A stretch of DNA of 56,339 nt from a virus. Shown piece by piece: positions 1 through 56,339 of this stretch. Each line of letters begins with the position of its first letter. Positions within the stretch are counted from its first letter, which is position 1. Location: IMG/VR virus record IMGVR_UViG_3300037246_000311, positions 1 to 56,339 of that record. One strand, 5' to 3'. Under the pieces are notes generated by a model, which saw only the letters and a program-made list of their open reading frames with translations, searched no databases and was not told the origin of the DNA. Both the position numbers and the translations under genes were made by a program.

Positions 1-1
1 C

Positions 2-880
2 AAGCCGTTTGCGGTCAAGGACATGATCGATGCCAAGTCGAAGTTCATGGAGAATCGCAAGCAGGTGGTCAACCGAGAAGCGAAGGAGTACATGAAAAAA
101 GTCATGGCCACCAGCCGAGGCGAGGCGATGTGGAACGCGGTCAAGGCTCGAGGCTTCCTCTTCCAGACCATAGTCGATACGACCATCGCCTACCCGACCT
201 GGTACGCGAAGTATCAGACCGGCATGGAAAACCACGGCGACGAGAAACGTGCATCCATCGAGGCCGACCAGGCTGTGGCCGAGTCAGTAGGATCCGGATC
301 CGACATGCACCTGGGCCGCATCATGCAGTCGAACCAGAACGAGTTCGTGAAGACGATGACGGTCTTCGGCTCCTGGTTCAACGCCTACTACCAGCGCCTG
401 TACAAATCCTCGAAGGGTGGCACAGACTTTCTGTCAGCTGCCTTCTTGATGGATGGACTCTTGTTACCGATAATTGCAGCGAACATGGCGCAGCTCCTGA
501 TCATGGATTTCCCTGACGATGATGAAGAGGTCGAAGAGTACATTGCGAAGAACACCTTCAAGTTCATGCTCGGCACCGTTCCCCTGGTGCGTGACATCGC
601 GTCTGCCTGGGAAGGCTTCGCACCGACCATGCCGATCAGCGCAGTGGCCGTGGCGCCGGTACGAATCAAGACCGAGATCGAGAGCTTCATGAAGGGCGAT
701 CAATCTGGGTGGAAGCTGGCTGCTGACATCGGTCGAGCCACCGGATCCGTGGTACCAATGCCAGGCTCGGGTAACCTGTGGCGCCTCCTGGATTACACCG
801 ACTCGTACCTCGAGGGAAAAGAGGGCAAGAATTTCAACCTCTACCAGGCCTTTGCCGAAGGGCGGGATAAAGACAAATAA
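2..880 (+). CDS. C-terminal part of giant polyvalent virion protein (5' end outside window)
   Basis: The reading frame is open from base 2, so this is the last 292 residues of a longer protein. It aligns along its whole length with the C-terminus of the 2210-residue protein at 48834-55466: both share SKFMENR, YPTWYAKY, AESVGSGSD.HLGR, WFNAYYQRLYKSSKGG and a final DKDK. By eye about two thirds of residues match. The segment around residues 150-172 is hydrophobic and may insert in or contact membrane. Large polyvalent proteins of phages are thought to travel in the capsid and enter the cell with the DNA; that role is inferred here. The stop overlaps the fibre start as TAATG. Whether this is a second gene or another strain's version of the same gene is discussed under findings. 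Confidence 0.8.
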   Translation, partial: KPFAVKDMIDAKSKFMENRKQVVNREAKEYMKKVMATSRGEAMWNAVKARGFLFQTIVDTTIAYPTWYAKYQTGMENHGDEKRASIEADQAVAESVGSGSDMHLGRIMQSNQNEFVKTMTVFGSWFNAYYQRLYKSSKGGTDFLSAAFLMDGLLLPIIAANMAQLLIMDFPDDDEEVEEYIAKNTFKFMLGTVPLVRDIASAWEGFAPTMPISAVAVAPVRIKTEIESFMKGDQSGWKLAADIGRATGSVVPMPGSGNLWRLLDYTDSYLEGKEGKNFNLYQAFAEGRDKDK

Positions 881-1753
881 TGGTTACTTCAGCGATCTCG
901 AGGATGGGCAAGTCGCCCGAAGAGGGCATCAAGGCGCCGGTCAAAACATCGACCACAACCAACATCACGTTGTTTGGTACCGGCCAAATTCTTAACGGCG
1001 TAGTCACCAGCACCAAGGATCGTGTCTTGGTAAAGGACCAGACGAACCCAGCAGAGAACGGCACCTTCAATGTGGGACCGGATGCCTGGGAGCGCACCAC
1101 GGATATGAACGCAGCCGACGATCTGGAAGTCGGCATGCTGATCGTGGACTCCAATACCCAGGTCCTGTACAGCATCAGCTTCGTTGGTCCCTGGACGCCT
1201 GACATCACAGCCCTGGTCTTCAGTGTCCTGGTCGGCGCCATGCCTGGGCAGATCGTCCTGACCAACAGCTCACCGATTGACCTGGTCGATCACGATGTGG
1301 CCCTGGTGACCGGCGCACTGGATCCAGCGAACGAGCAGCACCTGGAGTACGACTTCCAGGCCATCCAATCCAAGAGCGATGACACCACCGCGGCACCGCT
1401 GTTTCTGAATCCGCTCGGCAGTTATACCCAGGGTCCGCAGCTCATCGCGGGTAACCCAGGCTCCGAGCAGGCCGGCATCACCATCGATGGCGTCCTCTAC
1501 CAGAGCGCACTGAAGGCGTCAGATATTGGCGGTACGAATGTCGCAGCCGTCATCATCCATCGTCACTCGACAACCCTGCCGGCAATCCTGGTTGGCTCAA
1601 GAACAGCCACCGATGACAACACCCACGCCATCGTCGCTGACAACGACACACTGCTGGCCATCATGGCCGTGGGTCATGACGGCACGGACTACAAGCAAGG
1701 TGCGCAGATCCGCTTCCAGGTCGATGGCACTCCTGGCGCTGGAGACATGCCTG
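2..1753 (+). repeat. Diverged left-end repeat (partner of 54564-56339)
   Basis: Left member of the pair. It includes the end of the polyvalent gene and 874 bases of fibre gene. Confidence 0.85.
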
Positions 1754-2574
1754 GGCGCATTGTCTTCCTGACCGCACCAGCTGGTACCACCGCTGTGGTC
1801 GAGCGCGTCCGGATCCACGAGACCGGACTGCTCGAAGCATTTTTTGGATTCACTCTTGCCGGCGACATCAACCTTACCGGCGACCTCATACTCAGTGGCC
1901 TGGTCGATGGCCGAGATGTCTCGGACGATGGCACCACCCTCGATGCGCTGGTCGGCGCCTTCACTGCGCATGCCGGCGATGCGACCATCCATTTCACCGA
2001 GGCCTCGATCACGATCACGGCCAGCCAGGTCTCAGACTTCGATGCCGAGGTCGCGAACAACGCAGCTGTCGCATTGAACACCGCCAAGGTCAGCGACATT
2101 CCCGATCCCACCGCACTGTCGATCGGCACGGTTACCGGCACGACCTTCGGCATCACCAGTGATGGATCCGCGAACGATGTCGTCCTCCCGATATTCACTG
2201 ACTCAGACGCAGGCCTGGTCCGAGGATCCGGAGGTGGCACCGCCAACTTCCTCCGAGCTGACGGCGCCTTCGCAGCGCCACCAGGAGCCGGCCAGAACTT
2301 CACGGTCGTCACCGAGATCACAACCAGCAGAACTGCCGTGGCCTTCGAGGCTGTCATGGCCGACGACGATACTGCAGCCGGCATCATCACCATCACTTTG
2401 CCGGTAGGCGTTGCTGACGCCATGGTCATCGTGAAGAAGATCGGATCCTCGTTCGACGTCATCGTTGACGGCGACACAGCTGAGACCATCGACGGCCAGC
2501 TGACCTTCACCCTGACAGCGAAGTACGCATCACTGACACTAATCTACACCGGCACGGAGTGGGCAATCGTATGA
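880..2574 (+). CDS. Tail fibre protein 1
   Basis: The 564-residue protein is rich in Gly, Asp and Thr with many short beta-type segments, as in trimeric fibres. Residues 1 to about 115 match the N-terminus of the 1179-residue fibre at 3461-7000 (shared SPEEG.KAPV, DRV, DQT or QTDP, ENG, WER.TD, DD.E.G), so this part is probably the virion attachment domain. Residues about 330-350 carry a strand-rich stretch followed by DGRDVSDDG, a pattern common in fibre shafts. It starts by TAATG overlap with the polyvalent gene and ends in an ATGA overlap with the next gene. A near-identical 5' portion recurs at 55466-56339. The C-terminal 250 residues, which would bind the receptor, are not recognised. 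Confidence 0.8.
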   Translation: MVTSAISRMGKSPEEGIKAPVKTSTTTNITLFGTGQILNGVVTSTKDRVLVKDQTNPAENGTFNVGPDAWERTTDMNAADDLEVGMLIVDSNTQVLYSISFVGPWTPDITALVFSVLVGAMPGQIVLTNSSPIDLVDHDVALVTGALDPANEQHLEYDFQAIQSKSDDTTAAPLFLNPLGSYTQGPQLIAGNPGSEQAGITIDGVLYQSALKASDIGGTNVAAVIIHRHSTTLPAILVGSRTATDDNTHAIVADNDTLLAIMAVGHDGTDYKQGAQIRFQVDGTPGAGDMPGRIVFLTAPAGTTAVVERVRIHETGLLEAFFGFTLAGDINLTGDLILSGLVDGRDVSDDGTTLDALVGAFTAHAGDATIHFTEASITITASQVSDFDAEVANNAAVALNTAKVSDIPDPTALSIGTVTGTTFGITSDGSANDVVLPIFTDSDAGLVRGSGGGTANFLRADGAFAAPPGAGQNFTVVTEITTSRTAVAFEAVMADDDTAAGIITITLPVGVADAMVIVKKIGSSFDVIVDGDTAETIDGQLTFTLTAKYASLTLIYTGTEWAIV

Positions 2575-3464
2575 CATATCTCATCCCCCAACAGCCAGCA
2601 AGCGGTGGCGTCACACTCAGCAGCTCGTGGAGATTCAGCACGACCGTCACGGCTGCGGATCCTGGTAGCAAGACCATGCGGTACGACGATGCCGTACCAG
2701 GTGACGTCACCGAGTTGTACATCAACGACATCACCAACGAGAACGGGGATGCCGGTACGATCCTGGGCCTACTCGCTGCCGGCAACCGGATCTATGTCCA
2801 GCAGCAGGATGACGCCTCGAGGGCAACCCTGTTCGAGTTGACCGGCCCAGCAGTTGACAACACTGGCTGGTGGACGTTGCCGGTATCCGTAGTCAGTACC
2901 CTGGCGTTGCCGGCGAACAACAAAACCTGCGCGGTGATCATGAACCTGGGAGCCGGTGGTGGTGGTGGCAGCAACATCGTCAACCTGGGCGTGGAAGATC
3001 TGACCGGCGTCAACACGATTGACCTCGAGGGCTGGCAGACCGGCGATGTGGTTCAGGGATTCAGGGTGGACTACTGGGACGTCAACATGAACGGCAATGC
3101 CCAGGATCCAACCATCAGACTGTACGACAGCACTGGTGCCGCGGTGGCTGCTGGTTACAACAACTTCTGCTGCGAGATGGAGCAGGCTGCTTTCAATCAC
3201 ATCATCACTGCCGAGACTACCCGAGCCAGGATGGATGGCGCCAGTGGCCTGGGCCTGTTTCACGGATTCTTCGAGGGTCGCCTGGTCGATGATGTGCTTT
3301 TCAAGTGGACCATCACCGGCCAGTTCTATGACGACTTCGATGACAGCGTGATGTTTTGTTTCTGCGATGTTGACATCGGTGACGTCCTGCACGGCCTTCG
3401 GTTGCAGACCGCGAACGTGGGCAGCTTGACTGCCGGCTTCCTCAACACGAAGTACTGGACATGA
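2571..3464 (+). CDS. Fibre-module protein, unknown
   Basis: The protein has 297 residues. The ATG at 2571 is chosen because it forms an ATGA overlap with the fibre stop; a GTG at 2559 is in frame but would lengthen the overlap. It has a Gly run (AGGGGGSN near residue 130) separating two beta-rich halves, and the second half is rich in aromatic and acidic residues (FFEGRLVDD, FYDDFDDS). No family is recognised. It lies between two fibre genes and ends in an ATGA overlap with the second, so a receptor-binding tip, fibre partner or chaperone is plausible but not shown. Confidence 0.65.
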   Translation: MTYLIPQQPASGGVTLSSSWRFSTTVTAADPGSKTMRYDDAVPGDVTELYINDITNENGDAGTILGLLAAGNRIYVQQQDDASRATLFELTGPAVDNTGWWTLPVSVVSTLALPANNKTCAVIMNLGAGGGGGSNIVNLGVEDLTGVNTIDLEGWQTGDVVQGFRVDYWDVNMNGNAQDPTIRLYDSTGAAVAAGYNNFCCEMEQAAFNHIITAETTRARMDGASGLGLFHGFFEGRLVDDVLFKWTITGQFYDDFDDSVMFCFCDVDIGDVLHGLRLQTANVGSLTAGFLNTKYWT

Positions 3465-6400
3465 CTACCAGCCAGCAATCCAGATTAGGATCCTCACCTG
3501 AAGAGGGGATGAAGGCGCCAGTCGTCGCGATCTCTTCTGGCCAGGAGACACTCTTCGGCATCGGCCAATCGATTGCCGGCATAGTGATCGCTGACATGGA
3601 TCGCGTGGCCATCAACGCCCAGACCGACCCGACCGAGAACGGGATCTACAACGCTCGAGGCGGCAAGGACTGGGAGAGGGCGACCGACTTCAACAACCCC
3701 GACGATGTCGAGAACGGGCAGCTGTTGTCGGATGGCAACACCTCCGCGGTCTACTCGATCATCGCTCCGGATCCCTGGAACCCAGGCGTTGACGTTGTGA
3801 ACTTCGGCCTGCTGCTGTCGCCTGTCGGATTCTTCTGGGGCGCCATCACTGGGACCATCTCCAACCAGGCAGACCTGCAGATCGAACTCGACGCGAAGTC
3901 TGATGTGGGCCACGGTCATGTCGAAGCTGACATCTCAGATCTCCAGGCGTACATCCTTGACGCTGCAGGATCCATCGCATCGGACGGTGAGTTCTACGCC
4001 AGGCGTAATGCTGACTGGGAAGTCATCGACTTCAGTGTCTTCGCGCCAGCTGTCCACGGCCACGTTGAAGCAGACATCAGTGATCTCGGCGCCTACCTAC
4101 TCGACGCTGCAGGATCTATCGCGAACGACAACCAACTGTGGGCCAGGGCGAACGGCGCCTGGCAGGCATTCTCGACTTCCTCCGGTACAACCGGCGAGAT
4201 CATTGCCTGGCCAGACGCGGATGTGCCGCAGAATTTTCTGGACTGCAACGGCCAGTTGCTCAACGCTGTCACCTTCGCGGATCTGTTCGCGGTGCTCGGT
4301 TACAAGTACGGTGGATCCGGATCCAACTTCAACGTGCCAGATCTGCGCGGCCAGTTCATCCGCGGCACGGCCAATGGTAGTGGCCAGGATCCTGACCGGC
4401 TGGCGAGGACTGACCGCGGCGATGGAGCAACGGGTGACCTGGTAGGTACCAAGCAATCCTACGAGCTGCAGCTGCACGGCCACACTGTGCCGTTCAAGTT
4501 TGTTGGCTCGACTGAAGGTGGTGGCGGTGACTTGGAAGTCAGGGCGCAGAACACCCCGACCAGCAACACAGGTGGCAGCGAAACCCGTCCGCGCAACATC
4601 AACATGAACTACATCATCCGCTACACAGGTGGTGGATCCGGAATCACCCAGCCTCCGAGCATCGAGGTCCAGGACGATGGCGTCAACCTGACTACCGCGG
4701 TGCAGCTGCTGAACTTCATCGGCTTCAATCTGGAGCAGCCGATCCTTGACCAGATCAACATCTCGTTTGGAGCATCGGTCAACAACGCAACCTACTGCCC
4801 GAACTACGCCTTCAACTTTATCGACACCACTTCCTGGAGCATTATCGGGTTTGATGCAACCAACCTGTTTAGCGTGGGCAGGCGCCTGCGGTTTGTCGAT
4901 GGTGCGTCCAACTACTTCGGCACCATTCTCAGCTCTGCCTTCGGGGCTGATACCACCATGAACATGTCGATGGAGTCAGGCGATGTACTGACCTCCACCA
5001 TCACTGAGGTTTGCCTGGTAAACGGTGGAGTTGCCTGGCAACCAATCAGCCAGGACCCTTTCGGGGGAACCGCGATCCGAGGCATCGAGACCGGCTCCAT
5101 CGGTGTCACGCAATACTGGGTCATTTGTGGTGATGCTGGGAAGGTTGCTTTCAGTACCGATGCTGGGTTGACCTGGACCGTAGCCACCACTGGCACATCC
5201 GAGAATCTCAATGACGTTGCTTACAACCGAGATGATGAATCGTTCCTGGTTGTTGGTAACACCGCGGTCTTGCTGCACAGCACCGATGGCGAGAACTTTG
5301 CCTTGGACACCTCCTCGATCCCTGCCCTGCCCGAGTTTATCTCTGGCCAAGCGGACATCTACTCGTGCATGTACGACCGTGGGGGTCAGGGTTACCGTGT
5401 GCAGTGGGCGATGTCCGATGTCGCACAGACGGGCAACGCTTACACTACGGATGACACTGCGACCTGGGATTCAACGCCGAACATTGGCACAAAAGTGAAC
5501 GTGGGTGAGGCGAAGATCGGGGCCATCAAGAGCGGTCTCGCTGATACCGATCTCGGGATGTTTTACCAACAGAACATCGACCTCAATCAGTTTGGGATTA
5601 TCCCTGATGAAACAGGGTCCTCGTTTGTTAACGTGTCCAGCCAGGCTGCGGTCAGAGGCTGCAGGTCATTCGTTGATCAGAACGGTTCTACTGTCAGGAT
5701 ATTCGTTGGCCGCGCTGACGGGGAGATCTTCCACAACACCTCGCTTGCGGATGACGTTACGTTTGGATCCAGTGGCATCAATGCTTTTGTGGAATCGCTT
5801 TCGCTTGAGCGGATGATCGGGGTCGCGGATGATGGCAAGATCGGGTTCTGCGACCAGGCCAACTACACTGCCAACGATGCATGGCAGCTGGTCCAGAACG
5901 GCAGCAACCCGCTGGCCAGCTTCACTGATGTAATGTGGAACGAGGTCGATGGCATGTACGTTGCGGTCAATGACCAGGGGCAGATCCTGCGCTCAACTAA
6001 CGGACTCGACACCTTGCCGCCACCAGCTCCGTTCGTGGGCTGGACTGCCATTGCTCAAGATCCATTCAGTGGCGGCAACATCCAGCACATCGCGACCGGC
6101 GTGATCGGTGGTACTGAGTACTGGGTCATTGCTGGCAGCACCTTGATCTTCACCAGCGTCGATGCCGGCGTCACCTGGGTCTCCAGGACATCCGGTGTCA
6201 GTGGATCCATCACTACGTTGAAGTACGACAACACGAACGAGGCCTTCATCGCTGGCTGCTCGAACGGTGACTTCACCAGGACAACTAATGGCACGACCTG
6301 GGTAGCGGACACCACCACGGTCCAGGCAATCCCTGGCCTCACCGGCAGCGGTCGGTTCAATGGCATGGTCTGGAGTCCAGGCGCGGCCTTGTGGTCCGTC

Positions 6401-7000
6401 TTCATGGAGTTCAATCTCGCCACAACGGGGAGCCTGACTGCTAACGCTGACATGACTGTCTGGGCGCAAGCGGATTTGACCACCAATGCCACCGGCAGTG
6501 GACCGGACAACACCATGGTGTACGATGGATTGATTGGTGGCCGAACCATCTACGCTGGCCATGCCATCTCCTACGTCTACTACTCCGATCCCACTGACAA
6601 TAGCCCAATCAGTCTCAACAACATGAGCGAACCCGTCACTGCCGCGTTTTCCAAGTTAGGCACACTGGGTGACATCCAGGATCTGTTCATCGGTGACAAT
6701 GTTGGCGACATCGAGTTGATGTCCTCGACCACTGTGAGAGCGGTCAATGATGGCGCACTGAATGGTCCGGTCAACGCCTTCTCGTACTCCAGTGTGGCTG
6801 ATCGGATGATCGCTGTCGGTAATGCCGGCGAGATCAAGACCCAGTCAGCAGCAGACCTCGAGACCGTTGGCACCTGGCGCGATGTCACGACTCCGTTTGG
6901 TGGTAATATCAACGATGTCGATTACAATGTCAGCGACGATATTTTCATTTGCGTTTGCGCCGATGGCGTGATCGCCAGATCAGTGGACGGCATCTCATGA
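3461..7000 (+). CDS. Tail fibre protein 2 with collar domain and two propeller-like repeats
   Basis: The protein has 1179 residues. Residues 1-115 are the same attachment domain as in fibre 1. Two copies of a shaft repeat (GHVEADISDL...DAAGSIA) begin near residues 150 and 199. Residues about 243-315 form a phage tail collar domain: GEIIAWP, DCNGQLL, FADLFAVLGYKYG, NVPDLRGQF. Residues about 522-856 and 859-1179 are two copies of a BNR/propeller-like module, each opening W..I.QDPF and containing (S/T).DAG.TW blades. The first copy uses more A/T-ending codons than the second, suggesting separate origins. It presumably binds the cell surface. Start and stop both lie in ATGA overlaps. Confidence 0.82.
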   Translation: MTTSQQSRLGSSPEEGMKAPVVAISSGQETLFGIGQSIAGIVIADMDRVAINAQTDPTENGIYNARGGKDWERATDFNNPDDVENGQLLSDGNTSAVYSIIAPDPWNPGVDVVNFGLLLSPVGFFWGAITGTISNQADLQIELDAKSDVGHGHVEADISDLQAYILDAAGSIASDGEFYARRNADWEVIDFSVFAPAVHGHVEADISDLGAYLLDAAGSIANDNQLWARANGAWQAFSTSSGTTGEIIAWPDADVPQNFLDCNGQLLNAVTFADLFAVLGYKYGGSGSNFNVPDLRGQFIRGTANGSGQDPDRLARTDRGDGATGDLVGTKQSYELQLHGHTVPFKFVGSTEGGGGDLEVRAQNTPTSNTGGSETRPRNINMNYIIRYTGGGSGITQPPSIEVQDDGVNLTTAVQLLNFIGFNLEQPILDQINISFGASVNNATYCPNYAFNFIDTTSWSIIGFDATNLFSVGRRLRFVDGASNYFGTILSSAFGADTTMNMSMESGDVLTSTITEVCLVNGGVAWQPISQDPFGGTAIRGIETGSIGVTQYWVICGDAGKVAFSTDAGLTWTVATTGTSENLNDVAYNRDDESFLVVGNTAVLLHSTDGENFALDTSSIPALPEFISGQADIYSCMYDRGGQGYRVQWAMSDVAQTGNAYTTDDTATWDSTPNIGTKVNVGEAKIGAIKSGLADTDLGMFYQQNIDLNQFGIIPDETGSSFVNVSSQAAVRGCRSFVDQNGSTVRIFVGRADGEIFHNTSLADDVTFGSSGINAFVESLSLERMIGVADDGKIGFCDQANYTANDAWQLVQNGSNPLASFTDVMWNEVDGMYVAVNDQGQILRSTNGLDTLPPPAPFVGWTAIAQDPFSGGNIQHIATGVIGGTEYWVIAGSTLIFTSVDAGVTWVSRTSGVSGSITTLKYDNTNEAFIAGCSNGDFTRTTNGTTWVADTTTVQAIPGLTGSGRFNGMVWSPGAALWSVFMEFNLATTGSLTANADMTVWAQADLTTNATGSGPDNTMVYDGLIGGRTIYAGHAISYVYYSDPTDNSPISLNNMSEPVTAAFSKLGTLGDIQDLFIGDNVGDIELMSSTTVRAVNDGALNGPVNAFSYSSVADRMIAVGNAGEIKTQSAADLETVGTWRDVTTPFGGNINDVDYNVSDDIFICVCADGVIARSVDGIS

Positions 7001-7479
7001 TTCATCACACGCACCTGGTACACGGTGGCGACAGGGTCAACCACCCGAACAAGATCGTAGTGCATTGCATGGGTGAGTTCATCATCGATCCGGATCCCAC
7101 CCACGCACCAGACTTCCTGGATGGCTACAAGCTGTCGGCCCACCAGCTGGTCGCACCGAACGGCGACATCTACATCTGCCGCGACGACGACGAGAGAGCC
7201 TGGCATGCTCGAGGCCACAACACCAACAGCCTGGGCATCGAGTTCCTGGTCGAAGGTGAGCACACCTACGCCACGTTCCTCGAGGCCATCAAGAGTCCCT
7301 ACGTTAGCACCGCGCAGTGGGAGGCCGGCGTCGATGTTGTTACCGCGTGGATCAAGGCCTACGACATCCCGCTCGAGAAGATCGTCAGGCACTCGGACAT
7401 CTCACCAGGTCGCAAGGTTGACCCTGGTGAAGGCTTCCACTGGCAGGACTTCCTCGACCGGCTCCCCGAGATCACCTGA
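6997..7479 (+). CDS. N-acetylmuramoyl-L-alanine amidase endolysin
   Basis: The 160-residue protein matches the amidase_2 fold, which cuts the bond between muramic acid and the peptide stem of murein. Candidate zinc ligands are His23 (VVHCMG), His132 (RHSD) and Asp142 (KVDPG), with Lys140 in the position of the T7 lysozyme catalytic Lys. The SAHQLVAPNGDIY and AWHARGHN stretches are typical. There is no signal peptide, so release depends on a holin. The ATG at 6997 overlaps the fibre stop as ATGA; an in-frame upstream start inside the fibre gene is less likely. It is followed at once by the spanins, completing a lysis cassette. Confidence 0.93.
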   Translation: MIHHTHLVHGGDRVNHPNKIVVHCMGEFIIDPDPTHAPDFLDGYKLSAHQLVAPNGDIYICRDDDERAWHARGHNTNSLGIEFLVEGEHTYATFLEAIKSPYVSTAQWEAGVDVVTAWIKAYDIPLEKIVRHSDISPGRKVDPGEGFHWQDFLDRLPEIT

Positions 7480-7856
7480 TGCAGTACATCGCCGGCTTTT
7501 TCATCATCCTCTCCGTGCTGACCGGCACCTTCGGGTTGTGGACCAAGATCCAGTTGCAGCAGGCCGAGGCCGAGATCCAGGTATTGATCATCGAAAAGGA
7601 TGCCGCTGTGGCCTCGCAGGTGGCCGCTGAAGAGGCGCAAGCATTCCAGGCGATTCAGGTACAGGAGTTCCAGGTTAGGAACGCACAGCTACAAGCGGAC
7701 GCCGTAGCGTCACGGAAGCAGGTCGAGTACACGAGAGATTTATTCAACGACCACGACTTCGCAAAGCTGATGGCGGCGAAGCCTGGGTTGATCACCAACC
7801 GAATGCAGAGGGCCACCGATGCGGTGCTTGCTGATCTCCGCGCTGTTACTGAGTAG
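7479..7856 (+). CDS. Inner-membrane spanin, Rz-like
   Basis: The 125-residue protein has one N-terminal membrane segment (residues about 4-22), then a long Ala/Gln/Glu-rich helix likely to form a periplasmic coiled coil (about 27-85). The C-terminal part (KPGLITNRMQRATDAVLADL) resembles the end of many Rz proteins. It would pair with the lipoprotein encoded in an overlapping frame to fuse the inner and outer membranes at the end of lysis. The start overlaps the amidase stop as TGATG. Confidence 0.88.
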   Translation: MQYIAGFFIILSVLTGTFGLWTKIQLQQAEAEIQVLIIEKDAAVASQVAAEEAQAFQAIQVQEFQVRNAQLQADAVASRKQVEYTRDLFNDHDFAKLMAAKPGLITNRMQRATDAVLADLRAVTE

Positions 7857-8163
7857 TGGCTGCTCCCTCTTCACGCCGAAGGAGCGCGTGGTGGTCCAGC
7901 ATGATAACGTCTACCTGGCAATCCTGTGTCCGGATCCTGCGAGGCCTGCGCAGATCTCCACGAGAAAAATTAGACCCCAGGTGGTGGAAGACAAAGTCGG
8001 GATTTTCTGGGTGGGCCTCACGCCTCAAGACTACGAAAACCTGGCAATCAATACACAGGAAACCATCCGATACATCAAAGACCAACACGGAGTGACCAGG
8101 TACTATCGGGAGTGCATCAAGGACTTCAACCAGTCGATCGAAGACCTGAAGGCAGCGGAGTGA
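7819..8163 (+). CDS. Outer-membrane spanin lipoprotein, Rz1-like
   Basis: The 114-residue protein begins with a lipoprotein signal, MRCLLISALLLSSGC, with lipobox LSSGC and lipidated Cys15. It starts out of frame inside the last 38 bases of the Rz-like gene, the overlapping arrangement known for Rz/Rz1 pairs. Its mature part is longer than lambda Rz1 and less Pro-rich. It is the last plus-strand gene before the convergent minus-strand block. Confidence 0.87.
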   Translation: MRCLLISALLLSSGCSLFTPKERVVVQHDNVYLAILCPDPARPAQISTRKIRPQVVEDKVGIFWVGLTPQDYENLAINTQETIRYIKDQHGVTRYYRECIKDFNQSIEDLKAAE

Positions 8164-8219
8164 TGTGGAGCTAAACTGGCCCAACAGTACTGACATCTAA
8201 CGACACCCCGCTGCCAAGA
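8164..8219. other. Convergent intergenic region
   Basis: These 56 bases separate the plus-strand lysis genes from the 3' end of the minus-strand early block. I looked for a bidirectional terminator and saw no convincing GC-rich hairpin with a T tract. Confidence 0.5.
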
Positions 8220-8570
8220 CTAACCTGCTTCATCCTCCTTCGTGTGGTGCTGGTAATCTTCCTTGTCGAATAGCCACTCGACCTTGCGGATCCAGGCATC
8301 ATGCGGGATGCTCCACGCCCAGGGCCTGACCACGAACAGCTCCTTGCCGTCGAAGTAAAAGGTCTGCTCTTCGTACTTGGTTTTTTCCTTCCAGTATCTC
8401 CACTTGCCACGCTTGAACATGGCGGCATCCATCGCCCAGTCGGTGCGACCGAGGACCCGACAGATCGCTTCGATCAAGGTGGCGTCGATCCGCTGGGTCA
8501 TGGTGTTGCGCTCGAATAGATTCGGCTCACGCAGACTACCCTTGATGACTTTGAATTTCTTTTTCTTCAT
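8220..8570 (-). CDS. Hypothetical protein
   Basis: This 116-residue protein starts with a run of four lysines after Met and is rich in Trp and charged residues (WRYWKEKTKYEEQ). It has no recognised family. The ATG at 8570 overlaps the upstream stop as ATGA. It is the last gene of the long minus-strand operon. Confidence 0.7.
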   Translation of the reverse strand: MKKKKFKVIKGSLREPNLFERNTMTQRIDATLIEAICRVLGRTDWAMDAAMFKRGKWRYWKEKTKYEEQTFYFDGKELFVVRPWAWSIPHDAWIRKVEWLFDKEDYQHHTKEDEAG

Positions 8571-9097
8571 ATCATTTTGTCCATCATTTCCTGCCAGTTG
8601 AACCACTCGCCTTCGAGATCTTTGATGCCGATCAGATCGCCGTGACTCTTCACGGTGTGGCTGTTGAAGCGGTCGCGATATTTTGACACGAGCAGCTCAC
8701 CGTTGGCAAAGGCCATGCCGGTCGGGGTTGGGACGTAGTAACCAGAGCCAGGCACATCCGGATCCCCGCGCCGAAGGTGCTCGATCTTGGGGTACTCAGG
8801 GTGCTTGTCATTCACCGGCTCGATCAGGCCCCAGTACTTCAAGATGCTGTAATGACTGGTCAGCACCCTGCGCTCGGATCCGAACGGATGCTCGACCGCG
8901 GTGTAGTGGACTGGGATGCCGTGCTGGGCGTAAAGCCAGGCCGTAAACATCAAGGCCCTGGCATGGTGCTGGTCCAGCTTGCGCTTCCGGATCTTGCACT
9001 TCTGTCCGCAGCATGGACACGGCACTTCCTCTCGTGCTCCCAGCGCCTGGCGCAGATTTTCTTTGTGGTAGCTCAGTGGTTTTTCTAAGTCGTTCAT
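8567..9097 (-). CDS. Zinc-ribbon protein with possible winged-helix region
   Basis: The 176-residue protein has a CPCCGQKC zinc-binding cluster near residue 26, followed by helices and an LTSHYSILKYWGLIEP segment that looks like a helix-turn-helix. The later GYYVPTPTGMAFANGE segment resembles a wing or strand pair. A regulatory DNA-binding role is a guess. The start at 9097 has a good ribosome site (AGGAGGGAAC before ATG). Confidence 0.72.
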   Translation of the reverse strand: MNDLEKPLSYHKENLRQALGAREEVPCPCCGQKCKIRKRKLDQHHARALMFTAWLYAQHGIPVHYTAVEHPFGSERRVLTSHYSILKYWGLIEPVNDKHPEYPKIEHLRRGDPDVPGSGYYVPTPTGMAFANGELLVSKYRDRFNSHTVKSHGDLIGIKDLEGEWFNWQEMMDKMI

Positions 9098-9420
9098 GGT
9101 TCCCTCCTGACCAGCTTGCCTTCCTGGGCTTCGACGTATCCAGTCGGCCAGGTCTCTCCGGTCAGCTCCACCAGGCCGGCTTCCTCGAGGGCTTCGGGAG
9201 CGCCTTCGTTCTCGCCCCAGCCTTTGAGCCAGACATGCCCAGGGCGAAGTGGTGCCGGTGGCTCCCACAGGCAGACGGTGTAGGTCTGCTGGTCCGGAGT
9301 GCCAGGGCTTGAGATCAATGCGGTGCTGCCATCGTGCGGGTACTCAGTGATCAGCACGGTCGCCGTCCTGAAGAGTTTGGCTGGGCCACAGACGCCCAGG
9401 ATCTCAAAAGGGGATGTCAT
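9094..9420 (-). CDS. Hypothetical protein
   Basis: The protein has 108 residues, begins MTSPFEILG, and is rich in Pro and Trp in its centre. No family is recognised. The ATG at 9420 lies 17 bases inside the 3' end of the SSB gene, and the stop overlaps the next start as ATGA. Confidence 0.65.
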   Translation of the reverse strand: MTSPFEILGVCGPAKLFRTATVLITEYPHDGSTALISSPGTPDQQTYTVCLWEPPAPLRPGHVWLKGWGENEGAPEALEEAGLVELTGETWPTGYVEAQEGKLVRREP

Positions 9421-9853
9421 CGAAGCCGTCATCCATCGGCGCCTGTTCTTGCTTCGCTGGACCATCGCTGTCGTGCATCTCCTGCTGCGCCGGCTTGTCT
9501 CGGTGCTCTCCCTGGTGATGGGCGCCTTGGTTCCTGTTGGCACTGCCGAGCATGTCCATCCTGTGCGCGATGATCTCGGTCGAGTAGCGGTCGTTGCCGG
9601 TCTTGTCCTGCCACTTCCTGGTCCGGATCTCACCCTGGATGCCGATCAGATCTCCCTTGTGTACCCACTCGCGAACCACATCAGCCAGCTTGCCGAAGCA
9701 TACGACTCGATGCCACTCGGTCTCCTCCTCGCCTTTGTACTTCTTCGATGTTGCGATCGACATATTGGCCACGGCATTGCCGTTGGCCGCGAATCGGATC
9801 TCTGGGTCCTGGCCCATGCGTCCGACGATAATTGCTACGTTAGTTCCGCTCAT
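9404..9853 (-). CDS. ssb: Single-stranded DNA-binding protein
   Basis: The 149-residue protein has an OB fold over residues 1 to about 105 (NVAIIVGRMGQDPEIRF, then WHRVVCFGKLADVV and KGDLIGIQGEIRTRKW), a Gln/His-rich flexible linker, and the acidic tail DDIPF that recruits host repair and replication proteins. It coats single-stranded DNA made during replication and by the phage exonuclease. It lies downstream of the ERF and exonuclease genes in the same operon. Confidence 0.95.
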   Translation of the reverse strand: MSGTNVAIIVGRMGQDPEIRFAANGNAVANMSIATSKKYKGEEETEWHRVVCFGKLADVVREWVHKGDLIGIQGEIRTRKWQDKTGNDRYSTEIIAHRMDMLGSANRNQGAHHQGEHRDKPAQQEMHDSDGPAKQEQAPMDDGFDDIPF

Positions 9854-9864
9854 GTTTCTCTCTC

Positions 9865-10770
9865 CTAATAGTTGATGATGGTGTGTCGGATCTGGTTCTT
9901 GACCAGGGCCTTCACGATTTTTTTCGAGATCTCGTCCCAGCCAATGCTGCCAGGTTCGATGGACTTCAGTATGGTCTCGATGTCTGCTGCTGCCTCGCGA
10001 TGGATCCTGCCCTTGTGCTTGGTGTCGCGTTCACGCTTCGCCTTGTCGGCAGTCTCCTGGGCCACTTTATCCTGGATCCGCTTCAGCTCGGTGGCCGACT
10101 CGATCTCGGCATTCTCCACCGCCTCTCGAGCGATGCGCTGCTCCTCCTCGATGCGGTTGTTCTCGGCCTCTTCGTTCGCACGGCGCAGGTTGTTCTCCTC
10201 CTCGAACTCACGCTCTTCCTGGGCAGGCACTGCTTCCACGAGCTGCACGATGGCTGCGTTCTTCGCATTGATCGCCTCGTCCTGGTACTCGGCGTAGAGT
10301 TTGGTGATCTTCATGTAGCGGAGCTTCTCGACATTGGCGTCGAGGGTTGCCGCTGGGATGTGGGCACCATGGTCATCGGTCAGCTCACCCAGGTCTTTGA
10401 TCACCTGGATCTTGGCCAGGATCTTGTCGATGCGTAACTGCTCGGCCTCCTCCCAGTCGGTCAGTGGCTTGCGCACCTGGAGCTTCAGGTTGTCCAGGAA
10501 GTCACGAGCACTCTTGCGCACGGCATCGACCGCAGCGATCGCTGACTTCTGCTCGGCCACGAATCCCTTTCCCAGGTCATCGATGGTGGTCTTCGATCTC
10601 GCGATCTTGTACGCCAGGCTGGTGATGGCCTTGCGACCATCAGATGTCTCGACGTCAGGCACGTTGGCGGTGACCTCGAACTCGATGGCCTTCAGCAGTG
10701 TCGGCATGAACTTCGGCTTGAACAGTTTGGCCGGCGACATCTTTTCGATTTGTTCGAGTTCAGTCTTCAT
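9865..10770 (-). CDS. Coiled-coil protein of the recombination operon, unknown
   Basis: The 301-residue protein is mostly helical. Residues about 180-260 are a highly charged coiled coil (REFEEENNLRRANEEAENN). The N-terminal third includes ADLFK-like and KPLTDWEEAEQLRID helices. It lies between the exonuclease and SSB genes, where many phages carry an unassigned helical protein. A role in the annealing or exonuclease complex is inferred from position only. Confidence 0.75.
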   Translation of the reverse strand: MKTELEQIEKMSPAKLFKPKFMPTLLKAIEFEVTANVPDVETSDGRKAITSLAYKIARSKTTIDDLGKGFVAEQKSAIAAVDAVRKSARDFLDNLKLQVRKPLTDWEEAEQLRIDKILAKIQVIKDLGELTDDHGAHIPAATLDANVEKLRYMKITKLYAEYQDEAINAKNAAIVQLVEAVPAQEEREFEEENNLRRANEEAENNRIEEEQRIAREAVENAEIESATELKRIQDKVAQETADKAKRERDTKHKGRIHREAAADIETILKSIEPGSIGWDEISKKIVKALVKNQIRHTIINY

Positions 10771-10970
10771 GATTTTTTCTCCGGAGGTGTGGGCTTGGTC
10801 TTGACGGCATCCACGATCATGGTGCAGGCGTAGTTGCCTTTGATGTGCATGGTGATGTCCTGCACCTGGTGCTCGTCGCGGAAGATGTGCTCATTCATGT
10901 GGGTGGTCAGGATCTTGATCAGATCCAGGCTTGAGATTTTGATCTCTACTGGGTTGTGAAACTTGCTCAT
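10767..10970 (-). CDS. Hypothetical small protein
   Basis: The protein has 67 residues, beginning MSKFHNPVEIKISSLDLIKIL, with alternating strands and helices and a basic, Pro-containing C-terminus. No family is recognised. Start and stop both lie in ATGA overlaps with neighbours, which supports translation as part of the operon. Confidence 0.65.
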   Translation of the reverse strand: MSKFHNPVEIKISSLDLIKILTTHMNEHIFRDEHQVQDITMHIKGNYACTMIVDAVKTKPTPPEKKS

Positions 10971-11215
10971 TTTATTTTCCTATCTGTGATAAATTTTTCA
11001 GCTATGTTGTAGGCATCGTCCAGGTCCTGTGGTGTCGATGGGTGCCTGACCCAGACGTCCTGGCCTGGTCCACCTTTGTACTTGTCCATCAGGCTGACGA
11101 TGTACATGTGGCCACCGCCCGATGCTCGGAAGGTGACCTTCAGGATCCGGACGCGGTTGGAGTGGTGCTTGATCTGATCGACCGCAACCCGACTCCAACC
11201 ACGCCGCAGGCTCAC
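10967..11215 (-). CDS. Hypothetical protein with GTG start
   Basis: The GTG at 11215 overlaps the exonuclease stop as GTGA and gives an 82-residue protein. A longer frame exists but would lie inside the exonuclease gene. The centre, RVRILKVTFRASGGGHMYIVSL, looks like two beta strands with a Gly turn. An internal ATG giving only 46 residues is possible but loses these strands. Function unknown. Confidence 0.6.
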   Translation of the reverse strand: MSLRRGWSRVAVDQIKHHSNRVRILKVTFRASGGGHMYIVSLMDKYKGGPGQDVWVRHPSTPQDLDDAYNIAEKFITDRKIK

Positions 11216-11856
11216 GCAGCTTTCGCCAGGTCGATCCGCTGCTGGCGCAATTCCATGACGGTCTTGTCCAGGCGCATCACTTCCAGTTCCTTGGCGAACG
11301 GCACTACGATCTGATCGATCGCTCGTTGCCATACTGGATCCGCTTCGACCAGGGTCAGCAGCGGTGGCCACTCAGGGTGGTAGCTCATGAACCACCATTG
11401 CTTCATGCCGGTGACCCACATGCTGCCCTGGACCTGTGGCATGTACTTCTTCGGGCAGACGCCGCGCAGGTAGTAGGCGTTGTGAATGATCGGTGATGGG
11501 CATTTGATCTCGAGGCCTGTCTGCTTGTTCAGGAATCCATCGGGCGAACAGCCGACCAGCTTGCGCTTGTCCTTGTAGGCGAAGCCGACCGACTCGACGT
11601 CACCATGGATGATCTCGAAGTGCGCTCTGGCGGTCGGTTCCATCACGGTACCGCGGTTCACCCAGTACAGATTGGGTGGCAGTTCCTTGCACATGCCGAC
11701 GATCCACTCACCGAGCAGCTCGTAGAGATACTCTTCAGCCTGGCTGGACGGCTTCATGCTGGCCGTGATCAAACGATCGAAGTTACTGGGTGACGCGACA
11801 CCTGCTTTGATGCCACGCCACTCGTCGGTACCCTGCTCACACTTGACGGCGATCAC
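11212..11856 (-). CDS. YqaJ-type viral recombinase exonuclease (lambda Exo family)
   Basis: The 214-residue protein begins with the EQGTDEWRGIKAGVASPSN segment typical of YqaJ/lambda exonucleases. Candidate metal-site residues are Glu73 (MEPTAR), Asp106 (SPDGF), Glu116 and Lys118 (LEIKCP). These enzymes digest one strand of double-stranded DNA 5' to 3', giving single strands for an annealing partner. That partner is encoded just upstream (ERF), with a 4-base overlap that links their translation. Confidence 0.93.
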   Translation of the reverse strand: MIAVKCEQGTDEWRGIKAGVASPSNFDRLITASMKPSSQAEEYLYELLGEWIVGMCKELPPNLYWVNRGTVMEPTARAHFEIIHGDVESVGFAYKDKRKLVGCSPDGFLNKQTGLEIKCPSPIIHNAYYLRGVCPKKYMPQVQGSMWVTGMKQWWFMSYHPEWPPLLTLVEADPVWQRAIDQIVVPFAKELEVMRLDKTVMELRQQRIDLAKAA

Positions 11857-12638
11857 TTGTTGGCCTCCGCATTCTTATCGACAGCTGCCTTCGCTGCCAG
11901 GAGGGCGTGGACCGGCTTGTACTGATCGACCTTCAGATCAGCCAGGGTCTCGACCTTGAACAGCACGAGCAGCTTCTTGGTATCAGCACCGACCTTCGCG
12001 ATCTTGGTGGTGAGACTCTTCAGCTGGTTGGTGCTGATGTTGGCAACTACAGGGCCGGCGTTGCGGCCATCGTCGGCATCATCTGCCTTGGTGGCCAGGC
12101 CTGCGAGTGCCTCGAAGGTGATGCGCTTCAGATACGAGACCGTAGACTTCACGGCCTGGATGGAGTTCTTGCCACCGCTCGGATCCGGAAGTGCCGACAG
12201 CGATGTCTGCTCACTGTGGCCAGTGGCATGCGTGATGAAGCAGGTGACTTCGATCAGGTTACCTTCCAGGATCTTGGTCTTCCAGCTGGTCTTCATCTGC
12301 GCCTGGGTCATGGCCTCCTGGACCTTGATCAGTGAGCCGGCCAGGCTGGTGAATCCATACTCGGTTGGCGCCTTGCCATCCTTGCCTGGGTAGTTGACCC
12401 AGCTGTCGTAGGTCAGCGGCGGGACCAGGGATCCGAACACGGCCATCGCAGTGTGGTAATTCTTCCTGGCTTCGTTGGCCTCGTAGGCCAGCTGGATCTC
12501 GAACATCTTCTCGAGCTTATCAACCGGCAGGTCGGGCAGTTGCATCAGCGCCTGGATCATGGCGCCTGGGTGGACCGACATCTCCGTGCCGGCAGGGGTA
12601 GGTAGCGTGACTACCTTGGTTTTAGCTTTCGCTGTCAT
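11853..12638 (-). CDS. erf: ERF-family single-strand annealing protein
   Basis: The 261-residue protein matches the ERF superfamily: YHTAMAVFG, PTEYGFTSLAGSLIKVQEAM, and later ALPDPSGGKNSIQAVKSTVSYLKRITFEALAGLATK-type segments around residues 130-175. ERF proteins anneal complementary strands and help recombine or circularise phage DNA. It forms a pair with the YqaJ exonuclease gene just downstream. The first 17 bases overlap a 30-codon membrane-peptide gene. Confidence 0.93.
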   Translation of the reverse strand: MTAKAKTKVVTLPTPAGTEMSVHPGAMIQALMQLPDLPVDKLEKMFEIQLAYEANEARKNYHTAMAVFGSLVPPLTYDSWVNYPGKDGKAPTEYGFTSLAGSLIKVQEAMTQAQMKTSWKTKILEGNLIEVTCFITHATGHSEQTSLSALPDPSGGKNSIQAVKSTVSYLKRITFEALAGLATKADDADDGRNAGPVVANISTNQLKSLTTKIAKVGADTKKLLVLFKVETLADLKVDQYKPVHALLAAKAAVDKNAEANK

Positions 12639-12714
12639 GGTCTTTCTCCTGGGTGTAATAAAAGTCGATCGCGCAATAGAGCACGACCAACAGTGATGTG
12701 ATAAAGAGGTTCAT
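12622..12714 (-). CDS. 30-residue single-span membrane peptide
   Basis: The peptide begins MNLFITSLLVVLYCAIDFYY and ends in a charged tail (TQEKDHDSES). It is one membrane helix with a polar C-terminus. The ATG at 12714 overlaps the upstream stop as ATGA, and the 3' end overlaps the ERF start by 17 bases, where the ERF ribosome site (GGAGAAAG) lies inside it. This tight fit suggests translational coupling. Function unknown. Confidence 0.6.
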   Translation of the reverse strand: MNLFITSLLVVLYCAIDFYYTQEKDHDSES

Positions 12715-12956
12715 TCGAGGCGCTCCCAGTACTCGCAGTCCTTGTTCAGGTCTTCGGGGGTTGGCTCGACGTAGGGTGCGTTGGTAGGTGGTTCCCAGTC
12801 ATCACCGTACTTGGTCGGCTGGGTGGTGTCGTCGTCGTCGTCGTTCTCGTGATCCTTCTCGAGCTGCTTGTCCTTCCAGCAATCGTAGGCGTAGTCGCCA
12901 TCGTCCATGGGATCATCTTCAGGTGGATCTTCCCAGCTGTCTGGTCGCTTAGTCAT
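12711..12956 (-). CDS. Acidic small protein
   Basis: The 81-residue protein is extremely acidic (DPPEDDPMDDGDYAYD, later a run of five Asp) with Pro and Trp. It could mimic DNA charge or bind a host protein, but nothing in the sequence proves this. It is preceded by a conserved leader box (TTGACACCGGAGATTGAAAT) shared with promoter-proximal genes of this block. Confidence 0.65.
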   Translation of the reverse strand: MTKRPDSWEDPPEDDPMDDGDYAYDCWKDKQLEKDHENDDDDDTTQPTKYGDDWEPPTNAPYVEPTPEDLNKDCEYWERLE

Positions 12957-12959
12957 ATT

Positions 12960-13250
12960 TCAATCTCCGGTGTCAACAAGTGAATAGTACCCTACTGGCT
13001 GGCTCACTGGGTGAGCCTTCATACGCTTGAACCAGTAGTCTGAATGGATGTGGCCGAGCAGCCTGATGGTCTCGCTGCTGATAACGTCACGGCCTTTCTC
13101 GTAGCCGAGGGTTGCCAGGTACAGCGGGATGGTCACCATCTGCCGGCTCGAGGGCTTGACCTGGTCCAGCATCCACATGCCGAAGTGAGTATCGACCATC
13201 GGGATTTCGCTGGGGTTCAGGTTGCTGACTTGCTCAGTGAAGTTTTTCAT
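12960..13250 (-). CDS. Hypothetical protein
   Basis: The 96-residue protein begins MKNFTEQVSNLNPSEIPMVD. It contains an RQMVTIPLYLATLGYEKG segment and a helical half that ends near GYYSLVDTGD. No family recognised. Its 3' end carries the leader box of the next gene, so its last codons double as a ribosome site. Confidence 0.65.
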   Translation of the reverse strand: MKNFTEQVSNLNPSEIPMVDTHFGMWMLDQVKPSSRQMVTIPLYLATLGYEKGRDVISSETIRLLGHIHSDYWFKRMKAHPVSQPVGYYSLVDTGD

Positions 13251-13413
13251 CGTCGCCTCGCTTGTGGGTGATGATGCCTCTCTCGAAGGCACCGCGGACA
13301 ATCTGCTCCTGCCTGGCGCGGGACAACTTGAACCACTTGAGGCAGGTCTTCGGGTGGAGCGCACCGGCCAGGACCGCGATGGCCTCGTCCATGTCGTATG
13401 GTTTGGTGTTCAT
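13234..13413 (-). CDS. Hypothetical small protein
   Basis: The protein has 59 residues, starting MNTKPYDMDEAIAVLAGAL, mainly helical and basic towards its C-terminus (RARQEQIVRGAFERG). It overlaps the next gene by 17 bases and begins in an ATGA overlap. A small DNA-binding helix bundle is possible but unproven. Confidence 0.6.
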   Translation of the reverse strand: MNTKPYDMDEAIAVLAGALHPKTCLKWFKLSRARQEQIVRGAFERGIITHKRGDDEKLH

Positions 13414-13583
13414 GCGTGTATGTCTCCGTTGTCGATCAGGTCCATCGCGGTGCGACCGAACCATCCTTGAAGAGTCCAGGCGATGCCGGTGCTAACCAGC
13501 AACTGCCAGGCCTCGAGATACTGCTCGTGATCCTCGGCGTCCTCGACGCCTTCAGCGATCATGGTGGCTGTGAATATATTCAT
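13410..13583 (-). CDS. Hypothetical small protein
   Basis: The protein has 57 residues, starting MNIFTATMIAEGVEDAED, an amphipathic helical protein with WQLLVSTGIAWTLQGWFG in its centre. Both ends are ATGA overlaps. Function unknown. Confidence 0.6.
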   Translation of the reverse strand: MNIFTATMIAEGVEDAEDHEQYLEAWQLLVSTGIAWTLQGWFGRTAMDLIDNGDIHA

Positions 13584-13786
13584 ATCGAATCGAACTCCGC
13601 GGCAAGGCCCAGCAGCTTGTCTTCTTTGCTGAACTGGTGAGTGGCCATCCAGTCGGCGCATGCTTCACGCGCCTCCTCCATGGTGTGGACTTTACAGATG
13701 TTGCGCTTGCGACCAGCGTCAGGCTCGAGGCCGTTGGGCCAGTCGGCATTGCGCGACCACCAGGTGCGTGAGAATACTTGGTACAT
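13580..13786 (-). CDS. Hypothetical small protein
   Basis: The protein has 68 residues with an N-terminal VFSRTWWSRNADWPNGLEP segment, then HTMEEAREACADWMATH. The pattern of a strand pair followed by a helix with repeated E/A resembles small phage proteins of unknown function. It starts one base inside the preceding stop. Confidence 0.6.
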   Translation of the reverse strand: MYQVFSRTWWSRNADWPNGLEPDAGRKRNICKVHTMEEAREACADWMATHQFSKEDKLLGLAAEFDSI

Positions 13787-14163
13787 TAGAGTTCACCTTC
13801 AGTTTGGTTGTCGAGCCAGGTGCGGACAACATCCATGGCGTCAGCGTCGATGCTCCAGGCAGCGACACTACCTTCCAGGTTGAGGCCGATGCCCATCTCT
13901 GCTTCCATGCCCTTGTTGCAGACGTACTCGTCACGGCCCAGCAGGGTGGTGACGTAGTAGCGGCTAACGAACTGGCCGCGGGGTCCGAACTTGGCTATGT
14001 GGGAAAGGTCGTAGAACTCGACCAGGGGGCTGTCGTCTTCGCGCTTGTCTTCACCGTGGGTGAGACAGTCGTCGCGACCGTAGCGATCGCCAATGCGCAC
14101 GATGCGCACGTTGAAGTGGCGACCTTCTTCGTTGGTAATTCTCATTGAGTTGTCAGTAGTCAT
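13786..14163 (-). CDS. Hypothetical protein behind promoter P1
   Basis: The 125-residue protein starts MTTDNSMRITNEEG. An in-frame ATG at 14187 exists, but 14163 is chosen because the ribosome site GGAGAACGAAAT lies just before it. The middle includes GRDDCLTHGEDKREDDSPLVEFYD, suggesting a small enzyme or modifier, but no family is recognised. It is the first gene after promoter P1. Confidence 0.68.
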   Translation of the reverse strand: MTTDNSMRITNEEGRHFNVRIVRIGDRYGRDDCLTHGEDKREDDSPLVEFYDLSHIAKFGPRGQFVSRYYVTTLLGRDEYVCNKGMEAEMGIGLNLEGSVAAWSIDADAMDVVRTWLDNQTEGEL

Positions 14164-14190
14164 ATTTCGTTCTCCGGTGTCAATCATCTA

Positions 14191-14218
14191 AGTATAGTGA
14201 AGTATCATCACTTTGCAA
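14191..14218 (-). promoter_or_regulatory. Promoter P1 with palindromic spacer
   Basis: On the minus strand: TTGCAA (14213-14218), 16-base spacer, TATACT (14191-14196). The spacer region holds AGTGA/TCACT as a 17-base inverted repeat (14196-14212). The same layout is found at P2, P3 and P4. The palindrome would suit a repressor that blocks RNA polymerase. The promoter overlaps the end of the upstream gene at 14208. Confidence 0.8.
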
Positions 14219-14420
14219 GTTTATTGCCCCGCGCCAGGCCCTTCACAAAGCTGGTGACCTTGATGTCGCAGCTGATGCAGCGCAGCGTCTGGCCCTCGTA
14301 GAAGACGTTCTCGTCCTGGTCCTCGAGGAAGGTCCCGTCCCATGCCGAGATCCGCAGGCGCTTGACCTGCTGGATCTGGTAGTAGCCGCGGGGGCTGTCG
14401 CAGTAGGGGCAGGCGCTCAT
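14208..14420 (-). CDS. Zinc-ribbon small protein
   Basis: The protein has 70 residues with CPYC near the N-terminus and CISC near residue 49, a likely zinc ribbon with four Cys. The C-terminal tail is basic (GLARGNKLAK). Its last codons overlap promoter P1. A DNA or RNA contact is possible; function unknown. Confidence 0.65.
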   Translation of the reverse strand: MSACPYCDSPRGYYQIQQVKRLRISAWDGTFLEDQDENVFYEGQTLRCISCDIKVTSFVKGLARGNKLAK

Positions 14421-14701
14421 GACTGCGGCTCCCTGGCCAGCTTCACGAATGCCTTGAACGGGTTGCCCTGCTTGTACTGCTTCGGCAGCAGCTGGTTGTA
14501 CTTCACCCAGGCGCTGGCCCAGTAGCCGAACATCTCGAACTTGTACCGGCCCAGGGAATCGATGGCCTTGTGGTACGCCTCGTTCCTGGCCTCGTGTACG
14601 CTGCGCAGCAGGGTCTGCTCAGTAGCTGAACCCTTCAGCGTGTCCTGCTCGTCGCGACCAGGAGAGAATGTCCTGGTGCGTGATACGTTGGGATCGCTCA
14701 T
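14417..14701 (-). CDS. Hypothetical protein
   Basis: The protein has 94 residues and is mainly helical, with an aromatic patch (YKFEMFGYWASAWVKYNQLL). It starts and ends in ATGA overlaps. No family recognised. Confidence 0.62.
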   Translation of the reverse strand: MSDPNVSRTRTFSPGRDEQDTLKGSATEQTLLRSVHEARNEAYHKAIDSLGRYKFEMFGYWASAWVKYNQLLPKQYKQGNPFKAFVKLAREPQS

Positions 14702-14877
14702 TTCATCTCCTCGGCGCTGTACAAGTAGCCGACCGTTGTGGCTATTGAATGAGCCAGCGCCTCTGCGGTCTGCGGTTCCTTGCCTTGCCTTGGGTGCTGG
14801 TTGTGCTCGAGGTCAGCGTGAAGCTCGTGCAGCAGCTTCCCTGACCCATCCTTGATGACTACGATAACGTCACTCAT
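14698..14877 (-). CDS. Hypothetical small protein
   Basis: The protein has 59 residues beginning MSDVIVVIKDGSGKLLHELH, a beta hairpin followed by a helix with TAEALAHSIATTVGYLYSAEE. It fills an otherwise empty 180-base stretch and is bounded by ATGA overlaps on both sides, which supports it being real. Function unknown. Confidence 0.6.
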   Translation of the reverse strand: MSDVIVVIKDGSGKLLHELHADLEHNQHPRQGKEPQTAEALAHSIATTVGYLYSAEEMK

Positions 14878-15140
14878 GTTGATTCCCTCAATGCGCGTTT
14901 CGCGCTCTTGGTGATGCCGAGGCTGCGTCCGGATCTCCGGAAATGTTTCTTGGCCCTGGCGATGGGGTAGCCGACCAGCTCGATGGCTCGGATCTCGGTG
15001 TTCAAGATCTTGTTGATCCGGACACCTGGGTTGCGATCATCGATCCAGATCAGGCTGGTGAACTTGGGTCCAACTGCCACGACGAGGGCGCTGCGAACGC
15101 CGTCATCGAGGTGGACACTGTGCAGTGTGTTAGCTTCCAT
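14874..15140 (-). CDS. Hypothetical protein
   Basis: The protein has 88 residues. The N-terminal half is beta-rich (SALVVAVGPKFTSLIWIDD) and the C-terminus strongly basic (RAKKHFRRSGRSLGITKSAK), suggesting nucleic-acid contact. It overlaps the DUF6011 gene upstream by 11 bases. Confidence 0.62.
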   Translation of the reverse strand: MEANTLHSVHLDDGVRSALVVAVGPKFTSLIWIDDRNPGVRINKILNTEIRAIELVGYPIARAKKHFRRSGRSLGITKSAKRALREST

Positions 15141-15798
15141 CGTTGGCTCCCTCTTTACGCGGACGCGGATCGACGGTTGCCTGGTCGAGCGAGGCCTTCC
15201 AGTTTTCCTTCAGGCCGTAGTGGTTGGCACAGGTGGGACCGTAACCAGCAGCGACAGAGTTGTCGTCGGTCAGGGCCTTGCCGCAGAAGCAGCACTCACT
15301 GAAGCGGTTGCCATACTCGGCAGCTACCTTGTGAGGATCCTGGCCGAGGCGCTTGAGCAGCTCGATCACAGTCTCGGTGCAGTCGCGTGACTTGGTCATC
15401 TCACCCTGGGTATCGATGCGTCCGTACCAGGTGTTGAATCCGTAGTCGCCGCCATCAGTGACATTGATCTGGCCAGGGTACTTCGACTTCTCGCCGGCAC
15501 GAATCAGCTTGACGACTTCACCGTCATCGGTGGCCAGTTTGATCTTCGGCCACTTGATGAAATGGCTGGCGATTGCCATCAGCTCGTAGACGCCAGACAG
15601 GTCGCCCAGGTCTTCGGTCGGGCGGTCGTTGCGATCGTTAGCTTCATCGACCAACTTGAAAACCCAGGGCCACTGCTTGTCAGAGAGATCTCCCTTCGTG
15701 GCGAACTGCTTGACCAGGCTGGGACCGAAGTCGCCGGTCACCTTGCCGGCCTGGACGTACTCCTCGAGGAGCTGGATTGCTTCGTTGTTGTTACTCAT
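15130..15798 (-). CDS. Protein with DUF6011-like zinc-finger motif
   Basis: The 222-residue protein carries CCFCGKALTDDNSVAAGYGP followed by TCANHYG near residues 175-200, a cysteine motif typical of DUF6011. The N-terminal part is helical and the centre includes GDYGFNTWYGRID. Role unknown; such proteins are common in phage early regions. ATG 15798 is chosen over an in-frame ATG 15 bases upstream because a GGAG ribosome site lies 9 bases before it. Confidence 0.72.
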   Translation of the reverse strand: MSNNNEAIQLLEEYVQAGKVTGDFGPSLVKQFATKGDLSDKQWPWVFKLVDEANDRNDRPTEDLGDLSGVYELMAIASHFIKWPKIKLATDDGEVVKLIRAGEKSKYPGQINVTDGGDYGFNTWYGRIDTQGEMTKSRDCTETVIELLKRLGQDPHKVAAEYGNRFSECCFCGKALTDDNSVAAGYGPTCANHYGLKENWKASLDQATVDPRPRKEGANDGS

Positions 15799-15800
15799 GT

Positions 15801-16226
15801 CTACATGCTCCAATAAGATTCGTAAGCGGGGCTGCAGTAGACCGGAGTGTTGGCGCGTTCCTGGTATTCCTTCTTCGACATCAGGTTGATCCTGGTGACC
15901 ATCTTCTCGATGTCGTTGTGGAACTCGAGGTCGTCAGCGATGGCGTAGTCGGCCTTGTCGATCAGCCTGACTGTGCCGTTGGTGGCCTTGCAGAACTCGG
16001 TGTGGGTGAGGCCGCATTCCTGCAGCGTGTGAGCCAGGGCCTCTTGGTAGGTGTCGTTGTGGCCAGTCCAGTTTTTATTCCAGGCCTTCTCGACTTCGAG
16101 GTTGCGGATGCCTTTGGCGACTTCACGATTGAGGGCTGCGGTTGCGGCTCCCTTGCTGGCGTAGCCACCGCGCTTCATGCCAGGCATGTGGTAGGTTGAT
16201 TCGATGTTGTAGATGATGTAGCTCAT
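15801..16226 (-). CDS. Hypothetical protein behind promoter P2
   Basis: The 141-residue protein begins MSYIIYNIESTYHMPGMKRG. The KRGGYASKGAATAALNREV segment is similar in style to phage proteins that read as a strand followed by a helix. No family recognised. ATG 16226 follows the conserved leader GACGAAACGAGAACGAAAT; an upstream in-frame ATG lies in the promoter region and is unlikely. Confidence 0.68.
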   Translation of the reverse strand: MSYIIYNIESTYHMPGMKRGGYASKGAATAALNREVAKGIRNLEVEKAWNKNWTGHNDTYQEALAHTLQECGLTHTEFCKATNGTVRLIDKADYAIADDLEFHNDIEKMVTRINLMSKKEYQERANTPVYCSPAYESYWSM

Positions 16227-16258
16227 ATTTCGTTCTCGTTTCGTCAAGTGGAGTGCTA

Positions 16259-16286
16259 AGTATAGTGAAGATTCGTCACTATGCAA
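16259..16286 (-). promoter_or_regulatory. Promoter P2 with palindromic spacer
   Basis: Minus strand TTGCAT (16281-16286), 16-base spacer, TATACT (16259-16264). As in P1, an AGTGA...TCACT inverted repeat spans 16264-16280. It drives the 15801-16226 gene and those after it. Confidence 0.8.
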
Positions 16287-16294
16287 GGTTTCTT

Positions 16295-16654
16295 TTACGG
16301 TGCTGTAGCGTCATGCTCGGTGGTGTAAACGGAATCGACCTCACCGTAGCCCTTCGCGATCTTGGTGAACAGGTCGCCGTAGGTTGGCCAGTCACCATCC
16401 CAGAAGCCGGCGCCGTGTCCGTTCCTGGTCAGCCAGAAGTCATGGCCTGCCCTGGCCACTTCGCTCTCGCCTTCCAGGTAGCAGCTGACGCGACTGAAAA
16501 AACTCAGGCAGTCGATCACGCTGTCGCGTAGGAAGAGATGGTACAGCGGGGTACCAGGGACCGGCTGATCGGTGTCACCTGTATCGGTGAAGTCGATCGC
16601 CTCGAGGTAGGCCTGGATCAGAGTGTTCTCCTGGTCGGTGGGTTCGATGTTCAT
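16295..16654 (-). CDS. Hypothetical protein
   Basis: The protein has 119 residues beginning MNIEPTDQENTLIQAYLEAID. It contains an aromatic, Gly-rich patch (NGHGAGFWDGDWPTYGDLF). Similar small proteins occur in phage early regions but I cannot name the family. The start overlaps the upstream stop by one base (TAATG). Confidence 0.65.
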   Translation of the reverse strand: MNIEPTDQENTLIQAYLEAIDFTDTGDTDQPVPGTPLYHLFLRDSVIDCLSFFSRVSCYLEGESEVARAGHDFWLTRNGHGAGFWDGDWPTYGDLFTKIAKGYGEVDSVYTTEHDATAP

Positions 16655-17022
16655 TACACCACCTCGCGATAGGCAGCAAACATGGTGAGGTCGGTCTTGC
16701 GATGATCGAAGCCCATGCGGTAGGCGCGTTTGTCCGAGGCGTGATCCTTCATGTATTTGTCGTAGTGGTAGGCCAGGACCAGGCGGTCTTCCCATCCGGT
16801 GACGCCGCCGACTTCGATGGTCGGAACGTAGTTGCCTTGGTTGGGTGCGACCAGCTGATTGAAGCTGTCGAAGCCAGTCTGCTCGGTGCAGATCAGATCC
16901 AGGAGACCGCGGATGGCATGGCCAGCCTGGAGGGTGTGCCGTGCAGTGCGATAGACGCCACGCGATTGCTCGATGTTGAGGATCGCTGTGGCCAGGTGGT
17001 TGTGCTTGGATTTTCTTGGCAT
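16654..17022 (-). CDS. Hypothetical protein, first gene of the minus-strand block
   Basis: The 122-residue protein has a basic start (MPRKSKHNHLATAILN) and a helical body. It is the first gene downstream of promoter P3, so it may be expressed earliest on this strand. ATG 17022 is used; an in-frame ATG at 17046 lies within the leader box and would lack a ribosome site. Confidence 0.66.
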   Translation of the reverse strand: MPRKSKHNHLATAILNIEQSRGVYRTARHTLQAGHAIRGLLDLICTEQTGFDSFNQLVAPNQGNYVPTIEVGGVTGWEDRLVLAYHYDKYMKDHASDKRAYRMGFDHRKTDLTMFAAYREVV

Positions 17023-17056
17023 GTTATTTCTCTCTCGTTTCGTCAATGGAATCCTT

Positions 17057-17084
17057 AGTATAGTGACAATTTATCCGATTGCAA
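17057..17084 (-). promoter_or_regulatory. Promoter P3 (leftward early promoter)
   Basis: Minus strand TTGCAA (17079-17084), 16-base spacer, TATACT (17057-17062), with TCAC directly before the -10 as in the other three. It lacks the AGTGA arm of the palindrome seen in P1 and P2. It starts the leftward early operon. The leader GACGAAACGAGAGAGAAATAAC precedes the first ATG. Confidence 0.82.
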
Positions 17085-17085
17085 G

Positions 17086-17113
17086 TTGCATTATGCCTGT
17101 TTATCACTATACT
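17086..17113 (+). promoter_or_regulatory. Promoter P4 (rightward early promoter)
   Basis: Plus strand TTGCAT (17086-17091), 16-base spacer, TATACT (17108-17113). Its -35 box is one base from that of P3, so the two face away from a shared centre and could be controlled together. Transcription would begin near 17120 and read into 17152. Confidence 0.82.
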
Positions 17114-17151
17114 CCAGGGAGTACCACTTTTATTGACCACGGAAAACGAAT

Positions 17152-17493
17152 ATGAGAACTGAAGAACAGCAACGAGAATACGATGCGGCCATGGAGCAGG
17201 AAGCCATGAGCCAGGGCGAGTACATGGCAGCTGCAGTACGTCAGCACAGCGCAGTCTACGGCGCCGAGCGCCCCGACGATCGCTGGGTTCTGTCACCGTT
17301 CGACACCTGGGAGAACAACCCATGCTGGAACGGGACCGATCCCTATCAGCCTCATCCTGAAGACGAGGACGCGCAGCAGGCATATTATTTTGTGGGTCCA
17401 CCAGAACCCGAAGCTGAAGAAGAAGCTGGCCTGTCCACCTGGGTACCTGACGGTTGGACCGACGACGATGACGACGAGGATTTACCCTTTTAG
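17152..17493 (+). CDS. Acidic hypothetical protein
   Basis: The 113-residue protein is very acidic, with Trp and Pro and a tail of repeated Asp ending DEDLPF. The tail resembles the acidic tip of SSB proteins (DDIPF), which might let it compete for SSB partners; this is a speculation from sequence similarity only. First gene under promoter P4. Confidence 0.65.
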   Translation: MRTEEQQREYDAAMEQEAMSQGEYMAAAVRQHSAVYGAERPDDRWVLSPFDTWENNPCWNGTDPYQPHPEDEDAQQAYYFVGPPEPEAEEEAGLSTWVPDGWTDDDDDEDLPF

Positions 17494-17508
17494 CAACCAG
17501 GAAAACTA

Positions 17509-17760
17509 ATGAAGAATAAAGAAGACCAGCCAGTCAAAGTGGCCGCGGCTCTATCAGCTATTGAGAAGATGGGCGGTTCTTTGGCTGCGGCCAAAATGAT
17601 TCAAGAACTGACAGGAAAGCCCTGCACCCGAGACCGTGTCCAGAAGTGGAAGACCCATGGCATCGGGGTACCTTGGCATCCCATTGTCCACAAGCTGACC
17701 GGCATCCCATTGCCTCAACTGGATCCAGAGATTTATCCGTTTTACTTATTCACTTCGTAG
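17509..17760 (+). CDS. Cro/YdaS-like helix-turn-helix regulator
   Basis: The 83-residue protein has the YdaS/Cro pattern: AIEKMGGSLAAAKMIQELTG (first helices), RDRVQKWKTHGIGVP (recognition helix), then HKLTGIPLPQLDPEIYP, close to the usual end of the family. It is placed second after the divergent promoters, as Cro is. It is the best candidate to bind the promoter palindromes. No CI-type repressor was found nearby. Confidence 0.78.
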   Translation: MKNKEDQPVKVAAALSAIEKMGGSLAAAKMIQELTGKPCTRDRVQKWKTHGIGVPWHPIVHKLTGIPLPQLDPEIYPFYLFTS

Positions 17761-17764
17761 TCCG

Positions 17765-18496
17765 GTGCATTTCTATCCGTTCAACATTCCTGACTACCGG
17801 CAGGACGCGGGGCATCTGACCCTCGAGGAGCACTACATCTATCGACACCTGATAGACGAGTACTACCTGGAGGAGGCGCCACTCACCCTGGACAAGCGCA
17901 TGCTCATGCGGAGGATGCGACTGACACCTGACCAGGCCTGGGCGCTCGATAGTGTGCTCGAGGAGTTTTTCAGTGAGACCGATAATGGGTACATTCATAC
18001 CCGTATAGAGGCAGAACTGAGCACCATCTATGCCAAATCGGACAAAGCGCGTGAAAGTGCGAACATGCGATGGCACCGCAATGCGAACGCACCTAAAAAG
18101 AATGCGACCGCAATGCGAACGCATACCGAACGCAATGCGAGTGCAATGCTACCTAAGACAGAAGACCTAATACCTAATACAAAAGAAACTACTTCAAGTG
18201 AAAAGCCTGCGGCTTCTTCACCCGTCCCATACCAGAAGATTGTGGACCTTTACCACGAGCACTGCCCGAAGTTTCCGAGGGTGGTGAAGCTGTCTGCCAA
18301 ACGGAAGAAACACATGTCGGCCAGGTGGAAAGATGAAGCCGACAACCTGGAGTTCTGGGCGACCTATTTCAAGCATGCAGCTACCAGCAATTTTCTGGGT
18401 GGCAGCAACGACCGCAGCTGGAAAGCTGACATAGATTTTCTGATCTCGGAACGAGCGATGATCGGGATGCAAGAGGGAAAATATCATCATGGCTGA
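17765..18496 (+). CDS. DUF1376 / lambda-O-like replication initiator
   Basis: The 243-residue protein opens HFYPFNIPDYRQDAGHLTLEEHYIYRHLIDEYYLEE (DUF1376 pattern), with a likely winged helix to residue about 90. A polar linker (residues about 98-150) follows, and the C-terminal part (KRKKHMSARWKDE, then HAATSNFLGG...SWKADIDFLI) is like many phage replication proteins. GTG 17765 is the start. The linker DNA holds direct repeats and an A/T-rich stretch, matching the lambda plan of an origin inside the O gene. Confidence 0.82.
   Translation: MHFYPFNIPDYRQDAGHLTLEEHYIYRHLIDEYYLEEAPLTLDKRMLMRRMRLTPDQAWALDSVLEEFFSETDNGYIHTRIEAELSTIYAKSDKARESANMRWHRNANAPKKNATAMRTHTERNASAMLPKTEDLIPNTKETTSSEKPAASSPVPYQKIVDLYHEHCPKFPRVVKLSAKRKKHMSARWKDEADNLEFWATYFKHAATSNFLGGSNDRSWKADIDFLISERAMIGMQEGKYHHG
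18065..18145 (+). repeat. Candidate origin iterons
   Basis: ACCGCAATGCGAACGCA occurs twice exactly (18075-18091, 18107-18123), and a third variant AACGCAATGCGAGTGCA lies at 18129-18145. The core ATGCGA appears five times in 76 bases. The repeats lie inside the replication initiator gene and are followed by A/T-rich DNA. Direct repeats bound by the initiator are the usual form of theta-type origins in lambdoid phages. Confidence 0.68.
18146..18207 (+). other. A/T-rich stretch next to the iterons
   Basis: This segment is much richer in A and T than its surroundings and contains three ACCTAA motifs. It lies directly after the iterons and is a natural candidate for the unwinding element of the origin. 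Confidence 0.55.
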
Positions 18497-18971
18497 ATAT
18501 CAAGGCAACACCGAAGAGCGCACCTACGACTCGCAACCACCGATCGCTGACGAGCAGCTGGTCCTGATCTACAAGATCTGGCGCAGGCGCCACGAGTCGA
18601 AGTACATCCCGAAGGATTACCTGGCCGCAGCCAAGTGGTGGCTCGAGCACCAGGAACCCCAGGGCAGGAACGAGGTGCCGCAGATGGACCACGACAAGAA
18701 GGGTGCGCCACATTGGAAGGTGCCGTTCATTGAACGAGTCGCTGCTACCTGGCTGACCTTCCTGGCATTCAGCGAACCGCAGAAGGCCTACGTCATCCAG
18801 CACATCGAGAGTGGTGTGCCGTACCGCGGCGACGACATCAGCTTCTACCAGGCGGTGGTCGAGGAGTCACCCAAGATGCTCGAGGCCAAGGCCTCACCGG
18901 AGGCCTGGGAGAAGTACATCACCGAAGCCTTCGCCGGTATGACCAAAGCGATCAAAGGGCTGCGGATGTGA
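18489..18971 (+). CDS. Hypothetical protein next to the replication initiator
   Basis: The 160-residue protein is Trp-rich (LIYKIWRRRHESKYIPKDY, AKWWLEH). In lambda-like phages this position holds the helicase loader P, but no P motif is recognised, so that is only a positional suggestion. It overlaps the initiator by 8 bases and ends in an ATGA overlap. Confidence 0.62.
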   Translation: MAEYQGNTEERTYDSQPPIADEQLVLIYKIWRRRHESKYIPKDYLAAAKWWLEHQEPQGRNEVPQMDHDKKGAPHWKVPFIERVAATWLTFLAFSEPQKAYVIQHIESGVPYRGDDISFYQAVVEESPKMLEAKASPEAWEKYITEAFAGMTKAIKGLRM

Positions 18972-19453
18972 AGGCCCAGCGATATGCCCTGGTCAACGCC
19001 GAGGTCGCCAAGAATGTAGTGACTGACATCATGGGCCGGCCAACCGATGGCACCATCGAGGTCGTCGTCCAGGCCTTGGCCACCAAGTCAGCACGGCAAC
19101 GTGGTTTGCAGCATCTGTGGTACGCCGATGTCGTGAAGAGCGGCCTGGGAGGTGAGCACGAATCTGCCGAGGATCTCCTGGACTGGGCATGCAAGTACAA
19201 GTGGTGCTTGCCGCTGCAGATCCAGGGCGATGCCAACTTTGCCGAGGTCTACCTGGGCTACTCCAGGAAATACAAATCAGATCCGGACAAGATGAAGTGG
19301 TTCGTGAAGGCCTTCGTTCACACCGAGCAGCTGTCGAACAATGAGATGGCATCTTACCTGACCAGCTTCCGCGATTACTATGACGAGATGGGAGTCAACC
19401 TTTCTGACCCAGATGAAAAAGGCTGGGCCAATTTACTGGAGCAAGTAGAATGA
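18968..19453 (+). CDS. NinB-like recombination protein
   Basis: The 161-residue protein has features of the NinB (Orf) family: an internal TKSARQRGLQHLWYADVVKS helix with the family's R-x-x-x-x-x-LW pattern, and a C-terminal TEQLSNNEMASYLTSFRDYY segment ending with MGVNL. NinB proteins in lambda act with SSB at single-stranded DNA and support recombination. The match is by motif only. Confidence 0.6.
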   Translation: MKAQRYALVNAEVAKNVVTDIMGRPTDGTIEVVVQALATKSARQRGLQHLWYADVVKSGLGGEHESAEDLLDWACKYKWCLPLQIQGDANFAEVYLGYSRKYKSDPDKMKWFVKAFVHTEQLSNNEMASYLTSFRDYYDEMGVNLSDPDEKGWANLLEQVE

Positions 19454-19644
19454 ACGATGACCTTGAAAACCTACAACACCAGATCAACAACCTGGCCGAC
19501 CGCCTCGATAACCTGGTGAGCCGTCTGAGCAATACCGAGCACGAGCTTACCCTCAAGATCGATGACGCCAGGAACGATGCCGAACGCGCAACCGACTCTC
19601 TGCGCACCGAACTGCAGAGTCTCGAACACAAGGTGGATTACTAA
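19450..19644 (+). CDS. Coiled-coil small protein
   Basis: The 64-residue protein is a single heptad-rich helix (LENLQHQINNLADRLDNLV) throughout, probably a parallel coiled coil. Function unknown; ATGA overlap before it and TAATG after it. Confidence 0.62.
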   Translation: MNDDLENLQHQINNLADRLDNLVSRLSNTEHELTLKIDDARNDAERATDSLRTELQSLEHKVDY

Positions 19645-19829
19645 TGAGCAGCGAAGAACGAGTAGCACGAGAAGTCGGGCGCCTGGCCCGACACGAGATC
19701 CAGGAAGAAGATTTTGATGCCGCTGTGGTATCAGAGAAAGAACGGATCCGGACACACATTCCACTGTGGCACCGGATCTTCCCATGGACCATCACCATTG
19801 AACGGAGAAAATACAATGACGACAACTGA
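19644..19829 (+). CDS. Hypothetical small protein
   Basis: The 61-residue protein is charged at the start (MSSEERVAREVGRLARHEIQ) and ends with an aromatic patch, HIPLWHRIFPWTITIERRK, which may be membrane-associated. Overlaps its neighbour by 14 bases. Confidence 0.55.
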   Translation: MSSEERVAREVGRLARHEIQEEDFDAAVVSEKERIRTHIPLWHRIFPWTITIERRKYNDDN

Positions 19830-20019
19830 TGTACAGAAGCCAGACCCGAAGGCAGCGATCGCCAAAGCACACCGCGAGATCGCTGAAGAGAATCAATCCA
19901 AGGCAGTGAAGATGCTGAAGATCAAGCTGCGCGAACTCGAGGCGGCGAAGGTCGTGGTCGAGAACGTCACGCGAGAGATCTCAGAGCTGGAGCTGAAGAT
20001 TGAACAGGGGAACATTTGA
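19816..20019 (+). CDS. Coiled-coil small protein
   Basis: The 67-residue protein forms a long helix with many Lys and Glu (KAHREIAEENQSKAVKMLKI). It is probably a coiled coil. ATG 19816 is chosen, as upstream in-frame codons lie inside the previous gene and there is a GGAGAAAATACA ribosome site before it. Confidence 0.6.
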   Translation: MTTTDVQKPDPKAAIAKAHREIAEENQSKAVKMLKIKLRELEAAKVVVENVTREISELELKIEQGNI

Positions 20020-20605
20020 TTCACTGACCAGGCGCATGCTGTCCCGACCGATCGGGGTAGTGTGGGCCGGCTGGGAATCGAATACCCACCGCCTGCAACA
20101 GGGTGGCTGGGAGTTGGCGGTCGAGTACGATGTCCATCGCGACATGTACCGGCTGATGATTCACAGTCACCAGGGCGCCTTGTACGGTTTGAGCAATGCT
20201 ACCTACCTGGACAAGCGCCTGGCTGAAGCCTGGAACGAAGACATGCCGAAGTCATTCCAGATGCAGGGCCTGGCCAGATCCCTCGAGGTCATCCGACACG
20301 AGGAGATAGGGAACTCGTTCGCCAACTTCCACCAGATCGACGCGACACCACAGATGGTGGACCGCAAGATCGAGCGCATCGAGGACTTCAATATATTCCA
20401 AACCATCACGACCAGGGCCGACGAGATCATCATCGAGAAGGCAGACATGAGCGTGATCGAACACCTGCAGGCGATCAAGGATCTGCAGTCATTCGGCCAG
20501 GAAGAGATCCGCAACCGGATCCTGGACGACCGCGCTCGAGGTGAGAACGCCAGCCCCGATGTCACCATCCATACGAACATCGTGCAACTGAGGCCGGTGG
20601 CATGA
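20000..20605 (+). CDS. Hypothetical protein
   Basis: The protein has 201 residues if the TTG at 20000 is used, or 189 from ATG 20036. The first half is mixed (GVVWAGWESNTHRLQQGGWE), and the second is helical. No family recognised. It ends in an ATGA overlap with the radical SAM gene. Confidence 0.6.
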   Translation: MNRGTFDSLTRRMLSRPIGVVWAGWESNTHRLQQGGWELAVEYDVHRDMYRLMIHSHQGALYGLSNATYLDKRLAEAWNEDMPKSFQMQGLARSLEVIRHEEIGNSFANFHQIDATPQMVDRKIERIEDFNIFQTITTRADEIIIEKADMSVIEHLQAIKDLQSFGQEEIRNRILDDRARGENASPDVTIHTNIVQLRPVA

Positions 20606-21501
20606 GCAGCCACACCAGAAACTTTACTGACGGCTATGCCGAGTGGGACGAGGGCGACACCTGCTACATCAGCGTGGCCTTCACCTGGAAACTTAACCAG
20701 GCCTACGACCATGCCATGTTCGCCAAGGCGCTCGGCAAGACCGTCAAGATCGGAGGACCGGCGCTGTTCCTGAACCAGATGAAGCACCAGGTCTTCGAGG
20801 TTGCGGACGAGGTCGGCGGCGACTATCCCGAGGCAGTACTCAAACACAATCCCGATGCCACGTTCGCCAGCCGCGGATGTCCTGTCGGCTGCTGGTTCTG
20901 CATCGTGCCGGCGATGGAAGGCAAGGAGTTCACCCTGCTGCCTGACTTCATTCCCAGGCCAATACTCTGCGACAACAATCTCAGCGGCCTGCCGATCGAC
21001 TACCAGCAATACATCGTCGCCCAGTACCAGGGCATGGGCGTGAAGCTGCTCGATGCCAACTCAGGATTTGAGCCGCGCACCTTCACCCAGGAAGTCTACG
21101 AGATCTGGAAGGGCCTGATCGATGAGGGCGGTGGTCCCTGGCGATTCGCTTACGACGACATGGACGAGACCGACGAGGTCATGGCCGTGATGAAAATGCT
21201 CGAGGGAACCAGGTCCAAACGCAAGCGCGTGTACACGTTGATCGGCAACGAGCCGTTCGATGATTGCATGCGCAGAATCGAGGCAGTGATTGCCGGTGGC
21301 TGCGAACCATTTGCCCAGCCATTGATGAAGCTGAACGCACTCGACAAGAAGCCCTGGGTCCGATTCGACTGGACCGAGAAGCGGCTCAAAGATGTGGCGC
21401 GATGGGTCAACCGCAACCTGTACAAGTACTCGACCTTCGAGGAGTACGGTGGCGCCGTGAAGACCAGGCATATCTCGCTCGAGCAGGGAGTACTGATATG
21501 A
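20602..21501 (+). CDS. Radical SAM enzyme
   Basis: The 299-residue protein has the cluster-binding motif CPVGCWFC (Cys93, Cys97, Cys100; CX3CX2C), which holds a 4Fe-4S cluster that splits S-adenosylmethionine to a radical. The first 60 residues, with VKIGGPA, resemble the last strands of a B12-binding-like Rossmann fold, seen upstream of some radical SAM domains. The rest gives a plausible partial TIM barrel (GVKLLDANSGF, RFAYDDM). The substrate is unknown. It sits in an early operon between a hypothetical and a Cys-rich protein. Confidence 0.85.
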   Translation: MSSHTRNFTDGYAEWDEGDTCYISVAFTWKLNQAYDHAMFAKALGKTVKIGGPALFLNQMKHQVFEVADEVGGDYPEAVLKHNPDATFASRGCPVGCWFCIVPAMEGKEFTLLPDFIPRPILCDNNLSGLPIDYQQYIVAQYQGMGVKLLDANSGFEPRTFTQEVYEIWKGLIDEGGGPWRFAYDDMDETDEVMAVMKMLEGTRSKRKRVYTLIGNEPFDDCMRRIEAVIAGGCEPFAQPLMKLNALDKKPWVRFDWTEKRLKDVARWVNRNLYKYSTFEEYGGAVKTRHISLEQGVLI

Positions 21502-21857
21502 GCGTTGCCTGCAGCTGCGATGACGGTGACGGCTGGTACTACTATGGCCCCAATGACTGGATCGTGCTCGAGACTAAGCGATCGCGCAAATGCCTTTCAT
21601 GTGGTGAGCGCATCGCTGTCGGTGAAGAGTGCGCCAGCTTTCCCAGGTACCGACCGAGCCGCGACGATGGCGGCGACGACTGGCTCGAGGAGCGCATCTA
21701 TGGCGACGAGGTCCCGATGGCTACCTGGTACGCATGCGAGACCTGTGCCGGCGTGTACTTCTCGATCACCGAGCTGGGCTACTGCGTCATGATCGGTGAC
21801 GGTATGACCATGAAAGAAAACGCACGAATGTGTGGGCAGGGGGAGATCTGGGAATGA
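21498..21857 (+). CDS. Cysteine-rich zinc-binding protein
   Basis: The 119-residue protein has C-x-C at the start (ACSCDD), CLSCGERI and CETC clusters, so one or two zinc sites are likely. It begins in an ATGA overlap with the radical SAM gene and might work with it, but this is position only. Confidence 0.68.
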   Translation: MSVACSCDDGDGWYYYGPNDWIVLETKRSRKCLSCGERIAVGEECASFPRYRPSRDDGGDDWLEERIYGDEVPMATWYACETCAGVYFSITELGYCVMIGDGMTMKENARMCGQGEIWE

Positions 21858-22153
21858 GCAAGATCACCGAAAGTGCTCGAGGCGAACAGTGCCTGATCCG
21901 GATCCCTGGCGTGTGCAACCGTGACGACTCGACCACCGTGTTCTGCCATGACCCAGTCGGGTCCGGACTGTCGATCAAGTGGCCCGATACCGAGGGTACC
22001 TACGGCTGCTCTGACTGTCATGATCTGATCGACGGTCGGGTACCGCCGCCAGCCAAGAAACTGTACAGCCGGCAGGACATCCTGGTGATGTATTACGAGG
22101 GCGCCAGGCGCACCCGAATCAAACTACTCGAGAAGGAGCTGATCAAAATATGA
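21854..22153 (+). CDS. DUF1364 (YbcO-like) putative nuclease
   Basis: The 99-residue protein matches DUF1364: SARGEQCLIRIPGVCNRDDS, HDPVGSG, and GCSDCHDLIDGR. Family members have a zinc and a beta-beta-alpha metal fold and are thought to be nucleases in lambdoid recombination regions. Its place near a RusA resolvase fits that. Confidence 0.85.
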   Translation: MSKITESARGEQCLIRIPGVCNRDDSTTVFCHDPVGSGLSIKWPDTEGTYGCSDCHDLIDGRVPPPAKKLYSRQDILVMYYEGARRTRIKLLEKELIKI

Positions 22154-22329
22154 ACAGCCACGAGATCCTGAAGCAGCTGAACCGGCTGCTGGTCAACCGT
22201 AACATCGACACCCGAACACAGCTGATCATCCAGCAGGCCATCCAGCACATCAAGCTGCAGGGTGCCGAGCTGCAGACGCTGAAGGATGACATCACCGACA
22301 TGACGATACCTCATGAAAACGAGAGCTGA
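22150..22329 (+). CDS. Coiled-coil small protein
   Basis: The protein has 59 residues and is a single helix with LNRLLVNRNIDTRTQLIIQQ and a heptad pattern. It starts by ATGA overlap with the DUF1364 gene and overlaps the following membrane peptide by 17 bases. Function unknown. Confidence 0.6.
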   Translation: MNSHEILKQLNRLLVNRNIDTRTQLIIQQAIQHIKLQGAELQTLKDDITDMTIPHENES

Positions 22330-22423
22330 AATTGCACGACAGCGGAGACTGGATAAGGCGACCTTCTGGTCCTCCGTGATCATCACCATAGTACTGGTCG
22401 TCTACATAATATGGATCTACTAA
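22313..22423 (+). CDS. 36-residue single-span membrane peptide
   Basis: It begins MKTRAEIARQRRLDKATFW, then has a strong membrane helix (SSVIITIVLVVYIIWIY). Basic residues ahead of the helix predict an N-in orientation. It overlaps the previous gene by 17 bases in another frame, the same arrangement as the 30-residue membrane peptide at 12622. Confidence 0.55.
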   Translation: MKTRAEIARQRRLDKATFWSSVIITIVLVVYIIWIY

Positions 22424-22436
22424 TCCGGAGAAAAAC

Positions 22437-22775
22437 ATGACTACATTAGTCCAACAAGTTGAAGACCTGAAGAAGGAAAACAAGGGCCTCAAAATGACTG
22501 TCACCAAGCAGTCAAAGAAGCTCAACGGCGCATCCACCGGCAAGGCCCTGGCCACCGGCAAACGAGTACTCGTACTCGAGGCTGATGTCGAGCAGCTGAC
22601 CGCGGAACTCGATGCCAGCCGGCGCGAGTGCGGACAGCTGGTCAAGTCAGCTGATTTACTGGAGAACACCGTGTCCTTCCTTGAACGACAGTGCGGCCAC
22701 TTCCAGCAGATGATTTTCCACACCGCTTCAGTCTCAGTCTGGAAGGTGCTCGAGCATGGTGAATCACCAAAGTGA
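22437..22775 (+). CDS. Coiled-coil protein
   Basis: The 112-residue protein carries coiled-coil heptads (VQQVEDLKKENKGLKMTV, later LEADVEQLTAELDASRREC). It is preceded by a good ribosome site (CCGGAGAAAAAC). It ends with a GTGA overlap with the next gene. Function unknown. Confidence 0.63.
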   Translation: MTTLVQQVEDLKKENKGLKMTVTKQSKKLNGASTGKALATGKRVLVLEADVEQLTAELDASRRECGQLVKSADLLENTVSFLERQCGHFQQMIFHTASVSVWKVLEHGESPK

Positions 22776-23014
22776 TCGTCAACGGTTACAAGCCCCTCAG
22801 TGACTGGTATGTCCTGGGGGCAATCTGTTTCGTGATGATGCTCATCGGTATGATCCTCGGCCAGGTCCTGAATCCACTCCCCAGGGAGATCCAGGAGGTC
22901 CGAGTCGAGCTGATGAGATGTCATCGCGAAACCCAGGAGGTCTGCTCCCTGGTGACCATGCCGGCCAGCTCCCACGCCGCGGTCTATCTTCTGTATTCTC
23001 AATACGTTAAGTGA
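22772..23014 (+). CDS. Single-span membrane protein
   Basis: The 80-residue protein begins at GTG 22772 and has one membrane segment (residues about 13-32, WYVLGAICFVMMLIGMILGQ), then a helix with several charges and two Cys. The C-terminus is partly hydrophobic (AAVYLLYSQYV). It could be a second holin or superinfection protein, but evidence is only topological. Confidence 0.6.
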   Translation: MIVNGYKPLSDWYVLGAICFVMMLIGMILGQVLNPLPREIQEVRVELMRCHRETQEVCSLVTMPASSHAAVYLLYSQYVK

Positions 23015-23041
23015 TAGAGTGGCGCGGATCCGGAGAACGCC

Positions 23042-23428
23042 ATGACAGAACTCGAGCTGACGTATCCACCGTCAGTCAACAACTACTACACCAAGTGGTG
23101 CCAGTACGTTGCGAAGGCCAGCAAGCACGTTGTGAAAGTAGCCGTTGGCGATCGCGGGATGGCGTATCGAGCTGAAGTTCGCCGGTACAAACTGGTCACC
23201 CTCAAGAATCCACAACCACTCAAGGGCCGGCTCTCGATGGAGTGCCAGCTCTGGGCGCCCGACCGAAGGAAGCAGCACTACAACATCGACAACTTTCTGA
23301 AGTGCCTGCTGGACGCCATCACCTACGCTGGAATCTGGATCGATGATGACCAGGTCGATGTGCTCCTGATCCACAAGCGAGGCGTCGAGGCGCCAGGCCG
23401 AATCATCGTTACACTGAGGGAAATATAA
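23042..23428 (+). CDS. rusA: RusA-family Holliday junction resolvase
   Basis: The 128-residue protein shows YPPSVNNYY at the start and KQHYNIDNFLKCLLDAI, then GIWIDDDQV. Likely active-site acids are Asp83, Asp91 and one of Asp101-103. RusA resolves crossed DNA strands made by recombination, here fed by the ERF/exonuclease system on the other strand. GGAG precedes its start at a suitable distance. Confidence 0.92.
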   Translation: MTELELTYPPSVNNYYTKWCQYVAKASKHVVKVAVGDRGMAYRAEVRRYKLVTLKNPQPLKGRLSMECQLWAPDRRKQHYNIDNFLKCLLDAITYAGIWIDDDQVDVLLIHKRGVEAPGRIIVTLREI

Positions 23429-23979
23429 TGGGAGATCGATTCGATGAAGAGCAATGCCCGATGTGCGGGTTCCATGAACTACACTCGGTCAGCTTCAGAT
23501 CTGCCGGTGATCCACTGGTCACCATCATTGGCTTCTGGCCCATCGAAGAAGACCAGCACAGGAACTATGACGACCGGCGAATATCCAGGTGCCACTACCG
23601 AACGGTATGCAATCACGCGCACTGGGATCTACAAATAATCGAAGAGCCTGGGCAGGCGATGATACCGAAGGGCGTACCCGTCATCGGTGTTGACGAGCCG
23701 TACAAACTCAATCCCCAGGGACCAGTGCATGTGAGCAAAGATCCACCCGAGCACATCCATGAGCTGGAGAATTTCATGCACCCAGCATCGGCCACTTACA
23801 TCCTGGGCAACACGCACTACCAGAGGCCGAGCGATCACTTCGACTGTGACCAGCTGGTCGGCATCATAATGGATGACCTGGACGCCGCGGAGTATTCGCC
23901 GTTCTATGGGAACCAGATGGCCGCGATGATCTGGTACGATCGAAAGCTGAAGGGATCCAGCTACCTGGATATTGAGTGA
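23428..23979 (+). CDS. Hypothetical protein with zinc-like N-terminus
   Basis: The 183-residue protein has CPMCGF near residue 11 and a later Cys/His pair (RCHYRTVCNHAH), perhaps a zinc site. Pro-rich middle (PVIGVDEPYKLNPQGP). No family recognised. It overlaps RusA by one base (TAATG). Confidence 0.65.
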   Translation: MGDRFDEEQCPMCGFHELHSVSFRSAGDPLVTIIGFWPIEEDQHRNYDDRRISRCHYRTVCNHAHWDLQIIEEPGQAMIPKGVPVIGVDEPYKLNPQGPVHVSKDPPEHIHELENFMHPASATYILGNTHYQRPSDHFDCDQLVGIIMDDLDAAEYSPFYGNQMAAMIWYDRKLKGSSYLDIE

Positions 23980-24215
23980 TGGATCCTGAAGACAGATTTG
24001 TTACGCTGAAGATTGTCAACGACAAGCTGGCAGCTCAACCGATCATGCACGAGGTGGTCCAGCGGTGGGAAGATGTCGCCAACATCATGATCAAAAAGTT
24101 CATGGCCTCGAAGGAGTTCGACAGGTACGTCCAGGATGTCTTCACCCTGGGTACAGGCCGCATCGACATTGGTAAATGGGTACTGGAGAATTTTGATGAT
24201 ACTAACAAGACGTAG
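23979..24215 (+). CDS. Hypothetical small protein
   Basis: The 78-residue protein starts at the ATG of a TGATG overlap; a GTG one codon earlier is also possible. It is helical and contains PIMHEVVQRWEDVANIMIKK. The last 20 bases lie under the next gene's start. Function unknown. Confidence 0.6.
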   Translation: MDPEDRFVTLKIVNDKLAAQPIMHEVVQRWEDVANIMIKKFMASKEFDRYVQDVFTLGTGRIDIGKWVLENFDDTNKT

Positions 24216-24750
24216 GTTTTTGCAGAGCGTAGCAGCCAGCACCCTGTTCGTGGCGCCGGCAATCGTCAGGTCCGAAAGCCTGATGAAGATCTTCATACCA
24301 GGCCAGCGCGTCAAGTTCCGTGTGCCAGATCTCCGCGGACATTTCGCAACCAACCCCGAGCCGATGAACCTCCCTGCCCAGCGTGAGATGACAGCGACCG
24401 AGGTCCTCGAGCGCCGTGAGGAAGTCAAGACAACCTGGGCGAAGCGTTGGAACGATCACATGCATGAGGACAACGCCAGGCAGATGATGCAGGCCGCGGC
24501 AACGAAAGCGGTCAACGAGAAGATCGACGCCGAAATTTACAGCCAGCTCCAGGGACACGAGATCACTGGCGTGTGGCTCGATGAATCCGATGTGGTCAAG
24601 AACCAGGTCGCCTACCACATTGAACAGAACACCGGCCAGGTCCAGGCATTCACCGATCACCCGATGGGTTGGATCCCCTGTGATGGCCGTGAGCTGTCAG
24701 CGATCGAGCACCCGAATCTGTACATGGTCCTGGGCAACAAGTATGGATAA
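24196..24750 (+). CDS. Twin-arginine-exported protein with permuted collar-like segments
   Basis: The 184-residue protein begins MILTRRRFLQSVAASTLFVA, with the twin-arginine motif RRRFLQ, a hydrophobic stretch and a probable cleavage after VRS. After it comes VKFRVPDLRGHF (residues about 38-50), then a helical middle (AREMTATEVLERREEVKTTW-like), then GWIPCDGRELSAIEHPNLYM ending LGNKYG at the very C-terminus. In tail collar domains (as in the fibre at 3461) the order is CDG, then LGxKYG, then PDLRG, so here the order is inverted. Known cases of exported phage proteins of this sort have no established function. Confidence 0.72.
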   Translation: MILTRRRFLQSVAASTLFVAPAIVRSESLMKIFIPGQRVKFRVPDLRGHFATNPEPMNLPAQREMTATEVLERREEVKTTWAKRWNDHMHEDNARQMMQAAATKAVNEKIDAEIYSQLQGHEITGVWLDESDVVKNQVAYHIEQNTGQVQAFTDHPMGWIPCDGRELSAIEHPNLYMVLGNKYG

Positions 24751-24934
24751 CGTCATCCCATTCCCCAGGCGCAAGCGAATCATCGTTGATGACTTCCGAC
24801 TCACGCCTGACCAGGCAGTAGCTGTCGGTAATTGGGCAGAGCAAACCCTCGAGGTCATTGAAGCCGAGATCATGCAAGACGACCTGGACGATGCGATCCG
24901 TAGAGTCCTCCGACAAGAGGGCCTGATCGAATGA
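24743..24934 (+). CDS. Hypothetical small protein
   Basis: The 63-residue protein starts MDNVIPFPRRKRIIVDDF and then has helices (GNWAEQTLEVIEAEI). The VIPFPR start is common in small phage proteins; function unknown. Its start overlaps the TAT-exported gene's stop by 8 bases. Confidence 0.6.
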   Translation: MDNVIPFPRRKRIIVDDFRLTPDQAVAVGNWAEQTLEVIEAEIMQDDLDDAIRRVLRQEGLIE

Positions 24935-25236
24935 CAGATCCTCGAGGACCAACCTGGCGAATAACAGCAAGCGGTCACCGCTGTGGCTGGCCTGGCTGCG
25001 AGGAGTTCATCGCTGGCCGGCTATGGGGATGTCGTGACCACTGGCTCCTGGTGCCTGTCAAATTGCGGGACGCATACATGGAAGCTGGATCCGGACAACA
25101 GAAGATCGGGGTCAGCATCCAGGAGAAGCCATCAGTCATGGCGGTCGATCAGGACATCCAGCACTGGGTGCGCCATCAACACAGCTCGGCTCATCTCCTG
25201 GGCATCACGAGCTACCCGCCTGATGATGCGGCCTGA
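24931..25236 (+). CDS. Small zinc-finger protein
   Basis: The 101-residue protein carries CGWPGCEEFIAGRLWGCRDHW, a Cys-x4-Cys...Cys-x2-His type zinc site often seen in small phage proteins. It is followed directly by the terminase small subunit gene in a TGATG overlap. Confidence 0.68.
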   Translation: MTDPRGPTWRITASGHRCGWPGCEEFIAGRLWGCRDHWLLVPVKLRDAYMEAGSGQQKIGVSIQEKPSVMAVDQDIQHWVRHQHSSAHLLGITSYPPDDAA

Positions 25237-25853
25237 TGGTTAAGAAAAAGCCAGCGAAGAAGATAGTCACGCCGGCTGCGAAGAAGAGAGCGCAGCTGAT
25301 GAGGGCTGAACGTGCCGATGGGATCAAGCGCGAGAAGTTCTGCCAGCACTATGTCCTGACCCAGAACGCGACCGAATCCTACCAGGTGTCACACGGCACA
25401 AAGGCCCGACCGATCCAGGACAACACCGCGGCCACAGCTGGTTGGCGCCTGCTGAGAAATAGTGAGATCCACAGCAGGCTGAAGGAGCTGCGGATCCATG
25501 GCCACGAGCACCTGATGGTCAGCTTCGAGGAAACCCTGCAGGAGATCGGTGGCCTGGCCATGTTCGATCCCAAGGATATGTTCGATGACAATGGCCGAGT
25601 ACTACCGATCCACGAGATGCCGATCGTCGCCAGGAAGATGATCCACGAGTTCAAGCAGTACACCACCGAGAGCACCAACGACGAGGGCGATGTCACCGCC
25701 ACCAGGTACGAGACCGAGATCAAGTACGGCAAGGACAAGGGCAAGTACCTGGACATGGTCATGAAGTTTTACAACGCCTACCAGGAGCACCAGAAGGCTG
25801 GCAGTGGCATCATCGTCGTGCAACAATACTGCGCCCAGGATGCCAACTTGTAG
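25236..25853 (+). CDS. terS: Terminase small subunit
   Basis: The 205-residue protein has a basic Lys-rich start, then FCQHYVLTQNATESYQVSHG with helix-turn-helix character and AATAGWRLLRNSEIHSRLKEL, as in many terminase small subunits. The C-terminal part (QEIGGLAMFDPKDMFDDNG) is also typical. It recognises phage DNA and presents it to the large subunit, encoded 6 bases downstream. Confidence 0.9.
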   Translation: MVKKKPAKKIVTPAAKKRAQLMRAERADGIKREKFCQHYVLTQNATESYQVSHGTKARPIQDNTAATAGWRLLRNSEIHSRLKELRIHGHEHLMVSFEETLQEIGGLAMFDPKDMFDDNGRVLPIHEMPIVARKMIHEFKQYTTESTNDEGDVTATRYETEIKYGKDKGKYLDMVMKFYNAYQEHQKAGSGIIVVQQYCAQDANL

Positions 25854-25859
25854 GTAGAC

Positions 25860-27356
25860 ATGAGTTTCAGTCCAGCTGCTGATGCACCCCTGAAGTTCCA
25901 GTACAAACTAACGTCCGACCAGATGTCGGCCATGAATAACCTGTCCGCTGACGCCACGCACTGTGCGCTCGGTGGGGGATCCCGCAGCGGCAAAACCTTC
26001 CTGATCGTCCGAGCCATCTTCATGAGGGCCTGCGGCGTACCCAACAGCCGGCACCTGATCTGCCGCTACCGCTTCAACGTCTGCAAGACAGCCATCGGCC
26101 TCGACACCGTGCCGAAGGTGGTCAGGCTGTGCTTCCCCGAGCTGCCACCTGCCGATGACATGCTCGACAAGACCGACTGGTACTACAAGCTGCCGAACGG
26201 ATCCGAGGTATGGATCTCTGGCCTGGACGAGGAGAAGCGCGTCGAGAAGGTCCTGGGCCACGAGTATGCGTCGATGTTCTTCAACGAGTGCAGCCAGATT
26301 CCCTGGAAGTCGGTCGAGACTGCGCTGACCAGGCTGGCCCAGAAGACCAGCTGGGACGAGTACGACAAGGACGATGTGCTCATTGCCAGGCACAAGGGCC
26401 TGAAGCTGAAGGCCTACTACGATCTAAACCCGCCGAGCAAGCGACACTGGTCCTACATTCGATTCATCTCGAAGAAGGATCCGGAGCCACCGCATCGAGT
26501 CCTGCGCAACGAGTTCGATTACAACTATCTCACAATGAATCCGCATGGCAACGCGGCGAACCTGGATCCCAAGTACCTGTCGCAACTCGAGGCCCTGGGG
26601 GAGGCGGCGAAGAAACGCTTTCTCTATGGTCAGTGGGCAGATGATACAGATGGATCCCTCTGGACCGAGGAGACCCTGTCGCAGAACAGAGTGCTCGGCC
26701 AAGAAGGGCAGAGGCTACCTCAGTGGCTTCGTGTTGTTGTTGCCGTGGATCCCAGTGGTACCAAGGGCCATGAGGACAAGCGATCAGACGAAGTCGGGAT
26801 CGTTGTCGTCGCTCTTGGTACCGATGGGCATGGGTATCTGATCGAGGATCTATCGATCAAGGCACCGCCCGAAGTCTGGGGCAAGATCGTTGCCGATGCA
26901 TACGACAGGCACAGCGCCGATCGGATTGTTGGCGAGGTCAACTATGGTGGCGACATGGTACGCGCCGTCATCCAGGCCCAGGACCCCAAGCTGCCATTCA
27001 CTGCAGTCACAGCGAGTCGAGGCAAGGAGGTTCGAGCCGAGCCGATCAGCGCCATCTATGACCAGGGCAACATCCATCACATTGGCTACTTCCCTGAACT
27101 CGAGGAGCAGCTGATGGCCATGTTGCAATCTGGCTACGTTGGGCTGAGATCACCCGACCGAGCTGACGCCATGATCTGGGGATTCACTGAGCTGTTCCCG
27201 AAGATGGTGAAGAAGGAGCACGGCCCGAGCATCCCGCCGAAGATCAACCTGGCACCCAGGTCAGCCAGGAGCCACAAGTACGCGCAGAATCAGAACGTCA
27301 AAGTCAACACATCAGGAGGGGGGGCAACCCGCCGCCGAATCCGGAGAAAGATATGA
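25860..27356 (+). CDS. terL: Terminase large subunit
   Basis: The 498-residue protein has a Walker A motif GGGSRSGKT (Lys45) and a Walker B-type FFNEC (Asn142-Glu143, with Glu143 as catalytic carboxylate). The C-terminal nuclease domain starts near residue 290 (VVAVDPSGTK) and continues into GEVNYGGDMV and SPDRADAMIWGF, all common to the family. It packages and cuts DNA into the capsid. The translation start has only a weak ribosome site. Confidence 0.96.
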   Translation: MSFSPAADAPLKFQYKLTSDQMSAMNNLSADATHCALGGGSRSGKTFLIVRAIFMRACGVPNSRHLICRYRFNVCKTAIGLDTVPKVVRLCFPELPPADDMLDKTDWYYKLPNGSEVWISGLDEEKRVEKVLGHEYASMFFNECSQIPWKSVETALTRLAQKTSWDEYDKDDVLIARHKGLKLKAYYDLNPPSKRHWSYIRFISKKDPEPPHRVLRNEFDYNYLTMNPHGNAANLDPKYLSQLEALGEAAKKRFLYGQWADDTDGSLWTEETLSQNRVLGQEGQRLPQWLRVVVAVDPSGTKGHEDKRSDEVGIVVVALGTDGHGYLIEDLSIKAPPEVWGKIVADAYDRHSADRIVGEVNYGGDMVRAVIQAQDPKLPFTAVTASRGKEVRAEPISAIYDQGNIHHIGYFPELEEQLMAMLQSGYVGLRSPDRADAMIWGFTELFPKMVKKEHGPSIPPKINLAPRSARSHKYAQNQNVKVNTSGGGATRRRIRRKI

Positions 27357-27559
27357 GCAAAGATGACAAGCCAGTGGACCCATACTACCAGGCCAAAGGC
27401 ACCGAGCTGGTGGACATGCTGTACGACAAGAGCTACATCGACAACACCACATCCCGAGAATCACTACGAGAGCTGGACGAGTACTTCGGCTTCATCCTGG
27501 CCAGCTACGTCGAGCAGGCCGTCAAGGTCGATCGACTGACCAGGAAGATAAAATCATGA
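27353..27559 (+). CDS. Hypothetical small protein
   Basis: The 68-residue protein has charged helices (YYQAKGTELVDMLYDKSYID) and ends KVDRLTRKIKS. It begins in an ATGA overlap with terL and ends in one with the next gene. Function unknown. Confidence 0.62.
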   Translation: MSKDDKPVDPYYQAKGTELVDMLYDKSYIDNTTSRESLRELDEYFGFILASYVEQAVKVDRLTRKIKS

Positions 27560-27813
27560 CCGAAGCAGAGAAGGATCCAGGCATCGATGACATCGTGAAG
27601 ATGAACATCCCGCCCGAGGATAAGGTCCACTTCATCGCTGACCTGGCCAAGCACCGCGGCAAGTGCATGGACCATGACGCCATCGAGATCAAAAAGGCCG
27701 TCACCATCATCAAGCAGCAGATCAGGCAGATCGAGATGCTACGGCACAAGCTCAAGGTCCGATCTCCCTGGGACAACTTCAAGATCTGGATGAACGGCTG
27801 GGCAAACTCATGA
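27556..27813 (+). CDS. Hypothetical small protein
   Basis: The 85-residue protein has an acidic N-terminus and helical middle (IIKQQIRQIEMLRHKLKVRS), then WDNFKIWMNGW. Could be a coiled-coil partner of the next gene; unknown. Confidence 0.62.
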   Translation: MTEAEKDPGIDDIVKMNIPPEDKVHFIADLAKHRGKCMDHDAIEIKKAVTIIKQQIRQIEMLRHKLKVRSPWDNFKIWMNGWANS

Positions 27814-28394
27814 AGTGGTTCCGCAAGATTGGCGACACCTTCGATCCTGATTCAGTCGTGCTCTCAGAAGTCCGCGACGAGCTGTACCGACAGCCACTGT
27901 TCTGGGGCAAATCGCCCAGGGTAACCTTCCCAGGATCTCCGCACCGCGACACCGAGGACATCGTGCTTCGAGGGCCGGTCGGGATCCACAGCAAGTCACT
28001 CCAGGAACTGCATGTCGAGATTGCCTGCGAGGACTACCCAGCCTCCGAGCTGATGCCGGCGACATTGAGGATGGCCAACAACCTGGCGTACCTGCTCTCG
28101 AGTCCGGAGATGCAGCACCTGGATTCACCGCTGCGCCTGGGCCGCGTGATCCTGACCAAGCTGCCACCAGGTAAGTCGATTCACCCGCACAAGGACGAGG
28201 GCGCCGTGCCTGAGTTCTATCGACGCTGCCACCTGGTGGTAGAGGGCGGCGACGAGAATGTGTTCCTGATTGCCGACGAGGTCCAGGTCATGCAGTCAGG
28301 CGAGATGTGGGAGTGTGATGTCCGAGAGCTGCACACGGTGGTCAACCTGATGGAAGACGCGAGGGTCCACCTGATCGTGGACATCGAGCGATGA
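27810..28394 (+). CDS. Aspartyl/asparaginyl beta-hydroxylase-like 2-oxoglutarate oxygenase
   Basis: The 194-residue protein fits the Asp/Asn hydroxylase branch of Fe(II)/2-oxoglutarate oxygenases. The iron triad would be His127-x-Asp129 (HPHKD) and His175 (ELHTVVN); Arg185 may bind the cosubstrate. The strand VFLIADEVQVMQSGEMWECD lies between. Such enzymes hydroxylate Asp or Asn in proteins, or other targets; the phage target is unknown. It lies in a cargo zone between terminase and portal genes. Confidence 0.85.
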   Translation: MKWFRKIGDTFDPDSVVLSEVRDELYRQPLFWGKSPRVTFPGSPHRDTEDIVLRGPVGIHSKSLQELHVEIACEDYPASELMPATLRMANNLAYLLSSPEMQHLDSPLRLGRVILTKLPPGKSIHPHKDEGAVPEFYRRCHLVVEGGDENVFLIADEVQVMQSGEMWECDVRELHTVVNLMEDARVHLIVDIER

Positions 28395-28672
28395 CCATCC
28401 TGGTCGAGTTCGAGGATGGCCGCGGCATCTGCCAGGCTGGCCCAATCTTCATCAACCCTGACCTGGTCGCCGGCATTCAACCTGACCGCAACGATTCCAC
28501 CCTGGTCTTCACCACGGCCTACAACTGGATGGTCAAGGGTAACGTCAAGGAGGTTGCCACCAAGCTGATGATGCCCGAGATGCTGGACCGTGCCGGCATC
28601 GGGCTTGAGGCCCTGGACGAGCTGGAGAAACTAATCGAGGAGAAATTCAGTGCCGATGCATCGAAAGAATAA
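28391..28672 (+). CDS. Hypothetical protein
   Basis: The 93-residue protein has a beta-rich start (TILVEFEDGRGICQAGPIFI) and helical end (GLEALDELEKLIEEKF). It begins in an ATGA overlap with the hydroxylase gene. Function unknown. Confidence 0.62.
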   Translation: MTILVEFEDGRGICQAGPIFINPDLVAGIQPDRNDSTLVFTTAYNWMVKGNVKEVATKLMMPEMLDRAGIGLEALDELEKLIEEKFSADASKE

Positions 28673-28787
28673 ATGTAAGTCAGGCGCCCGAGCGTCATCC
28701 GATTATCAACCCTGGTTCTGGCCGAGCGTTCGACGCAGGCGCAGGCGCCGTGACCTGGCCAGGATCTCGAGGAGGATCAACCGATGA
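28656..28787 (+). CDS. 43-residue arginine-rich peptide
   Basis: The peptide starts MHRKNKCKSGARASS and has a run of seven Arg (VRRRRRRRDLARISRRINR). It overlaps the end of the previous gene by 17 bases and the next start as ATGA, the arrangement used by this phage for real genes. A nucleic-acid binding role is likely from charge alone. Confidence 0.55.
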   Translation: MHRKNKCKSGARASSDYQPWFWPSVRRRRRRRDLARISRRINR

Positions 28788-29023
28788 ACATACTACCCGA
28801 TGGCAGCGCCTTCGATGTCGTGACGATCGCCAGCCCGTTCAAGACCTGGTGGCAGAAGTGGAAGCACTACCTGTTCAGCTGCCCAACCTTCTGGCAATGG
28901 AAGCCGGCGTTCACCTGTCCGGAGTGTGGCGCGACCTATCGCTGCTACTGGGATGGCAATGACGCTGGTGGCCAGATCAATCTATGCACACCATGCACTG
29001 AAAAGTACGAGGAGGGATTATGA
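28784..29023 (+). CDS. Zinc-ribbon small protein
   Basis: The 79-residue protein has CPECGATYRC and CTPC clusters, giving a four-Cys zinc ribbon after a Trp-rich helix (FKTWWQKWKHYLFSCPTFWQW). The Trp-rich part may be membrane associated. Function unknown. Confidence 0.68.
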   Translation: MNILPDGSAFDVVTIASPFKTWWQKWKHYLFSCPTFWQWKPAFTCPECGATYRCYWDGNDAGGQINLCTPCTEKYEEGL

Positions 29024-29280
29024 GAGAACGACTGAAAGAATGGTACTCGATAAACCGAGACAAGTTTGCAATGTGGTTAGCCTGGAAGCTGCCGAGGCGC
29101 CTGGTCTACTGGTGCGCGATCAGAGTGAATGCCGCTGCATCGCAGGGTGGGTACGGCCACGAGATCGTACCGGAGATCACCATGATGGACGCACTCGATC
29201 GATGGGCCGGCAAGAAGTGTGAGCATGGCCGACTGGTGAAGGATTACTGCCAGCCGTGCGGGAGGGTCAACAGCGCATGA
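29020..29280 (+). CDS. Hypothetical protein
   Basis: The 86-residue protein is basic and Trp-rich at the start (YSINRDKFAMWLAWKLPRRL) and ends with KCEHGRLVKDYCQPCGRV, which could bind a metal. No family recognised. Its stop overlaps the GNAT start as ATGA. Confidence 0.64.
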   Translation: MRERLKEWYSINRDKFAMWLAWKLPRRLVYWCAIRVNAAASQGGYGHEIVPEITMMDALDRWAGKKCEHGRLVKDYCQPCGRVNSA

Positions 29281-29759
29281 TCACCTACCAGGTTGAAAAG
29301 TGGGACGACTGCTACGAGGAGGCCATCCCGATGCTCGAGGCGCACTACGTCGAGATCGCCACCGACAAACCGATCAAGCCACTGGATCCAGATCTCGAGA
29401 AGTACCAGGGCCTCGAGGAGGCAGGCCTGCTCCGGATCTTCACTGCCCGAGAGCAGTACACGAAGGATGACCGAACCGTGGCGGGACCAGGCAGGCTGAT
29501 CGGCTACTTCGTGACCATCGTGATGAAAGGCCTGCACTACCAGCAGACCACGCTGGCCGTCAACGACATCATGTATGTGGATCCAGCCTATCGTGGCGGG
29601 ACCTGCGGCTACCGGCTGATCAAACACGCAGCTCTGGATCTAAAAAACCTTGGAGCTGACATCTTGACCATACACATGAAAACTGATTACCCTTTCCGAA
29701 ACCTGCTCGTCAAGCTGGGTTTCCACTTAACTGAAGAGAACTGGGAGAGGGTATTGTAA
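29277..29759 (+). CDS. GNAT-family acetyltransferase
   Basis: The 160-residue protein has a GNAT fold: a strand (GRLIGYFVTIVMKG), a core strand NDIMYVDPAYRGG, the cofactor loop RGGTCGYRL (acetyl-CoA binding), and a last strand ending LLVKLGFHL. Start ATG 29277 is chosen over an in-frame GTG 21 bases upstream because of the ATGA overlap. Phage GNATs of this kind are often located near head genes; the substrate is unknown. Confidence 0.85.
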   Translation: MITYQVEKWDDCYEEAIPMLEAHYVEIATDKPIKPLDPDLEKYQGLEEAGLLRIFTAREQYTKDDRTVAGPGRLIGYFVTIVMKGLHYQQTTLAVNDIMYVDPAYRGGTCGYRLIKHAALDLKNLGADILTIHMKTDYPFRNLLVKLGFHLTEENWERVL

Positions 29760-30007
29760 TGCCGAACTACGGATCATCTAAGCAGAACACCGGAGGCGCG
29801 AAGCCTGGCGCAGCTCAACCGGCAGGTAAGAATTTCGACGCAGGCCAGCAGGGCGGGTTTGGGAACAACAAGGGATCACGCCGCATGGGCGCTGGTCTGA
29901 AGAACGATGATGGCGGTGGTGGCGGCAAGTTCGTTGACACCTCCAACGATGCACAAGGCGGTGGACATGGAGGCAGTCTGAAGCACCCACGCGCTGGCGA
30001 TGCATAG
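29759..30007 (+). CDS. Gly-rich small protein
   Basis: The 82-residue protein is low-complexity, Gly/Asn/Gln-rich, with a GGGGG run and no predicted fold. It lies just before structural genes, so it may be a linker-type virion or assembly protein. Confidence 0.6.
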   Translation: MPNYGSSKQNTGGAKPGAAQPAGKNFDAGQQGGFGNNKGSRRMGAGLKNDDGGGGGKFVDTSNDAQGGGHGGSLKHPRAGDA

Positions 30008-30009
30008 TC

Positions 30010-30633
30010 ATGCCACGCGAAGATAGGGAACCGAAGGGCCGACGAGCAACAGCTGCCAAGGGCCGACCAGGCTCCAAGAACTATGAACGCGCCAGACCAG
30101 GTACCGGCATCTATGCCGTCAGAGCATCCAACCCCAGCTACAAAGGCACCAAGGACTTCGACTACAAGGGCAAGCTCAAGAAGGGCGACAAGTTCGTAGC
30201 CGGCGCCAACATCCTCGATGCCAAGGGCAAGGTCGATAAGCGCAAATCATTCAGTGACTATCTCAAATCCACCGGCAACCGAGCCGACGATCCTCGCAAC
30301 TGGGAGTTCCACTACAAGGCACCCTCCCAGGCTTTCAGCACCCAGGGCAAGAATGATCGACGGGTAGACAACCGAGCCAGGGCCAGGGGCAGAGCTGAGA
30401 AGTCAGCCAGGCGCGAGGGCAAGTCAGTCTACGAGGTGCAGAAAATCGAGTACGAGACCCAGGGGATCAAGCAGGACACCCGAGCGACTGGCTTGAAGGC
30501 GAAGGCCATGGGTGGCGCCAGCGCATTTGGATCCACCAGGGTAGCCTCGAATGTCGCAGCGCAGCGGCAGAAAGGTCAACGCAGGCAAGGTCGAGCAGCA
30601 GCTCGAGGCCCAACCACAGGAGCAATAGCATAA
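30010..30633 (+). CDS. Basic virion-zone protein
   Basis: The 207-residue protein is very basic, with a start rich in Arg and Lys (MPREDREPKGRRATAAKGRP) and a C-terminus rich in Arg, Gln and Ala. The middle has YERARPGTGIYAVRASNPSY. It may bind DNA, but no family is recognised. Starts after a 2-base gap. Confidence 0.62.
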   Translation: MPREDREPKGRRATAAKGRPGSKNYERARPGTGIYAVRASNPSYKGTKDFDYKGKLKKGDKFVAGANILDAKGKVDKRKSFSDYLKSTGNRADDPRNWEFHYKAPSQAFSTQGKNDRRVDNRARARGRAEKSARREGKSVYEVQKIEYETQGIKQDTRATGLKAKAMGGASAFGSTRVASNVAAQRQKGQRRQGRAAARGPTTGAIA

Positions 30634-30935
30634 TGGCAGCAACAGCAGTGATGGCCGCGGTCTCGACGTACAGCTCCTACAAGAGCAGCAAGGATGCCGG
30701 CAAGGCACGAGATGCAGCCGAGAAACAATCCAAACAGGCCCGAGCAGACGCATTGAAATCCGAGAAGGAAGCCAAGGCGCAACAGGAAGAGGAAGCCAGG
30801 AAGCTGGCCGAATCAACCCCGACCGGATCCATGTCCACGACCAGCCGTATCGCAGCTCAAAAGGCGATCGCGATGCGCCGTGCCGGCACAGGTCGATCAG
30901 GTAGCGTACTCGACAAAACTTCAGCCCTGGGCTAA
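30633..30935 (+). CDS. Hypothetical structural-zone protein
   Basis: The 100-residue protein begins with a hydrophobic stretch, MAATAVMAAVSTYSSYKSS, then a long Lys/Ala/Glu helix, then a Thr/Ser-rich end. Proteins like this, next to the portal gene, are common in T7-type phages and may be internal head proteins. TAATG overlap before it; the portal start is 3 bases downstream. Confidence 0.62.
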   Translation: MAATAVMAAVSTYSSYKSSKDAGKARDAAEKQSKQARADALKSEKEAKAQQEEEARKLAESTPTGSMSTTSRIAAQKAIAMRRAGTGRSGSVLDKTSALG

Positions 30936-30938
30936 GTC

Positions 30939-32510
30939 ATGACGATGTCGCCTGGCATGCTCCGGAAGTTCTCTCGAGAGCGGTTCGAGAAGCAGTACCC
31001 TGTGCTCAGTCTCTGGCAGGAGCTGGCCGAGAACTTCTACCCCGAGCGCAACGATTTCCTCCGCACCCATTACATTGGCGAAGAGCTGACAGACAGCCTG
31101 GCCTCGAGTCAGCCCCTGTTGATTCGCCGTGAGTTAGCCAACAGTCTCGAGGCCATGCTGCGGGACGGCGAGTGGTTCTCGATCGGCATCGAGGACGAGC
31201 CTGATCACGAGGGCAAGATGTGGCTCGAGTGGGCGACCAAGCGATTGATGATGCTGATGAACCAGCGCAACGCCAACTTCCGCAGGGCCACCAAGGAGAT
31301 GGACAACGACTACATCACCTTCGGCAATGGCGTCATGTCGATCGAGCTGAATCGCCAGGCATCCGGACTACTGTTCCGCACCTGGCACATGAAGGACATG
31401 GCCTGGTGGGACGACGAGAATGGCCAGGTCGATGGCGTGGTCCGCAAGGAGGACATCGCGCTGTACAAGATGGCGCAGTACTACGGCGAGGAGAACATGC
31501 CGAAGGCGCACCAGAAGAAGCTGAAGGACCACCCGTTCCACGAGGTGCCGATCCACCACTTCGACATCACCTCGAGCATGTACGGCGATCCACAGCTCGA
31601 ACGATTCCCGCGGGTCCTGCTGACGCTCGACCTGCAGACCGAGACCATCATGGAGATCGGAGGCAGCATGCACCCCCGATACATCGTGCCTCGGTTCCAG
31701 ACCATAGCTTGCAGCCCGTATGCGTACTCGCCTGCAACTGTGGTAGGTCTCCCAGACGCTCGAACCCTTCAAGCGATGACACATACACTATTGGAAGCTG
31801 GGGAACGTCACGCGAGACCGCCTATTATTGCGACCGAGAATGTCATCCGAGGAGATGCGAATCTCTACCCTGATGGCATCACGTTCGTGAGCGAAGACTA
31901 CGACGAGCGCCTCGGCGCCAGCCTGCGGCCCCTGGTCCAGGACAGCAAGGGCTTCCCGCTCGGCATGGAAATGCGCGAGGGAATTGTCGAGGTCCTGCAG
32001 GCCGCGTTCTACGTCAACAAGATCAACATGCCTGACATCGGTCGGGAGATGACAGCCTACGAAGTCAGTGAACGCATGAAGCAATTCAGGCGTGAGAACC
32101 TGCCGCTGTTCGCACCGATCGAGCACGAGTACTCAGGCCGCATGTGTGAGCTGGCCTTCGAGACTGCGCTCAAGCATGGCTTCCTGGGATCACCCCAGGA
32201 CATCCCGAAATCCCTGCTCGGCCAGAACATCCGATTCAAGTTCGAGTCACCATTGTCCGAAGCCGACGAGGAGAAGAAGGTCACGCAGTTCCAGCAGGTC
32301 GCGCAGCTCCTGGAGACAGCAGCAGCCGGCGATCCATCCGTGGCCAACCATGTCGATTTTGGCATCTCACTACGCGATGCAATCCAGGGATCCGGAGCAC
32401 CAGAAAAATGGCTGCGTAGCCTGCAGGATGTGAAGGCCATGACCGAGCAACAACAGCAAGTCGCAGCCACCCAGCAGGCAGCTGCGATGGCGGCAGAGGA
32501 GGCAGCATGA
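30939..32510 (+). CDS. Portal protein (head-tail connector)
   Basis: The 523-residue protein matches T7-like/podovirus connectors: start region with RFEKQYPVLSLWQELAENFY, EERNDFLR-like PERNDFL, then QPLLIRRELANSLEAML, and an extended C-terminal helical tail rich in Gln and Ala (EQQQQVAATQQAAAM). It forms the 12-fold ring through which DNA enters and leaves. It lies where expected between terminase and scaffold. Confidence 0.9.
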   Translation: MTMSPGMLRKFSRERFEKQYPVLSLWQELAENFYPERNDFLRTHYIGEELTDSLASSQPLLIRRELANSLEAMLRDGEWFSIGIEDEPDHEGKMWLEWATKRLMMLMNQRNANFRRATKEMDNDYITFGNGVMSIELNRQASGLLFRTWHMKDMAWWDDENGQVDGVVRKEDIALYKMAQYYGEENMPKAHQKKLKDHPFHEVPIHHFDITSSMYGDPQLERFPRVLLTLDLQTETIMEIGGSMHPRYIVPRFQTIACSPYAYSPATVVGLPDARTLQAMTHTLLEAGERHARPPIIATENVIRGDANLYPDGITFVSEDYDERLGASLRPLVQDSKGFPLGMEMREGIVEVLQAAFYVNKINMPDIGREMTAYEVSERMKQFRRENLPLFAPIEHEYSGRMCELAFETALKHGFLGSPQDIPKSLLGQNIRFKFESPLSEADEEKKVTQFQQVAQLLETAAAGDPSVANHVDFGISLRDAIQGSGAPEKWLRSLQDVKAMTEQQQQVAATQQAAAMAAEEAA

Positions 32511-32569
32511 TGGCAAAGAAACCACCCATGAAGAAACGTCCAACCACGCCCAGGCGTAGGAGATACTGA
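32507..32569 (+). CDS. 20-residue basic peptide
   Basis: It starts in an ATGA overlap with the portal stop and reads MMAKKPPMKKRPTTPRRRRY, with a net charge of about +10. It ends exactly at the next ATG (TGATG). Peptides this short are easily chance, but the coupling at both ends and the biased composition argue for it. Confidence 0.4.
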   Translation: MMAKKPPMKKRPTTPRRRRY

Positions 32570-32733
32570 TGCCAGATCAACCACAGCATCCCCAACCAGG
32601 TGGCGCCAACACACCGAAGCCCGACTACAATCGGGACCAGGATGACAAGTCCGACGAGGCTACGAACCTGTCCAACCCGTATGACGTCCAGGGTAACGGC
32701 TTCAAGAAGCACCGAGATATGACGCCAATATGA
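32569..32733 (+). CDS. 54-residue hydrophilic protein
   Basis: The protein begins MPDQPQHPQPGGANTPKPDY and is rich in Pro, Asn and Asp, with no hydrophobic core, so it is likely disordered. TGATG overlap before it. It lies between portal and scaffold genes; function unknown. Confidence 0.5.
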   Translation: MPDQPQHPQPGGANTPKPDYNRDQDDKSDEATNLSNPYDVQGNGFKKHRDMTPI

Positions 32734-32741
32734 GGTAAACA

Positions 32742-33029
32742 ATGGCCGTAAAAAAGTTCAATGTCTTCGAGGTCCCAGCCTTAGAAAGACATGAGTTGAT
32801 CGCGCTGCAAATGACAGCGGATCCAGAAGAGAACGCCGAACCAGAACAGCAAGCCATCGCGATCAAAGTGATCGTTGAGAAGATCTGCTTGATGGACATC
32901 CAGCCCATCCAATTTGGCGCCCCCGACGAGACCGGCTTCATCAATGGCCGCGTGTTCGTAGGCAAAGAGATCTTCCGACAACGCCGTCGATCAGTCGGTG
33001 AGGAAGACGCCCAAAACAACAATCCATAA
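32742..33029 (+). CDS. Hypothetical protein in head module
   Basis: The 95-residue protein has a strand-rich start (VKKFNVFEVPALERHELIAL) and an acidic middle, ending Asn-rich. It lies immediately before the scaffold gene and may be a head assembly factor, but no family is recognised. Confidence 0.62.
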   Translation: MAVKKFNVFEVPALERHELIALQMTADPEENAEPEQQAIAIKVIVEKICLMDIQPIQFGAPDETGFINGRVFVGKEIFRQRRRSVGEEDAQNNNP

Positions 33030-33043
33030 CAGGAGAATACCCA

Positions 33044-34015
33044 GTGAAATTCATGAACGACAGGTGGTCCAGTGGCCACGTTTACAGAGCCGAAGCCGGC
33101 GAAGGTGGTGAAGGCAGCGGCGGTGAAGGTGAAGGCGGCGGCGAGGGAGAAGGCGGCGAAGGCAAGGGAGGCGAAGGCGAAGGCAAAGGCGGTGAAGGCG
33201 AGGGCGAGGGCGAGGGCGAAGGTGACGGTGGATCCGGTGCCGGCGATACCTGGCGCACTAACCTGGCCGGCAAGAATGAAGAGTGGGGTAAGCGCCTCGA
33301 GCGTTACACCGACCAGGATAAATTCCTCGAGTCAGCGTTCCAGGCCCACGACAAGATCCGAGCCGGCGAGGTATCACTCGGCCTGCCCGAGGATGCATCC
33401 GAAGAGCAGATCAGCGACTTCCGCGTAGCCAATGACATCCCACTGACGGCTGACAAGTACGACTTCACCGGATCCGAGCGTGAGCTGTCCGAGATGGATC
33501 TCGAGATGATGGGACCAGTGGCCGAGATCGCTCACAAGTACAACATCTCCAACGAGGCCCTGAACGATTTGATGGGTACCTACATGGCCGAGACCGACAA
33601 GGTGGTCGAGCAGATGCATGTCCAGGACAACCTGGATGCCCAGGAGTTCACGAAGATCGCGAAGGAGAACTGGGGGCCTGAGTATCAGATCAATATGAAC
33701 CGAGCCACCAACCAGTTCAACCTGCTACCGGAAGCAGTCCGTGACGCGATCAAGCAGGCCAAGATGCCCGATGGCCGCGGCATCATGAACTGCCCCGAGT
33801 ACATGACCTGGTTGGTCAATGTCGATCGCCAGATCACACCGATGGATCCGATCAAGGGTGGCCAGGAGGCTACGCTGAACGATGCGCGTCAGGTGGTGGC
33901 CAAGGCGCTGGAGCGTATGCGTGATGATTCGGTTGCCTGGCACAAGGACAACAAGGCCCAGGATGATTACATGAAGGCCCAGACCATGATTGACCAGTTC
34001 GAGGGATCGCAGTAG
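33044..34015 (+). CDS. Scaffold (capsid assembly) protein
   Basis: The 323-residue protein starts at GTG 33044, which has AGGAG 9 bases before it; ATG 33053 is a poorer choice. Residues about 20-65 are a Gly-Glu repeat (GEG, GGEG, KGGEG units). The rest is charged and helical (AQTMIDQFEGSQ at the end), typical of scaffolds. It sits between portal and major capsid genes, and guides coat assembly before leaving the prohead. Confidence 0.82.
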   Translation: MKFMNDRWSSGHVYRAEAGEGGEGSGGEGEGGGEGEGGEGKGGEGEGKGGEGEGEGEGEGDGGSGAGDTWRTNLAGKNEEWGKRLERYTDQDKFLESAFQAHDKIRAGEVSLGLPEDASEEQISDFRVANDIPLTADKYDFTGSERELSEMDLEMMGPVAEIAHKYNISNEALNDLMGTYMAETDKVVEQMHVQDNLDAQEFTKIAKENWGPEYQINMNRATNQFNLLPEAVRDAIKQAKMPDGRGIMNCPEYMTWLVNVDRQITPMDPIKGGQEATLNDARQVVAKALERMRDDSVAWHKDNKAQDDYMKAQTMIDQFEGSQ

Positions 34016-34056
34016 ACTGGCCACTCCTGGGCTTTTCAGTAATCGGTCCAGGCTTG

Positions 34057-34097
34057 AAGCCCCACTATGATTTGCGTCTTGGATGGGGCTTTCTTTT
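34057..34097 (+). terminator. Intrinsic terminator after scaffold
   Basis: AAGCCCCA (34057-34064) pairs with TGGGGCTT (34084-34091), a GC-rich 8-base stem with a 19-base loop, followed by TCTTTT. It would stop transcription from the upstream head genes before the capsid promoter. Confidence 0.72.
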
Positions 34098-34203
34098 GCC
34101 TGGGCATTGGCGAACGCCCCACGAACGCCCCACGCAAGTCATTGATAGTAGCCTGAAATTCAATAAGGCGGTTATGAATCCCAATGCCCGAACGCCCCAC
34201 TTT

Positions 34204-34270
34204 ATCTGGTACGGCAAGTGGAGTTGCCGAACCAAGGATCTGGTACGGCAAAGTGGAATTGCCGAACCAA
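34204..34270 (+). repeat. Two tandem hairpin repeats
   Basis: ATCTGGTACGGCAA opens both copies (34204 and 34238). In each, CGGCAA pairs with TTGCCG around a 6- or 7-base loop (GTGGAG, AGTGGAA), so the two copies keep the stem while differing in the loop. They lie just upstream of the capsid promoter. Confidence 0.75.
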
Positions 34271-34289
34271 CTTTCTGCTGGCCCAGGGA

Positions 34290-34319
34290 TTGACCTTTTC
34301 GGGATCCGTGATCTATTAT
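34290..34319 (+). promoter_or_regulatory. Capsid promoter
   Basis: TTGACC (34290-34295), 18-base spacer, TATTAT (34314-34319). This is closer to the standard sigma70 consensus than the early promoters. Transcription should start near 34326, leaving a leader of about 127 bases before the capsid ATG. Confidence 0.75.
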
Positions 34320-34452
34320 CGAGATCGACGCTGAGAACGACCCTCAACCTCAACGAGCCAGCCCCGAACAACACGGCCTCCCTGGCAGACCTGACATTAG
34401 AGCCTCCTCCGACAAAGCGGTTAACTGACCACTAACTGATTAGGAGCAATCT

Positions 34453-35298
34453 ATGGCTGATACAGCCTTCCAAGAAATGTTTCGTCAAGAAGTTGTCATG
34501 GGGTTTGAAAAGGGCCAGAGTCTGGCTCGTCGGACCACTACCGTAGAGACCGAAATCAATGGCAACGAAGCCACATTTTTGGTTGCTGACAGCGGTGGGG
34601 CAACGGCAACAACCCGTGGCGTCAACGGCGACATTCCTACACGCCCCGATAACCTGAACCAGTTCACCGCGCTGCTCCAAGAGTGGCACGATGTTCCGGA
34701 ACGCACGAGATTCAACATCTATGCGTCCCAGGGTGATGGTCGTCGGATCATGCAAGAGACCTCGATGAAGGTCATCAACAGAAAGATCGATGATGACATC
34801 TACACCGAACTCAACACCGCCTCCACTACCTGGACAGGTGGCGCAGCAGCAGCGACCGTAGCACTGGTCTCGGATGCTCGGACAATCCTTGCGAATAACT
34901 TCGCTCTGGATGAAGAGCCTTTCGCGATCATCACGCCTGCCTTCTGTGGCCAACTGATGGGCTTCCGTCAATTCACTTCAAGCGACTTCGTGAACCTGAA
35001 AGGGTTCGAGAATGTCAGCAAGTCTCGTGCCTTCAACTGGTACGGGGTGAACTGGATTGTGGACGCCGGTTTGCCAGGCACTGGTACCGCTACCGCGGAT
35101 TGCTTCATGCATGCGAAGGCCGCGATCGGCCATGCGTGTGATATTGAAAACATCCGCACCGAGGTAGGGTACGACCGCAAGAACGACAAGTCGTGGGCGC
35201 GGGCAACAACCTTCATGGGTAGTAAGCTGCTGCAGGACATCGGCGTGGTCAAGATGACACACGATGATACAGCTGCCTTCCCAGTGAATACAACGTAA
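34453..35298 (+). CDS. Major capsid protein
   Basis: The 281-residue protein matches HK97-fold coat proteins of podoviruses similar in type to BPP-1: MADTAFQEMFRQEVVMGFEK at the start, SQGDGRRIMQETSMKV, DDDIYTELNTAS, and WYGVNWIVDAGLPG. It builds the icosahedral shell. AGGAG lies 9 bases before the ATG. Codon use is unlike neighbours, with fewer GGATCC and CTCGAG sites (none seen), as expected for a very highly expressed gene. It has its own promoter and terminator. Confidence 0.9.
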   Translation: MADTAFQEMFRQEVVMGFEKGQSLARRTTTVETEINGNEATFLVADSGGATATTRGVNGDIPTRPDNLNQFTALLQEWHDVPERTRFNIYASQGDGRRIMQETSMKVINRKIDDDIYTELNTASTTWTGGAAAATVALVSDARTILANNFALDEEPFAIITPAFCGQLMGFRQFTSSDFVNLKGFENVSKSRAFNWYGVNWIVDAGLPGTGTATADCFMHAKAAIGHACDIENIRTEVGYDRKNDKSWARATTFMGSKLLQDIGVVKMTHDDTAAFPVNTT

Positions 35299-35312
35299 GG
35301 GAGGTTGATACC

Positions 35313-35552
35313 ATGGCTTACAATAGCGCAGACCTTAACCTTATCCAGGCAAATGTCGGACACGCAGGTGGTTCCGTTTGGAACTACGTCGAACCGGCGA
35401 CTGCCCTGGCCACAATCATCGCTGCAGGTTATATCGATGACGGCTTGGATAAGGGCTTGAAAGTGAACGACCAGATTTTGGTCAGTGGCTTAACCAGCAA
35501 TCTTACGCTGGTGACAGTAGTCGCTGCCAATGGTGACGTTACATTAGTCTGA
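35313..35552 (+). CDS. Small head protein (decoration-like)
   Basis: The 79-residue protein is beta-rich (GGSVWNYVEPATALATII, LILVSGLTSN-like LVSGLTSNLTLVTVV) and is co-transcribed with the capsid gene before a terminator, so it is probably needed in large amounts. A decoration or head-stabilising protein is the best guess. Confidence 0.68.
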   Translation: MAYNSADLNLIQANVGHAGGSVWNYVEPATALATIIAAGYIDDGLDKGLKVNDQILVSGLTSNLTLVTVVAANGDVTLV

Positions 35553-35621
35553 TCTGGTAGTTGAACTGGGGATCGGCCCCCTGCGTTCTCTCTCCGGAGG
35601 CGTAGGGTGCCGGTCATTTTT

Positions 35622-35647
35622 GGCCAGTTGATCGCTGGCCCTTTTTA
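35622..35647 (+). terminator. Intrinsic terminator of the capsid operon
   Basis: GGCCAG (35622-35627) pairs with CTGGCC (35635-35640), with a 7-base loop and a CTTTTTA tract straight after. It closes the capsid operon opened by the promoter at 34290-34319. Confidence 0.85.
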
Positions 35648-35662
35648 TATTGGAGTCCAGTA

Positions 35663-36187
35663 ATGACCGCAAAGAAAGCAGCACCAAAAAAAGCTGCATC
35701 AGAAGTCAATCCAGAAGGCGCAACCGAGAAGGTACGTCTACCCGTTAACCCTGTCAAACCAGGTGATGTGAAGACCCAGGAGCAAATGCACAATAACTGG
35801 GCATGCTTCCTTCCCTCCCACTACAACCAGGACCAGGTCGAGGACAAGAAGACCTGGACATTCATGGCCACCCGTTTCAAGGATCTCGACCTCATCCGCT
35901 GTACTGCGGAAGATGGATCCTGGGTAGCGATGGCAGTCATTCGCCGCACGGTAACGATGGAAATCAACGTGCAGATCTATGACTGGATTGAATTGTCAGC
36001 ACCGCAGATCGCGAAGGAAATCGTGATCGGTGAGGACTATGTTGTTCGCCACTTCGGCACCGTGCGGAAGTTTGCAGTGTGCAACTTCCATGGCGGTGAA
36101 GTCGTGAAAGAGGGTTTCAATACCCAGGTACAGGCGATCAAATACATCACCGATCATATCCAGACGGCAGGTGTTGCGGTCGCATAA
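35663..36187 (+). CDS. Hypothetical structural-zone protein
   Basis: The 174-residue protein starts with Lys/Ala-rich residues, then has a mixed domain: RFKDLDLIRCTAEDGSWVAM, then VIRRTVTMEINVQIYDWIEL. No family recognised. It lies after the capsid terminator and before the tail tube genes, so it could be a head completion protein. Confidence 0.65.
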   Translation: MTAKKAAPKKAASEVNPEGATEKVRLPVNPVKPGDVKTQEQMHNNWACFLPSHYNQDQVEDKKTWTFMATRFKDLDLIRCTAEDGSWVAMAVIRRTVTMEINVQIYDWIELSAPQIAKEIVIGEDYVVRHFGTVRKFAVCNFHGGEVVKEGFNTQVQAIKYITDHIQTAGVAVA

Positions 36188-36202
36188 CTGATGAGGTAGG
36201 AC

Positions 36203-37411
36203 ATGGCTACAAAGCTGTCGTTGTATAACGGCGCACTGCAACTACTCGGTGAAAGGCGACTGCTGACAGACACGGACGATGTATCCACCCGCTATGACCT
36301 GGACGCTCAGTACGATATAGATGCTGTCGATTATTGCCTGGAGATAGTCAAGCCGAGGTACGCCACTTTGCTGGCCCAGCTGACTGGTGCTCCACCTGGT
36401 GGAGATACCGGCTATGCCTTCGAGGCGCCACTGCCGGCAGACTTCGTGGCCATGTTCACCCTGATCGATGGCACTCCTGCCATCTATCGGGACAACCTCG
36501 AGCAGTCACCCATCACCAGGCTGCTTCGCCAGAGCACCAACCTGCTGACAGACGTCGAGTTCCCGTTCATCCGCTACCTGATCACGCACACGGATCCGCA
36601 GCTGGTCGATATGCCGCCATCGTTCGCGAAGGTGGTCTCGGCCTACATGGCCAGGGAGCTGGCCTGGAAGTACGATCCGGACGCGGAGGAAATGGTCCAG
36701 ACAAAACTGGAGCAGCGCATCGAGGTATCGAAGTCGGTCGAGGCCGGCAACCAGCCAGAGGTCCGCGGGTTTACTCCGGACGTCCTGACCGACACACTCC
36801 GTGCGATTTACAACGACTGCCTGCAGATCCTGCAGCTGGCCCCGATCGTCAGCAACACCGACGACAGCCTGGCCAAGAACCGGATCTCGATCTCACTGCA
36901 GAATGGCCTGGTCGGCGCGGTCCTCGAGGACACTTCCTGGAACTTCGGCCTCGAGTCGGACCAGCTGTTCCACGATCCATCGATCGATCCACCCTGGGGC
37001 TACGAGTTTGTCATGGCACTGCCATCGAACTGGCACCGGATCAATGGCGTCTATGTCGATGAACTGATGCGGACCCCGCTGCGCGATTACGTCCAGCAGC
37101 TCGACCAGGGTACCGGCAACACACTGATCTACTCGAGCCAGCAAATCATTTACGTCGAGTATGTGAGCAAGGCCTTTCTGACCGACTACGATAACTGGCC
37201 TGACTTCTTCAAGCGTCTGGTCGCAGCCAGGATGGCACTCGATGCCAACATCCCTGGCGGCAACAAAGAGGCAGCGGTGGCTCAGTACACAGCACGGCGC
37301 CGTGAGGCTATGAGCACCAACGCCATCAACGGAGTGCCGAAGCGCCTGGCCCTGGGCAGCTGGAGCCGCTCACGCCTATACCGCGGGAACATCAATAGAG
37401 ATCGTCCGTAA
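36203..37411 (+). CDS. Tail tubular protein A, duplicated gp11-like fold
   Basis: The 402-residue protein has two similar halves of about 190 residues. The first opens KLSLYNGALQLLG and the second LRAIYNDCLQILQ; each continues with a Asp-rich strand, a helix (DYCLEIVKPRYATLL against GAVLEDTSWNFGL) and a late helix (AYMARELAWKYDPDAEEM against RLVAARMALDANIPGGNKEA). T7 gp11 is about 196 residues with one such unit. It joins portal to nozzle in the tail. ATG overlap with the gp12-like gene follows. Confidence 0.82.
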   Translation: MATKLSLYNGALQLLGERRLLTDTDDVSTRYDLDAQYDIDAVDYCLEIVKPRYATLLAQLTGAPPGGDTGYAFEAPLPADFVAMFTLIDGTPAIYRDNLEQSPITRLLRQSTNLLTDVEFPFIRYLITHTDPQLVDMPPSFAKVVSAYMARELAWKYDPDAEEMVQTKLEQRIEVSKSVEAGNQPEVRGFTPDVLTDTLRAIYNDCLQILQLAPIVSNTDDSLAKNRISISLQNGLVGAVLEDTSWNFGLESDQLFHDPSIDPPWGYEFVMALPSNWHRINGVYVDELMRTPLRDYVQQLDQGTGNTLIYSSQQIIYVEYVSKAFLTDYDNWPDFFKRLVAARMALDANIPGGNKEAAVAQYTARRREAMSTNAINGVPKRLALGSWSRSRLYRGNINRDRP

Positions 37412-40242
37412 TGGCCTCGAGTATTGGCAAGGGGCTATTCAACAAGTTCAACAGGGGCGAGGTGAGCAAGGATGCCTTTGCTCGTGAGGACGTCACCAGG
37501 ATAGACAACAGCTGCGAGATCATGGAGAACTTCGCGCCCGAGCGCCTGGGGCCGATGTCATTCCGACCTGGCACCGAGGCGATCGACTTCAGCCCTGGTG
37601 TCGTGGTCCACGCCATCGATGACGAGAGCCTCCTGGTACCCTTCCCGACATCGATTGATGATCCCTGCATGATGGTCTTCGGCACCAACTTCGGCCTGCC
37701 GTCGATCGACTTCATGCGCGGCAACACCTACCAGTTCTTCGAGAGAGCACTCACCACCACGACCTGGCTCGAGGGCGACTTCGGGATCCCGCTGGGTACC
37801 GGCTGGACCGACGACGATGTCGGTGGCGCCGTGAGCAGCATCGCAGGTGGCCGGCTGACCATGACCGGCACCGGCACCGACGAGGCCAAGGTCCATCAAA
37901 CCTCGAGCACCACCGAGCCAGATGTCGAGCACGGATTCTTTTTCGTGGTGGACAAGGGTGAGGTCCTTTGCCAGATCGGTACTGGCGGCGTTGACTCCGC
38001 GGATCTGTTCGAGTCATTCCTGCAGATCGGCTACCACCACATCGCGGTCAACCCAGGCAGCGACGACATCACTGTCACGCTGTCGAACTCGAACCTGCGC
38101 CAGGGCAGAATGCTCGACGCTGAACTTCTCGGTGACGTTGCCATCGATGTGCAGCTCGAGACCGCACTGCGCTGTTCAATCCTGCAGGGTGGTGCCTTTG
38201 CCTACCCGATCCTGCGCTCACTGCGCTGGGCTGGATCCGCGGACATCATGTACTTCTGTGGTGGCCGTGACGTCGAGCAGGGCTTCCAGGGCTGGCTACC
38301 GTTTGAGGTACGCCGGCACAACCCGACCAGCTTCTCGGTCCAGAGATTCGTGAATGTCTTCGGACCCTACCAGACCATCAACATCGGCAACGTCACGATG
38401 GAACCGCAAGGCGCCATCGATGGCAACATGACGGTCGCCCCGAGCCGGCCATACTTCGAGGCATCGGCGCCGGCTTACGGCTTCGGCAACAATGACTACG
38501 GCTTCGGTACCCTGCTGAAGATCGCAGTTAATGGCCAGATCCAGAGCGTGTCCGGCATCGCTGCCAACACGGCCACTGCCGGCGTATTCGTTTTCGGTAC
38601 CGGCGATGCCAGGAACTTCGACATCAGCGTCACCCAGACAGGTGGCTACACCCGCATCGAGCTGCAGAAATCGTTCGATGAGATCACCTGGCAGCTGGTA
38701 CCTGGTGAGGCCTACACTGCCGGCACCACGTTCACCAAGACTTTCAATGACGGCCTCGATGGCGCCGAGATCTTCTACCGCCTGCAGCTGATCACACCAG
38801 GTGGCGCTGCGACACTGACCATGCAGATCGATTACGCCTACGGCACTCTCGAGAGCCAGGGCCGAGTGGTCGAGAACGACAACAACCAGGACGTCGAGAT
38901 CGAATGGTTCGTTGCCTTCAATGGCCCGATCGGCGTCGAGTATCCTGACTGGTTCATCGGATCCTGGGGTGGCAAGCGTGGCATGCCGACCGCGTGTGCA
39001 TTCCATGAAGGCCGGCTGTGGTTCGCTGGTGGCAATCAGATCTGGGGATCCGAGTCCGACTTCTACGAGAGCTTCGACCGATTGATCGAGGGCGCGAGTG
39101 CGTCCATCCAGAAGACCATCGGCTTCGGTGCTGCCGAGAAGATCCACTGGCTTGCACCATCTGCCAGGCTGGTTGCGGCCACAGCGATCGCGGAGATCGA
39201 TGTACGCTCGAGCGCCTTCGGTGAGATCCTGACGCCAGAGAACACCAACCTCAAGGCCGGCTCGGACATGGGTACCGCGGACATCGTGCCGATCGTACTC
39301 GACAACGAGATCCTGTTCATCCAACGCGGTGGCAAGAAACTGATCGGCATCGACTTCAACATGAACGCCGAGAAGCATGCGGTCGAAGATTTCAACATGC
39401 TCAACAACGACATCCTCCGTGCCGGCGATGGCGTGGTGCAGATCGTGTTCGCCAGGAACCCAGAGACCCGCGTCTACATCGTGATGAACGATGGCACCAT
39501 GCGCGTCCTCCTGCGCGACATCACTGAGGGGATCCTCGGCTGGTCGCGCATGACCATCCGAGACAATGCGCTCGGTCAGGAGAACGTCACCAGCGTGGCA
39601 GTGCTGCCAGGCAATGACGAGGACGAGGTCTGGATCACCACCGATTCAGCCAAGGTCCTGAAGTTCGCACCATTCAGCAAGGCCGAGGGACAGCTCGACT
39701 CCAGGCACTACGATTCATTCCAGTATTTCGCCTCACCTGGTAGCACGACACTGACCCTGCACAGCCTGGGCAATGGCACCACGGTTGGCGCCTGGGTTGA
39801 TGGTACCGATGTCGGTGACTTCACTGTCTCCGGTGGCCAGATCACTGGCGTCACTGGTGCGGATGTCGCGGCCAATGTCACGGTCGGGTACCGCTACGAG
39901 GCAACCTACCTGTCCAACAAGCTGACCGACTTCGCAGGGATCTCGGTCGTGGCCCAGCGCAAGCGGATCGTCAACACCGGACTGCTGATGCGCAACTATG
40001 TCACAGGTGTGGTCACGGTCGGATTCGACCTGGACAACCTGGCACCGATGCCGACCATCGAGGACGGCAAGGCAGTGGTTGTCGGCACCGAAGAGTACGA
40101 TCATTTTCCTTTCCCGTACAACGGCACCAGCGAGACCGATCCACGGATCGCGATCAAGGCCACCGGCCCAGTGAAAATGCTGGCCTACGTTTACGATGTG
40201 AAAGACACCGCGTCCAAGACGCCAACGAAGACGGGACAATAA
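37411..40242 (+). CDS. Tail tubular protein B (gp12-like nozzle)
   Basis: The 943-residue protein follows gp11 directly, as in T7. It begins with GLFNKFNRGEVSKDAFARED, ENFAPERLGPMSFRPGT, typical of the nozzle family, and has several beta-rich segments (EGRLWFAGGNQIWGS, AVLPGNDEDEVWITTD). It forms the tail nozzle that holds fibres. Both ends overlap neighbours by one base or less. Confidence 0.83.
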   Translation: MASSIGKGLFNKFNRGEVSKDAFAREDVTRIDNSCEIMENFAPERLGPMSFRPGTEAIDFSPGVVVHAIDDESLLVPFPTSIDDPCMMVFGTNFGLPSIDFMRGNTYQFFERALTTTTWLEGDFGIPLGTGWTDDDVGGAVSSIAGGRLTMTGTGTDEAKVHQTSSTTEPDVEHGFFFVVDKGEVLCQIGTGGVDSADLFESFLQIGYHHIAVNPGSDDITVTLSNSNLRQGRMLDAELLGDVAIDVQLETALRCSILQGGAFAYPILRSLRWAGSADIMYFCGGRDVEQGFQGWLPFEVRRHNPTSFSVQRFVNVFGPYQTINIGNVTMEPQGAIDGNMTVAPSRPYFEASAPAYGFGNNDYGFGTLLKIAVNGQIQSVSGIAANTATAGVFVFGTGDARNFDISVTQTGGYTRIELQKSFDEITWQLVPGEAYTAGTTFTKTFNDGLDGAEIFYRLQLITPGGAATLTMQIDYAYGTLESQGRVVENDNNQDVEIEWFVAFNGPIGVEYPDWFIGSWGGKRGMPTACAFHEGRLWFAGGNQIWGSESDFYESFDRLIEGASASIQKTIGFGAAEKIHWLAPSARLVAATAIAEIDVRSSAFGEILTPENTNLKAGSDMGTADIVPIVLDNEILFIQRGGKKLIGIDFNMNAEKHAVEDFNMLNNDILRAGDGVVQIVFARNPETRVYIVMNDGTMRVLLRDITEGILGWSRMTIRDNALGQENVTSVAVLPGNDEDEVWITTDSAKVLKFAPFSKAEGQLDSRHYDSFQYFASPGSTTLTLHSLGNGTTVGAWVDGTDVGDFTVSGGQITGVTGADVAANVTVGYRYEATYLSNKLTDFAGISVVAQRKRIVNTGLLMRNYVTGVVTVGFDLDNLAPMPTIEDGKAVVVGTEEYDHFPFPYNGTSETDPRIAIKATGPVKMLAYVYDVKDTASKTPTKTGQ

Positions 40243-40243
40243 A

Positions 40244-40792
40244 ATGCCAATGAACTGGGGTGCAGTCATCTCAAGTGTCGGACAGAGTTTCCTGTCGATG
40301 AATGAGGCGTACAACAAGTCGAAGATCCTCGAGTCGCAGAGCAAGCTCGACTTCACCCTGGCCGGTATCGAAGCCAGGCAGATGGATCGTGCGGCCACCG
40401 GCATCGAGAACCAGGGCGTCCGTGCGGCGATGATCGAACAGTACAAGACCAGGGTGGTCACCTCCGATGCCATCGCGGCCATGGCTGCAGGTGGTGGTGG
40501 TGTGGACCCATTGATGCTGGCCAAGATCAAGCAGCGCGGCGACTACAATTCCATGTCGGCCATCTTTGATGCCAGGACCGAGGCCATCGATCTGCGCTAC
40601 CAGGCAGACATGACTCGCATCGGCGCCGAGTACGAAAAGGGCGCCAGCAAACGCTACGGCAAGTCACTGCGGCGTGAGGCAACGACCGGCGCCGTTTTCA
40701 ATTCGATGGACCTGTTCGCCAAGGCGTACTCGCCCAAACCTAAAACCAAGCCAGCTAAGTACGAGCACTGGCAATCAAGCCCGAGTTTCTAA
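40244..40792 (+). CDS. Internal virion protein, gp14-like
   Basis: The 182-residue protein has helices with ISSVGQSFLSMNEAYNKSKI and DFTLAGIEARQMDRAATGIE and a Gly run (AAGGGGVDP) in the middle. Length and order fit a gp14-like core protein that is ejected with the DNA. TAATG overlap with the next gene. Confidence 0.65.
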   Translation: MPMNWGAVISSVGQSFLSMNEAYNKSKILESQSKLDFTLAGIEARQMDRAATGIENQGVRAAMIEQYKTRVVTSDAIAAMAAGGGGVDPLMLAKIKQRGDYNSMSAIFDARTEAIDLRYQADMTRIGAEYEKGASKRYGKSLRREATTGAVFNSMDLFAKAYSPKPKTKPAKYEHWQSSPSF

Positions 40793-42618
40793 TGGCCACT
40801 ATTCCAACAGCTGAAGACCTGGGCCTCCGCGCCCCGACCACGGTTGCCCGAGGCGCCTCCACTCGAGGCGTTCTAACGGGTCGTGCCAGGGCAATGGACC
40901 TGAAGTCGGTCGAGACTACCGCTGCCCAGGAAGGCCTGAAAGAGGTAAGCGACCGCATCGCCAACGAAGAGCTGGCCACTGCCGAGGTCCAGTTCCAGCT
41001 GGGCGCTATGGCCGAGGCCAACAAGTACAAAGACGATCCGGATCTCGACACCATCGAAGAGCGCCACGCTGCCGGCATGCAGGACCAGCTGGGCAAGGCC
41101 TCGGCCAACATCACCAGCGCCAAGACTCGAGCACTGTTTATCACCCGCGGTGAGCTGGGCGTGGCCAGGGCCAACTACAACATTTCCGAGAAGACTACGG
41201 CCAGGAAGAACGATCGCGAGAAAGGCCACATGGCCAACGCCATCGACCTGATGGTGAAGGGCGGCATGGATCTCGAGTACGGGGATCCAGGTACCGCCGC
41301 GGTCGGCATCCAGCTGACCCTGGACTCGATGGTCGAGCGCAACGTCATCAGCGCCGTCGATGGCCAGCAAACCATGAAGAAGGCCCAGCTCGACATGGCC
41401 TACGGCAGGCTGAAGCAGATGGCACCGGAACAGCAGCTCGAGATCTTGAACAGCCCAGATCCGAAGACGCAGAAGTGGCTGGCCGATGTGCCGCCCGATG
41501 TGCTCCGCAGCCTGAAGGATGAAGCTCTGCGCCAGGAAGCAAACGGCAGGGCCTTGACCATGGCCTTCGAGATGTCGGGCATGGACGAGGCCGAAGGCCT
41601 GGCGAAGCTCGAGCAGGATTTTGTCAACGGTGATCTCTCTGACGCCGACTACGAGAAGACCCGCCTGCGGTTCATGCGCGTGAAGAATGACCAGGATACC
41701 GTGCAGCTGAATGCCATCGAGGCCTACCTCGAGGAAGGCATGGCTGAGATCGCTTACGGCAGTACCACGGTCGCGCAGATCGAGTCCACACCTGGTGGCA
41801 TCGACATGCTGAAGAAGATGACCCAGGCCCAGCGTAACAACCTGTACGCGGCTGAAGACAACGCGATGAAACGTGCTGCCGGCATGGGCCTCAAGTACTC
41901 CGACTGGCCCACGAAGTCTCACCTGCGAGAGCTGCTGGCGACAGACCAGCATGTCAAGGCTCGTAAGTACTGGTCCGAAAATTCAGCGAAGTTCAACGAT
42001 GGTGACTGGAAGTACTTCAATGCGGCGACCTCACCCTCGAAGAGCAAGGCAGCTGAGTGGGATCCAATCCGGTCAGCGCGTCAAACCCTGGCCGAGTACA
42101 AGAAGCAGAACAAGGATATGACCGACCAGCAGGAGTCGGACATCTGGGATCGGATCGATGTCAAATCCAAGACGTACTTCAACGAGAACAATGGCAAGAA
42201 GGCACCCGATGCGCTGATGAATGAGTGGATCGATTTTGAGTTCATCAAGATCAAGCACACTGAAAACTGGTGGCCCGATGAAGAGAAGTTCCTGTTCCAG
42301 ATGGATAACACCGGCCTGCTGCAGCGTGACGAGGTTGTGGCCCAGATCGACTTCCTCCAGGAAGCGACCACCCTACCTCGAGCAGCCGCTGGCCAGCTGA
42401 TGGCTGGGTACTCCGGTGACAACTACGAGTTCGTGCCGAAGATGAAGGAGGCGCTCGGCGTGGTGCGCTCGGAGTTCCCGAACGAGGAGCCGTGGCAGCA
42501 CTGGGCGCGTATCAAAAGGTACCTGCATATTGACGAGGGAGGACCGGCGCAGGGATTCACGGGTAACCCATCGGTCGAGGACAAAGTCGGTCTCGGCCTC
42601 AATATCCCAGGGCAGTAG
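40792..42618 (+). CDS. Internal virion protein, gp15-like
   Basis: The 608-residue protein is almost fully helical, with repeated helix pairs of 30-40 residues (AATAEVQFQLGAMAEANKYK-type segments). By position it is the T7 gp15 equivalent, an injected core protein, but sequence similarity is not clear to me. Confidence 0.65.
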   Translation: MATIPTAEDLGLRAPTTVARGASTRGVLTGRARAMDLKSVETTAAQEGLKEVSDRIANEELATAEVQFQLGAMAEANKYKDDPDLDTIEERHAAGMQDQLGKASANITSAKTRALFITRGELGVARANYNISEKTTARKNDREKGHMANAIDLMVKGGMDLEYGDPGTAAVGIQLTLDSMVERNVISAVDGQQTMKKAQLDMAYGRLKQMAPEQQLEILNSPDPKTQKWLADVPPDVLRSLKDEALRQEANGRALTMAFEMSGMDEAEGLAKLEQDFVNGDLSDADYEKTRLRFMRVKNDQDTVQLNAIEAYLEEGMAEIAYGSTTVAQIESTPGGIDMLKKMTQAQRNNLYAAEDNAMKRAAGMGLKYSDWPTKSHLRELLATDQHVKARKYWSENSAKFNDGDWKYFNAATSPSKSKAAEWDPIRSARQTLAEYKKQNKDMTDQQESDIWDRIDVKSKTYFNENNGKKAPDALMNEWIDFEFIKIKHTENWWPDEEKFLFQMDNTGLLQRDEVVAQIDFLQEATTLPRAAAGQLMAGYSGDNYEFVPKMKEALGVVRSEFPNEEPWQHWARIKRYLHIDEGGPAQGFTGNPSVEDKVGLGLNIPGQ

Positions 42619-42620
42619 CG

Positions 42621-45119
42621 ATGGCTCTTACTGCAGAAGATCTCGAGCTACTACGGGGCGACATCAGTGACGCGGTTGATCCCTCGTTGGAGCGAACAGA
42701 TGTCCAGGTCAACGCCAACCTGGTACGCGCTGCCGATGGCAATGCAGACCAGTATGCTGCTGACCGAAAGCTCGGCCAGGAGACTGGCGTCAGCACCGAC
42801 ATCGCCTCGCGCAACCGGCCCCAGCTGGAGAAGCTGAAGTACCTCGATGAGCTGGATCTCCAGGCGCTTCGGGAAACTCCTGTCACCCAGGAGTGGTTGA
42901 AGAACGACGAGAACGCCAAGATCGCCTACGACGACATCGCCGTGCTGCAGAAGTTCGAGCGCGAGAGCGACCGCACCTGGTGGGAAGCCGGCGAAAAAGC
43001 ATTCGAGAATTTCGGGAAGTCTTCCCTGCTCGGCCTGGGTAAAGCCTGGGATGGTATCGCTCTCGCAGTTCTGAACGAAGCGAAGGAAGGCCAGGGGCCT
43101 GGGAGCGTAGCCTCGATGGAACGCTTCGAGCAAAACCTGAACCTCACTGACGAGCAGAAAGCCAAGCGGGAAGTGTGGAAGGAAGAGGCAGCAGCCAACC
43201 GCGAGAAGCTGATCGGTGAACGCAGACTCAGCATGGAGAAGGCCGAGAAAGAAATCGGCAGGCTGACTCCCAGGGGCATGACCGTGATGGAAGAAAGTAT
43301 CCGCGGCGGCATGCAGATGGGTATCGATTTTGCACCAGGCCTGATTGTCTCAGCTGTTACCCGCGGCAGGATCAACCCGACACTGGCACTCATGGGCGTC
43401 AAGGTCTACGGCGAAAGCTACTCCAGCGCCATCCTCGAGGGCCTGGACCACAAGACCGCGATGCGGTATGCGACCATCGATACGGTTATCGAGATCGCAA
43501 CTGAACGATTCCCAGTCAAGCGCCTCGAGGGCGTGGTCGGGGATCTCGGTGGCAAGAGCGTCAAGTCCTGGATGAAGCGATTCCTGTTCGAGGACATCGT
43601 CGGTGAGCAGGCAGCTGCACTCGGCCAGACCATGAACGCCTACGCGCACGACCTGGACGAGGAGCTGGCCAACGCCAGGGACTGGAAGGAGATGATGGAC
43701 ATCCAGGGTCGTCGCCAGGCTGTCGCTCTGATCTCCACAATGATCGGTGGTGGATCCATTGCCGGCACTGTCAAGAGCGTTGACTACCTGGCCAGTCGTG
43801 AACAACGTGCCATGACCAAGCTGATGTCCGACACGAATAAGCGACGAGGATCCGAGTTCGATCAGAAGCGCCTCGACTCCCTGATCTCCCTGTCCCAGGC
43901 CAGCAAGACCAACGAACGCGCTGCCGATGTGTTCCAGGAACTGGTGGACAAGATGGATCCGGACCAGCAGATCTACATGGATGCCGAGGCCGTCGAGCTG
44001 CTGGACAACCCGCCTGCCTACCTGGTCGAACAAATGGTGGATGGATCCGGTGGCACCGTGAGCATGCCGCTGTCCACATTCCTGAAGGACTTCGCCAACG
44101 ATGACAAGCTGATGGAGATCGTGCGCCCGTTCATCAAGACCAACGAGAAGCACCATAACCAGACCGAAACCGAGCAGGAGGATGACAGTGACTACATCAA
44201 GACGATACTCGCCAAGGCAGCTGAGACCCAAGAGACAAAGAGTACAGCTGACGCGATCTATGAGCAGGTCACTGATCAGCTTATCGCGACAGGCCAACTC
44301 TCGGCAGCGTCTGCACGGCAGGCAGCAGCCCTCGTCCCAGCGCAGGTCACCGTACAGTATGAATATCTCAAGAGTACAGGTTACAAGAACGAGGATGGAT
44401 CCGAGGTCACGCTCGAGCAGGTCTTTGCCACCATCGGCCTCGAGATCGTCGGACCCCAGGTCGATGTCGCGGCGGTAGATTTCATCAACCAGGATGACGT
44501 TCCCGACTCCCAGAAGCCGCTCGTCAGTGGCCTGGCCTTGTTGCCATCCGCGGACCAGGAGACCATCCAGGCCGCGGCGTTCCAGTCACCCGATGGCAGT
44601 GTCGGTGACAACACGCAGCTGATGGATTTCTTTGCCAGGAAAGCCGGCTACAAGAATGCTACCGAGTACAACGCTGCGGTGCGCCAGCAGGACGAGGCCT
44701 ACGATGCCTTGCTCCAGGATCCTGCGCAGCTGATGCTCCTGGCCAACAACCCAGAGATGGCATTGAACATGGACATCGGTGAAGCGTACAAGACCATCGC
44801 ACTGGCGGTCGCCAACAAGCGAGGCCTGCGGATCCTCCGAGATCGCGCCGAGGTCCAGCAGCTCGAGGACTCCCTGGCTGACGCCACGCCCGAGGAGCTG
44901 ACCTCGATCATCGCGAACGAGTTCCAGGACACTGCAGAGATTTTAGATTTCCCGAGGGTTCTCAAGCAGCAGAACTTCAGTACCATTGAGCTGGTCGAGG
45001 ACAGGGTCGATGCTGCCGGCAACGCTCTGACCATCACCGAGAATGCGGGAGAGCTGTGGGACCAGCAGCAAGAGCGCATGAACAACATTGAAAAATTGAG
45101 GAACTGTCTCCGTGGCTGA
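42621..45119 (+). CDS. Large internal virion protein
   Basis: The 832-residue protein is mostly helical, with a Gly-rich turn (VRGGMQMGIDFAPGLIVSAV) and STMIGGGSIAGTVKSVDY near residue 380. The C-terminal half (YIKTILAKAAETQETKSTAD, then QLSAASARQAAALVPAQVTV) reads like helix segments of large polyvalent proteins. Order fits gp16-type ejection proteins. Its last 8 bases lie under the next gene. Confidence 0.68.
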   Translation: MALTAEDLELLRGDISDAVDPSLERTDVQVNANLVRAADGNADQYAADRKLGQETGVSTDIASRNRPQLEKLKYLDELDLQALRETPVTQEWLKNDENAKIAYDDIAVLQKFERESDRTWWEAGEKAFENFGKSSLLGLGKAWDGIALAVLNEAKEGQGPGSVASMERFEQNLNLTDEQKAKREVWKEEAAANREKLIGERRLSMEKAEKEIGRLTPRGMTVMEESIRGGMQMGIDFAPGLIVSAVTRGRINPTLALMGVKVYGESYSSAILEGLDHKTAMRYATIDTVIEIATERFPVKRLEGVVGDLGGKSVKSWMKRFLFEDIVGEQAAALGQTMNAYAHDLDEELANARDWKEMMDIQGRRQAVALISTMIGGGSIAGTVKSVDYLASREQRAMTKLMSDTNKRRGSEFDQKRLDSLISLSQASKTNERAADVFQELVDKMDPDQQIYMDAEAVELLDNPPAYLVEQMVDGSGGTVSMPLSTFLKDFANDDKLMEIVRPFIKTNEKHHNQTETEQEDDSDYIKTILAKAAETQETKSTADAIYEQVTDQLIATGQLSAASARQAAALVPAQVTVQYEYLKSTGYKNEDGSEVTLEQVFATIGLEIVGPQVDVAAVDFINQDDVPDSQKPLVSGLALLPSADQETIQAAAFQSPDGSVGDNTQLMDFFARKAGYKNATEYNAAVRQQDEAYDALLQDPAQLMLLANNPEMALNMDIGEAYKTIALAVANKRGLRILRDRAEVQQLEDSLADATPEELTSIIANEFQDTAEILDFPRVLKQQNFSTIELVEDRVDAAGNALTITENAGELWDQQQERMNNIEKLRNCLRG

Positions 45120-45546
45120 TCCGATTAGTAAGCAGGAAATTGCAGAGATTGAGAAGCGTGGCGGCAAGGTGTCGCTGATGGCCAAGATCGTTTCGATCCC
45201 AGGGCTGGAGAAGCTGGTGCGTCATTTCCATGAGATGAAGCACGAGCAGACCAAGACCTACGCTGCGGTCCATGCTGCGAAGATTGCGAAGCTCGACCAG
45301 CTCATCGAGGCGGTCAAAGGGAGCAAGGGTGACATGATGCCGGTGATGGTTGAGCTGATCAAAATCCAGAAGGAACATGTCACATTGATCGCAGACTTCA
45401 ACGCGCACAAGGAGCACTGCGACCAGGAAGACGACGACGAGCCATGCGCGTACAGGGTCACCGGCAAGCGCGACCGCCGCGGGTTCATCGACCTGGAAGT
45501 AGGCCTGCTGTTTACGCCGGTACCGAAGGAGGAGAACGATGAGTGA
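45112..45546 (+). CDS. Hypothetical helical protein
   Basis: The 144-residue protein starts at GTG 45112, overlapping the upstream stop. It is helical (KLVRHFHEMKHEQTKTYAAV) and ends acidic and beta-rich. It overlaps the small membrane protein gene by 8 bases. Function unknown. Confidence 0.62.
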   Translation: MADPISKQEIAEIEKRGGKVSLMAKIVSIPGLEKLVRHFHEMKHEQTKTYAAVHAAKIAKLDQLIEAVKGSKGDMMPVMVELIKIQKEHVTLIADFNAHKEHCDQEDDDEPCAYRVTGKRDRRGFIDLEVGLLFTPVPKEENDE

Positions 45547-45706
45547 CGGCATGAGATCTCGCAAGTTCTGGATGGCCTGCTTCATCCTGTTCGTGTCGGC
45601 CATTGGATTGTTCTGGTCGCTGATTGATGGTGGCACCTGGGTGGCCGCAAGCTCCTTGTGCCTGGGCATTTACGGTGCCGCGAATGTGATGGAGAAGAAG
45701 CAGTGA
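45539..45706 (+). CDS. Two-span small membrane protein, holin candidate
   Basis: The 55-residue protein has a basic start (MSDGMRSRKFWMACF), one clear membrane helix (FILFVSAIGLFWSLI), a second (TWVAASSLCLGIYGAANVM) and a basic end (MEKKQ). Size and topology fit small holins that let the amidase out, but the amidase gene is elsewhere, so it may instead be another membrane protein. Confidence 0.6.
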   Translation: MSDGMRSRKFWMACFILFVSAIGLFWSLIDGGTWVAASSLCLGIYGAANVMEKKQ

Positions 45707-46002
45707 CCCTGACCAAAACACAAACCATCATCGGCATCTGCGCGTCATCGATCGTTGTCCTGGCGTTCGTGTTCGCCGGCATCCTGTGGGCAGCTGAGAC
45801 TCACTTCGAGACTGTCCACGCGCACAACGTCAGCATGGAGCTGGCCGCGTCCAGCTTCGACAAGGCGCTGAAGACTGAGGCTGCGCGTGAGATCAAGCGA
45901 GAGATTCGCCGGCTCGAGTACCGTGAGAAAAAAGGCATCATCACCGACCAGGAGCTGTACGAGCTGCAAGGCCTGTACCAGGAGCTGAAGGATCTGTCGT
46001 GA
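45703..46002 (+). CDS. Membrane-anchored coiled-coil protein
   Basis: The 99-residue protein begins at GTG 45703, with one membrane helix (residues about 8-30) and then a His-containing stretch and a charged helix (EIKREIRRLEYREKKG). An inner membrane protein with a long soluble tail. Function unknown. Confidence 0.6.
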   Translation: MTLTKTQTIIGICASSIVVLAFVFAGILWAAETHFETVHAHNVSMELAASSFDKALKTEAAREIKREIRRLEYREKKGIITDQELYELQGLYQELKDLS

Positions 46003-46397
46003 AGATTTCCTACTATTTTTCCCTGTTTTTCCCACTCCTGTTTGTGGTAGGGATTGCCGATGCTCACAAGAAGCACGGCCACCACCACGAGGCGCCTGTG
46101 ATCACCAACGTGACCGAGGTGACCAACGTGACCAACGTGACGACCGGCATCGAGGACGACGAGTTCAATGGTGCGATCGCCGCGGCCCTGGCAGCTGACG
46201 CGATCCACTGCACCACCAGCTCACGCAAGCACCAGATGGGGATCGGGATGGGCAACAGCGATGGCCAGAGCGGTGTCGCCATTGGCTACTGCCACAGCGT
46301 CGAGATCCAGAACCAGCCGGTCATGATCGGCATCAAGGCCTCGAGCGCCGAGGACACTGATGCGAAATATAGTGTCGGCCTCAACTGGACTTTCTGA
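45999..46397 (+). CDS. Exported protein with YadA-like outer-membrane anchor
   Basis: The 132-residue protein begins at GTG 45999 with a signal peptide (KISYYFSLFFPLLFVVGIADA). The mature part opens with HKKHGHHHE, then a stalk-like repeat (VTEVTNVTNVTT). The last 70 residues, with GAIAAALAAD, MGIGMGNSDGQSGVAIGY and a final VGLNWTF, resemble the YadA anchor: four strands per chain and a terminal Phe that outer-membrane proteins need for insertion. No passenger domain is present. Trimerisation and outer-membrane insertion are inferred. Confidence 0.72.
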   Translation: MKISYYFSLFFPLLFVVGIADAHKKHGHHHEAPVITNVTEVTNVTNVTTGIEDDEFNGAIAAALAADAIHCTTSSRKHQMGIGMGNSDGQSGVAIGYCHSVEIQNQPVMIGIKASSAEDTDAKYSVGLNWTF

Positions 46398-46927
46398 TGA
46401 ACGAGGATACCAAAGACTACCCCGAGCAAGATACCGAAGAGGTAATCCTGTCTCGTGCCGGCAAGATCAAGCAGTGGTTCGAGATTGCGATGGCCACCAG
46501 GAAAGTTGCCATGCTGATCTGGGGCCTGGTGGTTGCCACTGGTGGATCCCTGGTTGTTGGCCAGGTCACCGATACAACTCCGATCCGCGATGCCGCGGTG
46601 GCGATCGGCCTGGTCGATGAAGCATCCAGGGACATCGTCGGCAATGACGCGATCTATGACGAGCTGTCGAATCTCATCGAGGATGTGGAGCGCCTGGACG
46701 CGCTGACGGCCCAGCTCCAGGAAGAGATGACCAAGCACGGCCACCCACTGCCCGAAGGAATAGCAGGAATAGCGGGAATAGCAGGCCCAGCTGGCCCACC
46801 AGGTCCGCAAGGTCCTCGAGGAGTAGCGGGAGCAGCAGGGCCTCCAGGAAGTGCAGCTGTGAGCGAGGCAGCAATCCGTGCCGAACTCGAGAAGCTCCTG
46901 CCACCAAACCACACGAGCCTACACTGA
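46397..46927 (+). CDS. Membrane protein with collagen-like tail
   Basis: The 176-residue protein has an acidic N-terminus, a membrane helix (VAMLIWGLVVATGGSLVVG), and a collagen-like GXY stretch near the end (GIAGPAGPPGPQGPRGVAG) followed by a helix. Collagen-like repeats in phage proteins form trimers. Its relation to the preceding exported protein may be functional, as both could be trimeric. Confidence 0.65.
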   Translation: MNEDTKDYPEQDTEEVILSRAGKIKQWFEIAMATRKVAMLIWGLVVATGGSLVVGQVTDTTPIRDAAVAIGLVDEASRDIVGNDAIYDELSNLIEDVERLDALTAQLQEEMTKHGHPLPEGIAGIAGIAGPAGPPGPQGPRGVAGAAGPPGSAAVSEAAIRAELEKLLPPNHTSLH

Positions 46928-47160
46928 TGAGCAACGGCCAACAGCTTCCGGATCCAGCCACCAGGATCGTCAGGCCTCCGAAGGAACGCGCAGTCAGCGC
47001 ACTGCTCAAGTTCCTGGTGCTGCCTGGTGCTCGACCGAACCGTGCCGCCATCGAGGCGCACCTGCGAGTTGCTGCCAAGCTCACGCAGGGGCAAGTGGAT
47101 CGAAACCTGGTCAGGATGTACAACGAGTGCGTGACCCTGGGGGTGCTCAATGCTCGATGA
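46927..47160 (+). CDS. Hypothetical small protein
   Basis: The 77-residue protein begins MSNGQQLPDPATRIVRPP and has a helical core (SALLKFLVLPGARPNRAAIE) with AAKLTQGQVDRNLVRMYNE. No family recognised. Confidence 0.6.
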   Translation: MSNGQQLPDPATRIVRPPKERAVSALLKFLVLPGARPNRAAIEAHLRVAAKLTQGQVDRNLVRMYNECVTLGVLNAR

Positions 47161-47263
47161 TCTTGAGTTCGATAACCTGATGGACCTGCTGGAAAAGGTT
47201 GCGCGGATGCCGGTCGATGAGATTATTCTGCCACTGGATCCTGGGGATTTTCCTCATGCCTGA
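47150..47263 (+). CDS. 37-residue acidic peptide
   Basis: It begins MLDDLEFDNLMDLLEKVA and ends GDFPHA. It overlaps the previous gene by 11 bases and the next gene by 8. An acidic amphipathic helix. It could be coding by context, but codon evidence is limited in so short a frame. Confidence 0.5.
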   Translation: MLDDLEFDNLMDLLEKVARMPVDEIILPLDPGDFPHA

Positions 47264-48563
47264 AGTCATCATCGCCGTTGAAGAAGCCGACAACTTCTGG
47301 TCAACCTGGCAGCATGTGTTCCAGGGTCCGAACCAGACCTGGCTGAACAACAATGAGCGCATGACCATCGGCAACTTCTTCATTGGATTGCAAGCCCAGA
47401 CTGCTAACAGCTGGGACGCGCAGATCCCGCCGAACTCGGACATCACGGCAGCGACCATGGAGTACACGCCGTTCAATACCAATCTGAACCCACTGCCGTT
47501 CTCTGCCACCATGAACACACCGGATCGGTTTGGCGCGGATGCCCAGGGCCAGGATCCGCTTCATCTTCCATTCACGCCGTTCGAGGGCTGGCGCCGTGAC
47601 GCCTGGTCGAACCAGGAGATCGCTGTTGTCAGCACCACGTTTACTTTCATGGCGCAGCCAATCGGTTTCGATGTCGGCAACCGTGAGTGGGCGTTGCGCT
47701 TTGCTACTGTGGTTGGTGGCAGTCTCCCGCAGAGCGATCAACTGGCGCAGCTGATCACGCCCGTAGCAGGCAACACCGAGGTGCTGTTCATCTCCTACCA
47801 GATGCGACGATTCAACAATCCGACCGGCAATGTTATCTGCCACATCCAGGGCGTCACGATTGACCGCGGGGTCAACATACCGGACGGCGTTGATATTACC
47901 AATGGAACCAGCATACCGATTGCAGCCAGCACCTTGGCGCTCGTTCCCCTTCCATTGAGCGGCATCATTTTCCGCTTCACGACTAACCCGACACTGGTAG
48001 CCGGCCAGGATTACTTCCTGGTCATCACGGTCGAGTACGCAGCTGACTTTACTAACTTCATCTCTGTCGGCCACCTGAACGAGTTCCTGTCGAATGGTCA
48101 GCTGTACCACTTCGGTGACGGCCTGGGTCATGACTACCAGAACTACCCTGGCAATGTTGATTTGGATTTTGCCATTTCCAACAACCTCGTTACTCCGTAT
48201 GCCAGTGCCGATGTTCTCTGGCCAATCAACACCCAGGTCCTCGGTGTGGCCGAGACATCACCCGACATCAGTGCGCTGATCCAGGACCAGGTCAGTGCGC
48301 CTGGCTACTCGATTGACTCAGGCATCATCATCAATCTAAGCAGGGTCACCGATCCCAACCAGGGACGGTTCATCAGCGCCAACGCACATCTAACATTGCC
48401 TGGTGCGATTCTGCGGGTAACGTATGGAGATCCCATACCAGAGGGCGACGAGAGTGAGACCCACGACAGATTCAATAATCAGAGTGAACAGATCCATCGC
48501 GAAGACGATGATCTACTCATGATGACCCATGGCCTGGTGCAACTTTGCAACCGGCTACATTAA
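47256..48563 (+). CDS. Virion-associated protein, fibre-like
   Basis: The 435-residue protein is beta-rich with many Asn, Thr and aromatic residues (NFWSTWQHVFQGPNQTW, IIFRFTTNPTLVAGQDYFLV, PNQGRFISANAHLTLPG). There is no collar or intramolecular chaperone motif. The C-terminal 45 residues are charged. Probably a virion component, for example a tailspike or fibre partner. ATG 47256 is chosen over an upstream in-frame start. Confidence 0.65.
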   Translation: MPEVIIAVEEADNFWSTWQHVFQGPNQTWLNNNERMTIGNFFIGLQAQTANSWDAQIPPNSDITAATMEYTPFNTNLNPLPFSATMNTPDRFGADAQGQDPLHLPFTPFEGWRRDAWSNQEIAVVSTTFTFMAQPIGFDVGNREWALRFATVVGGSLPQSDQLAQLITPVAGNTEVLFISYQMRRFNNPTGNVICHIQGVTIDRGVNIPDGVDITNGTSIPIAASTLALVPLPLSGIIFRFTTNPTLVAGQDYFLVITVEYAADFTNFISVGHLNEFLSNGQLYHFGDGLGHDYQNYPGNVDLDFAISNNLVTPYASADVLWPINTQVLGVAETSPDISALIQDQVSAPGYSIDSGIIINLSRVTDPNQGRFISANAHLTLPGAILRVTYGDPIPEGDESETHDRFNNQSEQIHREDDDLLMMTHGLVQLCNRLH

Positions 48564-48578
48564 CCCAGTGAGGAAAAT

Positions 48579-48830
48579 ATGACACAAGCAAACGTACAGA
48601 AACGAGACAAGAACAAGGTCAACAACGACAAGCCTGGTCCGGAGTCCCAGCTGCCGCAGATGCCGCAGGTCCAGATGATCAATGCGGTGGTCGTGCCGGT
48701 CGAGATCTTCGACAAGATGAAGCATGCCATCAAGTGCCTGCCCGTCAACGAAGTCGAGCTGCTGCTCGGTGCCATGAAGAACCTGCAGCCACAGCAGGTC
48801 ACCATGACACAGGCGCCAGGCCAGGGGTAA
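48579..48830 (+). CDS. Hypothetical small protein
   Basis: The 83-residue protein has a charged start and a helical middle (NAVVVPVEIFDKMKHAIKCL), with a Gln-rich end. It lies just before the giant polyvalent gene, 3 bases away. Function unknown; possibly a chaperone or small partner. Confidence 0.6.
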   Translation: MTQANVQKRDKNKVNNDKPGPESQLPQMPQVQMINAVVVPVEIFDKMKHAIKCLPVNEVELLLGAMKNLQPQQVTMTQAPGQG

Positions 48831-48833
48831 GCC

Positions 48834-51800
48834 ATGCCATTAGACGCCTGCATCGCCAAGGTTGGAACACTGTCTGAAAACGACATTGCCTTCCTGCGCA
48901 AGGAGATCCTCGACGGCAGCACCGACGAGCAGGCGATTGCCAACCTCGAGGTCCTGGTCGAGCAGGAGGCCGAGGCCCTGGTCGCCAGGATCGAGGAAGC
49001 GGGTGGCACCATCGAGCGCGAGGCGCCACCTGTGGACCGGCCTGACGCTGCCGAAGCGGCATCGCTCGAGAACAACATCAAGCTGGCCGAGGCTACCAAG
49101 TACAACACCAACCGCGAACTGAAGGAGGTGATGCAGGCCAACGTGCTCCAGGCCTACCTGGAATCGCAGGGCTTCGAGGACACTGGCACTCTCGAGGAGC
49201 GCACCGCGGACAACGCCGCGCACCTGGCTGCAGTCGGTACCGCCGATGCAATCTTCGCGCTGCAGGACAACGCTGACGCTGTCGGCTGGTACGACAGGAC
49301 AGTGAGCAAGGCGCTCGAGGTCCTGGGTACCATCCACCCCGAGATCCTGACAGATCCCAACGCCAGGTTTGCATTCACCTTTGCCCTGGCTGTGACCAGC
49401 AACGGCATGAAGGTGGACAACAATTTCAAGATGGCTGAAGCCGCGTATCGTGCCTACAAGAAGGATGGCAAGATGCCGAACAACATCGGTGAGGGTACCG
49501 CTGGCGGCAAGATGAATGAGCACATGGACCTGTTCAATAAACTGGTTGATGAGATGGGCCTCGAGAACTTTGGCGCGATGTTCCAGAGCCAGTTCACTGT
49601 TGCCCAGCTGAAGCGGATGGACCTGGACCCAGGAGGTGAGCTGGTGGACACCGTAGTGTATGGTGCCGCGGTCCTCGGCCCCAAGATCGGCAACGGCTTC
49701 TTCATGAATCTCAACGGCGAGTACGACCAGCTGACCATGGACCGCTGGCTGATGCGGACCTGGGGCCGGTGGACTGGATCCCTGATCAAGGATCGACCTG
49801 ACCTGGTCGAGGCGAAGGTCGCTGACATGGAGAAGAAGCTGACCAGGATGTCGAAGGCCTCGAAGGCCTGGGGGTTTTTCCAGAAGACCCTCGACATGGA
49901 TCTCACCAACCATGGCAAGCCTGGTGGTCCGACCTACATCGAGATCGCACAGCGGATCCAGCTGAAGTCAGTCAACCCCGATTCCAGGTCCGACATGAAC
50001 CGCACTGTCATCGGTAGTCAGCTGCGCAAGCTGGGCAATGGCCTGGCCAAAGATGTGGACGGCCAGAAGGAGGCGCCACAGAACGGAACCGAGCGCAACT
50101 GGATCAGGGGAGTGTTCACTACCATCCTGGAAAACATGCATAACCAGGGCTATACTGATATGACGATGGCCGATCTCCAGGCCTTGTTGTGGTACCCAGA
50201 GAAGCGGCTCTACGACAAGGCAAAATCTGAAGAGGATGTGGCCAACGGTTACGACCTGGATGAGGCGCCCGACTACGCGAACGCTGCCGCTAAACTGGCA
50301 AAGGCGCGGGGCATCAAACCTGCCGCAATCAAGTCGGCACAACAACGAGCGGAGCAGCAACATGCGGATCAAGTCAGCGCAGGACGAGCAGCAGGAGAAC
50401 TTCCAGCACAAGCCGCGGAAGGGCAACCGGCAGCTGCTCGAGGCCTTGCTCGAAAAGAACGCAGCGCGTTCCTTAGAAGGAATATCCTCGTCCCAAATCG
50501 GGTTAGTCGAAGCGATAATGAGAAAGCTAAAAGTTACACGGCTCCGAGCCGAGGAACTCTTGGAAATGTACTCGGCGTAATACACAAACCCAGGCAGGAT
50601 TACTCCAACGAGTTAGCTGCAGCTGAAGTCACACCGATGACCATGGTGGAGATGGAAGCCACACCTGAGAACGCGGACCTCTTCGCGCAATCCATTCAGA
50701 ATATCAAGGACGCTCACCCCGAGGGTGCCGCGGTCTATGTGTACCCGACTGACGAGTACGCCGGCATGAAGCTGTTCGTGAACGAGGACCAGACTGCCGG
50801 CTTCGCCGTGAAGGCAGATGGCGACATCGTCAGCGTCTTCGCCGCACCGAATCGTGACGAGCCTGGTCGCGTCTACTCGATGCTGGCCCTGGCCGTCGAA
50901 CGCGCTGGCGGTACCAAGCTCGACGCATTCGACACCATCCTGCCCCAGGTCTACGCGATGGCCGGCTTCGTAGAAGTTGGTCGGGATCCCTGGGTAGAAA
51001 AATTCAAGCCAGCTGACTGGGACAAGGCGACCTTCATCGAGTACAACAACGGTGAGCCTGACATCGTCTACATGGAATATCAGAATGCTGTGCCTGAGTA
51101 CTTCGCGCAGTCTGATGTCAGCAAGGACGAGGCCCTGATCGAGATCGACAATGCCCTGGAAGATGGGTCCATCAAAATCACCCAGGCCGAGGCTGAAGCC
51201 CTGGTCGAAATGGGATTCACTCACCCCGATGTCCGGAGGACTGAAGATGACAAAGCTACTGAAGCAGCTGCTCGATCCCCAGAGGAAGCAGCCCAAGCCC
51301 GAGAAGATTACGCCGCAGCGACGAGCCGAACTGACAGCGAAGTATCTGCCGAGTTCGCAAGAGCGAAACGTGGCGAAGCTGTTACATTCCTCCACCGAAG
51401 CCATGTAGCTTTCTCGCACTTCGATGACGGGTACCTGGGCGGCAACACTGGCCGGCCTACCGCGCACCTGGGACACTTCCTGACTGCAATGTCTTACGAT
51501 GCGCCTGAGTTTGGCGACAACCTCGTTACCGTTACTTTCCAATTCAAGAAGCCCCTGGTCATCTCGTCCGAAGAGTTCGTCGCGATGGGCGACCGATCTA
51601 TCCAGGCAAACAAGCAGGACCGCCTCGACCTGATGGCCCAGGGCTATGACGGCATCCTGGTCGATGGCCTGGAGTGGGCGATCGCATTCGAGGGTAAAAA
51701 CCTGACGCTGGCGCACGACACATCAGGCCTCGAGTGGATGGAGGCTGAAGTGGAGAAGGGCGAGGGCTTCCTGGAACAGCCTGACCGCGGACGCTACTAC

Positions 51801-54800
51801 CCTGACGTCAGTGGCAAGCGCATCATCCAGCTGACCCAGGCTGCAGATCTCTCGACCTTCTTGCACGAGACCGGACACATGTTCCTGGATATTCAGCGGG
51901 TGTGGGTCGAGAAGTACGGCATCAACGAGAACCAGCAGGCCATGCTTGACTGGCTCGGCGTCGAGAGCTTCGAGGACATCACCAGGGAACAACACGAGAC
52001 CTGGGCCGAGACCTTCGAGGTCTACCTGCGCGAGGGCAAGGCGCCATCGATCGGCCTGCGCCGAGCGTTCGCATCATTCACTTCCTGGTTGAAGCGACTG
52101 TACCGGACGCTGTCGGATCCGCGGCTGACTCGTGCCAAGATGTCGCCTGAGATCACCGAGATCTTCGACCGCATGCTGGCCACCGAGGCTGAGATCGACC
52201 TGGCCGCGAGTACGCCTGAGTACGGTGAGCTGTTCCAATCCCAGGAGCAGGCCGGCATGACTGATGAGCAGTGGAAAAAGTACAAGAAGCTGGCCGAACG
52301 CAAGAACAAAACTGCCGAGGCCACGCTCGATGCCAAGGTGATGAAGCAGTACAAGCAAATGAAGTCGAAGGAGTGGGCAGCTGAGAAGGCGCCACTGGTC
52401 GAGGCCGAGGTCGAGCGCCTGGGCCAGGAGCCAATCCACCAGGCAATCGCTGAGATGTCTACGGACGAGGGCAAGGTGGACTGGCACATGCTGCGCGATG
52501 CGATCGGTGGCTGGCCGAACGGTAAGAACTGGATCGGCAAGGCTGTCGGTGGTGGCCAGGACCCTGGTCTCGTCGCTGAGAAGTACGGCTTCGCCAGCGT
52601 CAAAGACATGTACGAGCAGGTGAAGGAATCCCCGACAATGAAGCAGGCATCCGAGCAGGCTGCTGAAGAGATCATGGTCCAGCGCCACGGCGACATCCTC
52701 AACGATGGTACGCTCGAGCAGGAGGTCCGTGAGGCGATGCTGAACGATGACCAGGCCGAGCTGCTACTGATGGAGCTGAAGGCCGAGAACCGCAAGGCGC
52801 CGAAGATCAATCGGAAGAACCTCCAGCACGAGGCCGAGCTATTGATCGGGACCTACACCTACAAGGAGATCCGACCGAACAAGTTTTACAACCAGATGAT
52901 CAAGGCGGCGAAGGCTGCAGCTGCGGCTGTTGCCAAGGGCGAGGACGCCACCCCGCACAAGATCCAGCAGCTGGCGAACCACTACCTGTACAGGGCAGCG
53001 ATGGACGCCAGGACCAAGATGGAGAAGAGCCGCAAGTTCGTGAAGGCAGTGCAGAAACGGATCGAAGCCGGCAAGATGAAGCCCACCCAGGTGGACCTGC
53101 AATACATCCAGGCTATGGCCAACCTGTCCAAGGCCTACGACATGCGACTGAAGCCAGAGGAACGAGCGCAGTATGCTCGGAATGTCATGGACTTCTTCGA
53201 GGCCCAGACCAATCCCGAGAACAAGGACGAGGGCGATCTGGTAGGCCTGGAGATGCTGGACCCGAACGTGATCGCAGCCATCCAATTCCGACACAAGAAC
53301 GGCACCCTCGAGGGCTTCGAGCTGAAGACCTTTGACGAGATGACTGTCGGTGAGATGAAGGGCGTGGTCCTCATGCTCGAGCACCTGCGCTATGTCGGTG
53401 GCCAGATCGCATCGAAGGGCAGCGAGGAGGCTGCTGACATGCGCGAAGCCGGCCTCGAGTCCATCGATGAGAATGGTGGCAAGGATTATCCTGTCTCACC
53501 GAAGAAGGTACGCGCCGGCAAAATAGCCAGGCTGACCTGGGGAGACTACTGGGCATCACTGCCCTCGATCGTCAACATGGTCCGCAAGATGGATGGCTTC
53601 AAGGATGGGGGCTGGGCGTTCGAGAATATCCTCAAACCACTCCAGGCTGCGGTCGATAAAAAGTTCGAGCTGCAGATGCAGATGTTCAAGCAGATGGAGA
53701 CTTTCATGAGCGGGATCTCTGGCGTAGGCCTGCGCCAGGATGACGCGCTGCCATTCACAACCGAGGATGGCCTGGAGCAGGAGTACACCAGCGAGGAGAT
53801 CTTCATGCTGGCTGTCTACTGGGGAACCGAGTCCTCGAGGGCGGCAGTCATGGAGGGCCACGAGATCAACGAGAATGACGCCATGGCGTTGATGGAGCGG
53901 CTCACACCTGAACAGCTTGAGCTGGCCAACCAGGTCTGGGCGATGAATGAATCACAGTGGCCTGACCTGGCAAGAACAGCCAAGGCAATGATGGGTGTGG
54001 CGCCACCGAAACTGATGGCTACTCCGTTCACCGTCAACGGTGTGCAGATGACGGGTGGCCACATGCAGCTGATGTACACCAGCCAGAGCACTCAGCTGGC
54101 CGATGAACAAGAGCGAGGCATGCGGACCAGCAACGTGGTACCGATGGCGGCAGGATCCACCCACGCCAGGAAAGGATCCGGAGGCAGGGTCGTGAACCTC
54201 GATGCGAGTAACATCTCGATGTCGATTGAAGACAAGACGCAGTACATCGCCTTCTCTGAAGCCGGCAGGCACCTGCGATCAATCCTGAACAATCGCGAGA
54301 TCCAGGACATGATCGTGAAGAAGCACGGCGCCCCGTACTACCGGAACCTGGTGCATGCCGTGGCCGCGGTGGCCGCTGCCCAGCCGGCACAGGAATCTTC
54401 ACAATGGATTGCTCGAGCATCGAAGTGGGTACGCCAGTCAGCGACCTTGATGCACCTGGCCTACTCGTTTCGTAACGTGGCACAGCAGCCAGCTGCAGCA
54501 GCAGCGTCGATCAGGGAAGTCGGGATCATTCCGTTCATCCAGGGCGTGGGCATGTTTGGATCCAACTACTCAGCCATGACTAAAATGATCAAAGAGAAAT
54601 CCAAGTTCATGGAGAATCGTGCCGACCTGGTCAACCGTGAAGCGCGTGAGACCATGAAGAAAGTCATGGCGACTACGAAGTTCAGGATCACCTGGCGTGG
54701 CATCGAGGGGCAGTACTGGAATGCATTCAAGTCCTACGGCTTCATCATGCAGACCATGGTCGATTCAGCTGTGGCCTATCCCACCTGGTACGCGAAGTAC

Positions 54801-55466
54801 AACCTGGGCATCGAGGCGCACGGCGACGAGGCCAGGGCGGTCATCGAGGCTGACAGCGCGGTGGCCGAGTCAGTGGGATCTGGTTCCGACCTGCACCTGG
54901 GCCGGCTGCTGCAGAGCAACCAGACCGAGCTGGTGAAGAGCATGACGGTCTTCCAGTCCTGGTTCAACGCCTACTACCAGCGCCTGTACAAATCCTCGAA
55001 GGGTGGCGAAACTTTTCTTAACCCTGCCTTCTTGATGGAAGCCGTGGTGCTCCCCATAATAATCGCTAACCTGACACAGCTGGCAATCGGTGACTGGCCA
55101 GACGAGGAGGAGGAGTGGCACGAGTGGGCAACAAAGAACTACCTGAAGTTCATGATCGCGACCTTGCCATTGGTCAGGGAAGCCGGCTCGGTGTGGGAGG
55201 GATTCACCCCGACTTCACCGATCACCACCCTGGTCACCGCGCCGTTCAGATTGGAGAGCGAGATCGATTCCTACCTGGAAGGCAGGCAGACCCTGATGAA
55301 GCTCATGTCTGATGTTGGCAAGACCGTGACCTCGGTAGTACCAGCTCCTGGATCCGGGAACATCTGGCGCGTAATCGAGTACACCGATTCATTCAACCAG
55401 GGCAAAGAGGGCGACATCTACAACCCGTACCTGGCATTTACTGAGGGGGCTGACAAAGACAAATAA
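48834..55466 (+). CDS. Giant polyvalent virion protein (2210 residues)
   Basis: Order of recognisable parts: helical N-terminus (1-505); a low-quality stretch (509-582) that coincides with a nested gene; a GNAT-like domain (about 594-745, MLALAVERAGGTKLDAFDTI); another nested-gene stretch (804-857); an ADP-ribosyltransferase-like domain (about 848-962, FLHRSHVAFSHFDDG); a zincin motif HETGH (1011-1015) with AETFEVYL downstream; a long helical region; and a C-terminal module (1880-2210) shared with the left-end copy. Such proteins may be injected with the DNA and modify host proteins; that is known for some families and inferred here. Confidence 0.82.
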   Translation: MPLDACIAKVGTLSENDIAFLRKEILDGSTDEQAIANLEVLVEQEAEALVARIEEAGGTIEREAPPVDRPDAAEAASLENNIKLAEATKYNTNRELKEVMQANVLQAYLESQGFEDTGTLEERTADNAAHLAAVGTADAIFALQDNADAVGWYDRTVSKALEVLGTIHPEILTDPNARFAFTFALAVTSNGMKVDNNFKMAEAAYRAYKKDGKMPNNIGEGTAGGKMNEHMDLFNKLVDEMGLENFGAMFQSQFTVAQLKRMDLDPGGELVDTVVYGAAVLGPKIGNGFFMNLNGEYDQLTMDRWLMRTWGRWTGSLIKDRPDLVEAKVADMEKKLTRMSKASKAWGFFQKTLDMDLTNHGKPGGPTYIEIAQRIQLKSVNPDSRSDMNRTVIGSQLRKLGNGLAKDVDGQKEAPQNGTERNWIRGVFTTILENMHNQGYTDMTMADLQALLWYPEKRLYDKAKSEEDVANGYDLDEAPDYANAAAKLAKARGIKPAAIKSAQQRAEQQHADQVSAGRAAGELPAQAAEGQPAAARGLARKERSAFLRRNILVPNRVSRSDNEKAKSYTAPSRGTLGNVLGVIHKPRQDYSNELAAAEVTPMTMVEMEATPENADLFAQSIQNIKDAHPEGAAVYVYPTDEYAGMKLFVNEDQTAGFAVKADGDIVSVFAAPNRDEPGRVYSMLALAVERAGGTKLDAFDTILPQVYAMAGFVEVGRDPWVEKFKPADWDKATFIEYNNGEPDIVYMEYQNAVPEYFAQSDVSKDEALIEIDNALEDGSIKITQAEAEALVEMGFTHPDVRRTEDDKATEAAARSPEEAAQAREDYAAATSRTDSEVSAEFARAKRGEAVTFLHRSHVAFSHFDDGYLGGNTGRPTAHLGHFLTAMSYDAPEFGDNLVTVTFQFKKPLVISSEEFVAMGDRSIQANKQDRLDLMAQGYDGILVDGLEWAIAFEGKNLTLAHDTSGLEWMEAEVEKGEGFLEQPDRGRYYPDVSGKRIIQLTQAADLSTFLHETGHMFLDIQRVWVEKYGINENQQAMLDWLGVESFEDITREQHETWAETFEVYLREGKAPSIGLRRAFASFTSWLKRLYRTLSDPRLTRAKMSPEITEIFDRMLATEAEIDLAASTPEYGELFQSQEQAGMTDEQWKKYKKLAERKNKTAEATLDAKVMKQYKQMKSKEWAAEKAPLVEAEVERLGQEPIHQAIAEMSTDEGKVDWHMLRDAIGGWPNGKNWIGKAVGGGQDPGLVAEKYGFASVKDMYEQVKESPTMKQASEQAAEEIMVQRHGDILNDGTLEQEVREAMLNDDQAELLLMELKAENRKAPKINRKNLQHEAELLIGTYTYKEIRPNKFYNQMIKAAKAAAAAVAKGEDATPHKIQQLANHYLYRAAMDARTKMEKSRKFVKAVQKRIEAGKMKPTQVDLQYIQAMANLSKAYDMRLKPEERAQYARNVMDFFEAQTNPENKDEGDLVGLEMLDPNVIAAIQFRHKNGTLEGFELKTFDEMTVGEMKGVVLMLEHLRYVGGQIASKGSEEAADMREAGLESIDENGGKDYPVSPKKVRAGKIARLTWGDYWASLPSIVNMVRKMDGFKDGGWAFENILKPLQAAVDKKFELQMQMFKQMETFMSGISGVGLRQDDALPFTTEDGLEQEYTSEEIFMLAVYWGTESSRAAVMEGHEINENDAMALMERLTPEQLELANQVWAMNESQWPDLARTAKAMMGVAPPKLMATPFTVNGVQMTGGHMQLMYTSQSTQLADEQERGMRTSNVVPMAAGSTHARKGSGGRVVNLDASNISMSIEDKTQYIAFSEAGRHLRSILNNREIQDMIVKKHGAPYYRNLVHAVAAVAAAQPAQESSQWIARASKWVRQSATLMHLAYSFRNVAQQPAAAAASIREVGIIPFIQGVGMFGSNYSAMTKMIKEKSKFMENRADLVNREARETMKKVMATTKFRITWRGIEGQYWNAFKSYGFIMQTMVDSAVAYPTWYAKYNLGIEAHGDEARAVIEADSAVAESVGSGSDLHLGRLLQSNQTELVKSMTVFQSWFNAYYQRLYKSSKGGETFLNPAFLMEAVVLPIIIANLTQLAIGDWPDEEEEWHEWATKNYLKFMIATLPLVREAGSVWEGFTPTSPITTLVTAPFRLESEIDSYLEGRQTLMKLMSDVGKTVTSVVPAPGSGNIWRVIEYTDSFNQGKEGDIYNPYLAFTEGADKDK
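50362..50580 (+). CDS. Nested gene A inside the polyvalent gene
   Basis: This 72-codon frame begins with ATG, has GGAG 7 bases upstream, and reads MRIKSAQDEQQENF, then LLEALLEKNAARSLEGISSS and IMRKLKVTRLRAEELLEMYS. In this stretch 52 of 72 codons end in G or C, against 25 of 73 in the long frame. The first 29 codons are typical for this phage (28 end in G or C). It lies just before the GNAT-like domain. No family recognised; a helical protein. Confidence 0.6.
   Translation: MRIKSAQDEQQENFQHKPRKGNRQLLEALLEKNAARSLEGISSSQIGLVEAIMRKLKVTRLRAEELLEMYSA
51247..51408 (+). CDS. Nested gene B inside the polyvalent gene
   Basis: This 53-codon frame has the strong ribosome site CGGAGGACTGAAG before ATG and reads MTKLLKQLLDPQRKQ, then LTAKYLPSSQERNVAKLL. 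In it 38 of 53 codons end in G or C, against 21 of 54 in the long frame over the same bases. It lies between the GNAT-like and ADP-ribosyltransferase-like domains. Basic, helical; function unknown. Confidence 0.6.
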   Translation: MTKLLKQLLDPQRKQPKPEKITPQRRAELTAKYLPSSQERNVAKLLHSSTEAM

Positions 55467-56339
55467 TGGTTACTTCCGCTATTTCGAGAATGGGCAAGTC
55501 GCCCGAAGAGGGGATCAAGGCGCCGGTCAAAACATCGACCACGACTAACATCACGCTGAAGGGTACCGGCCAGGTTCTCAACGGAGTGGTGACCAGCACC
55601 AAGGATCGTGTCCTGGTCAAGGACCAGACCGCGCCGAATGAGAACGGCACCTACAACGTGGGTCCGGATGCCTGGGAACGCACGACCGACATGAACGCTG
55701 CCGACGATCTCGAAGTCGGCATGCTGATTGTGGATTCCAACACCCAGGTCATTTACAGCATTTCGTTCACAGGACCCTGGTCACCAGGTATCACCGCTCT
55801 CAGCTTCAACGTGCTGATCGGCGCCATGCCTGGGCAGATCGTCCTGACCAACGCCAGTGCGGTTGACCTGGTCGATCACGATGTAGCCCTGGTTACCGGC
55901 GCACTGGATCCAAGCATCTCGCAGCACCTGGAGTACGACTTCCAGGCCATCCAATCCAAGAGCGATGACACCACCGCGGCACCGCTGTTCCTGAATCCGC
56001 TCGGCAGTTATACCCAGGGACCGCAGATCATCGCGGGTAACCCAGGCCTCGAGCAAGCCGGCATCACCATCGATGGCGTTCTCTACCAGAGCGCACTGAA
56101 GGCGTCAGATATTGGCGGCACGAATGTCGCGGCGGTCATCATCCATCGTCACTCGACAACCCTGCCGGCAATCCTGGTTGGCTCAAGAACGGCCACCGAT
56201 GACGACACCCATGCCATCGTCGCTGACAACGACACACTGCTGGCCATCATGGCCGTGGGTCATGACGGCACGGACTACAAGCAAGGTGCGCAGATCCGCT
56301 TCCAGGTCGATGGCACTCCTGGCGCTGGAGACATGCCTG
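54564..56339 (+). repeat. Diverged right-end repeat of the window start (2-1753)
   Basis: The sequence covers the end of the polyvalent gene and the fibre start, in the same order and orientation as 2-1753. Divergence is high on the polyvalent side and low towards the window end. One 24-base length difference lies in the polyvalent part; there is none in the fibre part. Confidence 0.85.
55466..56339 (+). CDS. Tail fibre protein 1, second copy (3' end outside window)
   Basis: The frame is open to the window end and gives 291 residues. It matches the start of the 880-2574 gene without any insertion or deletion up to the end (base 56339 corresponds to base 1753). The N-terminal third differs at several positions and the later part is almost identical. 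It starts in the same TAATG overlap with the polyvalent gene as in the left copy. Confidence 0.85.
   Translation, partial: MVTSAISRMGKSPEEGIKAPVKTSTTTNITLKGTGQVLNGVVTSTKDRVLVKDQTAPNENGTYNVGPDAWERTTDMNAADDLEVGMLIVDSNTQVIYSISFTGPWSPGITALSFNVLIGAMPGQIVLTNASAVDLVDHDVALVTGALDPSISQHLEYDFQAIQSKSDDTTAAPLFLNPLGSYTQGPQIIAGNPGLEQAGITIDGVLYQSALKASDIGGTNVAAVIIHRHSTTLPAILVGSRTATDDDTHAIVADNDTLLAIMAVGHDGTDYKQGAQIRFQVDGTPGAGDMP

Follow-up and report, generated by a model that had tools for sequence, protein, structure and literature searches.

We describe a small phage protein, P0001, that at the level of sequence consists of a Tat-type leader followed by four virion-protein pieces, in the order collar C-terminal half, portal helix, major capsid protein (MCP) helix and collar N-terminal half. 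P0001 is encoded in a 56-kb virus genome (IMG/VR record IMGVR_UViG_3300037246_000311; the window analysed here is the whole stretch of 56,339 nucleotides). The protein may be a virion-protein mimic, carried on its leader, that acts as a decoy or trap for proteins that bind capsids or portals, a reading to which we give a probability of about 45%. The arrangement that an earlier note on this DNA had called a permuted collar exemplifies a general design of leader-borne virion-protein mimics.

Position and conservation of the P0001 gene

The gene lies among small genes, and profile searches placed the terminase subunits downstream of it at 25236 and 25860 (features are listed in Table 1). A GGAG ribosome-binding site stands 7 nt 5' of the ATG. 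A further in-frame ATG is found upstream at 24136, and the starts of two homologues in related phages, L128 and L005, are equivalent to 24196. L128 occupies the same slot and is homologous over its full length (173 aa, 55% identical), while L127, also in this slot, corresponds to the C-terminal part at 77% identity. The gene at the same slot in L005 is shorter (99 aa), lacks the C-terminal collar and carries portal pieces instead of collar, and no P0001-like gene was present at the equivalent slot in L131, L133 or L134. Three Nei-Gojobori comparisons with P0001 gave dN/dS of 0.16/0.46, 0.38/0.82 and 0.38/1.10 (ratios of 0.35, 0.46 and 0.34), which indicates that the gene, tail included, is under purifying selection in the P0001 lineage that this analysis covers.

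Table 1. Features of the P0001 gene and of its counterparts in the same genome
Feature	Coordinates	Strand	Evidence
P0001 CDS, mosaic Tat-leader protein, 184 aa	24196..24750	+	ORF, ribosome-binding site, same-position homologues L128/L127/L005, dN/dS 0.34-0.46
Putative Tat-type leader, residues 1-30 (TRRRFLQ...APAIVRSESLM)	24196..24285	+	twin-Arg motif; core of moderate hydrophobicity; c-region basic; 113 phage ORFs have the leader with the same fixed spacing
Collar C-terminal half-motif, residues 36-53 (GQRVKFRVPDLRGHFATN)	24301..24354	+	F.VPDLRG.F of own fibre collar; kept in L128
Portal-like helix, residues 58-82 (NLPAQREMTATEVLERREE...)	24367..24441	+	portal HMM f3 positions 381-406; 9.2 bits
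MCP-like helix, residues 84-121 (RWNDHMHEDNARQMMQAAATKAVNEKIDAEIYSQLQGH)	24445..24558	+	own MCP pairwise E 3e-7, own-genome E 1.5e-5; HMM f74 19 bits
Collar N-terminal half, residues 146-184 (TGQVQAF...CDGRELS...LGNKYG)	24631..24747	+	Pfam Collar 1.8e-10; own fibre collar E 3e-6
Next gene, 63 aa, ATG overlaps P0001 stop (TATGGATAA)	24743..24934	+	identical junction in L127 and L128, different next genes
Portal / head-tail connector, portal counterpart of P0001	30939..32510	+	PF12236 1.5e-46, phrog_332 7e-58
MCP, capsid counterpart of P0001	34453..35298	+	same family f74 as orthologue L128:16822-17670
Fibre with normal-order collar (residues 244-300), collar counterpart of P0001	3461..7000	+	pairwise match

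The genome has several other features of note. A 299-aa protein at 20602-21501 carries a cysteine motif like that of radical-SAM proteins (Pfam E 0.0036, below cut-off), and in the protein at 46397-46927 there is a short repeat of collagen-like sequence (GPAGPPGPQGPRG...; Pfam Collagen 5e-6, slightly below cut-off). At 6949-8163, overlapping spanin-like ORFs lie downstream of an Amidase_2 endolysin (1.4e-21), and one of these ORFs has a lipoprotein-like signal; this region is likely the lysis cassette. The two ends of the record (2-2574 and 48834-56338) hold homologous, non-identical gene ends and fibre starts (MVTSAISRMGKSPEEGIKAPV...), which represent strain variants of a circular overlap or, alternatively, a genuine duplication whose copies have diverged; the start of the fibre at 3461 is a third relative of these fibre starts.

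P0001 carries two collar halves in swapped order

The earlier note had pointed to an early PDLRG and a CDG...LGNKYG segment at the stop, and both are present, with FRVPDLRGHF at residues 41-50 and a C-terminus that reads CDGRELS...LGNKYG*. The swapped order, in which the PDLRG half precedes the CDG half, is real and is conserved in the syntenic L128, where FRVPDLRGH and CDGRELSAIE.P.LY.VLGNKYG* are both retained; L127 retains the C-terminal half. The C-terminal half-collar is statistically solid (PF07484, E 1.8e-10, 41 bits against a cut-off of 24 bits, residues 151-184 on profile positions 7-40 of 57), and in the comparison with the collar of the fibre at 3461 it matched over residues 146-184. 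The PDLRG piece by itself is weak, with E 0.01 for residues 36-50 against the same fibre collar. We considered that this N-terminal PDLRG had arisen by chance, as L005 has PDLRT, and dropped the idea because L128 shows FRVPDLRGH and the L005 stretch is portal-like.

As also noted earlier, P0001 ends directly after YG, and L128 and L127, both of which close with CDGREL...LGNKYG*, have the same end. The stop sits within the start of the next gene, a junction kept in L127 and L128 despite their differing next genes, so that the end point of P0001 at YG may be partly a product of gene overlap.

The stronger claim, that the protein is built from a permuted collar, stood only in part: the halves are indeed swapped, but the roughly 95 residues between them match portal and MCP, and L005 has portal sequence at the place of PDLRG. 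P0001 shares with the PF07484 collar its C-terminal 34-39 residues and the PDLRG motif; unlike in that domain, the half-domains are swapped and far apart, in a 184-aa leader protein without a fibre. A complete collar, with CDG, then LGxxYG, then PDLRG, is absent from P0001, in which PDLRG lies about 110 residues upstream of the C-terminal half, and a profile search found no fibre domains in this protein, which adjoins the terminase genes. AlphaFold2 run on P0001 with three homologues gave a pLDDT of 42.5 and a pTM of 0.23, a model that is uninformative on contact between the collar halves.

The residues between the collar halves resemble portal and MCP

An own-genome search matched P0001 residues 75-122 to the MCP, and none of 4000 shuffles did as well as this stretch against HMM f74. 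The orthologue of this MCP in L128 is of the PF19821 Phage_capsid_2 kind (5.8e-23). Only about 40 MCP residues are matched in P0001, and a complete HK97-type fold is absent from it. For the portal, residues 44-90 gave the score listed in Table 1 against an HMM of 15 related portals, with 0 of 4000 shuffles as high, and the pairwise match of residues 58-82 to the phage's own portal (INMPDIGREMTAYEVSERMKQ) was weak (E 0.06). The portal stretch is nearly absent in L128, where it scores almost nothing, which makes the portal piece less secure than the other three. Portal sequence (GLSPAEMSLPDLRTLNDMTAEML, aligned to GrsPatvvLPdaktLqamtltll of the portal) occupies the stretch of L005 that corresponds to PDLRG, and a second portal motif, ITATEV, lies downstream of it.

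A large family of small phage genes shares a Tat-type leader

The Tat pathway can carry folded proteins and hitchhiking partners, and alphaproteobacterial binding proteins have twin-arginine signal peptides that typically read ...APAIVRAQ. The P0001 leader reads LTRRRFLQSVAASTLFVAPAIVRSES, which we also write as TRRRFLQ...APAIVRSESLMKI; it has the [S/T]-R-R-x-F-L-[K/Q] motif, a weak hydrophobic core and a basic c-region residue (TRRRFLQ...APAIVRSES), and it fits the family pattern RRx[FL]...PAIVRxxSLM[PKR][VIL] as RRRFLQ...PAIVRSESLMKI. The signal peptides of these binding proteins share with the P0001 family the RRxFL, the A-rich core, the APAIVRA end and the basic residue near the cleavage site. 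Unlike them, the phage leader has a conserved SLM[PK][VI] after the presumed cleavage site, is found almost only in viral contigs, and heads a tail that is no enzyme or binding protein.

Export of P0001 by the Tat route, as first suggested, agrees with this leader, but the best NCBIfam match to residues 3-22, TIGR01409, scored 12.6 bits against a cut-off of 16.7, and the same model was also sub-threshold in L128 (15.4) and in the family member L279 (16.3). We infer from the leader that P0001 and its family are probably targeted to the Tat system. The accompanying remark that such export is rare for phage proteins was wrong, since this leader occurs widely among phage contigs.

A DNA pattern for PAIVRAxSLM matched at least 120 stretches in IMG/VR viral contigs, nearly all of them small ORFs in which RR stands at a constant distance and the tail varies; the contigs are metagenomic, some are fragments, and genes were called by longest-ORF rules. 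Conservation extended beyond the searched positions: in a 113-member logo, Arg at -24 was present in 95% and Ala before PAIV in 89%, and the leader Met was followed by P/K/R in 92% and then by V/I/L in 95%. The leader variant PA[L/V][V/I]RA was rare (16 matches). A slightly stricter pattern, with the extra demand for P/K- and V/I/L-type codons after Met, gave 6 matches in 84,980 bacterial and archaeal genomes (257 Gb), most of them in alphaproteobacterial records, and the five that were readable were again small leader-plus-variable-tail ORFs, so the leader is close to virus-specific. Together, these data show at the sequence level a fixed-length leader, RRx[F/L]...APAIVRAxSLM[P/K/R][V/I/L], that is almost confined to viral contigs and stands at the start of the small genes of a large family, spread over many unrelated phages.

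Searches of isolated phages by tblastn with leaders and several whole leader proteins gave no leader match, at low power for 32-aa queries, and P0001 as query found collars and chance matches only. We found no description of such leader-fragment proteins in the open-licence literature, and the family is apparently undescribed so far.

Many tails of the leader family match the MCP, portal or collar

We compared 45 leader genes, P0001 included, with the proteins of their own genomes, drawing on 41 further viral contigs. At E<1e-3, 14 of the 45 tails matched an own-genome protein of at least 200 aa, against 6 of 1354 other short genes (Fisher p 5e-18) and 1 of 900 shuffled tails. At E<0.05, the best own-genome matches (n=21) were to MCP in 17 cases, to portal in 3 and to a 149-aa unknown protein in 1. 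Since MCP and portal make up only about 10% of large-protein length in these genomes, 20 of 21 would be expected by chance with p ~1e-19.

The same classes emerged when the tails were searched with HMMs of all 164 large-protein families of these contigs, unselected. At E<1e-2, matches were obtained for 37 of 113 tails (31 MCP, 5 portal, 1 collar), and none of the 113 matched any other of the 164 families at that cut-off. Among the controls, 79 of 1353 short genes matched, over some 50 families, with 4 of 1353 in the MCP, portal and collar classes (p ~1e-39). The cut-off of 1e-2 was chosen after looking; independent of that choice are the result at 1e-4, with 20 tail matches (18 MCP, 1 portal, 1 collar) and MCP in 0 of 1353 controls, and a replicate in which the HMMs were frozen and applied to 31 new loci, 16 of them from a disjoint leader variant, with 25 new tails, some redundant. 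Matches in the replicate at E<1e-2 were to four MCP families (f19, f41, f43, f115), one portal family (f62) and collar, with no others, and all three own-locus matches were of these classes (MCP, portal, MCP).

The MCP matches fell in seven mutually different HMM families (P22 coat PF11651, GP7 PF20911, two of phrog_9953, phrog_371, phrog_334 and the PF19821 kind to which the MCP of the P0001 phage belongs), and pairwise BLAST added a T4 Gp23-type MCP match for the tail of L015. Positions in the source MCP varied (3-64, 75-127, 228-321, 360-397), with an N-terminal bias, and tails were 35-65% identical to their own MCP kind. Residues 56-109 of L018 matched annotated coat proteins of isolated phages (4e-7). 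A PHROG scan of 112 tails placed few members per family, those found being mostly head and tail proteins; the yield was low because the MCP families of PHROG are too heterogeneous to pick up pieces of 40 aa. The tails of L007 and L279 contain a collar in normal order (Pfam 1.5e-13 and 1.9e-16), and other members have none. By eye, the tails of L017:10199-10549, L059:4964-5371, L040:4224-4481 and L024:5165-5425 resemble tailspike or pectate-lyase starts, a fibre domain and an SGNH-hydrolase motif.

About two thirds of the tails had no recognised source, and no TerL, other terminase or tail-tube pieces were seen among the tails. Known immune sensors also use terminase and tail-tube proteins. Two control short genes without a recognised leader, L150:6118-6552 (G006:26118-26552) and L244:3118-3441 (G039:3118-3441), matched their own MCP; capsid-piece genes thus do not require the leader and may be a wider class than the leader family. 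Overall, sequence comparison shows that the tails vary among phages and that a large share of them consist of short stretches of MCP, portal or collar of the kind that the phage itself has, with no other tested protein family as a source.

Discussion

The design of these proteins suggests that their tails bind what capsids and portals bind. In the mechanism that we favour, the leader would target the protein to TatBC, which can bind it at the inner membrane, and the folded tail could be exported by itself or together with a partner bound to it. A tail that retained a head, portal or collar binding surface and was unable to assemble would thereby decoy or trap some factor able to recognise these virion parts, and that factor would be held at the membrane or dragged across it. 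Candidate targets would be a host defence that senses capsid or portal, the capsid hijacker of a satellite, or the assembly intermediates of a competing phage.

Host factors that sense MCP include CapRel (PMC9712102) and TIR systems (PMC11312562), so an MCP mimic could have a partner. Tab and Tai are phage-borne blockers of virion assembly (PMC10884400, PMC11364771) and, like the proteins of the P0001 family, are small, carried by phages and linked to virion structural proteins; unlike the P0001 family, they are not described in the abstracts of those papers as fragments of their targets. Tat is established to carry folded proteins and their bound partners (PMC10924467). Together, known MCP sensors, phage-borne assembly blockers and Tat carriage of partners favour a decoy or trap at the inner membrane. 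CapRel and the capsid-sensing TIR systems are host sensors, whereas the P0001 family would consist of phage mimics. The Tab and Tai proteins are not known to have a Tat-type leader.

Several observations weigh against the decoy reading. Export is predicted only, and the Tat models stay below cut-off; the two control genes match their own MCP without a leader; some two thirds of the tails lack a recognised source; and terminase and tail-tube pieces are missing although immune sensors use those too. In P0001, moreover, the portal piece is short, weak in pairwise alignment and nearly absent in L128.

It is unlikely that the tail, held by its leader at the inner membrane, is an assembly tether whose MCP or portal piece co-assembles and so nucleates or positions proheads. 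The sources are almost only MCP and portal, the two proteins that initiate the shell, and in two unrelated phages tandem leader genes carry one the N-terminal and the other the C-terminal piece of the same MCP (L100 / G042:49500-50260 and L014 / G003:5701-6287). However, the pieces derive from many different regions of the MCP and some tails are collars, which fits binding mimicry better than a defined lattice contact. We regard as equally unlikely a role in interference, with tails serving as dominant-negative head or portal fragments against co-infecting related phages or satellites. Identities of 35-65% to the own MCP kind point to relatives rather than self, and assembly-blocking proteins are among the known defences (PMC10884400, PMC11364771), but export would take the protein out of the compartment in which assembly occurs, and the phage's own MCP would also be threatened.

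Less likely again is that the tails are a by-product of gene birth, the leader alone being selected and any sequence captured behind it, with late transcripts or neighbouring genes copied so often that capsid pieces result. The high variability of the tails and the leader genes directly upstream of the MCP gene in G006 and G021 would agree with this, but neither TerL nor any other gene besides those for MCP, portal and collar is among the recognised sources, capsid-like residues are kept over large divergence, and the tail shares in the purifying selection seen in the P0001 lineage. The least likely explanation is that the P0001 halves fold together, within or across the subunits of a trimer, into a working collar or receptor-binding domain exported against superinfection at the cell surface: both halves are kept in swapped order in L128 and both are missing from the shorter L005, and the phage's own fibre reads KYGGSGSNFNVPDLRGQF, close to the joined ends of P0001, but the intervening portal- and MCP-like residues, the family members with a normal-order collar or none, and the uninformative AlphaFold2 model speak against it.

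A more specific form of the decoy reading, which we consider rather doubtful, is that alphaproteobacterial phages use Tat as a counter-defence, with pieces of their own capsid or portal baiting sensors or satellite hijackers and the resulting complex being held or exported. We found no description that accounts for a leader near-confined to phages and joined to fragments of their own capsid or portal over at least seven capsid families, and the pattern implies strong selection for a shell-protein mimic sent to the membrane or periplasm. Many hypothetical proteins of environmental phages thereby gain names and a testable role. If the decoy reading is true, the family would reveal a novel kind of counter-defence or of conflict between viruses, and its tails, used as bait, would offer a direct route to host factors that recognise capsids.

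Follow-up and report, generated by a model that had tools for sequence, protein, structure and literature searches.

Positions 50362 to 50580 of the plus strand very probably represent a protein-coding gene that is wholly embedded, in the +1 frame, in a giant polyvalent-type phage gene, as judged from the comparison of related sequences. The window analyzed here is the entire record of an uncultivated virus contig (56,339 bases). The predicted product of the nested gene has 72 amino acids (MRIKSAQDEQQENFQHKPRKGNRQLLEALLEKNAARSLEGISSSQIGLVEAIMRKLKVTRLRAEELLEMYSA), and a Shine-Dalgarno-like GGAG is found at 50351–50354 (plus strand), 7 nt 5′ of the nested ATG. Two parts of the product correspond to conserved blocks of a protein family described below: an N-terminal motif at 50374–50394 (SAQDEQQ here, consensus xAQ[QDE][QE]HD) and a C-terminal helix at 50533–50577 (here VTRLRAEELLEMYSA, consensus GLTRExAEEMAExFGF), both on the plus strand. 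The enclosing gene (48834–55466, plus strand) encodes a protein of 2210 amino acids, which consists, in this order, of a conserved upstream domain (aa 70–509; 49041–50360), a linker co-encoded with the nested gene (aa 510–582; 50361–50579), a GNAT-like acetyltransferase domain (about aa 602–750; 50637–51083; phrog_2563) and a large region matching phrog_9880 (aa 807–2119). A HETGH metallopeptidase-like motif is also present.

The long protein is thus very large and multidomain, with effector-type domains, and it resembles the polyvalent proteins, among whose domains are LPDs, metallopeptidases and GNATs (PMC5512222). Polyvalent proteins are multidomain, are thought to be injected, and have gained RimI-like GNATs and LPD domains as modules (Iyer et al. 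2017, PMC5512222). By analogy with this class, the long protein is probably packaged in the virion and injected. No LPD domain above the Pfam cut-off was found in it, the end of the upstream domain matching LPD22 at 15.1 bits (cut-off 28.6), and for this reason it is called polyvalent-type here and not filed as a member of the class.

The sequence-only reading had drawn attention to a 72-codon ORF with its own ATG and a GGAG site inside a 2210-codon frame, and to third-base G/C counts of 52 of 72 in the nested frame against 25 of 73 in the long frame; all of these were re-read exactly as claimed. Its statement that most genes of this phage strongly favour G/C also agrees with our measurement (mean GC3 0.75, SD 0.08 in windows of 72 codons). 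When 10,020 such windows, sampled from 27 genes, were scanned, the lowest GC3 of all was found at starts 50355–50367, on the nested ORF, where the GC3 of the long frame is 0.34. Since nested third positions are the first positions of the long frame, the high G/C of the nested frame is partly automatic. Indeed, the synonymous-codon score of the nested frame (−0.07) equals that of the average +1 frame elsewhere (−0.07); the unusual part is the long frame, which scores −0.30 over the nested ORF, where the minimum of the gene also lies. A +1 run of equal length arose by chance in 44% of synonymous-codon shuffles when whole-gene codons were used, or in 7% with local codons. The case for a nested gene from the window by itself is thin, an open +1 frame being expected by chance.

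A second GC3 dip of the long gene, at about 51192, leads to the same caution. It lies in the second-lowest stretch (51151–51408), which holds an 85-codon +1 ORF (nested gene B), and no homologue of this ORF was found in about 120 related loci, few of which share that stretch. A dip with no conserved nested ORF means that low GC3 alone does not prove a nested gene. In many relatives, too, the GC3 minimum or near-minimum of the long gene coincides with the linker; the idea that the dip is a mere property of linkers was overturned by the conserved ORF. As had been claimed, the long frame does read as a linker here, and it is rich in Gly, Arg, Ala and Ser. Because the GC3 dip and the open frame are weak evidence when taken alone, the status of the nested ORF as a gene rests on the comparison with relatives.

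Searches with tblastn and with patterns, using the window's own nested protein, gave no matches, and it resembled an orphan until the corresponding linkers of relatives were translated in the +1 frame. Limnohabitans phage DC33 (L040), a cultured phage that infects Limnohabitans DCL3, has the same order of upstream domain, linker and GNAT as the window. Its +1 linker frame encodes MNAQDEHDYRMSKLRSLEGSRPKLEALLKEKNASSQAQSRRNLQDPIEAVMQNNPGLTRQEIVEMAEKFGF, which aligns to the nested product with a score of 57, compared with 29.9 ± 5.7 for shuffles; the long frame across the linker aligns as well (52, compared with 27.4 ± 5.0). The DC33 nested gene, with its ATG at L040:5274, is not annotated in its record. 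It is 51% identical to that of L070, and it was found by a relative's protein at E 8e-13 among all phage records. Reading of the +1 frame at the equivalent place in 122 loci, the window included, yielded the same protein family repeatedly. A profile built from 38 nested proteins, from which the window was excluded, matched the window's nested ORF at 40.7 bits (E 1.2e-11), and no other ORF in any of the window's six frames gave a significant match (next best E 1.5). The homology search of both frames that the sequence-only reading had asked for therefore shows nested and long frames to be conserved together across the linker. The observation it had named as a refutation, relatives in which the long frame alone is conserved and the nested ATG is broken, was sought among the relatives, and the opposite was seen.

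In 84 of 121 related loci the +1 ORF of the linker, located as in the window, matched this profile significantly, and the N-terminal motif occurred in the +1 frame of 103 of the 122 loci, in the +2 frame of none and in the long frame of one; many of these loci are near-identical, and 80 of them are the best 80 of 327 IMG/VR relatives picked by a query that included the GNAT, so that the counts are inflated, if not the contrast. The remaining significant matches came from re-fetched loci, from L124, another phage locus in which the gene is nested, and from a single fragment that is free-standing. Nearly all loci without a significant match have a shorter +1 ORF, which ends about 23–43 codons past the anchor, and many of the shorter ORFs share the N-terminal motif of the family. 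The second-frame protein is thus kept among diverged relatives. The copy in the window is one of the most divergent, being about 18–38% identical to other members, and it does not end in the Gly-Phe that is usual at the C-terminus. A-T-rich relatives (L023, L024, L025, L027, L029, L031 and L033–L037) have, at the equivalent position, short +1 ORFs of a different type, e.g. SPLENLSQEELNSLLETVLSLA, and these possibly form a second nested family. As to DC33, its record (PQ492659.1) is filed under Inoviridae, though the phage is tailed, has 39 kb of DNA and carries a large gene of the polyvalent type.

Three explanations other than a translated nested gene with its own start must be weighed against these data. 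One is that the open frame is fortuitous: with codon choice relaxed in the linker, GC3 would be low and the +1 frame free of stops, but nothing would be made from it. The shuffling frequencies given above, the codon score shared with any +1 frame and the dip at about 51192 without a conserved nested ORF all agree with it. It does not account for the conservation of sequence, start, stop and frame in many phages, and it is refuted by the match of the window-excluded profile together with the phase of substitutions. The latter was analyzed in 12 non-overlapping pairs of relatives. Upstream of the nested gene, substitutions per 100 codons at long-frame positions 1, 2 and 3 were 5.7, 2.9 and 25.0, and downstream they were 8.6, 5.7 and 30.9; inside the nested gene they were 14.7, 9.7 and 11.5 (position 3 versus 1+2, Fisher P 3e-34). 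It can be seen that third-position changes of the long frame fall two- to threefold exactly over the nested gene, where nested third positions become the most variable. This shift of the greatest variability onto nested third positions is characteristic of a coding frame. In addition, synonymous and nonsynonymous changes counted in the +1 frame were 69:86 inside, in contrast with 29:278 and 41:386 in the flanks, and earlier, larger but less independent sets of pairs gave the same pattern. The synonymous/nonsynonymous test across related phages, which had also been proposed, indicates that both frames are under selection, and a fortuitous frame is hardly credible. The constraint on silent sites of the long frame throughout the linker could also be produced by an RNA or DNA element conserved at the nucleotide level, restricting those sites by accident. 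Such an element predicts neither a codon-periodic pattern in the +1 frame nor a conserved protein with a start and a stop, and we regard it as extremely improbable. Constraint of the first frame's silent sites by the second frame is what an embedded gene would impose.

The third explanation is a programmed +1 frameshift, by which the nested frame would be an alternative C-terminus of the upstream domain and not a separate gene. It draws on the observation that the +1 frame is open tens of codons upstream in the window (66 codons before the nested ATG) and in about a dozen relatives. As the window's own frame is open there, frameshifting is excluded through the relatives only. Among these, the start codon of the nested gene occupies a nearly fixed position, with an ATG at or near the motif in 75 of 82 GNAT-type loci. 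In four of the seven non-ATG loci (L047, L068, L072, L093) the start site is occupied by a GTG, and AGGAG or GGAGG lies a few bases before it; L088, L092 and L106 have no clear nested start. L119 was scored as ATG on account of a codon further upstream, and at the aligned position it, too, has a GTG with an AGGAG. A Shine-Dalgarno sequence within −18 to −5 was found in 24 of 45 distinct upstream sequences, compared with 8.5% of control +1 ATGs, although these sites overlap conserved Lys-Glu codons of the long frame, which may impose part of their conservation. At the position equivalent to the window's GGAG, L046, L049 and L050 have GCGGAG or ACGGAG. Of 39 distinct members, 26 have an in-frame +1 stop no more than 10 codons before the start, and in L044, L059, L067 and L090 this stop lies within one codon of it. 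The second frame is therefore not open back to a slip site, as a programmed frameshift would need, and it does possess a conserved start codon and ribosome site of its own. Adjacent upstream stops, taken with conserved ATG or GTG starts and their Shine-Dalgarno sites, argue for independent initiation and exclude frameshifting as a general route, which leaves it very improbable; the ATG and ribosome site claimed for the nested gene are borne out. The sequence IKSAQ recurs in both frames, which hinted at a frameshift or sequencing error fusing the upstream domain to the nested frame; this was rejected, for relatives maintain both frames without it.

The extent of the nested gene depends on what follows it in the long gene. 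The C-half, and with it the full-length nested gene, was present in 82 of 83 loci with GNAT directly downstream, and among 36 loci without GNAT the short form was found in 34, the C-half being essentially absent; the loci were partly selected with a query that included GNAT, so these figures should not be taken as population frequencies, and GNAT and non-GNAT classes largely correspond to the two query sets. Three loci stop short of the region needed for this classification. The two longer nested ORFs without GNAT (L041 and L042) have a different C-terminus. No nested gene was found beside solo GNATs of Microbacterium, Streptomyces and haloarchaeal viruses, nor at free-standing upstream domains on Bosea and Rhizobium plasmids. 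Since the C-half tracks the GNAT and the gene is absent from these solo GNATs and free-standing upstream domains, the nested gene belongs to the junction; on this comparative evidence it spans it, with the N-half on the end of the upstream domain and the C-half on the lead-in of the GNAT module.

The sequence-only reading had raised the possibility that the small gene predates the joining of domains, with the long frame extended over it. The comparison does not show this. Both frames are conserved, mean identity is similar (0.36 for the nested and 0.33 for the long frame), and no intact free-standing nested gene was found, the only candidate being one truncated fragment without the long frame (MDAQQQHDHSRAKKLNLAGSRQRLEALLKAK..., L131:5001–5111, Lacunisphaera MAG SIBQ01000010.1, 36.5 bits), which is perhaps a prophage remnant or the sole non-nested copy. 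A linker laid over a gene would fit the Gly/Arg/Ala/Ser-rich long frame and the helical nested protein. The data fit a modified scenario, in which a short nested gene at the end of the upstream domain may have been lengthened or shortened as modules were swapped.

AlphaFold2 predicted four helices in the nested protein, with moderate confidence only (pLDDT 70 and 76, pTM 0.35 and 0.31); the C-terminal helices, at residues 45–56 and 60–70, form a block with pLDDT 86–88. The earlier description of a compact helical protein is consistent with this all-helical prediction. No fold match was obtained for the nested models; a Foldseek match to HypK, a partner of an acetyltransferase complex, had E 6.5 and probability 0.06 and is not evidence. 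Searches of Pfam, PHROGs, NCBIfam and PDB with the nested family returned chance-level matches only; for scans of the collections, a closer subset of the alignment was used. Cysteine is absent from both the window's nested protein and the family consensus, and the predicted pI of the members examined lies between 5 and 10.

One mRNA would give rise to the giant protein and, by internal initiation, to a helical protein of roughly 8 kDa. We infer, tentatively, from the exclusive location of the nested gene and its link with the GNAT module, that the small protein may be a dedicated partner of the giant protein, either an assembly chaperone or a regulator of it or of its GNAT, this being the likeliest single role. 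As a regulator, it might ensure that, within the producing cell, the giant protein or the GNAT domain stays silent or can be packaged. A narrower form, in which the C-half is matched to the GNAT, so that an antidote- or chaperone-like regulator is encoded in the second frame of the linker before the domain it controls and is exchanged together with it when modules recombine, is rather unlikely. A role separate from the giant protein, for example that of a small protein of the virion or of host takeover that is merely kept there for economy of space, has a somewhat less than even chance, and such storage of an independent protein is about as likely as the partner role. Embedding needs no functional reason: separated Rz/Rz1 spanins function as well as embedded ones (PMC6139136). 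A separate role accords less well with a family that was found outside the long gene only as one truncated fragment, that is absent beside solo GNATs and plasmid-borne free-standing upstream domains, and whose C-half occurs together with the GNAT module.

Phage genes embedded in other genes have been described before, and gene callers commonly omit them (PMC6139136, PMC7017920). Rz1 inside Rz of phage lambda is likewise a small gene wholly inside another, in the +1 frame, with its own start and often missed (PMC6139136), and the two products are partners. The nested gene shares with Rz1-like o-spanins its place in the second frame of a larger gene. Having no cysteine, its product has no lipobox and hence no lipoprotein signal, unlike Rz1; moreover, the enclosing gene is a giant polyvalent-type gene and not an i-spanin, and the nested product is predicted to be all-helical. 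Selection in both frames is also known from the nested genes of microviruses (B, K and E of phiX174), where one stretch is dual-coding, and from other overprinted viral genes. Unlike phiX174, the present case concerns a gene of a large dsDNA phage, and the overlap runs across a domain junction with its second half tied to an exchangeable module. The term ‘overlapping’ is absent from the text of the polyvalent-protein paper (PMC5512222), and ‘overlap’ from that of the DC33 paper (PMC12195039); an earlier description outside the open-licence literature is possible. The nested gene adds an unannotated protein family, carried by nearly every examined relative with this GNAT module and available in a cultured phage, DC33. 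It suggests that linkers of polyvalent proteins, supposedly disordered, can conceal genes, and that an overlapping gene may itself be modular, one half being exchanged together with the neighbouring domain in the other frame.

Two further features of the record were observed. The terminal stretches 55401–56339 and 815–1753 are 88.9% identical over 947 columns, and similar genes start at 880 and 55466, so that paralogous genes flank the ends of the contig. At 46397–46927, in a gene that encodes a collagen-like, Gly-Pro-rich stretch, GC3 is low and GC1 very high, and this dip is probably due to composition.
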